From Candidatus Sysuimicrobiota bacterium CSP1-3 (GTDB lineage Bacteria; Sysuimicrobiota; Sysuimicrobiia; Sysuimicrobiales; Humicultoraceae), in NCBI GenBank assembly GCA_001443485.1, contig LDXQ01000020.1, forward strand, positions 1-37,669: 37,669 nt of DNA. The letters run 5' to 3'. Positions 1 through 37,669 of this stretch are shown piece by piece. Position 1 is the first letter of the stretch. Every line of letters starts with the position of its first letter. Made by a program: the position numbers and the translations under genes. The notes beneath the pieces were generated by a model. That model worked only from the letters and a program-made list of their open reading frames with translations, was not told the DNA's origin and ran no database searches.

Positions 1-1
1 C

Positions 2-1237
2 CTGGTGTCCTGCGCGACGGCCTTCTTTCGACCTGCGATGCTGGCTACTCTTCCGCAGACGGTGGCGAAAGCTGATCTACTGCCGGCCAATTCGTTCTTC
101 ACCGCCGTGGACACCGGGACCGAAGTAGTTGGCCCTGTCCTTGCCGGTATTCTTGTTCAAAGCCAGGGCTATTCTGCCGCGATGTACGTTGATGCCGCCT
201 CATACTTCGTCTCGGCGGTTCTTGTCGCGTTACTATCCGTCGCGCAGGTACCAGCGCGGAACGTTGGTTTCAGAGCACCGAGCATCTTAGAGGATTTCAA
301 GGCGGGGCTTCGCTACATTCGCGGGGACCGTCTCCAGTTTGGCCTGCTAATCCTGATCTTCTTGGGATGGTGGCTTTCGGGTTTCAACTCGCTTCAGACC
401 CCACTGGCCAAAGGGGTTCTTAGGCTTACAGATGAACAGTTTGGCTGGTTCAATGGTATCTGGGGTTCCGGCTTCCTCATCGCATCCCTCCTTCTAGGTT
501 GGTACGGCACGAGGCTTCCCAAGGGGCGCCTAATCGCTGTGAGTTTCCTGGGATGGGCCGTTGCCACAGGAGTTGCGGGAGCCTCCGTGAACGCTGGCAT
601 GCTTTACGCAGCAGTCTTTTGGGCCGGGTTCATGAACATCGTTCTCTTCGTTAGCCTCTCTACAACCATAATGGAAGTAACACCCCCCGAGATGCTGGGG
701 CGCGTGATCACTGCTCGACAGGTTGCATTGGCTCTGGTGAGAGTCGCGGCAATGCTTGGCTTTGGCTTTCTAGCGGACCTTTCGAGTGTTCGCTTGGCGG
801 TCTTCAGCATGGCTGGCGTCTCGGTGCTCGGAATTGCGGCTGGATTACTCCTGTTTCCAGAGGTAGGGAGCCTGGGTAGCCCATTGGCGGCAAAGAGACC
901 TCCGTATTTTGAGGCAAGAACTTCGGGAGCTCCCTGGCACTTCGGTCTCTTGCTCGAATCGAAGGATCTGGCCTATGGTACGGATTCGCAACGCACGCCG
1001 AACATTGCGGCCCTTTTCATTGTCGGCACAGCTTGGATCGGACTCCTCATCAGGAACCCCGGACCCGGGTTCTATATCCCTTTAGTTGTGGCGGCCGCAG
1101 TTGCCTTCAAACTGACACACGCGGCGTGGGCGAGGCGACGGGGTAGCAAGAATGTGCGACGGGGGTCTGCAGCAGTAGGGAGGGAATCCAAGGAAGGGAG
1201 GCGAAGCCCACTAGCAACCGGACCGACACCCGAGTAA
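2..1237 (+). CDS. MFS transporter (MFS_3/EntS-like), 5' truncated by window start
   Basis: ORF open to the window edge; multiple hydrophobic helices; begins in mid-protein sequence (FFRPAMLATLPQTV...DTGTEVVGPVLAGILV) typical of central MFS exporter helices. Confidence 0.75.
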   Translation: MVSCATAFFRPAMLATLPQTVAKADLLPANSFFTAVDTGTEVVGPVLAGILVQSQGYSAAMYVDAASYFVSAVLVALLSVAQVPARNVGFRAPSILEDFKAGLRYIRGDRLQFGLLILIFLGWWLSGFNSLQTPLAKGVLRLTDEQFGWFNGIWGSGFLIASLLLGWYGTRLPKGRLIAVSFLGWAVATGVAGASVNAGMLYAAVFWAGFMNIVLFVSLSTTIMEVTPPEMLGRVITARQVALALVRVAAMLGFGFLADLSSVRLAVFSMAGVSVLGIAAGLLLFPEVGSLGSPLAAKRPPYFEARTSGAPWHFGLLLESKDLAYGTDSQRTPNIAALFIVGTAWIGLLIRNPGPGFYIPLVVAAAVAFKLTHAAWARRRGSKNVRRGSAAVGRESKEGRRSPLATGPTPE

Positions 1238-1438
1238 GAGGCAGTCTACGCCAAAGCCCACCAAAGACGGCGAGTTGCCTTGTTGGTGGCAGCGGGTCAA
1301 ATGCTCCCAGGAGCATATGCAAACCTTGTCGAGGGTGACCCGTTGAACATCCGGCTTGTGCTTCGGCGGTTGTTGTTGGGTGCAGAGAGAGGAGCTTGAG
1401 GTCGGTCTGGTTTCTTTTTGATCTCGCAAGGGCCCGCG

Positions 1439-2737
1439 ATGCGATTCCCCAGCGCCGCTGTGCTTTTTGTGCTATCAGTCATCGCAATTTCTGCTGTATT
1501 GCTCGTAGCTTCTTCCGCTGGAATCTCCTGGCATTTGCTCCCTCAGATCTCTCTCTTCATGCTCCTCATCATTGTTGCATCCTTTCTGATCGTCCCGGAC
1601 CCAGCGGGCGGCGTGGTCAGTTCCGCGGTCACCTTGTTCTATGTGGCAATATACATATTTAACCCAATCACGGCGTTCTTCGTGGTGGCACTGGGATACG
1701 CGATCGGAAACACGCTGCCACGTGATTGGGTAACATGGCGCGTATTCTTTAACGCAGCCCAAATGGGACTTAGCACCTTCCTTGGCGCGTTGGTTTTTCG
1801 GGCTCTTGGTGGAGACATTGCCACATCGGGCCCCGGGTCGCTGATCTTGCCGGGTTTCCTTGGTCCCCTTACGCATCAGGTTGCCAACAACTTCTTTGTT
1901 GCATTCCTGATCAGCCGGGTCCGAGGATTGCCATTTCTCAGAACATGGGTAAGTTTCGTACGTGAATTTCTTTGGTCGAATCTGCTCAGTATGCCGACAG
2001 CGATGCTTATTGCATTGCTGTACACGCGTGTGCATCATGCTTTCATACTGTTCTTTCTTGTTTCTCTTCCGTTCCAGCGATGGGCAATCAGGCTCTACCT
2101 TGAGGAGCGGGGTACGTATGCAAAAATCATCGAGAGTCTGGTGAGGGCAGCCGAGTTAAGCCTGCCTGGAACGAGAGGTCACGCGCGCCGGGTCGCGGAT
2201 CTTTCCCTCGCGTTGGGCCGCGAGTTGGGATTGGCGGATAGAGAGGTCGATCTCGTGGAGTATGCCGCTCTTCTTCACGATGTGGGGATGATAGGGTACG
2301 ATGATCTCCTAACCAGTGGTGCGGCGTACTCAGACATACGCGGCCTAATTGAAAAGCATGTCCGTGTTGGTGCCGAGATCGTCAGCGAACTCCCGCGTCC
2401 CGAGATCGCTGAGATAGTGCGGAACCACCATAACGGCCTTGCAAATCCTGTAACGAGAGGAAGACGACGGTCAATAGTTTCCCTTGGATCCAGAATTGTC
2501 GCTTTGGCAGAAGAGGTGGATAGTCGCGTTTACGGGCTCTTCCCTTATAAGGAGTCTGAGCCTCCCTCGTTGGTCGTGCAGTTCGTCACCGAAAACCGCG
2601 GTGTCCTGTTCGATCCTCAGGTGGTCGATGCGTTTGTCTCCGTGCTAAAGAAGCAGGACACTTCGGCAAAAGTCGACCAGAACGTCGAGCGGTCCGTGGG
2701 ATTCGGTGGAGAGGGCGTGGCGAGACATGAGGCGTGA
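1439..2737 (+). CDS. Membrane protein with C-terminal HD (HDIG/HD-GYP-like, degenerate) domain
   Basis: Hydrophobic N-terminus, then ALLHDVGMIGYDDLL ... EKHVRVGAEIV ... RNHHNG; lacks the GYP motif. ORF track begins at 1418; ATG at 1439 is an alternative start. Confidence 0.75.
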   Translation: MRFPSAAVLFVLSVIAISAVLLVASSAGISWHLLPQISLFMLLIIVASFLIVPDPAGGVVSSAVTLFYVAIYIFNPITAFFVVALGYAIGNTLPRDWVTWRVFFNAAQMGLSTFLGALVFRALGGDIATSGPGSLILPGFLGPLTHQVANNFFVAFLISRVRGLPFLRTWVSFVREFLWSNLLSMPTAMLIALLYTRVHHAFILFFLVSLPFQRWAIRLYLEERGTYAKIIESLVRAAELSLPGTRGHARRVADLSLALGRELGLADREVDLVEYAALLHDVGMIGYDDLLTSGAAYSDIRGLIEKHVRVGAEIVSELPRPEIAEIVRNHHNGLANPVTRGRRRSIVSLGSRIVALAEEVDSRVYGLFPYKESEPPSLVVQFVTENRGVLFDPQVVDAFVSVLKKQDTSAKVDQNVERSVGFGGEGVARHEA

Positions 2738-3956
2738 GATCTTCTGGCACGCCACCTTCGCCCCGCTTGCTGGATTGCTGCTGGGTGCCGCATCGGCTCT
2801 CGCCGTCCCCGTGGTTCCCCTTCATCTCCCATGGACGGCGGCATATGTTCTTCTGGGCGCTCTTGCGGCCTTGGTCGTGATACCACTGGAGCCGCATGGA
2901 TCGCTGAACCTCGCCCCCGTAGTCTTTCTCGTGGTTGCTCTGATTTCAGGTCCGTGGGAGGGGGTCATTGTCGCTGCAACCGCGCCCATTCTTGCCGCGA
3001 TTGTGAGCTATGTGGTCTCTGCCCCGAGGCAGTCGAGCATCGAAGCGATTTCGAACGGTGGAGAAGGTGCCTTCTCCCTGTCGGTAGCCGTTCTGGTCAT
3101 GGCCCTTTTTCCTCAATGGGCACGGGAACGCATGGGTGTCCTCATTCTGCCCGCTATGTGCCTGGCCACGATGTTCGTACTGCAGGCTGTGCGCGTCAGC
3201 GTCTTTGAGGGAGTCAAGACCCGCAGGCTACTCGGTCCAATTCTGCGCAGTAGCCTGCCACACGTCGTTTCGTTCGTCATAGCGGTGGTGCTAATCTGGG
3301 TAACGTACCAGTTGATCGGACCTCTTGGAGTCTTCCTCACTTCTATCGTCGCTATCGAGATGTACTATCCGTGGAAACTCCTGGGTGAGCAGAGAGATCT
3401 CTTCCTTAAGAGCCTGCAGATGATATCGAACGCGGTCGACCTGAAAGATCCGTACACCGCTCACCACTCTCGTCGTGTGTCCACATACGCTACGAAGATG
3501 GCAAGGGTACTAGGCGTGCCCGAGGTGGAGGTAGAGCGCATACGTATCGGTGCGCTGATGCATGACATCGGCAAGATCGGCGTTCCAGGAGATGTCATTC
3601 GGAAACCCTCCAAACTGACCGACGAAGAGATGGCGGTAATGAAGAGCCACGTTGAGTCAGGCGCCAGCATCGTGGAGGAGCTTGAGATTCTTAATCGATC
3701 AACCGACATCGTCCGTTATCATCACGAGAACTATGATGGCACCGGATATCCCTCCGGCCTTGCTGGTCAGCGCATACCTTTGGGTGCTCGGATTGTCTTT
3801 GTCTCCGATGCGTTTGATGCTTTGACTACAGATCGGCCTTACAGGAAAGGCCGGTCAGTGCCAGAGGCTGTGAAAGTCCTGGAAGCAAACATTAACACTC
3901 AATTCGATCCAAGGGCAGTTGAGGCACTTAAGACTGTCCTCACCCTCACCTCGTAG
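2727..3956 (+). CDS. Membrane-anchored HD-GYP domain protein (putative c-di-GMP phosphodiesterase)
   Basis: Multi-TM N-terminus; canonical HDIGKIGVP ... KSHVESGASIV ... HHENYDGTGYPSGLAGQRIPLGARIVFVSDAFDALTTDRPYRKG. ATG at 2727 overlaps the stop of the upstream gene. Confidence 0.9.
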   Translation: MRREIFWHATFAPLAGLLLGAASALAVPVVPLHLPWTAAYVLLGALAALVVIPLEPHGSLNLAPVVFLVVALISGPWEGVIVAATAPILAAIVSYVVSAPRQSSIEAISNGGEGAFSLSVAVLVMALFPQWARERMGVLILPAMCLATMFVLQAVRVSVFEGVKTRRLLGPILRSSLPHVVSFVIAVVLIWVTYQLIGPLGVFLTSIVAIEMYYPWKLLGEQRDLFLKSLQMISNAVDLKDPYTAHHSRRVSTYATKMARVLGVPEVEVERIRIGALMHDIGKIGVPGDVIRKPSKLTDEEMAVMKSHVESGASIVEELEILNRSTDIVRYHHENYDGTGYPSGLAGQRIPLGARIVFVSDAFDALTTDRPYRKGRSVPEAVKVLEANINTQFDPRAVEALKTVLTLTS

Positions 3957-4032
3957 CCACCTCAGATAGCCGCCTCCAGGGTGTAGCACCGGATTCGTAT
4001 GTGAGGTCTCGGCCCCGTCTGCTGTAGCGGAG

Positions 4033-7000
4033 GTGCTCTCTGTGGGGCGGTTTCGCATAAAGCTTCTGGGACGCTTCGATCTTATTGCGGACGGCCAAAG
4101 TGTGCGCGTGCCTGCCAAGGCCAGAGAGCTGATTGCCTTCCTGGCCATCCAGCCGTCGAGGCGCGCTCGACGACAGCGAGTTTCGGGAACCCTGTGGCCC
4201 GAGACAAGCGATGAAAGAGCGATGGGCAACCTTAACACGTCCCTCTGGCGTCTCCGAAAGGCGGTGCTTCGCGTCTCGAGCCCGGACTTCATTGAAGCCT
4301 CTCGTGAGGAAATCGCCCTGAATGCAAATCGTGTTGAAGTGGATAGCTGGGAATTCGAGGAGTGTGCTGGACTTCTAACCAATCATTTCGACGCAGCGCA
4401 AGCAACGCGCGCTGTTGAACTCTACGGCGGGGAACTGCTTGATGGCGAGTTTGACGCCGAATGGCTAATGAATGAGCGCGAGCGCCTGGGGTTGCTTCAC
4501 ATGAAAGTTCTCCGTATACAGGCTCGGTTTCAGGCGCGAAGCGGGATGCTCAGTCAGGCGTTGGCGACATATGAGCGTCTTCTCATTGAGGATCCCACGG
4601 ACGAGCAGGTCTGTCGCGAGATGATGAGGCTCCACTTCGCTATGGGTAATCGAGGAGAAGCCCTACGTGTGTACACGTTCGTTTCGAAGCGAGTGGAATC
4701 CGACTTGGCGGCTGTTCCGGAAGCCGAAACGACTACGCTACGCGATTTGATTAAGCAGGGTCTTTCTCCTGACGCGGATGTTTTTGGCATCGACATCCCG
4801 GCACCGTCGATCCCGTCAAGTGACAACCTCGAAATGGTGGGGCGCGATGGCGAATTGGAGGAGCTAACCAGGGCGCTCTTGCAAGTTACTGACGGGAAGC
4901 TGGTCGTCGTTGGAATCGAGGGTGAGCCGGGAATAGGGAAGACGAGACTGGTGATGGAGTTCGCCCGCGAGCTTACCGCCAAGGGCTGTAGAGTCTTGAG
5001 CACCGTGTGCGACGAACTACCGAACCCTGGACCGTACGGCATTTTCACGAGGCTCTTCGGCGCTTCGCGGGCTCCTGCCCCACCTGATGCTTTGCCTAGA
5101 CTAGAGGAAGGCGGCCCGCGACGTACCCCTAGGATTGACAGCGAGTCTCGGGTTCGGTTCTTCGAAGGGGCGGCTTCGTGGTTTCGTGATCAAGCCCAAC
5201 TTACTCCCGCAGTCGTCATAATCGAGGATCTGCAGCTTGCCGATGTAGCGAGCCTTGGTCTCCTAGCCTACTTAACCGGGCAGATGAAGCAGGTCAAGCT
5301 CCTCGTCCTTCTTACCTGGCGGTCCGAAGATTGCCCGCCAAGGGTATTGAAGCTGGTTGGGCCGCGGGGGATTGTGCACAAGACAATCAAGCTTTCGCGT
5401 CTGACCGAACTGGAAGTCCAGCGCCTGTGCCACGGATTATTCCGCGGTACAGATTTGGCCTTCAGTTTCGGATCCTTCGTCTTCAGGGAGAGCGAAGGCA
5501 ATCCGTTGTTCGTAGTCGAGATTCTAAGATCCGTGAATGTGGCACGGACCGGACTTCCGCGGGCTACACGTACAGTGCCCGAGTCCCAGTGGCAGGTCTT
5601 GGGAAGTCCAGGAAGTCTTGTGCCGGCGGGCATCCGTTCGGCGATAGAGCACCGTATTGAGAGATTGCCAGCGGCCGCGGAGCGGCTACTTCAGGTCGCC
5701 TCCGCTTGCGGCCGAAAGCTTGACTTGGAGCTGCTGATGAAATCGTTGGGCTTCACTTTGGAAGAAATGGTACGTCAGCTGGAGTCCCTAGTGAAGGGTG
5801 GCTTCGTTTCTGTCTCGGGTAACTCGTATGAATTCTCACACGACAAGATTAGGCTGTTCTGCTACGAGAAGCTTTCTCCGCGTGTTAGGCTTCGAGTGCA
5901 CCGGGAAGTCTTGGGAGTGCTCGAAGCACTGCATCCCAATCGGCTCGACGAACTTGCTTTCCATAGTGAATCTTCCGGCGATGCGAGGAAAGCGGCGGCG
6001 TACTGGGAGAGAATTGGGGACCGAGCCACAAGCATGTGGGCCCACCAGGATGCGGTTTCGGCCTACACAAGGGCTTTGGAGCATTGGGGGGCAGCCGAGC
6101 CGAGGCCAGACCAGATTGACACTCATTTCGAGTTACTGGGCAAACGCGCGTCGGCCTGGGAACTTCTCGGCGAAATCGAGAGAGGGGAGGGGGACATTCA
6201 AGAAATGCTCGAGACCGCCAGCAAGGCTAAGGACGACTCGAGGCGCTGCCACGCCCTTACACTTCAGGGCAGGCTTCTCTTGCGGAGAGGCTACTACCAC
6301 CAGGCAAGTCGGAGAGCGAGGGAAGCACTAGCATTGGCTCAGGATCTTCGCGACCCAGCGCTTGAGGCACGGGCGCGAGAGGCACTGGCACTTTCCCTTT
6401 ATCGTTCAAGCAACGATGAAGAAGCTCATCGGATGTTCTTGGAGCTCGTGCCTCTGCTTGAAGGGCTAGGGGACTACGAGAGCCTCGAACGGGTCTGGAA
6501 CAGAGTCGCCAGTCTGCAGGCAGCCCAGGGCGATTCCGCTGCTCTGGGGAGTCTGGACACCGCTGAGCGATTCTGGGCCGGTAACCTCAATGAACGTGGT
6601 TTCAGAAACCTCCTCAGAGGCACGATCCTTGCTTCCATGGCACGGGCTGACGAGGCCAGGCTGACTCTGGAATTGGCGGAGCAGGACTATCGCCGTTGCG
6701 GCAACCTTTCGGGGCAGGCCCTTGCGAACTGCTTCCTGGCAATGGTTCATGGCTGCAGCGGCCACCTGGCACAGGCGGTGAAGCATGCAAGGCAAGGTCT
6801 TCCCCTAAAGGCGGGGAAAACGGACGCGTATTGGCGGGTCATTTCGTCGACAAATCTTGGCCATGGATTGCTCCTCGGCTTAGGCAACTACAGAATGGCC
6901 AAGCGTATGATTTTCAAGGTGCTCCGCTTTCTGCCGCAGGTTGGGGGTCGTGGCAAGGGGAATCTGCTGGATCTTGCTGCTGTGATTGCTTTGGAGGAGG

Positions 7001-7890
7001 GCGATTTGGAATTGTCGCAAGATCTTGCTTACGCCGCGCTGCGAGAGGTTGCCGACTATCCGGGGATATCTAAGGGTGAGTTCCTGATAACACTCGGGCG
7101 CATCAAACTGGTCCGCGAGCTCCCTTCAGAAGCAGCCAGGATTCTCCGTGAGGCCGTCGCGATTCTCGAGACTGGTTTCAACCACGTCGAGTTAGCTCAA
7201 GCGTTCTCGTGCCTTGCGGTAGCCCTGAAAGCAAGTGGTTCATCTGACGAGGCCGGCAATTGGTCCCAAAGGGCCGTGGCCTTGCTCAACTCCCACGGTG
7301 GTTTTGCTTACCGACCCCAGGAAGTTTACTGGAACCATTTCCTCGTCATGCAGGAACACAAGGAATCGGCTGCACTTCATGCACTTGGCAGAGCCTACCG
7401 GGTCGTCACCAAGCGGGCCGCGCAACTCGGCGAGAGGATGCGAACAAGGTACCTAGCCGTACCATTGAACTGGGCAATCGTGGACACTTGGGAGAAGACC
7501 CTCGGGAGAGGCAAGATCATTCAACCACCCACCCCCGATCCAGCCGGGCACCCGCAGGCGAAGGCAGGCGCGACCAACATAATCCTTCTCATCCCTCGCA
7601 CGGGCGCGCCGTGGGGGAGGCCTCTGCGGGCGGACGAGTTCGTCGAGGTAATCTGGACGGTCGACGCGGGCCGGCAGGATGAGGCGCTGAGGGAACTCAA
7701 AGGCGAGGTGGGTCTGCGGCGGGCGAGGATCCTCCGGCTCTGTGCGGAGGGGAATGTGCAGGGCGGGGACACCCGGGAAGAAGATCTGGCGCGAGTTCTG
7801 GGCGTGAGCACGCGGACGATCCGCTCCGACATCGCGTACCTGCGCGCGCAGGGCTGCAGCCTGCAGACCCGCGGCGCCAACCTGCACTAG
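4033..7890 (+). CDS. SARP/AfsR-like regulator: OmpR-type wHTH + BTAD, AAA/STAND ATPase, TPR-like repeats, C-terminal HTH
   Basis: N-terminal wHTH/BTAD (LLGRFDLIADGQSVRVPAKARELIAFLA...LWPE), P-loop GEPGIGKTR, Walker B-like VVIIEDLQLAD, long helical repeats, C-terminal EEDLARVLGVSTRTIRSDIAYLRAQG. Confidence 0.85.
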   Translation: MLSVGRFRIKLLGRFDLIADGQSVRVPAKARELIAFLAIQPSRRARRQRVSGTLWPETSDERAMGNLNTSLWRLRKAVLRVSSPDFIEASREEIALNANRVEVDSWEFEECAGLLTNHFDAAQATRAVELYGGELLDGEFDAEWLMNERERLGLLHMKVLRIQARFQARSGMLSQALATYERLLIEDPTDEQVCREMMRLHFAMGNRGEALRVYTFVSKRVESDLAAVPEAETTTLRDLIKQGLSPDADVFGIDIPAPSIPSSDNLEMVGRDGELEELTRALLQVTDGKLVVVGIEGEPGIGKTRLVMEFARELTAKGCRVLSTVCDELPNPGPYGIFTRLFGASRAPAPPDALPRLEEGGPRRTPRIDSESRVRFFEGAASWFRDQAQLTPAVVIIEDLQLADVASLGLLAYLTGQMKQVKLLVLLTWRSEDCPPRVLKLVGPRGIVHKTIKLSRLTELEVQRLCHGLFRGTDLAFSFGSFVFRESEGNPLFVVEILRSVNVARTGLPRATRTVPESQWQVLGSPGSLVPAGIRSAIEHRIERLPAAAERLLQVASACGRKLDLELLMKSLGFTLEEMVRQLESLVKGGFVSVSGNSYEFSHDKIRLFCYEKLSPRVRLRVHREVLGVLEALHPNRLDELAFHSESSGDARKAAAYWERIGDRATSMWAHQDAVSAYTRALEHWGAAEPRPDQIDTHFELLGKRASAWELLGEIERGEGDIQEMLETASKAKDDSRRCHALTLQGRLLLRRGYYHQASRRAREALALAQDLRDPALEARAREALALSLYRSSNDEEAHRMFLELVPLLEGLGDYESLERVWNRVASLQAAQGDSAALGSLDTAERFWAGNLNERGFRNLLRGTILASMARADEARLTLELAEQDYRRCGNLSGQALANCFLAMVHGCSGHLAQAVKHARQGLPLKAGKTDAYWRVISSTNLGHGLLLGLGNYRMAKRMIFKVLRFLPQVGGRGKGNLLDLAAVIALEEGDLELSQDLAYAALREVADYPGISKGEFLITLGRIKLVRELPSEAARILREAVAILETGFNHVELAQAFSCLAVALKASGSSDEAGNWSQRAVALLNSHGGFAYRPQEVYWNHFLVMQEHKESAALHALGRAYRVVTKRAAQLGERMRTRYLAVPLNWAIVDTWEKTLGRGKIIQPPTPDPAGHPQAKAGATNIILLIPRTGAPWGRPLRADEFVEVIWTVDAGRQDEALRELKGEVGLRRARILRLCAEGNVQGGDTREEDLARVLGVSTRTIRSDIAYLRAQGCSLQTRGANLH

Positions 7891-8022
7891 CCCGTACCGG
7901 GCACGGGGGCCCCCGGGCGGCTTGCCCGCCTGTCTCCTCCCTGGTCCGACCCGGTGAGAGGCTCGTGAGACAGGGTCCCCGTATCCTTCCCGGCATACAA
8001 CCCGGATCGAGAGGCCAACGAG

Positions 8023-8790
8023 ATGCCCCGGCGCAAGGCCGCGGCCGGTGGGCAAGACCGGCCGTGCACCATGACTGGCACATTCTGGCTCCGCGAGCCG
8101 CCTACTCCGGCGGACGCCTGGAACCTCCTCGCCACGCTCCGCTCCGGCGGGCCCGCCTACACGCCCGCCTGGTTTCGAGCGGCCGGTATGCCCACCGCCA
8201 GGATCCTGGGACGGCGCAGCGAGCCGCTGGCCGTGGAGGGCCTCTCCCACGGTGAAGAGATCGAGTTATTGCGGCGCGCGGGCGCAGTTCCGCGGACGCT
8301 GCTCCACAGCACTGTCGCCAACGGGATTCACACTATCCACCTCTCCGGCCCATCCCTGGATTCGCTGCCGGACGCGCTGGCGTTCATCCACCTGATCAGG
8401 GCACTTTCCGACGTACTTCGCCCGGTCGCCGGGGTGTTCGCTGAGCAGGACGACGGCGTTCCAGACGGCGCGGGCGGGACGCCCGGCCGCGGCAGCGCCT
8501 CCAGCGGCGGGCATCTCCAGGCGAAGGGGACCGGCTTCCCCGGCTGGCTGACCGTCCTGGGAGGAGGCAAGGTCCTCGAGGTTGGCGCCACCCGCCTGCT
8601 CATGGCGCCGGTCTACCTCATCGATACCCTGGAAGATGGGGGGCTCCTGATCGCCGCCACGCCCTTGCCACGGGATGTGTGCGCGAACGCCGGCCGTCGG
8701 TCCACGGCGCAGGCGGTGCATCTCCAAGGGCAGGGCTGGTGGCCGGGAGCCCCCTTCCTCGGAACGGAGGAACTGCTCACCCTCACCTAG
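8023..8790 (+). CDS. Hypothetical protein (possible immunity-protein-like fold)
   Basis: 255-aa ORF between the SARP gene and mraZ; plausible SD-like GAGG upstream of ATG 8023; alternative ATG at 8071 (MTGTFWLREPP). Confidence 0.5.
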   Translation: MPRRKAAAGGQDRPCTMTGTFWLREPPTPADAWNLLATLRSGGPAYTPAWFRAAGMPTARILGRRSEPLAVEGLSHGEEIELLRRAGAVPRTLLHSTVANGIHTIHLSGPSLDSLPDALAFIHLIRALSDVLRPVAGVFAEQDDGVPDGAGGTPGRGSASSGGHLQAKGTGFPGWLTVLGGGKVLEVGATRLLMAPVYLIDTLEDGGLLIAATPLPRDVCANAGRRSTAQAVHLQGQGWWPGAPFLGTEELLTLT

Positions 8791-8925
8791 CCAGACGGGC
8801 ACGTCCATCTGGTAGTCCGATCTTCGCCTTTCCCCACGGGTAGTAGCTTTTCACGGGCGCCCTCCAGTATCGTCGGCTGAAACCCGCGTCCCATCTGGCT
8901 TCCCGCCGTCGATGTGAGAAAAGCG

Positions 8926-8990
8926 TGGGGCCCCGGGAGGACTTTCGGGGAGGCCGGAGAACTAGTGGAGTAAAGTGGGGAAGTGTGGGG
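8926..8990 (+). promoter_or_regulatory. Candidate MraZ operator: TGGNG direct repeats at 10-bp period
   Basis: TGGAG(8966)-taaag-TGGGG(8976)-aagtg-TGGGG(8986)-ATG; further G-rich pentamers in the same 10-bp phase at 8926 (TGGGG), 8936 (GGAGG), 8946 (CGGGG), 8956 (GGAGA). Confidence 0.7.
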
Positions 8991-9410
8991 ATGCTCCGTG
9001 GCGAGTTCCGCTACACCCTGGACGAGAAGGGGCGGGTCGTGCTGCCACCCCCGTTCCGTCGCGAACTGGGCGAGACGGTCATCGTCACCCGGGGATTCGA
9101 CAACTGTATCTGGGTCTACTCCAAGAAGGGGTGGGCGGGCGTTGAGAAGGTCCTCCGAGGGCTGCCTCTTCGGGAGCGGGACTTCCAGCGCTTTCTCTTC
9201 GCGGCCGCGCGGGACGTGGAGGTGGATCGGCAGGGGCGGATCAGCCTGCCGGAGACGCTGCGCGAGTACGCGGCGATCAACAAGGACGTCGTGGTTACAG
9301 GGATGGGCACCCGCCTCGAGATCTGGAGCGAGGCGCGGTGGAAGGAGGTCGTGACCCGGATCCAGCGCCAGGCGGTGGAGATCGCGGAGAAGATCGACGT
9401 CAGCCTCTAG
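8991..9410 (+). CDS. mraZ: Transcriptional regulator MraZ
   Basis: MLRGEFRYTLDEKGRVVLPPPFRRELG ... DVEVDRQGRISLPETLREYA: two AbrB-like DxKGR/DxQGR repeats; located directly before rsmH. Confidence 0.95.
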   Translation: MLRGEFRYTLDEKGRVVLPPPFRRELGETVIVTRGFDNCIWVYSKKGWAGVEKVLRGLPLRERDFQRFLFAAARDVEVDRQGRISLPETLREYAAINKDVVVTGMGTRLEIWSEARWKEVVTRIQRQAVEIAEKIDVSL

Positions 9411-9474
9411 GCGCGATCCGGGAGCGGGGCCGGGTGGGGAAACAGGGCAGGGCGAGGGAAGGGGGGAGAGCCGC

Positions 9475-10428
9475 ATGGCTACCCACATCCCCGTCCTCCT
9501 GGAGGAGACCCTGGTTCTGCTGGCGCCCCGACCGGGCGGGATTTACGTCGACGCCACGGTGGGGGGCGGCGGGCACGCCGAGGCCATCCTGGAGCGGATC
9601 GCTCCAGGGGGTCGGCTGATCGGCCTGGACCGCGACGCCGAGGCTCTGGCAGCCGCCCAACAGCGGCTGGCACGGTTCGGCCCGGCGGTCGTGCTGGTGC
9701 ACGCGAACTACACCCGCCTGCGCGAGGTGCTGCGGGCGCAGGGGGTGGAGGCGGTGGACGGGATCGTCATGGACCTGGGGATCTCGTCGCTGCAGCTGAA
9801 CGATCCGGCGCGGGGCTTCTCGTTCCAGACCCCCGGGCCGCTGGACATGCGCATGGATCGGTCGCAGCCGCAGACGGCGGCGGACCTGATAAACCGGTTC
9901 CCGGAGGACGAGGTGCGGCGGATCTTGCGCGAGTACGGCGAGGAGCGGTGGGCGGCCCGGATCGCCCGGGCGATCGTCCGCGCGCGGCCGCTGCATACGA
10001 CGACGGACCTGGCGGATGTGGTCGCGCGGGCCATCCCCCGGCGCCACTGGCCGCGGCGAATTCACCCGGCCACACGCACGTTTCAGGCGCTGCGCATCGC
10101 CGTCAATCACGAACTGGACGACCTGGAACAGGCATTGCCAGACGTGGTGGAGGGTCTCGGGGACGGAGGGCGGCTCTGCGTAATCACCTTCCACTCCCTG
10201 GAAGACCGCACCGCAAAACACACCTTCCTGTGCCTCTCCCGTGAGTACCCCTCCGGGCCTGGGCCCTCCACCCGTAAGATCTGGACCGGCACGATGCCGG
10301 CGCCCCGGGTGCGCGTCCTGACGCGCCGCCCGGTGGTGCCGGCGGAGGAGGACATCGCGCGGAACCCCCGCGCCCGGAGCGCCAAACTGCGCGCCGTGGA
10401 GCGGGTGAGAGTTGAACCGAACGGCTAA
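9475..10428 (+). CDS. rsmH: 16S rRNA (cytosine-1402-N4)-methyltransferase RsmH (MraW)
   Basis: HIPVLLEETL ... VDATVGGGGHAEAIL ... GIVMDLGISSLQLNDPARGFSF ... RTFQALRIAVNHELDDLE ... ITFHSLEDR. Confidence 0.97.
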   Translation: MATHIPVLLEETLVLLAPRPGGIYVDATVGGGGHAEAILERIAPGGRLIGLDRDAEALAAAQQRLARFGPAVVLVHANYTRLREVLRAQGVEAVDGIVMDLGISSLQLNDPARGFSFQTPGPLDMRMDRSQPQTAADLINRFPEDEVRRILREYGEERWAARIARAIVRARPLHTTTDLADVVARAIPRRHWPRRIHPATRTFQALRIAVNHELDDLEQALPDVVEGLGDGGRLCVITFHSLEDRTAKHTFLCLSREYPSGPGPSTRKIWTGTMPAPRVRVLTRRPVVPAEEDIARNPRARSAKLRAVERVRVEPNG

Positions 10429-10435
10429 CAGGTGA

Positions 10436-10521
10436 GGGCGGGTGCTCGGTCTTCGCGCTTCCATTCGCAGCATCTCATCACACCTTCGGTTTGAGCACCT
10501 CCGGCAGCCGAGTACCCGCCC
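10436..10521 (+). other. Long inverted repeat in the rsmH-ftsL intergenic region (possible alternative hairpins)
   Basis: GGGCGGGTGCTCGG (10436-10449) pairs with CCGAGTACCCGCCC (10508-10521), 14 bp with one G-T; alternative pairing GGTGCTC (10441-10447) with GAGCACC (10493-10499). Confidence 0.65.
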
Positions 10522-10557
10522 ATTGTCGTTGATCGGGCCCGGCGGGCCGACGCAGCC

Positions 10558-11019
10558 ATGATTGCGCTGGACCGCCGCACGCACGCTTACCCCGTTGTGA
10601 TGCCGGACCGGCGGTTGCGGGAACGCCCCACCCCGCGCCGCCGGTTTCGGCGGAATCCGATGGCCGCAGCCATGGTGGTGGCGGCCCTGGCGATCCTTCC
10701 CGCGCTCCTTTACGTGTACCAGCGTACCGAGGCGGCGGCGACCGGTTACAGCATCCTTCGTCTCCAACGCGAGCTCGCCGGTCTCGAGAGCGAGTACGCG
10801 CGCCTACAGGCCACCGTTTCCGCCCTCAGGTCGCCGCAGCGGATTGAGCGCATCGCCACGACAGAGCTCGGCATGGCGCCGCCCCGCCAGCGCCAGCTCG
10901 CCGCCATCACCACGGCTCCGGCCGTTGCCGCTTCCCCGGCACCGCCTCGCTCCCTGGCGCAACGCCTCGGGGCGTGGCTCGGATTCGGAGAAGCCCAGGC
11001 GCACGAGCTCGAACGATGA
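10558..11019 (+). CDS. ftsL: FtsL-like septum formation protein
   Basis: Short protein with one TM helix followed by a coiled-coil (LRLQRELAGLESEYARLQATVSALRSPQRIERIATTELGM); position between rsmH and ftsI. Alternative ATG at 10600. Confidence 0.75.
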   Translation: MIALDRRTHAYPVVMPDRRLRERPTPRRRFRRNPMAAAMVVAALAILPALLYVYQRTEAAATGYSILRLQRELAGLESEYARLQATVSALRSPQRIERIATTELGMAPPRQRQLAAITTAPAVAASPAPPRSLAQRLGAWLGFGEAQAHELER

Positions 11020-12827
11020 CGCGGCGCCCACCCGGGCGATCGCGTCCCCGTCCCCTCCGGTCCGGACAGCGTCCGGCGGGACCGGTCCGCCGGCCCGCCG
11101 TCTCTGAGGTCGACCTGCAGCGCGCGGTCCGCGGCCGGCTCACCTTCCTCTTCGTCCTCCTGTTCGCCGGGCAGGCGGTGCTGCTCGGGCGTCTCGTCTA
11201 CATCCAGGGCAGCCAGGCCGACCACCTGCAGCGGTTGGCGCTGAACCAGCAACTCGGGGCCTTCGTCCTGCCCACCCACCGCGGGCGCATCTTCGACCGC
11301 GCCGGCCGCCCCCTGGTCACCAACGTCGAGGTGGAATCAGTCTTCGCCGTCCCCCGGGCGATCCGCGACCCGCAGGAGTTCGCCCGCCGCGTCGCGCCGC
11401 TAGTGCGCATGGACCCGCGCGAGATCGAGCGGCGCCTGGAGCCCCGCCTCTATTTCGTCTGGCTGAAGCGCAAGGTCAGCCCCGAGACCGCCGCCACGTT
11501 TCGGGCGCTGAAACTGGAGGGGCAGCTGGGGTTCCTCGAGGAGGCGCGGCGCGCCTATCCCAACGGCGAGCTGGCGGCGCACCTGCTGGGGTTCGTCGGC
11601 ATCGACAACCAGGGACTGGCCGGAGTGGAGCTGGCCTACGACTCCACGCTGCAGGGACGGCCAGGCAGGGCGGTCGTCGGACGGGACGCGATCGGCCGGC
11701 CGATCGTCGAGACGCAGCGGCTGGCCGCGCCGGCGGTGGACGGGGCCGACCTGGTGCTGACCGTCGACCAGGTGGTCCAGCACATCGCCGAACGGGAACT
11801 GGAGAAGGCGGTCGAGGAGACCGGGGCGGTGCGCGGCATGGCTCTGGTGATGGATCCGCGGACCGGGGAGATGCTGGCGCTGGCGGCGGTGCCGACCTAC
11901 AATCCCGGTGCCTTCCAGCGCGTGCCTCCCAAGCGCTGGGTCAACCGGCCGATCGGCGAGGTCTTCGAACCGGGCTCAACCTTCAAGTTGATCACCGCCG
12001 CCGCCGCGCTGGATTCGGGCCGGGTCGATCTCACGGACGTCTTCGACTGCCCAGAGTCCCTCCAGGTGGGGACGCACCGCATCCGGGACGCCCACCGGTA
12101 CTGCACGACTTCGCAGACCCTGACCGACGTCATCCGCTACTCCTCCAACGTGGGGGCCGCCGAGGTGGCGGCGAGACTCGGCAAGGAGCGCCTTTACGAG
12201 TACATCCGTCGGTTTGGGTTCGGCGCGCCGACCGGGATCGATCTGCCCGGCGAGGCGACCGGCATCGTCCGCCCGCCGCAGGAGTGGCTGGGCCCCGGTC
12301 TGCAGACGATCGGCTTCGGCCAGGGGATCTCCGCGACGGCGCTGCAGATGCTGGTGGGCGCCTCGGCCCTGGCCAACGACGGAGTGTTGGTCCGGCCGCA
12401 CGTGGTGCGCATGGTGCGCGACCGCGAGGGACGGTTGCTGCAGGGCGTGAGCGCGGCCCCGCGCCGCGGCGTGGTGGCGCCGGAGGTGGCCGCCGCGGTG
12501 GTGCGCATGATGATCCGTACCGTGGAGGACGGTACCGGCAAACTAGCGGCCGTTCCTGGCTACGTCGTCGCGGGCAAGACCGGCACGGCGCAGATCCCCG
12601 CGCCCGGAGGCGGCTACCTGCAGGGACGGTACATCTCCTCCTTCCTCGGATTCACGCCCATTCCCAACCCGCGGCTGGCAATCCTGGTCGTGCTCGAAGA
12701 GCCAAGGGGCGCCTACTACGGTGGGGCCGTAGCCGCCCCGCTCTTCCGTGCGATCGCCGAGCGGGCCCTCTGGTACCTGCGGGTTCCGCCCTCCACGCCG
12801 CTGGCCGCCCCAGCGCAGACACCGTGA
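11016..12827 (+). CDS. ftsI: Class B penicillin-binding protein (FtsI/SpoVD type)
   Basis: PBP dimer domain; transpeptidase motifs PGSTFK, SSN and KTGTAQ; no PASTA-like tail seen. ATG 11016 overlaps the ftsL stop (ATGA). Confidence 0.93.
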   Translation: MTRRPPGRSRPRPLRSGQRPAGPVRRPAVSEVDLQRAVRGRLTFLFVLLFAGQAVLLGRLVYIQGSQADHLQRLALNQQLGAFVLPTHRGRIFDRAGRPLVTNVEVESVFAVPRAIRDPQEFARRVAPLVRMDPREIERRLEPRLYFVWLKRKVSPETAATFRALKLEGQLGFLEEARRAYPNGELAAHLLGFVGIDNQGLAGVELAYDSTLQGRPGRAVVGRDAIGRPIVETQRLAAPAVDGADLVLTVDQVVQHIAERELEKAVEETGAVRGMALVMDPRTGEMLALAAVPTYNPGAFQRVPPKRWVNRPIGEVFEPGSTFKLITAAAALDSGRVDLTDVFDCPESLQVGTHRIRDAHRYCTTSQTLTDVIRYSSNVGAAEVAARLGKERLYEYIRRFGFGAPTGIDLPGEATGIVRPPQEWLGPGLQTIGFGQGISATALQMLVGASALANDGVLVRPHVVRMVRDREGRLLQGVSAAPRRGVVAPEVAAAVVRMMIRTVEDGTGKLAAVPGYVVAGKTGTAQIPAPGGGYLQGRYISSFLGFTPIPNPRLAILVVLEEPRGAYYGGAVAAPLFRAIAERALWYLRVPPSTPLAAPAQTP

Positions 12828-12905
12828 GACCGCCTAGCCCGCTCCTGGTCCGGGCATACACGAAGTGAGCCCGTAAGACAGGTTGGTGAGACTGGTCGGT
12901 GCTCG

Positions 12906-13580
12906 GTGAGTAGCCCGGCGGCTGCGCCGCCTCATCCTCCGCAGAAGCCCGGCCCCGGCCGATCGCTGGAGGGCCTTCCGGGGATCATCGCGTTCATCGT
13001 CGTGGCCGCGGTGCTCGTGGTCGGTCCGAAGATCTGGACGGTGGGAGAGGCCCTGGCGAGCCTGGGCCGGTCGATCACCAGGAGCAGGCCGGTTGAGGTC
13101 GCGGCGCCCGAACCGTCGGCGACCAAAGAGCAGGTGGTGGCGGTCTCGCAGGCTCAGCCGGTCGAGAAACCCGCGGTCGAGAAGGCCCCGGTGCCGGCGC
13201 AACCCAAAGCCTCTCGCCAACCCCGCAGCCGTCCTGCCGCGGCACCGACGGCCCGCCCATCGGTCCCGGCGAGCGTGCCGCCCGCCACGGCTATCACCGA
13301 CGCCGCTCGGCTCCAGCACTTCTACGCGCTGATGGATCAGGGCATCCGGCTCTACCGCGCGGGATGGTTCGGCCCGTCGGTGGGGCGGTTCCGCCAGGCC
13401 ACCGCGGTGACGCCGACCTCGCCCTACGCCTTCCTCTGGCTGGGGCGGGCCAACTTTGCGGCCCACCGCCCCGACGACGCGCGCGAGGCGCTGCAGCGCG
13501 TCATCGTCCTCGCGCCCGACAGCCAGGCCGCCCGCGAGGCTTCCGCACTCCTCAAACAACTTGCCGCCGGCAGCATCTAA
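12906..13580 (+). CDS. TPR-containing single-TM protein
   Basis: One TM segment (GIIAFIVVAAVLVVGP), Pro/Ala/Lys-rich linker, C-terminal TPR-like repeats (ALMDQGIRLYRAGWFGPSVGRFRQATAVTP...YAFLWLGRANFAAHRPDDAREALQRVI); GTG start. Confidence 0.6.
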   Translation: MSSPAAAPPHPPQKPGPGRSLEGLPGIIAFIVVAAVLVVGPKIWTVGEALASLGRSITRSRPVEVAAPEPSATKEQVVAVSQAQPVEKPAVEKAPVPAQPKASRQPRSRPAAAPTARPSVPASVPPATAITDAARLQHFYALMDQGIRLYRAGWFGPSVGRFRQATAVTPTSPYAFLWLGRANFAAHRPDDAREALQRVIVLAPDSQAAREASALLKQLAAGSI

Positions 13581-13654
13581 CGCGCTAAGATTCTGTCGAT
13601 GCGCAGGCGCGTCGTTCTTTCTGTCCGCGCCGTAGCCGCCTCCCGCTGCCGTTC

Positions 13655-13660
13655 TATAAT
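13655..13660 (+). promoter_or_regulatory. -10 element (TATAAT) immediately upstream of the MFS gene
   Basis: Perfect TATAAT ending 6 nt before the GTG start at 13667; no strong -35 seen. Confidence 0.5.
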
Positions 13661-13666
13661 GGTCGG

Positions 13667-14842
13667 GTGAACCGGCCGCTACTGGTCATCTTCCTCACGA
13701 TCCTCGTCAACCTCATCGGCTTCGGCATGATCATTCCGCTCCTGCCGTTCTACAGTAAGGCGCTGGGCGCGTCACCCTTTGTCATCGGCCTGCTCTTCGC
13801 GTCCTTTTCGCTCGCCCAGTTGATCGCCGGCCCGATCCTGGGCGACCTCTCCGACCGCTGGGGCCGCCGCCCCGTGCTGCTCTTCAGCCTGCTGGGCACA
13901 GCGGTCAGTTTCGCCCTGCTGGCGGTGGCCCGCAGCGTCACGGTGCTCTTCATCGCCCGCATCATCGACGGGCTCTCCGGCGGGAACATCTCCACGGCGC
14001 GCGCCTACATCGGGGACGTGACGCGGGAGGAGGACCGCGCGCGGGGCTTCGGCCTGATCGGCGCGGCCTTCGGCCTGGGCTTCATCCTGGGCCCCGGACT
14101 GGCCGCGGGCCTCTCGCACATCAGTTACTCCGCTCCGGCCTGGACCGCGGCGGCCCTGGCACTGGGCTCGGCTGCGCTGGCCTGGCGCTGGCTGCCGGAG
14201 ACGGTGCACCGGGTGCAGGCGGGACGGGGGTTACCCTGGCGCTCGCTCCCGGCGCTGTTGCGCCACCCGCGGCTGGGGACGATCCTGCTCATCGACCTGG
14301 CATTTTGGGCGGCGCAGGCGGTCTACCAGACGACGTTCGCCCTCTTCGGCGCCCGCCGGTTCGGGTTTGATGTACCGCAGACCGGCGTGCTGTTGGCGGC
14401 GGTGAGCGTCCTCGGGGTGGTGATTCAGGTGGGCCTCGTCGGACCCGCGGTCCGGCGCCTCGGGGAGTGGCGTACGCTGGCCTTGGGACTCTTTCTGGCC
14501 GCCGCCGGACTGGGGCTCGCCTCCGCAACGCATAATCTCACGGTCTTTATCATCGGGATGGTGCCCTCGGGCGCCGGCATCGCCCTGGCGATCCCCTCAC
14601 TGACGAGTCTCCTCAGCCGCACGGCGGGCCCGCAGGAGCAAGGGCGCGTGCAGGGCGTGGCCAGTGCGCTGGAGAGTCTGGGGCGCACCGTCGGTCCGGT
14701 CTGGGGGAACAGTGCGCTGCAGGTAGCCGGCGAAGGAGTGGCGTTCGGCTCCGGCGCCGCGGTGATGGGCGTGCTCGCCGCGTTCGCCTGGGTCACCCAG
14801 CGGTCGGCGCGCGCCGTGGAGCAGATCCGGGTCTGGAGGTGA
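13667..14842 (+). CDS. MFS transporter (drug efflux/TetA-like)
   Basis: FGMIIPLLPFYSKALGASPFVIGLLFASFSLAQLIAGPILGDLSDRWGRRPVLL: MFS motif A GDLSDRWGRRP; about 12 hydrophobic segments. Confidence 0.9.
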   Translation: MNRPLLVIFLTILVNLIGFGMIIPLLPFYSKALGASPFVIGLLFASFSLAQLIAGPILGDLSDRWGRRPVLLFSLLGTAVSFALLAVARSVTVLFIARIIDGLSGGNISTARAYIGDVTREEDRARGFGLIGAAFGLGFILGPGLAAGLSHISYSAPAWTAAALALGSAALAWRWLPETVHRVQAGRGLPWRSLPALLRHPRLGTILLIDLAFWAAQAVYQTTFALFGARRFGFDVPQTGVLLAAVSVLGVVIQVGLVGPAVRRLGEWRTLALGLFLAAAGLGLASATHNLTVFIIGMVPSGAGIALAIPSLTSLLSRTAGPQEQGRVQGVASALESLGRTVGPVWGNSALQVAGEGVAFGSGAAVMGVLAAFAWVTQRSARAVEQIRVWR

Positions 14843-14846
14843 GCCG

Positions 14847-15767
14847 GTGCGCTTTCTAACCTATGCCAGCGAGCAGGGGCCGCGCCTGGGTGTGCTCGTT
14901 GGCGAACTCGTCTACGATGTGCCGGCGCTCTACCGGCGGCTCTTCCGCGCGCAGGGGAAGACCCCGGACGGCGCCATCCCCACCGATCTCCTCGCCTTCA
15001 TCGACCGGAGTTCGGTCGTGCTGGTGCGCCGCCTGCTGGCGCTGGCCCGCTCGCTGCCTGCCTCCAGCCGGCGCGCGGTGGCCCGCCCCCTGCGCGAGGT
15101 CAACCTGATGGCGCCGCTCCCTCGCCCGCGGAAGAATATCTACTGCATGGGGCGGAACTACGCGGAGCACGCCCGCGAGGGCGGGGTGGCGCCCCCGGAG
15201 CAGCCGGTGTGGTTCACCAAGCCGCCCACGGCGGTGATCGGTCCCTTCTCGCCGATCCTGTACCACGCCGCTACGCAGGCGCTGGACTACGAGGCGGAAC
15301 TGGTGGTGGTCATCGGCCGGCGCGGCCGGAACATCCCGCGGGAGCAGGCGCTGGAGTACGTCTTCGGCTACACGGTGATGAACGACGTCACGGCGCGCGA
15401 TCTGCAGCGGGAACGCGGGCAGTGGTTCAAAGGCAAGAGCCTGGACACGTTCGCGCCGCTCGGGCCCTGGGTGGTGCATCGCTCAGCGCTCCCCGACCCG
15501 CAGCGGCTGATGGTGCGCTCGCGCGTCAACGGGGAGCTGCGCCAGGAGGCTTCCACCGCCGACATGATCTTCCCGGTGGCGGCGCTAGTCGCGGATCTGT
15601 CGCGGGGCATGACGCTGGAACCCGGGGATCTCATCGCGACCGGCACACCGGCGGGTGTGGGCATGGGTTTTCAGCCACCACGCTGGCTGCAGGTCGGCGA
15701 CGTGGTGGAGGTCGAAGTGGAGGGCAACGGGACGCTTCGTAACCCCATCGTCGCCCCCGGCAGGTAG
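14847..15767 (+). CDS. Fumarylacetoacetate hydrolase family protein
   Basis: KNIYCMGRNYAEHARE ... DYEAELVVVIGRRGRNIPREQALEYVFGYTVMNDVTARDLQ ... KSLDTFAPLGPWVV ... GDLIATGTPAGVGMG. Confidence 0.93.
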   Translation: MRFLTYASEQGPRLGVLVGELVYDVPALYRRLFRAQGKTPDGAIPTDLLAFIDRSSVVLVRRLLALARSLPASSRRAVARPLREVNLMAPLPRPRKNIYCMGRNYAEHAREGGVAPPEQPVWFTKPPTAVIGPFSPILYHAATQALDYEAELVVVIGRRGRNIPREQALEYVFGYTVMNDVTARDLQRERGQWFKGKSLDTFAPLGPWVVHRSALPDPQRLMVRSRVNGELRQEASTADMIFPVAALVADLSRGMTLEPGDLIATGTPAGVGMGFQPPRWLQVGDVVEVEVEGNGTLRNPIVAPGR

Positions 15768-15809
15768 AGGGGAAAGCACCGGCCGGCCGCACAGGTGGAT
15801 GATTGGGCG

Positions 15810-16838
15810 CTACTTCCCCAGGAACCGGTTGGTCCAGAGAATCCCTTCCTTCGCCGAAGGTTTGGACCGAATCTCGCCGATCCCGAACAGGAAGTCGAGC
15901 GTCTTCTGCACGAGCGGTTCGCTCATCCGGCCGTCTTCGGAGAGGCCCGGGATGATCTCGGGCAGGACCCGGGCCAACAGCGCCGGATCGCGGGCGACGT
16001 ACTTGCGCAGGTGCGTGACTGCCGCCGCGGGATCCGTCCGCATCAATCGGTAGCCGCGGGCGACCGCCCGGACCCACCGACGCAGCACCTCGGGGTTCCG
16101 GTTTGCGTACACGTTGTGCACGGCGATCCCCGTGTACACAATGCCGTCGAGTTCCGGCACGTCCCCGGCGGAGGCCTTGACGATCACCACGCCGTAGCCG
16201 TCCTGCTCCGCGACGTAAGGGGTGGGAGCGGAGAGGTGGAAGGCATCGATCTGCCGCGTGCGTAGCGCGGCGAGCAACGGACCACCACCGCCGATGGATA
16301 CGAGCTGCACGTCCCGGTCGGGGTCCATCCCGGCCCGCTTCAGGTAGTAGCGCATGTAGACGTCCGTGGCCGCCCCCGGCCGGGTGATGCCCAGTTTGAG
16401 CCCCCGCAGCGCCGCCAGCCGCTGAGCGATCGGCGTGGTCCGGGAGAGGTTCTTCGCCCGGGCGACCTCCGGATGCATTACCAGGTCGAGAGTCACGCGT
16501 TTGGTCAGGTTGTAGATGAACAGGATCTGCTTGCCCTGCCGCCGCAGCTCCACAGCCTGGAACGGGTCGGCGTCGAAGATCTGCACCTGGCCGGAGACCA
16601 GCGCCGCGATCCCCAGAGCGCCGCTCTCGACCTCGAACAACTCCAGGTCGATCCCCTCCTCGGCCATATAGCCGGCGGCCTCCGCGATGAACACCGGGGC
16701 CATGAAGATCGTCCCCGTGTGCGCCTCTCTGATTTTGACCCGCTGTCCCTGCGCGCCGGCCGTAGCGGTGGTCAGCATGACCAGCGCGGCCACGAGGGCC
16801 AGGGCCAGCGGCGTGCGTCCTTTCATGACCATATCCAT
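15810..16838 (-). CDS. NitT/TauT (NMT1-like) ABC transporter substrate-binding protein
   Basis: Signal-like N-terminus, then VKIREAHTGTIFMAPVFIAEAAGYMAEEGIDLELFEVESG ... LRGLKLGITRPGAATDVYMRYYLKRAGMDP; ORF track extends to 16871, M at 16838 follows a GGAGGAGG-like RBS. Confidence 0.88.
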   Translation of the reverse strand: MDMVMKGRTPLALALVAALVMLTTATAGAQGQRVKIREAHTGTIFMAPVFIAEAAGYMAEEGIDLELFEVESGALGIAALVSGQVQIFDADPFQAVELRRQGKQILFIYNLTKRVTLDLVMHPEVARAKNLSRTTPIAQRLAALRGLKLGITRPGAATDVYMRYYLKRAGMDPDRDVQLVSIGGGGPLLAALRTRQIDAFHLSAPTPYVAEQDGYGVVIVKASAGDVPELDGIVYTGIAVHNVYANRNPEVLRRWVRAVARGYRLMRTDPAAAVTHLRKYVARDPALLARVLPEIIPGLSEDGRMSEPLVQKTLDFLFGIGEIRSKPSAKEGILWTNRFLGK

Positions 16839-16857
16839 CCCTCCTCCTCCGCGTTTC

Positions 16858-17736
16858 TTACACCACGTCACGCGTGATTCCCCGCCTGGGGCTCCAGCGC
16901 ATCAGGTAGTTCCCCAGGAACGTGATCCCTTGATTCATCAGCAAGACCACCGCGAGGAGGGAGAAGATGCCGGCGAACAATCCCGGCGTATCGAGCAGCC
17001 CCGCCTCGCGGCTGATCAGGTGGCCGACGCCGCGGTTGCTGGAGATGAACTCGCCGACGATCGCGCCGATCATCGCCTGGGGCACGGTGATCTGCAGGGC
17101 AGCGATGATGAACGGCGTCGCCGCCGGGAAGATGACCTTTCGCTGCAGATCCCACTCTGAGGCGCCCATTACCCGCGCTACCTGCAGCAGGGGGAGGGGC
17201 GCGGCGCGGATGCCGGCAATCGTGTTGATGAGGACGATGAAGAACACCATCACCGTCGCCACGGCGATCTTCGAGGTGATCCCCAGCCCGAACCAGAGGA
17301 TGAACAGGGGGGCCAGGGCGATGCGGGGGATGCCGTAGAAGGCGACGACGAACGGCTCGACGATGCGGAAGACGAGGTCGACCCGCGCCAGAGCAAACCC
17401 GAGCAGAAGCCCGGCGCTTGCGCCGATGATGTACCCGGCCAGGGCCTCGGTAATCGTGAACCGCAGATGATAGAGGAGGTTCTCCTCCACGAGCATCGTC
17501 CACAAGGCGCCCAAAATGGCGCTCGGCCGGCTGACGAAGAACTGGTCGACGAGGCGTCCCGAGGCAAGTTCCCAGGCGAGCAGGAAGCCGACCCCGACCG
17601 CGACCCGCCCCGCGACGATACCCCAGCGGGCCCGCCGCTCCCGCGCGCGCTCCTGCTCTTCCACGGCGCGGAGCAGTGTGTCGCCGCGGCCGCGCGGGAC
17701 GCCCATCGCCCCGGCGGCCGCTTCCTGTGCGGTCAT
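16858..17736 (-). CDS. NitT/TauT (SsuC/TauC-like) ABC transporter permease
   Basis: BPD permease EAA-type loop region GASEWDLQRKVIFPAATPFIIAALQITVPQAMIGAIVGEF; start chosen at MTAQEAAAG. Confidence 0.9.
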   Translation of the reverse strand: MTAQEAAAGAMGVPRGRGDTLLRAVEEQERARERRARWGIVAGRVAVGVGFLLAWELASGRLVDQFFVSRPSAILGALWTMLVEENLLYHLRFTITEALAGYIIGASAGLLLGFALARVDLVFRIVEPFVVAFYGIPRIALAPLFILWFGLGITSKIAVATVMVFFIVLINTIAGIRAAPLPLLQVARVMGASEWDLQRKVIFPAATPFIIAALQITVPQAMIGAIVGEFISSNRGVGHLISREAGLLDTPGLFAGIFSLLAVVLLMNQGITFLGNYLMRWSPRRGITRDVV

Positions 17737-18554
17737 CGCTCCCTCACCTCCAGCGCGACCTCGATGATTTCTTCCTTGAGATCGCGCCACACCTGATCGT
17801 AGAAGTCGCCGAACGCGGGATGCGCGTGAATGCGAAACACGTCCCGCGGACGCGAGATCGGCACCGTATAGCGGCGCTTGATCGTGCCGGGGGCGCGGCT
17901 GAACATGACAATCTCGTCCGCCAGGGCGATGGCCTCGACGAGGTCATGGGTGACGAAGAGGATGCTCTTGCCGCTACCTTCCCAGAGCTTGAGCAGTTCA
18001 TCCTGCAAGATGACCCGGGTCTGCGCGTCCAGCGGGCCGAAAGGTTCGTCCATCAGGACGACGTCGGGTTCATAGATGAGGGTGCGGATGAGGGCGGCGC
18101 GTTTGCGCATACCTCCCGAGAGCTCGTGCGGGAAGTGGTGTTCAAACCCGCCCAGGCCGACCATCGCGATGTACTTCCCGGCCTCCGCGCGGCGCCCGGT
18201 CGCCGGAACGCCGCGGAACTCCAGCGCCACCTCGACGTTTTCCTGCAGGGTGCGCCAGGGGAAGAGATTGTCATCCTGCGTGATGTACCCCGCGTCCGTG
18301 TTCACGCCTTCGACGGGAGCGCCCTTGTAGCGGACGATGCCTTCCGTCGGCCGGACGAGGCCGGCGATCATGTTCAGAAAGGTTGACTTCCCGCATCCCG
18401 ACGGACCGACCAGGGCCACGAAGCGCCCGGCGTCCACCGCGAGGTTGACATCGTGCAGGGCGAGGAAGGCGCGCCGGTCGTGCCGGTTTCCCTGCGCCGT
18501 GAACACTTTGAAGACCTCGCGCGCTTCGATGATCGGTTGACTGGGGGACACGAC
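17733..18554 (-). CDS. NitT/TauT (SsuB/TauB-like) ABC transporter ATP-binding protein
   Basis: Walker A GPSGCGKST, signature LSGGMRKRAALIRTL, Walker B DVVLMDEPFGPLD, H-loop VTHDLVEAIALAD; GTG start near 18554 chosen over the longer ORF. Confidence 0.92.
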   Translation of the reverse strand, partial: VVSPSQPIIEAREVFKVFTAQGNRHDRRAFLALHDVNLAVDAGRFVALVGPSGCGKSTFLNMIAGLVRPTEGIVRYKGAPVEGVNTDAGYITQDDNLFPWRTLQENVEVALEFRGVPATGRRAEAGKYIAMVGLGGFEHHFPHELSGGMRKRAALIRTLIYEPDVVLMDEPFGPLDAQTRVILQDELLKLWEGSGKSILFVTHDLVEAIALADEIVMFSRAPGTIKRRYTVPISRPRDVFRIHAHPAFGDFYDQVWRDLKEEIIEVALEVRER

Positions 18555-18694
18555 ACCGCCCCGGTGTGCGCAGTGCTTGGGTTGGGCACTAGGTTCGCCG
18601 CGTGCGCAACTCCCCCTGCTCCCCAGGCCGTGTGCGCACCACATACGGCAATGGTAGTGTGGAGAGGAATGCGGCGGTAGGACGGGAGGGTGAG

Positions 18695-18775
18695 ATGGCA
18701 TACCAACTCCTGATGGAACGGGAGCCCCTGGTCAAACTCTGGGAAGAGGCCTGGGCGGAGGGGGTCGCCGCTTGA
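18695..18775 (+). CDS. Small ORF (26 aa: MAYQLLMEREPLVKLWEEAWAEGVAA) overlapping the murE start
   Basis: ATG 18695 preceded by GGGAGGG; TGA at 18773-18775 overlaps the TTG start of murE at 18772; GC-rich third codon positions. Confidence 0.45.
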   Translation: MAYQLLMEREPLVKLWEEAWAEGVAA

Positions 18776-20286
18776 CCGCCGTACCCCTGCGGACACTCCT
18801 GGCCGCGCTGCCCGAACACACCCTCGCGGGCGACCCGGAGCGGTCGATCACGGGCATCGCCTATCACTCCGGGCAGGTGCAGCCGGGGTTCCTGTTCGCG
18901 GCGATTCGTGGTTACACGCACGACGGGCACACGTTCACGCCGGACGCGGCGGCGCGGGGCGCGGCGGCGGTCCTGGTGCAGCGCCCGGTACCAGTCGCGC
19001 GGGAGGTCACCCAGGTCATCGTCCCCGACACGCGGACCGCGATGGCCCTGGCGGCGGCCGCCTTCTACAGCCATCCCTCGCGGGCGATCACGGTGATCGG
19101 CGTGACCGGCACCAACGGTAAGGGCGTCACCACCTACTTCACTGACGCGATTCTGACGCAGGCCGGGCACCGCAGCGCCGTCATCGGGACGATGGGGGCG
19201 CGCGGCCCGTCGGGAGTGATCGAAACTAGCCGCACGACACCGGAGGCGCCCGACCTGCAGCAGGTCCTCGCCGACCTGCGCGACCAGGGCGTGACGCACG
19301 TGGCCATGGAGGTGGCGTCGCACGCCCTCGCCCTGCACCGGGTGGACGGCACCCGCTTCCGCGTGGCCGTCTTCACGAACCTGACGCCGGACCACCTGGA
19401 CTTCCACGGGACCCTGGAGGCGTATCTGGGGGCGAAGCGGCGTCTGTTCGAAATGGTCGAGCCGTCCGGGTGGAGCGTCGTCAACGCCGACGATCCCGCG
19501 GCCGTGGAGATGGCACGGGCCAGCCGGGCCCCGGTGCTCCGCTTTTCGCCGGGCGCCGACAGCCGCTCGGGCACCGGGCACGTGGACCTCTGGGCGGAGG
19601 ACATGCAATTGAGCCTGGACGGCACCACCTTCCGCGCCGTGACGCCGCAGGGGTCCCACCCGGTGCGGCTGCACATCGGCGGCGCCTTCAACGTGGCCAA
19701 TGCGCTCGCCGCGCTGGCCACCGGGATGGCGCTGCACATTCCGCTGGAGGTTGGGACGGCGGCGCTGGAGACGGTGCGCGGCGTGCCCGGCCGCTTCGAG
19801 CCCGTACGCGAAGGGCAGGAGTTCGCCGTGATCGTGGACTACGCGCACACACCCGACGGCCTGGAGAACGTCCTCCGCACCGCGCGGCAGATCACCCGCA
19901 AACGCGTCATCGTGGTGTTTGGCTGCGGCGGTGATCGGGACCGCACGAAGCGTCCGGTGATGGGACGCCTCGCGGTGCAGCTGGCCGACCTGGCGATTGT
20001 GACCTCCGACAACCCGCGCGGCGAAGAACCGCGGGCCATCATCGAAGAGATCCTTCAAGGGATACGGGCCACGGCCAAGGTCCGACGCGGGCGGTTTGAG
20101 GTGGAGCCCGACCGCCGAGCCGCGATTCACCGCGCCATCACTGCTGCGGCCTCGGGCGATATCGTCGTCATTGCCGGTAAGGGACACGAACCCTACCAGG
20201 AGATCCAGGGCATGCGCCACCCCTTCGACGACCGTGTCGTCGCACGGGAGACGCTGCGGGCCCGCCTGGGGAGCGCCGCGCAGTGA
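18772..20286 (+). CDS. murE: UDP-MurNAc-tripeptide synthetase MurE
   Basis: GTNGKGVTTYF, TTPEAPDLQQVL, MEVASHAL, FTNLTPDHLDFHGTLEAYLGAKRRLF, DYAHTPDGLENVL, DNPRGEEP (meso-DAP-type motif). Confidence 0.95.
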   Translation: MTAVPLRTLLAALPEHTLAGDPERSITGIAYHSGQVQPGFLFAAIRGYTHDGHTFTPDAAARGAAAVLVQRPVPVAREVTQVIVPDTRTAMALAAAAFYSHPSRAITVIGVTGTNGKGVTTYFTDAILTQAGHRSAVIGTMGARGPSGVIETSRTTPEAPDLQQVLADLRDQGVTHVAMEVASHALALHRVDGTRFRVAVFTNLTPDHLDFHGTLEAYLGAKRRLFEMVEPSGWSVVNADDPAAVEMARASRAPVLRFSPGADSRSGTGHVDLWAEDMQLSLDGTTFRAVTPQGSHPVRLHIGGAFNVANALAALATGMALHIPLEVGTAALETVRGVPGRFEPVREGQEFAVIVDYAHTPDGLENVLRTARQITRKRVIVVFGCGGDRDRTKRPVMGRLAVQLADLAIVTSDNPRGEEPRAIIEEILQGIRATAKVRRGRFEVEPDRRAAIHRAITAAASGDIVVIAGKGHEPYQEIQGMRHPFDDRVVARETLRARLGSAAQ

Positions 20287-21695
20287 CCGGCCGGGGCATC
20301 CTCTCCCTGGCCGACGTCGCGCAGTCCACGGGCGCGCGGGTGCATCCCCCGCTGGATGAAGGCGTTCTCGCCTCACTGTGGGTGCGCGCCGTCTCCACCG
20401 ACACCCGCACGATGCAGCCGGGCGACCTGTTTGTCGCGCTGCGCGGGCCTAGTGCGGACGGGCACCGCTTCATTCCGGACGCGGTGACGCGGCAGGCCGT
20501 GGGCGTGGTGGCCTCGACCCTACCGGAGAGACCGCTCGATCCCCGCGTGCCCATCCTGCTCGTCGGCGATACCCTCCGCGCCCTCGGCGCGATCGCCGCG
20601 CGCTACAGGGAGCACCTCCCGGCGGAGGTCGTGGGGATCACCGGGAGTGTCGGCAAGACCACGGTGGCGGCGCTGACGGCGGCGGTGCTGGAGCGGCGCT
20701 TCCGGGTCGCGCGCTCGGAAGAATCCTGGAACGCGGAGATCGGCGTCCCGCTAACGCTGCTGCGCGCCGCCCCCGAGACGCAGGTCATCGTGACCGAGAT
20801 GGCGATGCGCGGGCTGGGACAGATCCGCGAACTCGTGGAGATCGCCCGGCCGCGCCTCGGCGTGGTGACCAACATCGGCGAGGCCCACATGGGTCTGCTC
20901 GGGTCGGTGGAGCGCATCGCCGAGGCCAAGGGTGAACTGGTGGCGGGTCTGCCGCCCGACGGCGTGGCCATCCTGAATGCCGACGATCCGTGGAGCGGGC
21001 GACTGGCATCCCTGGCGCGCTGCCGGGTGCTCCGCTTCGGGTTTTCCGCGGATGCCGATGTGCGCGCGGATCGGGCCACGGCTGCCGGCAGGAGTGCAAC
21101 GTTCCACCTCGTGCTGGGGACGGAGGCCGCTGAGATCCACCTACCCCTGGCCGGCCGGCACAACGTGGCCAACGCGCTGGCCGCCGCGGCCGTGGGGATG
21201 GCCCTGGGGGTGCCGCTCGACGCGGTACGTGCCGGCCTGGAGCAGGCCGTGCCTCCGTCGAGGCGGTTGCAGGTGGAGGAGGCCGGCGACCTCCTCATCC
21301 TCAACGATACCTACAACGCCAGCCCCCGCTCGGTACGCGCGGCGCTGGATGTTCTGGATGCGGTCGCCGGTGGTCGCCGGCGCGTAGTGGTGCTGGGGGA
21401 CATGAAGGAACTCGGCGCGGAGTCGGTCCGGCTGCACCGCGAGATCGGCCGGGAGGCCGCACAGCGGGGAGTGGCCGTAGTTGTGGCCCTCGGTCCGGAG
21501 GCCGCAGCGCTGGCGGAAGGCGCGCGTGAGATCGTGGCGGCCGACCGCGTCGTCCACGTGCCAGACCGGGAGGCCGCGATCGCGATCTTGCCGTCGGTAA
21601 TCCACCCGGAGGACGTCATTCTGGTCAAGGGGTCGCGCGCCATGGGACTGGAGGCCGTGGTGGAGGCGCTGCGTGCCTATCCGGTGAGGAAGTAG
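20283..21695 (+). CDS. murF: UDP-MurNAc-tripeptide--D-Ala-D-Ala ligase MurF
   Basis: STDTRTMQPGDLFVALRG ... GITGSVGKTTVAAL ... VTNIGEAHMGLLGSVERIAEAKGEL ... NDTYNASPRSVRAALD ... LGDMKELG. Confidence 0.96.
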   Translation: MTGRGILSLADVAQSTGARVHPPLDEGVLASLWVRAVSTDTRTMQPGDLFVALRGPSADGHRFIPDAVTRQAVGVVASTLPERPLDPRVPILLVGDTLRALGAIAARYREHLPAEVVGITGSVGKTTVAALTAAVLERRFRVARSEESWNAEIGVPLTLLRAAPETQVIVTEMAMRGLGQIRELVEIARPRLGVVTNIGEAHMGLLGSVERIAEAKGELVAGLPPDGVAILNADDPWSGRLASLARCRVLRFGFSADADVRADRATAAGRSATFHLVLGTEAAEIHLPLAGRHNVANALAAAAVGMALGVPLDAVRAGLEQAVPPSRRLQVEEAGDLLILNDTYNASPRSVRAALDVLDAVAGGRRRVVVLGDMKELGAESVRLHREIGREAAQRGVAVVVALGPEAAALAEGAREIVAADRVVHVPDREAAIAILPSVIHPEDVILVKGSRAMGLEAVVEALRAYPVRK

Positions 21696-21696
21696 C

Positions 21697-22650
21697 ATGG
21701 AGCGCGCGGCGCTGGCGGCGACGCTGGCCTTTCTCCTCGTGCTCCTGTCCGGACGCACCGTGATCGCGCAGCTGGCCGCGTGGAACATCCGCCAGGCCAT
21801 CCGCGAGGAGGCGCCCGAGCGGCACCGTGGGAAGGCCGGCACGCCGACAGTCGGCGGGCTGCTGCTGCTGGTCGCGGCGATCGTGGGCACAGTCGTGGCG
21901 GCGAGGCCGAGTCTCCAGGTGGCCATCGTGCTGCTGATGATGGCGGGGTTCGGCGCGATTGGCCTCGTGGACGACCTGCTGAAGGTGCGCCGCGGGCGGA
22001 ACCTGGGCCTGCGCGCCCGGGAGCGCCTGGCCGCACAGACGCTGCTGGCCGCGGTCATCGTCCTGTACGTAACCTCCGCCGTGCCCCAAGGATCAACGCT
22101 GGCGCTGCCGTGGCTGGGCAGGGTGAATCTCGGCTGGGTCTATGTCCCGTTCGGGATCGCCTTCGTCCTGGGATTCGTTAACGCAGTGAACCTGGCCGAC
22201 GGCCTGGACGGACTGGCCGCCGGCCTGAGTGCCATCACCGCCGGAGCTTACGCGGCGATCGCCTTTCGCGTGGGGTGGCCGGACCTGGGCCTGCTCGGGG
22301 CGGGCCTGACCGGTGCGTGCGTGGGGTTCCTCTGGTTCAATGCCCACCCGGCCGAGGTCTTCATGGGCGACACGGGGAGCAATGCACTGGGCGCGGGGCT
22401 GGCGGGGCTGGCCCTCCTGACGAAGACGGAACTTACCCTGGTCGTGGTCGGTGCGGTGTTCGTCGCGGAAGCGGTCTCGGTGCTGGGGCAGGTGGCGTAT
22501 TTCAAGGCGACCGGCGGCCGGCGGATCTTCCGGATGAGCCCGCTGCACCATCACTTCGAACTCGGCGGGTGGACGGAGACGCAGACGGTCACACGCTTCT
22601 GGCTGCTCGCCGCCCTCGCCGCCCTGATTGGCTTGCTGATCGTGTTCTGA
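21697..22650 (+). CDS. mraY: Phospho-N-acetylmuramoyl-pentapeptide transferase MraY
   Basis: KAGTPTVGGLLLL ... GLVDDLLKV ... NAVNLADGLDGLAAG ... HPAEVFMGDTGSNALGAGLAGLALL ... MSPLHHHFELGGWTETQTVTRFW. Confidence 0.96.
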   Translation: MERAALAATLAFLLVLLSGRTVIAQLAAWNIRQAIREEAPERHRGKAGTPTVGGLLLLVAAIVGTVVAARPSLQVAIVLLMMAGFGAIGLVDDLLKVRRGRNLGLRARERLAAQTLLAAVIVLYVTSAVPQGSTLALPWLGRVNLGWVYVPFGIAFVLGFVNAVNLADGLDGLAAGLSAITAGAYAAIAFRVGWPDLGLLGAGLTGACVGFLWFNAHPAEVFMGDTGSNALGAGLAGLALLTKTELTLVVVGAVFVAEAVSVLGQVAYFKATGGRRIFRMSPLHHHFELGGWTETQTVTRFWLLAALAALIGLLIVF

Positions 22651-22708
22651 TGCAGGACGTCTTTGAGTTCCTCAACACCGTGCAGTAGTCTGCGCGAGGT
22701 GAGCCGCT

Positions 22709-23317
22709 GTGGACGCCCTTGAGTTGTTCCTCCGAGAGCATGCGATCGCCCACTCCGCCCAGGTGGCCGCGGGAGAGCAGCGGTCCAGCGAAGATTTCAT
22801 CCTCCGCCACCTCGATGAGGCACAGATGCGGGCCCGGCCCCACGGCTTGAACTCTCTGGGGTGGCTCGTGTGGCACATGGCGCGATCCGAGGACGTCGGG
22901 ATCAACGTCGTCATCGCTGGGCAGCGCCAGGTGTTTGACGAGGGAGACTGGGCGGCGCGGTTGAACGTCACGCGGCGTGATGTGGGGACGGGGATGTCGG
23001 CCGACGAGGTGGCGGAACTCAGCGAACAGATCCGCATTCCTGAACTGCGGCTTTACCGGGCGGCGGTGGGACGGCGGACGCGGGAAGTCGTGGCCGCCCT
23101 CCCGCCGGCGGCGTGGGGCGAGATCGTCGAGGCCGCGGAGACCGCGCGGGCTCGGTCGCAGGGCGCCTACGGTCCGGGGGCCGAGTGGCTGGAGCGGTTC
23201 TGTACGGGCAAGTCGAAGGCCTGGTACTTCTACTGGATTGCCGTGGGCCACAATCACCTGCACCTGGGGCAGGCTCGCTGGGTGCGGAAGCTGCTGTTGG
23301 GCAAGGGCCAGGTATGA
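22709..23317 (+). CDS. DinB-like (DinB/YfiT superfamily) protein
   Basis: NSLGWLVWHMARSEDVGINVVIAG ... YWIAVGHNHLHLGQARWVRKLL: His arrangement typical of DinB-like four-helix metal-binding proteins. Confidence 0.75.
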   Translation: MDALELFLREHAIAHSAQVAAGEQRSSEDFILRHLDEAQMRARPHGLNSLGWLVWHMARSEDVGINVVIAGQRQVFDEGDWAARLNVTRRDVGTGMSADEVAELSEQIRIPELRLYRAAVGRRTREVVAALPPAAWGEIVEAAETARARSQGAYGPGAEWLERFCTGKSKAWYFYWIAVGHNHLHLGQARWVRKLLLGKGQV

Positions 23318-24780
23318 CCCTGCCGGGACTGCGCGGTCGATCCGTGCACGTCATTGGCCCTTCGGGGACAGAGGGCTCGGCAGTGATCGATTTCCTATTG
23401 GGCCGGGGGGTGACGACGATCACCGCGCACGACCTGGCGGCCAACCCTGAGCAGTTTACCAAGACCTTCCACCGCACTCACCAATGGCTGGAGCCGGAGG
23501 CGCGGGAGGGCGCGCTGGCCCGTCTGCTGGACTCGCCGGTAGTCATTCGCTACCGCGACCACTATCTGACGGGCATCGAGCGGGCCGACCTGATCGTCGT
23601 GCCCCAGTCCTGGTTCCGCCATCCAGAGAACGCCCCGCTGCGGGCGCTGCGGGAGCGGGGGGTGCCGTTCACCTCGATGACCCGGCTCTTCCTCGAGACC
23701 TGCCCCTGTCCGATCATCGGCGTCACCGGGACTAACGGGAAGTTCACCGTCGCCACGCTCATCTACGAGATGCTGCGCACGGCGGGCCGCACCGCCTTCT
23801 TCTCCGGCAACGACCGCACCCACGTCCCGATGCTCTACTACCTGGACCGCATCACCCCGGAGGCCTGGTTGGTGTTGGAGATCAGCAACCGCCAGCTGGT
23901 CGATCTCGACCGCAGCCCGCACATCGGCGTCGTCACCAACGTCGCACCGCACCACCTGGACGACCACGGGACGATGGAGGCGTACGCCCAGGTGAAGGCC
24001 ACGCTGATCCGCCACCAGCGGCCCGGGGACCACGCCGTCCTGAATCGCGATAATCCTTACACGGAGGCCATGGCGAGACAGGTCCGTGGGCAGGTGTGGT
24101 GGTTTAGCGCGGAGCGTGGGGTGGAGCGCGGGGCGTATCTCGACGCGGACACGCTGCGGCTGGCCGGTCCGGGCACCCCGGCGATCCTGCCGGCCGGTGA
24201 CCTGCGGCTGCCGGGGCAGGCCATGATCGAGAACGCGCTCGCCGCCTGCGCCGCCGCGGCGATCGCCGGCGTCCCGCCCGACGTCATGGCCAGCGTGCTG
24301 CGCAGCTTCACGGGGCTGCCGTACCGCTTCCGCCTGGTGGCTGAACGCGGGGGCATCGGGTTCTACGAGGACTCGCTGGCCACCAATCCCACCGCCGCCG
24401 CCGCGGCCATCCGCAGCCTCGACCGGCCCTTCCTTCTTATAGCCGGCGGCTTCCGCCGCGGCGCCACCCCGGAGGACTTCCGGCCGATGACCGCCGCGCT
24501 CGCTGCCACGGGACGCTGCCGGACCGTCCTGCTGATCGGCGCGACCGCCCCGGTCCTCTCCGAGGCGCTGGCGACGATTCCTCCGGCGGCACGCCCGACC
24601 GTGATCCTGGCCGGGACGCTGGAGGGGGCGATGGCGGAGGTGCACCGGCTGGCGCGGCCGGCGGAGGCGGTGCTGCTCTCACCCGGTTGCGAATCGTTCG
24701 ATCAGTTCGTCGATTACCGCCAGCGCGGTGACCGCTTCCGCGCGCTGGCAGAGGAGTTCGCGGCGGCCGAGGCCAAGTAA
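23314..24780 (+). CDS. murD: Divergent MurD-like UDP-MurNAc-L-alanine--glutamate ligase
   Basis: GVTGTNGKFTVATLIYEML, LEISNRQL, VTNVAPHHLDDHGTMEAYAQVK, YEDSLATNPTAAAAAI, LLIAGGFRRG, LLSPGCESFDQFVDYRQRGDRFRAL; canonical murD position between mraY and ftsW. Confidence 0.8.
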   Translation: MTLPGLRGRSVHVIGPSGTEGSAVIDFLLGRGVTTITAHDLAANPEQFTKTFHRTHQWLEPEAREGALARLLDSPVVIRYRDHYLTGIERADLIVVPQSWFRHPENAPLRALRERGVPFTSMTRLFLETCPCPIIGVTGTNGKFTVATLIYEMLRTAGRTAFFSGNDRTHVPMLYYLDRITPEAWLVLEISNRQLVDLDRSPHIGVVTNVAPHHLDDHGTMEAYAQVKATLIRHQRPGDHAVLNRDNPYTEAMARQVRGQVWWFSAERGVERGAYLDADTLRLAGPGTPAILPAGDLRLPGQAMIENALAACAAAAIAGVPPDVMASVLRSFTGLPYRFRLVAERGGIGFYEDSLATNPTAAAAAIRSLDRPFLLIAGGFRRGATPEDFRPMTAALAATGRCRTVLLIGATAPVLSEALATIPPAARPTVILAGTLEGAMAEVHRLARPAEAVLLSPGCESFDQFVDYRQRGDRFRALAEEFAAAEAK

Positions 24781-24806
24781 GAAGCAACTGAATAACGCCG
24801 ACCCTC

Positions 24807-25955
24807 ATGGACGCCGTACCTCGCCGCTCCCCAGACGTCTACCTCTTCGCCGCCACCGTGGCCTTGATCGGCATCGGGATTGTGATGATCTACAGCGCCA
24901 GCGCCATCGTCGCGCTGGACTGGTTTGGCGACAGCGCCTTCTTCCTCAAGCGACAATTGCTCTGGAGCGTGCTGGGCCTGGGGGTCATGTCCGTGTCGTT
25001 GACCATCCACTACCAGCGGCTGCGGCGGATCACTCCGGCACTGCTCCTCCTGGTGGCGGTGGCGCTGGTCGCTGTCCTCATCCCGGGAATCGGCCGGCTG
25101 GTCGGCGGGGCGCGCCGCTGGCTGGTGCTGGGTCCGGCGAGTTTCCAGCCGGCGGAAGCGGCGAAACTCCTTCTGGTCCTCTACCTGGCCAACTATCTGA
25201 CCAACCGCGGCGCGGCGGTCCGTCAGTTCCGCACGCTGCGGCCGCCGCTGCTCGTCACGGCCGCGCTGTTCCTCCTCGTCGTGGTCCAGCCCGATATGGG
25301 GTCGGCCTTCCTGCTCGTCGGGATCACCGGGATGATGTTGTTCCTGGGCGGGGCCAGCATCTGGCACCTTGCCGGTGTGATGCTGGCCGGGATCCCGGCG
25401 CTGGCCGCGGTGACCATCCTCGAACCCTACCGCGTCCGCCGCCTCATGGCCTTCCTGGACCCCTGGCGTGATCCGCAGGGCAGCGGCTTTCACATCATCC
25501 AGTCGCTGCTGGCGCTGGGGTCGGGTGGGCTTTTGGGCGTGGGGCTGGGAGCCAGCCGGCAGAAGTTCTTCTACCTGCCCGAGCGGCACACCGACTTCAT
25601 TTTTGCGATTCTGGGTGAGGAGCTGGGCCTGGTCGGCGCGGCGCTGGTCATCGCGCTCTTGGCCTTCGTGGCCTACCGCGGCTTTCGCATCGCCCGGTCC
25701 GCGCCGGACCGCTATGGGGCCCTGCTCGCCGCCGGCATTACCAGCAGTATCGTGGGGCAGGCGATGCTGAACATCGGCGTGACCGCCGGGATCCTGCCGA
25801 TTACCGGTGTGCCGCTGCCGTTCGTCAGCTTCGGCGGATCCTCGCTACTCATGACCTGTCTTGGGGTGGGCATCCTGCTGAACATCTCGCAGTACAGCGT
25901 CCGCCGCGCGCCGGCAGAGGTCCCGCTGTGGCAGCCGGCCAGGGAGATGGAGTGA
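24807..25955 (+). CDS. ftsW: SEDS-family glycosyltransferase FtsW
   Basis: IYSASAIVA ... GARRWLVLGPASFQPAEAAKLLLVLYLANYL ... QPDMGSAFLL ... YLPERHTDFIFAILGEELGLVGA ... TGVPLPFVSFGGSSLL. Confidence 0.96.
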   Translation: MDAVPRRSPDVYLFAATVALIGIGIVMIYSASAIVALDWFGDSAFFLKRQLLWSVLGLGVMSVSLTIHYQRLRRITPALLLLVAVALVAVLIPGIGRLVGGARRWLVLGPASFQPAEAAKLLLVLYLANYLTNRGAAVRQFRTLRPPLLVTAALFLLVVVQPDMGSAFLLVGITGMMLFLGGASIWHLAGVMLAGIPALAAVTILEPYRVRRLMAFLDPWRDPQGSGFHIIQSLLALGSGGLLGVGLGASRQKFFYLPERHTDFIFAILGEELGLVGAALVIALLAFVAYRGFRIARSAPDRYGALLAAGITSSIVGQAMLNIGVTAGILPITGVPLPFVSFGGSSLLMTCLGVGILLNISQYSVRRAPAEVPLWQPAREME

Positions 25956-25956
25956 C

Positions 25957-27156
25957 GTGACCGGCGCAGGATCGATGCGGCTCATGATCACAGGTGGGGG
26001 CACGGGAGGTCACCTCTACCCAGGGATCGCCGTGGCCGAGGTGGTCCAGGCGCGCGTGCCGGGGGCGGAGATCCTGTTCGTCGGCGGGACGCGGCTGGAA
26101 GCCCACGTGCTGCGGGAGGCGGGATGGTCCTTTGAGGCTGTTGCCGCGCATCCTCTGCCCCGCCGGATCGGTCTCTCCCTGGTTTCGTCGACGGCGGTGA
26201 ACTCCGCGGGGACGGTCCAATCCCTCGGCCTGCTCCGCCGGTGGCGGGCGGACGTCGTGCTGGCGACCGGCGGCTACGTAGCCGGTCCTGTGGGCCTGGC
26301 TTCGGTGATCCTGGGCATCCCGCTCGTCCTGCAGGAACAGAACATGCTCCCCGGCCTGGCGAACTTCTGGTTGGCCCGCTGGGCCCGGGCCATCTCCGTG
26401 CCCGCCCTGATGGCCGGATTCCCCGCCGACCGCGTCGTCGTCACCGGCGTCCCTGTGCGGCCGAGCGTCCTTCGCGGAGACCGGGAGCGCGCCCGCTTGG
26501 CGTTCGGCCTTGCCGACCGCTTTACGATCCTGGTGCTGGGCGGAAGCCAGGGCGCGCTGAGCCTCAACCGGGCGGTGGGCGAGGCGGCCACGTTGATGAT
26601 GTACGAGCCGATCCAGATTCTGCACCAGACCGGGCGTGAGCATCTGGAGTGGGTGCGGCGGGAGATCGGCCACCGCGAGCACGTGGGGCCGCCGGTGATC
26701 CGGCAGATCCCTCTGCCGTTCATCGAGCAGATGGGCGACGCCTATGCCGCGGCCGACCTGGTGATCTGCCGCGCCGGCGCCTCGACGCTGGCCGAGGTGA
26801 CGGCCTGGGGGCTGCCGGCGATCCTGGTGCCGTATCCGTACGCCGCGGGTAGACATCAGGATGCCAACGCAAGGCTTCTCGCCTCGGCGGGCGCGGTCGA
26901 GGTCATCCCCGACGCGGAACTGACGGGGCTCCGCCTGCAGGATCTCATCCGTGACCTCCTCCGCGACCGGCCGCGGCTGCGGGCGATGGCGGGGGCGAGC
27001 CGGGGTCTGGGCCGTCCCGACGCCGCCGAGCGCGTGCTGGACCTGTTGCTCCTGGCGGCGGGCCGGAAATCGATGGCGCCAGCCCCTGAGCCCCCCGGAG
27101 AGTCCGCCGGCGGTCAGCGCACCCACCGGTTCGGCGCGACCCACATTCCCGGATAA
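25957..27156 (+). CDS. murG: UDP-GlcNAc:lipid I GlcNAc transferase MurG
   Basis: MITGGGTGGHLYPGIAVAEVV ... ATGGYVAGPVGLA ... LQEQNMLPGLANFWLA ... VLGGSQGALSLN ... ICRAGASTLAEVTAWGLPAILVPYPYAAGRHQDANAR; GTG start. Confidence 0.96.
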   Translation: MTGAGSMRLMITGGGTGGHLYPGIAVAEVVQARVPGAEILFVGGTRLEAHVLREAGWSFEAVAAHPLPRRIGLSLVSSTAVNSAGTVQSLGLLRRWRADVVLATGGYVAGPVGLASVILGIPLVLQEQNMLPGLANFWLARWARAISVPALMAGFPADRVVVTGVPVRPSVLRGDRERARLAFGLADRFTILVLGGSQGALSLNRAVGEAATLMMYEPIQILHQTGREHLEWVRREIGHREHVGPPVIRQIPLPFIEQMGDAYAAADLVICRAGASTLAEVTAWGLPAILVPYPYAAGRHQDANARLLASAGAVEVIPDAELTGLRLQDLIRDLLRDRPRLRAMAGASRGLGRPDAAERVLDLLLLAAGRKSMAPAPEPPGESAGGQRTHRFGATHIPG

Positions 27157-27160
27157 CGGC

Positions 27161-28543
27161 ATGATTGACCCGCAGCAGCATGTCCACTTTGTCGGCATCG
27201 GCGGCGCCGGGATGAGCGCGCTGGCCGAGGTGCTGCTGGCGCGCGGGTTCGCCATCTCCGGGTGCGACATTCGCGAGTCCGAGGCGACCCGGCGGCTGGA
27301 GGCGAAGGGCGCCGTCATCCGCCTGGGGCACAGCGCCACCCACCTGCAGGGCGTCGACCTGGTGGTGGCCTCCCGGGCGGTGCGCGCGGAGAGCGCGGAA
27401 CTCCTGGCGGCGCGGTCGAAGGACCTCCGCGTCTGGCACCGGGCAGAACTGCTGGGCCAGCTCATGCGCGAGGCGCGTTCCATCGCGGTCGCGGGGACGC
27501 ACGGCAAGACCACGACGACGGCGATGGCGGCGGCGGTGCTGATCGAAGGCGGCCTCGACCCCACCGCGCTCGTCGGCGCGGACGTGCTGGAGCTTGGCGG
27601 CAACGCCCGCATCGGCGCCTCGCCGTGGATGGTCGCGGAGGTGGACGAGAGCGACGGCTCGCTGCTGCACGTCGCGCCCTGGGCGGCGGCCGTGACGAGC
27701 CTGGACCTCACCGACCACGCCGACTTCTACGCTTCGCCCGAGCAGTTGGAGCACACGTTCCGGCAGTTCCTGGAAGGGGTGAAGCCGGACGGGTTCGCCG
27801 TCCTCTGTGCCGATCACCCCATCGTGGCGCGCATGGTCTCGGTGCTGCGGGTCCCCGCGATCACGTACGGCATTACCGGCGGCGCGGACCTGGTGGCCGA
27901 GGTCCAGGAATTGAGCGGCGCGCACAGCCGGGCCCTGGTGCGGCGCAAGGGGAAACGCCTCGGCCGCTTCACCCTGCAGGTCCCCGGGCGGTACAACATC
28001 GCCAACGCGCTGGCGGCCACGGCCATCGGCCTGCAGGTCGGGATCCCCTTCGAAGCGATCGCGCGCGGCCTGGCGAAGTTCCGCGGAGTGCGCCGCCGCT
28101 TCGAGATCCGCGGCGACGTGGACGACATCCTCGTCGTGGACGACTACGCGCACAACCCGGTGAAGGTTGCGGCGGTGCTGCGGGCGGCGCGGGAGTGCTG
28201 GCCGGGCCGGCGCGTCGTGGCTATCTTCCAGCCGCACCGCTACACCCGCACCCGCACCACCCACGCGCACTTCGCCGATGCGTTCCGCGACGCGGATGAG
28301 GTGTACATCACCGAGATCTACCCGGCGGACGAAGAGCCCATCCCCGGCGTCAGCGCCGCCTTGATCGTGGAGGCGGTGCGCCGCCGCCGGCCGGTGCGCT
28401 TCGTGCCCTCCGCGGAGGAGGCGGCCGAGCAGGCCGCAGGGGAGGCGCGCGCCGGCGACCTCATCCTGACCCTCGGTGCGGGTGACATCGGCGCGGCCGC
28501 GGACGCCATCGTCGAGCGACTGCGCGCCCGGGTGCGGCCGTGA
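27161..28543 (+). CDS. murC: UDP-MurNAc--L-alanine ligase MurC
   Basis: VHFVGIGGAGMSALAEVLLARGFAISGCDI ... VAGTHGKTTTTAM ... VVDDYAHNPVKVAAVL ... FQPHRYTRT. Confidence 0.96.
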   Translation: MIDPQQHVHFVGIGGAGMSALAEVLLARGFAISGCDIRESEATRRLEAKGAVIRLGHSATHLQGVDLVVASRAVRAESAELLAARSKDLRVWHRAELLGQLMREARSIAVAGTHGKTTTTAMAAAVLIEGGLDPTALVGADVLELGGNARIGASPWMVAEVDESDGSLLHVAPWAAAVTSLDLTDHADFYASPEQLEHTFRQFLEGVKPDGFAVLCADHPIVARMVSVLRVPAITYGITGGADLVAEVQELSGAHSRALVRRKGKRLGRFTLQVPGRYNIANALAATAIGLQVGIPFEAIARGLAKFRGVRRRFEIRGDVDDILVVDDYAHNPVKVAAVLRAARECWPGRRVVAIFQPHRYTRTRTTHAHFADAFRDADEVYITEIYPADEEPIPGVSAALIVEAVRRRRPVRFVPSAEEAAEQAAGEARAGDLILTLGAGDIGAAADAIVERLRARVRP

Positions 28544-29454
28544 CACCCCGTTCGGTGGCGTCCCTGGAGGAAGAACTGCGTCAGCGGGCGCGAGACGTCC
28601 GTGTAAATGAGCCGCTGTGGAAGCACGTGTCCATGCGCATCGGGGGGCCGGCCGATCTGCTGGCCATCCCGCGGAACCTGGCGGAACTGCGCGCCACGGC
28701 GGCCTTCCTCTTCGAACGGGGCATCCCCTTCGTGACGCTGGGCCAGGGCTCGAACATCCTGGTGGCCGACGCCGGCGTGCGCGGCGTCGTCATCAAGATC
28801 GGAAAAGGCATCGACCGGGTGCGGTTTGTTGCCGCCAAGGTGGTTGTGGAGGCCGGCCACGGGCTGCCGCACCTGGCGCAGGAGGCGACGAGGCGCGGTC
28901 TCTCTGGACTGGAGTTCGCGGCCGGAATTCCGGCGTCCGTCGGCGGTGCGGTCGTGATGAACGCCGGTGCGCACGGGCACAGCATGAGCGAGATCGTGGA
29001 CCGCGTGCGCGTGGTGACGCCGCAGGGAGAAGAGACGCTGTCCGCGGCCGACCTGGGATTCGCCTACCGGACGTCGCTGCTGCAGGCGCGGCCGGCGGTG
29101 CTGCTGGAGGTCGAACTCCACCTGCCCCCGGCGCCGGCAGAGGAGGTGCGCCAGCGCATGGAGGCCTGGCTGGCGCAGCGCAACGCCACGCAGCCGATCG
29201 GGCCACCGAGTTCGGGGTGTGTCTTCCGGAACCCGGAGGGCGATCATGCCGGCCGGTTAATCGAGACCGCGGGGGCGAAGGGGCTGGCCGTGGGCGATGC
29301 CGTCATCTCCGAGATCCACGCCAACTACATTGTCAACCGCGACCGCGCCACCGCGGCCCAGGTCCTCACGTTGATCGAACAGGTGCGGGAGCGCGTCCGG
29401 CGGGCTTCGGGCCGCGAGCTCGATCTCGAGATTAAATTGCTGGGGGAGTTCTAG
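28540..29454 (+). CDS. murB: UDP-N-acetylenolpyruvoylglucosamine reductase MurB
   Basis: HVSMRIGGPADLLAIP ... TLGQGSNILVADAGVRGVVI ... GLEFAAGIPASVGGAVVMNAGAHG ... PIGPPSSGCVFRNPEGDHAGRLIETAGAKGLAVGDAVISEIHANYIVN; GTG start overlapping the murC stop. Confidence 0.96.
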   Translation: MTPRSVASLEEELRQRARDVRVNEPLWKHVSMRIGGPADLLAIPRNLAELRATAAFLFERGIPFVTLGQGSNILVADAGVRGVVIKIGKGIDRVRFVAAKVVVEAGHGLPHLAQEATRRGLSGLEFAAGIPASVGGAVVMNAGAHGHSMSEIVDRVRVVTPQGEETLSAADLGFAYRTSLLQARPAVLLEVELHLPPAPAEEVRQRMEAWLAQRNATQPIGPPSSGCVFRNPEGDHAGRLIETAGAKGLAVGDAVISEIHANYIVNRDRATAAQVLTLIEQVRERVRRASGRELDLEIKLLGEF

Positions 29455-29473
29455 TCTGCGCTTCGCTCTGCTC

Positions 29474-30157
29474 ATGGTCATCCTGTTGACGGCGGCGAGC
29501 CTGCCTGCCTCGGCGCTCTTTACCCTGCAGCGCATCGAGGTGGAAGGGGCGAAGACGCTGACGCCCGACGCGGTGCGCGCCGCGTCGGGACTCGAGCCGG
29601 GGTCGCGCTCCATCTTCACGATCAACGCGCAGGAGGTGACCCGGCGCCTGCTCCGCCACCCCTGGATCGCCTCCGCCCAGGTGCGCGCCCGCCCACCGCA
29701 CACGATCCTCATCCGCATCCGCGAGCGGGTGCCGGTGGCAGCCGTCCCCGCCGCCCGCGGGTACGCGCTGGTGGATGCCGCTGGGGTAGTTCTGGAGGTG
29801 CGGGCGGCACGCCCGGAGCTGGTCCTGGTCTCAGAGCGGGGGCGGCCGCTTCCCTGGGTGGCGCCGGGGGAGGAGATCCCCTCGCCAGCGACGCGCGCCG
29901 GCCTGACCATCCTGCCCCAACTGCCGGAAGCCCTCCGCGCCGAGGTCGCCCACCTGCAGGTGACGCGGACGCAGGAGGTCTTCCTCTATACCACGGACGG
30001 TTTGGAGATCCGCGCGGGTCCGCTGCGGGGTCTGCGGCAGCGCATGGCGGCGGCGCCCGAGATCCTCCGGACGGTCCGAGCCCAGGGCACGCCCCTGGAG
30101 TACATCGACCTCAGCCTGCCGGACCAGGCGATCATCAAGCCTCGCCCGGTTCCGTAG
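29474..30157 (+). CDS. ftsQ: Cell division protein FtsQ (POTRA domain)
   Basis: Hydrophobic N-terminus; FTLQRIEVEGAKTLTPDAVRAASGLEPGSRSIFTINAQEVTRRLLRHPWIASAQVRARPPHTILIRIRERVPVA; located between murB and ftsA. Confidence 0.88.
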   Translation: MVILLTAASLPASALFTLQRIEVEGAKTLTPDAVRAASGLEPGSRSIFTINAQEVTRRLLRHPWIASAQVRARPPHTILIRIRERVPVAAVPAARGYALVDAAGVVLEVRAARPELVLVSERGRPLPWVAPGEEIPSPATRAGLTILPQLPEALRAEVAHLQVTRTQEVFLYTTDGLEIRAGPLRGLRQRMAAAPEILRTVRAQGTPLEYIDLSLPDQAIIKPRPVP

Positions 30158-30291
30158 GAGGAGTAGCCATTGACGCGTGGAAATAGCGACTGATAGGCGC
30201 CTTTTGGGGGCGCCGGAACAACGTGCCCATCCGGGGCGGGGGAAGCGCCCGGCCCGGACGACGGACCTTACTCGTACCCGGAGTCGTACCT

Positions 30292-31533
30292 GTGCCGAAG
30301 AAGGGCTTGGTCGCTGGTCTCGACATTGGCACCACCAAAGTCTGCGCCATTGCAGGCGAGGTGGATGAAGACGGAGAGGTCCACATCGTGGGGATGGGGA
30401 CCTCTCCCTCTTTAGGCCTCCGCAAGGGGGTCGTCGTCGACCTGGACGCCACCATCAAGGCGATCGAGGACGCCGTCGAGCGCGCTGAGCGCATGGCCGG
30501 CGCCCGCTTCACCCCCGCCTTCGTTTCCGTCTCCGGCGAGCACATCGCCTCCGCCAACAGCCGCGGCATCGTCGCCGTCTCCCGCAGCGATCACGAGATC
30601 GAGCCGGGGGACGTCTCCCGGGTGGTGGAGGCGGCGCGGATGAACGCGCTGCCGCCCTCCGACCGCGACCTGATCCACCTCTTGCCGCGGGACTTCATGG
30701 TGGACGGGCAGGACGGCGTGCGCAACCCCGTCGGGATGTTCGGCGCCCGGCTGGAGGTGGACGCGCACATCGTCACGGGGCTGGCCACGATCCTGGCCAA
30801 CGTGGTGAAGTGCGTCCAGGAGGCCGGCCTGGAGGTGGAGGAGTTGGTGCTGGAGCCGCTGGCCTCGGCGGAGGCGATCCTCTCCCCGGCGGAGCGGGAA
30901 CTCGGCACGGTGGTGGCGGATATCGGCGGCGGGACCACCAGCATCGGCGTCTTCGTCGGCGGCGGCCTCATCCACAGCGCCATCCTGCCGGTGGGCGGGA
31001 CGCACATCACCAACGACATCGCCGTCGGCCTGCGCACACCGGTCAGTGAGGCGGAGAAGTTGAAGATCCGCGTCGGGGCGGCCTCGCCGCACATGGCGGC
31101 AGAGGGCGAGTTGATCGAGGTGTTCAACGTCGGGGACCGGACGCCGCGGATCCTGCCGCGGCGGGTCCTCTGCGAGATCATCGAGCCGCGCCTCTCCGAG
31201 ATCATGAGCCTGCTGCGGGCGGAACTGCGGCGCAGTGGCTACGGCCACCTGATCCCGGGCGGGATTGTGCTGACCGGCGGGACCGCGCTGCTGCAGGGGA
31301 TCGCCCAGTACGCCAGCGAGAACCTGGAGATCCCGGCGCGCCCCGGCGCGCCCGACCACGTCACCGGGGTGACTGAGGCGGTGCGCAGCCCCATCTACAG
31401 CACGGCGGTGGGGCTGGTGCAGATCGGGGCAAGGGAGCGGAGCGGCATGCGTTTGCTGAGGCAAGGCAACGGGAGCAAAGGGGCCATGGGGTGGCTGCGC
31501 GGCTTCTTCCGCGCGGTGCTGCAGGGTGCCTAG
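30292..31533 (+). CDS. ftsA: Cell division protein FtsA
   Basis: [19 protein letters not shown] ... [52 protein letters not shown] ... [18 protein letters not shown] 30292 likely start (ORF track starts 30223). Confidence 0.95.
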
Positions 31534-31558
31534 ACAGCGTAGTGGGGGAGGAGAGGCG

Positions 31559-32614
31559 ATGGGACACACGGAGCGCGATCTGCGCCGGTATGCGGCGATC
31601 AAGGTGGTCGGGGTGGGCGGCGGAGGCAGCAACGCCGTCAACCGGATGATCCATGCCGGCCTGCGGGGGGTGGAGTTCATCGCCATCAACACCGATGCGC
31701 AGGCGCTCGCCCTCTCCAACGCCGACCGCAAGATCCACATCGGGGCCAAGACGACCAAGGGCCTCGGCGCCGGGGGCGACCCCACGATCGGCCGGCAGGC
31801 CGCCGAGGAGAGCAAAGAAGACCTCTACGAAGCCCTGGACGGGGCGGACATGGTCTTCATCACCGCGGGGATGGGCGGCGGGACCGGCACCGGCGGCGGC
31901 CCCTTCGTGGCCGAGATCGCCCGCGACCTGAACGCGCTGACCATCGGGGTGGTGACGAAGCCCTTCTCCTTTGAAGGGCGGCGCCGCATGACCACCGCGG
32001 AGGAAGGCGTGCGCAGCCTCAAGCAGAAGGTCAACACGCTGATCACGATTCCCAACGACCGCCTGCTGCAGATTATCGACCGGTCGGTGACCATCGTGGA
32101 GGCCTTCCGCGTCGCCGACGACGTGCTGCGGCAGGGCGTGCAGGGGATCGCCGACCTGATCACCGTCCCCGGGCTAATCAACCTGGACTTCGCCGACGTG
32201 CGTACGGTGATGGCGGAGGCGGGATCGGCGCTGATCGGCATCGGTGTGGCCAGCGGCGAGGACCGGGCCCTGCGTGCGGCCCAGGCGGCCGTGAGCAGCC
32301 CGCTGCTGGAGACCTCGATGAACGGGGCGCGCGGCGTGCTGATCAACATCACGGGCGGGTTGGACCTGGGGCTGATGGAGGTGAGCGAGGCGGCCCAGAT
32401 CGTCAAGGACGCGGCCGACCCTGACGCCAACATCATCTTCGGCGCGGTGATTGACGACAAGGTGGACGGCGAGATCCGCATCACGGTCATCGCCACCGGC
32501 TTCGACGGCGCGCGCACGAACGGCGATTTGAAACCGGAGGATGGGCTCCGCGTTAGGGAGCCCGTGAAAGTTATCGACGACCTGGACATTCCGGCGTTCC
32601 TGCGCCGGCGGTAG
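31559..32614 (+). CDS. ftsZ: Cell division protein FtsZ
   Basis: [18 protein letters not shown] ... [25 protein letters not shown] ... C-terminal [25 protein letters not shown]. Confidence 0.98.
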
Positions 32615-32632
32615 AACTCCCGCATAATCGCG

Positions 32633-32698
32633 CTGGGCGTGGGGGTGAGCCTAGGGGTCCCCGTGAGTAGTTCGGGGAGGGCTGACCCCCACGCCCAG
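32633..32698 (+). repeat. 14-bp perfect inverted repeat downstream of ftsZ with a nested stem (possible terminator or structured element)
   Basis: CTGGGCGTGGGGGT (32633-32646) / ACCCCCACGCCCAG (32685-32698); nested TCCCCG (32658-32663) / CGGGGA (32673-32678); no T-tract follows. Confidence 0.75.
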
Positions 32699-32752
32699 TG
32701 TTATCACAGGAAGACCCAAGCGCCTCCGCAGCACACGGCGACCTCCAGGCCG

Positions 32753-32781
32753 GTGACAATCACTCCGGGGCCGACTATGCT
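32753..32781 (+). promoter_or_regulatory. Candidate sigma70-type promoter for the M50 peptidase gene
   Basis: GTGACA (32753-32758) - 17 bp - TATGCT (32776-32781), ending 11 nt before the GTG start at 32793. Confidence 0.45.
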
Positions 32782-32792
32782 GGAATTCGCCC

Positions 32793-33884
32793 GTGAGCAC
32801 CGTTACTCCTGAAGAACTCATTGCGCAGACCGAAGAGCTGACCCGTCTGGTCGCCGCGTCCTTCCCGGTGGAAGACATCTGGTTTGACGGCGACCGGCCG
32901 GCGTTCGTCATCCGGCGCCCACCCGACGTGCGGCCGGCGCTCGCCGCCCTCCGCCAGCGCCTGGCACCGTTGCGCCTGCTGCCCGCACTGCGCCGCCGCC
33001 GCGGCAAGGACCTGGTGGTCCTGCTGCCCGAACCGCCGCCGTTGCGCATTCGCTGGCAACTGAACCTGCTACTGTTCATCGCCACGCTGGGCACCACGTT
33101 TTGGGCCGGCTACCAGCAGGCGGCCTTCCTCGTGCGGGAGGGCTATTTGCGCAACGCCGTCGACGGCGCGCTCGCGTTCTCGCTGCCGTTGATGGCGATC
33201 CTGCTCACGCACGAGATGGGCCACAAGGTGACGTCCGTGATTCGCGGGATCCGGGCCAGCCTGCCGTACTTCATCCCGCTGCCGCCGCTCCCCACGGTGC
33301 TGCCCATCGGGACGCTGGGTGCGGTCATCGTCACGCGCTCGCCCGCGCCCGACCGCAATGGCCTGATGGACCTGGGCGCTTCCGGCCCGCTGGCCGGCTT
33401 CCTGGTGGCAATCCCCGTGTTGATCTACGGGATCCGCCACTCGTTCGTCCTGGAGGCCCTGGCGGGGCCGCTGGTGAGCATCCCGGACCCCCTCCTCGTC
33501 CGCTGGCTGACCGCGCTGCTGATCCACCCGCCGGACGGCGCGATTATCCTGGGGCACCCCACCTACTGGGCGGGCTGGATCGGGCTCCTCGTGACGAGCC
33601 TGAACCTCCTGCCGGCCAGCATGCTCGACGGCGGGCACGCCATCCGGGCCGCGCTCGGGCCGGAACGGCACCGCGTGATCTCGTACCTGGCGGTGGCGGT
33701 GGCATTGGCTCTGGGGTACATCCCCATGGCTATCCTGATTCTGCTGTTCAATCCGCGCGGCCATCCCGGTCCGTTAGACGATCTGACGCCGCTCAGCCGC
33801 ACGCGCCTCCTGATCGGCCTGGTGCTGGTCGCCATCTTCGCGGTCAGCGCCGTGCCGCTCTGGGCGGTCCGGGTACAGCCATAG
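32793..33884 (+). CDS. Site-2 protease-like M50 family membrane metallopeptidase
   Basis: HEMGH zinc motif in a TM context; LGAVIVTRSPAPDRNGLMDLGASGPLAGFLVAIPV; NLLPASMLDGGHAIRAALG. Confidence 0.88.
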   Translation: MSTVTPEELIAQTEELTRLVAASFPVEDIWFDGDRPAFVIRRPPDVRPALAALRQRLAPLRLLPALRRRRGKDLVVLLPEPPPLRIRWQLNLLLFIATLGTTFWAGYQQAAFLVREGYLRNAVDGALAFSLPLMAILLTHEMGHKVTSVIRGIRASLPYFIPLPPLPTVLPIGTLGAVIVTRSPAPDRNGLMDLGASGPLAGFLVAIPVLIYGIRHSFVLEALAGPLVSIPDPLLVRWLTALLIHPPDGAIILGHPTYWAGWIGLLVTSLNLLPASMLDGGHAIRAALGPERHRVISYLAVAVALALGYIPMAILILLFNPRGHPGPLDDLTPLSRTRLLIGLVLVAIFAVSAVPLWAVRVQP

Positions 33885-33896
33885 GAGACTGATCCC

Positions 33897-35054
33897 GTGA
33901 TGCGCGCCGCCTGGGCGGTCTTTCGGAAGGAATTGCTGGAAGCGGTCCGCGATCGGCGGACGCTCCTTCTCGGCCTGCTCCTGCCCGTGATCGTGATGCC
34001 GGCGGTGACGCTCGGGCTGCCCTACCTCGCGCTCCGCGAAGAGGCCCGCCTGCGGAATGCCCCAGCGCGGGTGGCGGTTGTGGGGGCATCCGAACTCCGG
34101 GAGTTCATCCCTGCCGCCACGGCTCGGGGGTGGATCGAGGTCGTGGCGGTGCGTGATCCGCGGGCGGCGCTGCAGCGGGGGACCGTGCACGCGGTACTGG
34201 AGGCCAGCCGGGAGGAGTCTGGGGGCCCCGTGCGCCTCCGCGTGCTGTACGACGAGGGGTCGATCGCGTCCCTCCTGGCCCGGCAGAAGGTCGATCAGGC
34301 CGTCGCCGGGTACAGCCTGGCGCAGGTGGAGGCGCAGCTCTCCCGCCGCGGCATCAGCGCCGAGCGCCTGCTCCCGATCCAGGTCGAGCACACCAGCATC
34401 CGGCCGGCCGACGGCGCCGGACGGGCGCAGCTGGCCATCGTGCTGCCCTTCTTCATGACCGTGTGGATGCTGCTGGGCGGACAGTATGCGGCGCTGGACC
34501 TCGGGGCGGGGGAGCGGGAGCGGGGGACCCTTCCAGGGCTCCTCCTGACCCCACCGGACCGGCTGGCGCTCGTTCTGGGGAAGTTCGCCACTGTCTTCAC
34601 CCTGGCCACCACCTCGGTGGTGCTCGTAGTGGGGACTGTGCTCCTCTCCCTGCGGCTGGCACCCCTCTCCGCAGCCCCGACCTCCCTCTCCGGCGGCGCC
34701 GTGGTCTCCCTGGTAGGGGTCGGGTTGGTCTTCGCGGCCTTCCTGAGCGCCCTGCAGCTCCTCCTCAGCCTGGCCGCCCGGAGCGTGCGCGAGGCCCAGC
34801 AGCTCTTTACCCCGGTGTACCTGCTCGCGGTCGGCAGCGTCCTCCTGACCCAGATCCTGCCGGAGTGGGGACAGCGGCTCTGGCTCTACGCCCTGCCCGC
34901 GGTCAACGGAGCCTTCCTCCTCCGTGGCCTGCTGCTGGACGCGGTGGGCCTCCCGGAGATCGTCCTGGCGGTCGGCGGCCTGCTCCTCCTGACCGCGGGG
35001 ACACTCGCCCTGGGCGCCTGGGTCTACGGGCGGGAGCGGCTGGTCGCGGGATAG
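33897..35054 (+). CDS. ABC-2 type (NatB-like) transporter permease
   Basis: FRKELLEAVRDRRTLLLGLLLPVIVMPAV; large extracytoplasmic region; C-terminal helices with GERERGTLPGLLLTPPDRLALVLGKF. Confidence 0.85.
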   Translation: MMRAAWAVFRKELLEAVRDRRTLLLGLLLPVIVMPAVTLGLPYLALREEARLRNAPARVAVVGASELREFIPAATARGWIEVVAVRDPRAALQRGTVHAVLEASREESGGPVRLRVLYDEGSIASLLARQKVDQAVAGYSLAQVEAQLSRRGISAERLLPIQVEHTSIRPADGAGRAQLAIVLPFFMTVWMLLGGQYAALDLGAGERERGTLPGLLLTPPDRLALVLGKFATVFTLATTSVVLVVGTVLLSLRLAPLSAAPTSLSGGAVVSLVGVGLVFAAFLSALQLLLSLAARSVREAQQLFTPVYLLAVGSVLLTQILPEWGQRLWLYALPAVNGAFLLRGLLLDAVGLPEIVLAVGGLLLLTAGTLALGAWVYGRERLVAG

Positions 35055-35147
35055 GCGGCCGGCCCGCTGGAGTGACTTTGCCACGCTAGGCCCGAACTTT
35101 CAAACCGGCGGCCAGGGTGCCGCAACCCCCCTTCTTAAGGTTCTCAG

Positions 35148-35202
35148 CCACAATATCTTGGCCAACGTCCGGCTTGACCCTCAATATGTTGGGGTGTAGA
35201 AT
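35148..35202 (+). promoter_or_regulatory. nrdR promoter with two NrdR-like boxes
   Basis: Box 1 CCACAATATCTTGGCC (35148-35163), box 2 CCTCAATATGTTGGGG (35179-35194), 31 bp apart; TTGACC (35174-35179) - 17 bp - TAGAAT (35197-35202). Confidence 0.8.
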
Positions 35203-35257
35203 CCGGCTTGCGTCACTCGTAGGTCCGCGACGCAGTCCTCGATCACGCGAGCACCCG

Positions 35258-35782
35258 ATGCGCTGCCCGTACTGTGAGCATGAGGAAAGCAAGGTCCTGG
35301 ACTCCCGCCCGGTGGAGGACGGCGCCGCTATCCGCCGCCGGCGGGAGTGCCTGCACTGCGGGCGGCGCTTCACGACGTATGAGCGGGTGGATCGCGTTCC
35401 GCTGATGGTGGTCAAACGGGACGGACGGCGCGAGCCGTTCACCGGGGAGAAGGTCCTCGCCGGGCTGGTCAAGGCCGCCGGCAAACGGCCCGTTTCGATA
35501 GACGCGCTGGAGGCGCTCGTCCTAGAGGTGGAGCGCGAGATCCGCAACCGCGGCGAGCGCGAGATCCCCAGTCTGGAGATCGGCGAGATGGTCATGGAGC
35601 GGCTGCGCCACCTCGATGACGTGGCCTACGTCCGCTTCGCCTCCGAGCACCGCCGCTTCGAAGACGTGGACACGCTGGTCGAAGAGATCGAGACGCTGAA
35701 GGCCCGCAAGGCCCGTGAAGCCGCAGGACGCGCTCAAGTTCCACTGATTCCGCTGCCCACCGGCACACCCGAACAGGAGTAA
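35258..35782 (+). CDS. nrdR: Transcriptional repressor NrdR
   Basis: MRCPYCEHEESKVLDSRPVEDGAAIRRRRECLHCGRRFTTYERVDRVPLMVVKRDGRREPFTGEKVLAGLVKA: zinc ribbon plus ATP-cone; ATG 35258 chosen over the ORF-track start. Confidence 0.97.
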   Translation: MRCPYCEHEESKVLDSRPVEDGAAIRRRRECLHCGRRFTTYERVDRVPLMVVKRDGRREPFTGEKVLAGLVKAAGKRPVSIDALEALVLEVEREIRNRGEREIPSLEIGEMVMERLRHLDDVAYVRFASEHRRFEDVDTLVEEIETLKARKAREAAGRAQVPLIPLPTGTPEQE

Positions 35783-35805
35783 GACCGCCCAGGGGGGTGA
35801 ACGCG

Positions 35806-37669
35806 ATGGAGGCCGCTCTTTCTACTCGTCACACCACCGCCACCGACCTACCGCCGGAGACGCTGGCCTACTTCCAGGGCGATGACCTCCGCGCGCACGT
35901 CTTTTACGACAAGTACGCGCTGCGCGATCCCGACGGTCGGGTACTGGAGAAGACACCCCCCGAGATGTGGCGCCGCATCGCCCGGGAACTGGCGTCGGTA
36001 GAAGCCCCGGAGAAGCGGGCAGAGTGGGAGGAGAAGTTCCACTGGCTGCTGGACGACTTCCGCTTCATCCCCGGCGGCCGGATTATGCACGGGGCGGGAA
36101 ATCCGAAGCGCGTCACACTGAGCAACTGCTACGTTTTGCCATTTCGCGAAGACTCTATCGAAGCCATCTTTGATTGGCTCAGGGAAGCCGCGCGGACCTA
36201 CTCATTCGGCGGCGGTGTCGGTGGTGACATCTCCATCCTCCGTCCACGGGGCGCGCCGGTGAACAACGCGGCGCGATCCTCGACCGGCGCGGTGTCGTTT
36301 ATGGAACTGATGTCTCTGACCACAGGGACGATTGGCCAGAGCGGCCGCCGTGGGGCGTTGATGATCACCGTTGCCGACAACCACCCCGACGTGCTCGACT
36401 TTGTGAAGATCAAGCGCAACCTGGACAAGGTGCGCTACGCAAACATCAGCGTTCGCGTCTCCGACGCGTTCATGCGTGCGGTAGAAGAGGACGCGACGTG
36501 GGATTTGGTGTTCGAAAATGAGCGAGCCCAGATGCGGCGGACTGTCCGGGCGCGAGAGTTGTGGAACGAGCTGATCAAAGGCGCGAGAGATCATGCTGAG
36601 CCTGGCGTGATCTTCTGGGACACGGTCAAGCGGTGGTCCACCAGTGAGTACAAAGGGATGGGAGTAATCACCACCAACCCCTGCTCGGAAATTCCCCTTG
36701 AACCGTACGGAAATTGCGACCTCGGCAATCTATCGCTCGCTCGATTCGTGACGGAAGAGTTCACATCGCAAGCTCGGGTGAACTGGGACACGCTGGAACC
36801 CGCTCTCCGCTATGCTGCGCGCTTCCTCGACAATGTGCTGGACTATAATGCCGACAGGCACCCGCTGCCGCAGCAGCGTGAGGCCAGCTTGAAATCCCGT
36901 CGCATCGGCGTCGGCTTCACCGGCCTGGGCGATATGCTGGTCATGCTCGGGCTGAAGTACGACACCGATGAGGCGGTCACGTTCGTCGACGGCCTCTTTG
37001 AGCAGATCAAGAACGTCGTGTACGACGAGAGCGTGAACCTGGCGCTGGAAAAGGGATCCTTCCCCGCCTACGACCCGCTGCAGCACTTCCAGTCGCCTTT
37101 CATGCAGACGCTGACGCCCGCGGTGCTGGACCGCATCCAGGCCCACGGCCTGCGCAACGTCGCTTTGCTCACGGTGCCGCCGGTGGGCAGCGGCGCGGCC
37201 CTGGCCGGGGTGACCAGCGGCATCGAGCCGATCTTCGACCTCTCCTACATCCGCCGCTCCGAGTCGCTCTCCCAGGAGTTCTTCAAGGTCTACCATCCGC
37301 TCGTGCGGGAGTACATGGCGCGCAGCGGGCTCCCGCGGGAGGAGGAGCTGCCGGACTTCTTCGTCACGGCGCACCAAATCGAGCCGGACATGCGTGTGAA
37401 GATGCAGGCCACGATTCAGAAGCACATTGACCACTCCATCAGCAGCACAGTGAACCTGCCGCGCGAAGTCCCGGTGGAGGAAGTGGAGCGGATTTACTTC
37501 CTCGCCTGGAAGCTTGGTGTCAAGGGAATCACGGTCTATCGCGAGTCCAGCCGCCAGGGCATTCTGATTACAGAGGAGCAGGCCAGAGCCTCCGGCGTCG
37601 TTGCCTCTCTGCCGGCGCTCGCTGCGTCATCGACAAGCGCGACTGCCCCAGGGCCTTCGTCCGCTGCGC
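35806..37669 (+). CDS. nrdJ: Ribonucleoside-diphosphate reductase large subunit, probably class II (adenosylcobalamin-dependent), 3' truncated by window end
   Basis: Open frame from ATG 35806 to the window end: TLSNCYVLPFREDSIEAIFDWL, SFGGGVGGDISILRPRGAPV, GQSGRRGALMITV, TTNPCSEIPLEPYGNCDLGNLSLA, KLGVKGITVYRESSRQGIL; no ATP-cone at the N-terminus. Confidence 0.85.
   Translation, partial: MEAALSTRHTTATDLPPETLAYFQGDDLRAHVFYDKYALRDPDGRVLEKTPPEMWRRIARELASVEAPEKRAEWEEKFHWLLDDFRFIPGGRIMHGAGNPKRVTLSNCYVLPFREDSIEAIFDWLREAARTYSFGGGVGGDISILRPRGAPVNNAARSSTGAVSFMELMSLTTGTIGQSGRRGALMITVADNHPDVLDFVKIKRNLDKVRYANISVRVSDAFMRAVEEDATWDLVFENERAQMRRTVRARELWNELIKGARDHAEPGVIFWDTVKRWSTSEYKGMGVITTNPCSEIPLEPYGNCDLGNLSLARFVTEEFTSQARVNWDTLEPALRYAARFLDNVLDYNADRHPLPQQREASLKSRRIGVGFTGLGDMLVMLGLKYDTDEAVTFVDGLFEQIKNVVYDESVNLALEKGSFPAYDPLQHFQSPFMQTLTPAVLDRIQAHGLRNVALLTVPPVGSGAALAGVTSGIEPIFDLSYIRRSESLSQEFFKVYHPLVREYMARSGLPREEELPDFFVTAHQIEPDMRVKMQATIQKHIDHSISSTVNLPREVPVEEVERIYFLAWKLGVKGITVYRESSRQGILITEEQARASGVVASLPALAASSTSATAPGPSSAA

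Follow-up and report, generated by a model that had tools for sequence, protein, structure and literature searches.

A heavily altered MurD, with substitutions fixed throughout the phylum, in the dcw cluster of Candidatus Sysuimicrobiota

Introduction

In E. coli MurD, the single substitution K319T is sufficient for the enzyme to accept L-Glu, and in MurD and MurD2 the choice between L- and D-Glu is controlled by K319, the K348 region, A414, and D182 (PMC8788868). T321 and S415 of the same enzyme form hydrogen bonds with the carboxylates of glutamate-like ligands (PMC3527612). A distinct form of the ligase, MurD2, is encoded beside murL, and the MurD2 members of the MurL–MurD2 pairs have the hallmarks GTKGKST, PEHLD, NDSIST, and GGxxR in common.

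Here, we describe the MurD of Candidatus Sysuimicrobiota bacterium CSP1-3; the phylum name Candidatus Sysuimicrobiota is equivalent to CSP1-3 (taxonomy entry; PMC11604079). The window, i.e. the whole stretch of 37,669 nucleotides that was analysed, comprises all of contig C20 of a 2.5-Mb genome that is 89% complete.

The murD gene and its cluster

The following genes of the window, all on the forward strand, form the context of murD.

18772–20286, + strand: murE, ordinary (TIGR01085, 537 bits)
20283–21695, + strand: murF, ordinary (family match)
21697–22650, + strand: mraY (family match)
22709–23317, + strand: DinB_2-family ORF between mraY and murD, with an ATGA overlap with the murD start
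23314–24780, + strand: murD of a divergent Sysuimicrobiota type, 488 amino acids (TIGR01087, 276 bits; AlphaFold2 model matching MurD crystal structures)
24807–25955, + strand: ftsW (family match)
25957–27156, + strand: murG (family match)
27179–28543, + strand: murC, ordinary, start approximate (TIGR01082, 479 bits)
28540–29454, + strand: murB (family match)

The protein encoded by the murD ORF exceeds the curated NCBIfam cut-off of the murD equivalog TIGR01087 (211.95 bits). Each of MurE, MurF, MurC, MurB, MraY, MurG, and FtsW passes at least one curated family cut-off, mostly by wide margins, and MurD is therefore the outlier of its own cluster. The position between mraY and ftsW that an earlier note on this DNA had assigned to the gene was confirmed, with the small DinB_2-family ORF intervening after mraY, and a neighbourhood comparison placed murD in the same canonical dcw slot in nine relatives. 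Within the genome, the TIGR01087 cut-off was passed by this protein alone, so that 23314–24780 represents the sole MurD and no canonical murD was found elsewhere. A weak Mur-ligase match on another contig (C10) was considered as a second MurD and rejected, because it is MurT, located beside GatD.

Two differences in gene content were observed around this cluster. The DinB_2-family ORF is absent from the sister genome G001. In addition, ftsI and murE, which adjoin each other in more distant relatives, are separated in the window by a gap of ∼6 kb (12834–18770) that contains TPR, MFS, and FAH-family genes and two ORFs without a family, of which G001 has only the MFS and FAH genes.

Predicted fold and phylogeny

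The AlphaFold2 model of the window MurD, built with 25 aligned sequences, has a mean pLDDT of 93.4 and a pTM of 0.91. Its 33 best matches in the PDB are all MurD, with whole-chain TM scores of up to 0.76 (normalized by the query) and 0.84 (by the target). From this whole-chain match, the N-terminal domain is a normal MurD domain that has diverged in sequence, with no replacement by another domain. In its three-domain fold, complete set of catalytic residues, dcw gene order, and single copy, the protein resembles the canonical MurDs of known structure from E. coli, S. agalactiae, and P. aeruginosa. Fold, catalytic machinery, and genomic setting thus all mark it as a MurD.

In a 43-row tree, the Sysuimicrobiota MurDs are monophyletic with 100/100 support, which bears out the suggestion that the protein belongs to an uncharacterized MurD clade. 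The placement of MurD2 relative to this clade is unstable and involves long branches: the two are apart in the 43-row tree and joined at 91/91 in a reduced 27-row tree.

Substitutions fixed in the phylum

We aligned 38 phylum rows with 23 canonical MurDs, that of E. coli among them, and nine MurD2s. The phylum rows represent only complete MurDs, and some genomes contribute two rows, listed under separate locus ids. Residue numbers such as P72, K319, K348, and A414 follow the literature numbering of E. coli MurD. The alignment located the following elements in the window.

23347–23376, + strand: glycine-rich loop HVIGPSGTEG of the N-domain, residues 12–21, counterpart of GLGxSG
23599–23637, + strand: VPQSWFRHPENAP, residues 96–108, replacing the SPGI stretch (E. 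coli P72 is Q in 38/38 rows)
23719–23748, + strand: P-loop GVTGTNGKFT (S116 to F/Y)
23875–23898, + strand: LEISNRQL (S160 to N, F161 to R; catalytic E157 and S159 kept)
23932–23967, + strand: VTNVAPHHLDDH (D182 to H, R186 to D; H183 kept)
23995–23997, + strand: Lys228, kept counterpart of carbamylated K198
24367–24387, + strand: EDSLATN (N316 to E, K319 to L; D317 and T321 kept)
24445–24462, + strand: GGFRRG (K348 not conserved; new invariant Arg381 one position earlier)
24679–24708, + strand: SPGCESFDQF (A414 to E; S415 kept)

The motifs GTNGKFT, LEISNRQL, PHHLD, and EDSLATN read in the ORF exactly as had been noted from the sequence, and they are fixed across the complete phylum MurDs examined; the changes are therefore not sequencing noise. 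Every examined relative from the order that has a complete gene carries GTNGK[FY]T, SNRQL, PHHLD or a similar sequence, [ED]DSL[AG]TN, GGxR, and SP[GA]CESFDQF. Some of these relatives bear public-record names such as ANGP1 or 'Armatimonadetes' MAGs or Bacterium HR32, which we take to denote Candidatus Sysuimicrobiota.

Conservation in canonical MurD reaches 80% or more in 62 columns; in seven of these, the clade has a different, fixed residue, namely P72Q, G140H, S160N, F161R, R186D, N316E, and K319L. Further differences from canonical MurD are F or Y at S116, A414E, D182H, and the loss of K348 with a new invariant Arg at 347; the K348 column contains P in 21, R in 13, K in 2, L in 1, and Q in 1 of the 38 rows. 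Within our sample, GK[FY]T, SNRQ, EDSLATN, GGxR, CES, and the Gln that occupies the position of the SPGI proline are specific to the clade. The NDSK motif, SPGI loop, and SSFQ motif are typical MurD features that lie outside the TIGR01087 score criterion, and the window MurD has EDSL, VPQS, and SNRQ instead. The window protein is thus a clearly real but heavily altered MurD, and its changes are phylum-wide.

Two of the features first singled out require a different reading. PHHLD, which had been listed as a sign of altered specificity, was rejected as such evidence: His at D182, found in 38/38 phylum rows, also occurs in 6 of the 23 canonical MurDs of the sample, including otherwise canonical ones of other phyla. 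As for the N-terminal domain, which was thought to lack both the GLGxSG and SPGI stretches, the SPGI stretch is indeed replaced, whereas a glycine-rich loop and the MurD fold are kept.

K115, N138, E157, S159, H183, K198, N271, R302, D317, and T321 are kept in all 38 rows, and S415 is kept in each of the 37 rows extending to this position, so that the catalytic residues of the window MurD are intact. The reported stereo-determining positions (K319, the K348 region, A414, and D182; PMC8788868) are altered throughout the clade.

Comparison with MurD2 and MurL

The alterations at the positions that set stereochemistry lend weight to a serious rival explanation, which we regard as possible but not probable, that the window MurD ligates L-Glu and that the product is then epimerized by an enzyme other than MurL. 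The clade and MurD2 are alike in having an aliphatic residue at K319 (Leu in 38/38 rows of the clade, Ile in MurD2), a replaced R186, and genomes without MurI, and the loss of F161 is common only to the clade and the MurD2s of the phylum of genome G122. This rival also draws on the 91/91 grouping in the smaller tree, and is weakened by the separation of the two in the larger one. Moreover, the overlap of switched sites (3 shared of 7 in the clade and 11 in MurD2 among the 62 columns) is not significant (p = 0.10).

At other positions, the two forms differ clearly. The P-loop is GTKGKST in MurD2 and GTNGK[FY]T in the clade; D182 is replaced by Glu (PEHLD) in MurD2 and by His in the clade; and MurD2 has Arg at K348, where the clade has no conserved residue and the invariant Arg lies one position earlier. 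None of the four hallmarks GTKGKST, PEHLD, NDSIST, and GGxxR is present in the window enzyme. The positions controlling the L/D choice are largely rewritten in the clade, although along other lines than in MurD2.

The gene context differs as well, because MurD2 is encoded beside murL, whereas the Sysuimicrobiota murD lies in the dcw cluster and MurL was found neither in the genome nor in the phylum. We searched for MurL with a probe sequence 83% identical to the annotated MurL of Xanthomonas sacchari (the source of an annotated murL–murD pair), and with a profile. These recovered a MurL homologue beside MurD2 from G122, and the same profile detected MurL in 11 of the 13 genomes of its phylum; among the 43 Sysuimicrobiota genomes, probe and profile yielded none (0/43), the best scraps (E = 0.006) falling at the P-loop. 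Nor did the neighbourhoods of murD in nine relatives contain a conserved epimerase candidate. Membership in MurD2 was rejected on the missing hallmarks and MurL, and the proposal of L-Glu ligation in the specific MurD2/MurL form is not supported. Of the combination that the earlier note had named as supporting evidence, namely no other MurD, no MurI, and a MurL homologue, the first two parts hold and the third fails.

MurL homologues were also observed on three Pseudonocardia plasmids; the one region inspected (L167, NZ_CP052772.1) has no annotated MurD neighbour.

Supply of D-Glu and the probable substrate

MurI is absent: no match to TIGR00067 above the cut-off was obtained in any of the 43 phylum genomes. 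A D-amino-acid transaminase (Dat) with the RxHxFP motif was seen, among the matches inspected, only in G001 and G029; one class IV transaminase of G007 lacks this motif. The two class IV matches of the CSP1-3 genome are branched-chain aminotransferases, and the one scoring ∼200 bits was rejected as a Dat candidate on its match to PRK08320 (462 bits).

An Asp/Glu-type racemase (TIGR00035) is present in 33 of the 43 genomes; those inspected retain both of its catalytic Cys and the conserved order ileS-racemase-dksA-lspA-lgt. This protein could be the Glu racemase of most members, in which case the changes in MurD would be irrelevant to stereochemistry; we consider this explanation rather unlikely. 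NCBIfam names the protein cysteate racemase (CuyB), and it is cleanly missing from several near-complete genomes. In G007, G008, G009, and G014, the ileS-dksA-lspA junction is intact and lacks it, and the MurDs of these four fall within the Sysuimicrobiota clade. In the CSP1-3 genome, its absence may represent an assembly gap, because lspA is missing there too. Where its location was noted (L045, L047, L048, and L049), the racemase gene lies ∼30 kb from the dcw cluster, and it has been lost in several members.

DapF was found in 28 of 28 good genomes and is the sole DapF of each genome in the sequences read. The DapF of Chlamydia is a bifunctional DAP epimerase/Glu racemase that needs both catalytic Cys, and thus provides a precedent for a lineage without MurI. 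However, both Cys are replaced by Ser (SGNGLR, ASGSS) in the phylum sequences read (L146–L165; in CSP1-3, contig C37, 8096–8908), which weakens DapF as a Glu racemase candidate; the score against the bifunctional model is 81 bits, compared with a cut-off of 350. The Ser form with SGNGLR is not specific to the phylum, since about a dozen genomes outside it carry the same form. No known family of Glu racemases or epimerases is common to all of the phylum genomes.

MurT is encoded in 41 of the 43 genomes and adjoins GatD in that of CSP1-3. MurT–GatD amidates the D-Glu of the stem peptide, and the near-universal presence of MurT indicates that position 2 of the stem is very probably glutamate. This presence, the ordinary MurE, and the retention of T321 and S415, which contact glutamate-like carboxylates (PMC3527612), make it highly improbable that the window MurD ligates another amino acid, such as D-Asp, even though the remodelled pocket and the Asp-type racemase of most members would suit such a substrate.

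We consider it most likely, with a probability of roughly 0.55, that the window MurD is functional, that its glutamate/UMA pocket has been remodelled, and that it still ligates D-Glu from a source outside the recognized families. It would couple glutamate to UDP-MurNAc-L-Ala in the usual way, with ATP and an acyl-phosphate intermediate. The remodelling of the pocket would be a single event in the phylum's ancestor that comprised the substitutions S116F, F161R, R186D, K319L, and A414E, the loss of K348 with gain of an Arg at the preceding position, and the exchange of SPGI for a new loop; these changes may compensate for one another. D-Glu, the most likely substrate, would be provided by a racemase or transaminase that is not recognizable by known families, and MurE presumably receives the D-Glu product, because the neighbouring MurC, MurE, MurF, MurB, and MurG are ordinary. 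D-Glu is favoured over L-Glu on account of prior frequency, the ordinary MurE, and the kept T321 and S415. The explanation by the ileS-linked racemase is compatible with ligation of D-Glu in most members, and our confidences in the two are therefore not exclusive.

Against D-Glu, none of the possible sources (MurI, Dat, the Asp/Glu-type racemase, and DapF) covers all members, a gap that also counts in favour of L-Glu; furthermore, K319T suffices for acceptance of L-Glu by E. coli MurD (PMC8788868), and the clade has Leu at this position. Either reading requires, at least in part of the phylum, one enzyme that is yet to be discovered, and the sequence by itself would not decide between them. 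Where a remodelled MurD coincides with the lack of a recognizable source of D-Glu, as in several near-complete genomes, a new racemase or transaminase, or a new epimerase, is implied; this makes the source of mirror-image glutamate in this uncultured phylum a testable question. The natural K319L/A414E/shifted-Arg variant would also help to show which residues set the stereospecificity of MurD.

A link between the loss of K319 and the absence of MurI is suggestive at most, as four other outgroup genomes without MurI (G047, G048, G050, and G054) keep the Lys. The only outgroup MurD of canonical type without K319 is that of G046 (L021), in which the motif reads NNSMCTNP with Met at this position; this genome encodes neither MurI nor MurL and possibly represents another K319-less lineage.
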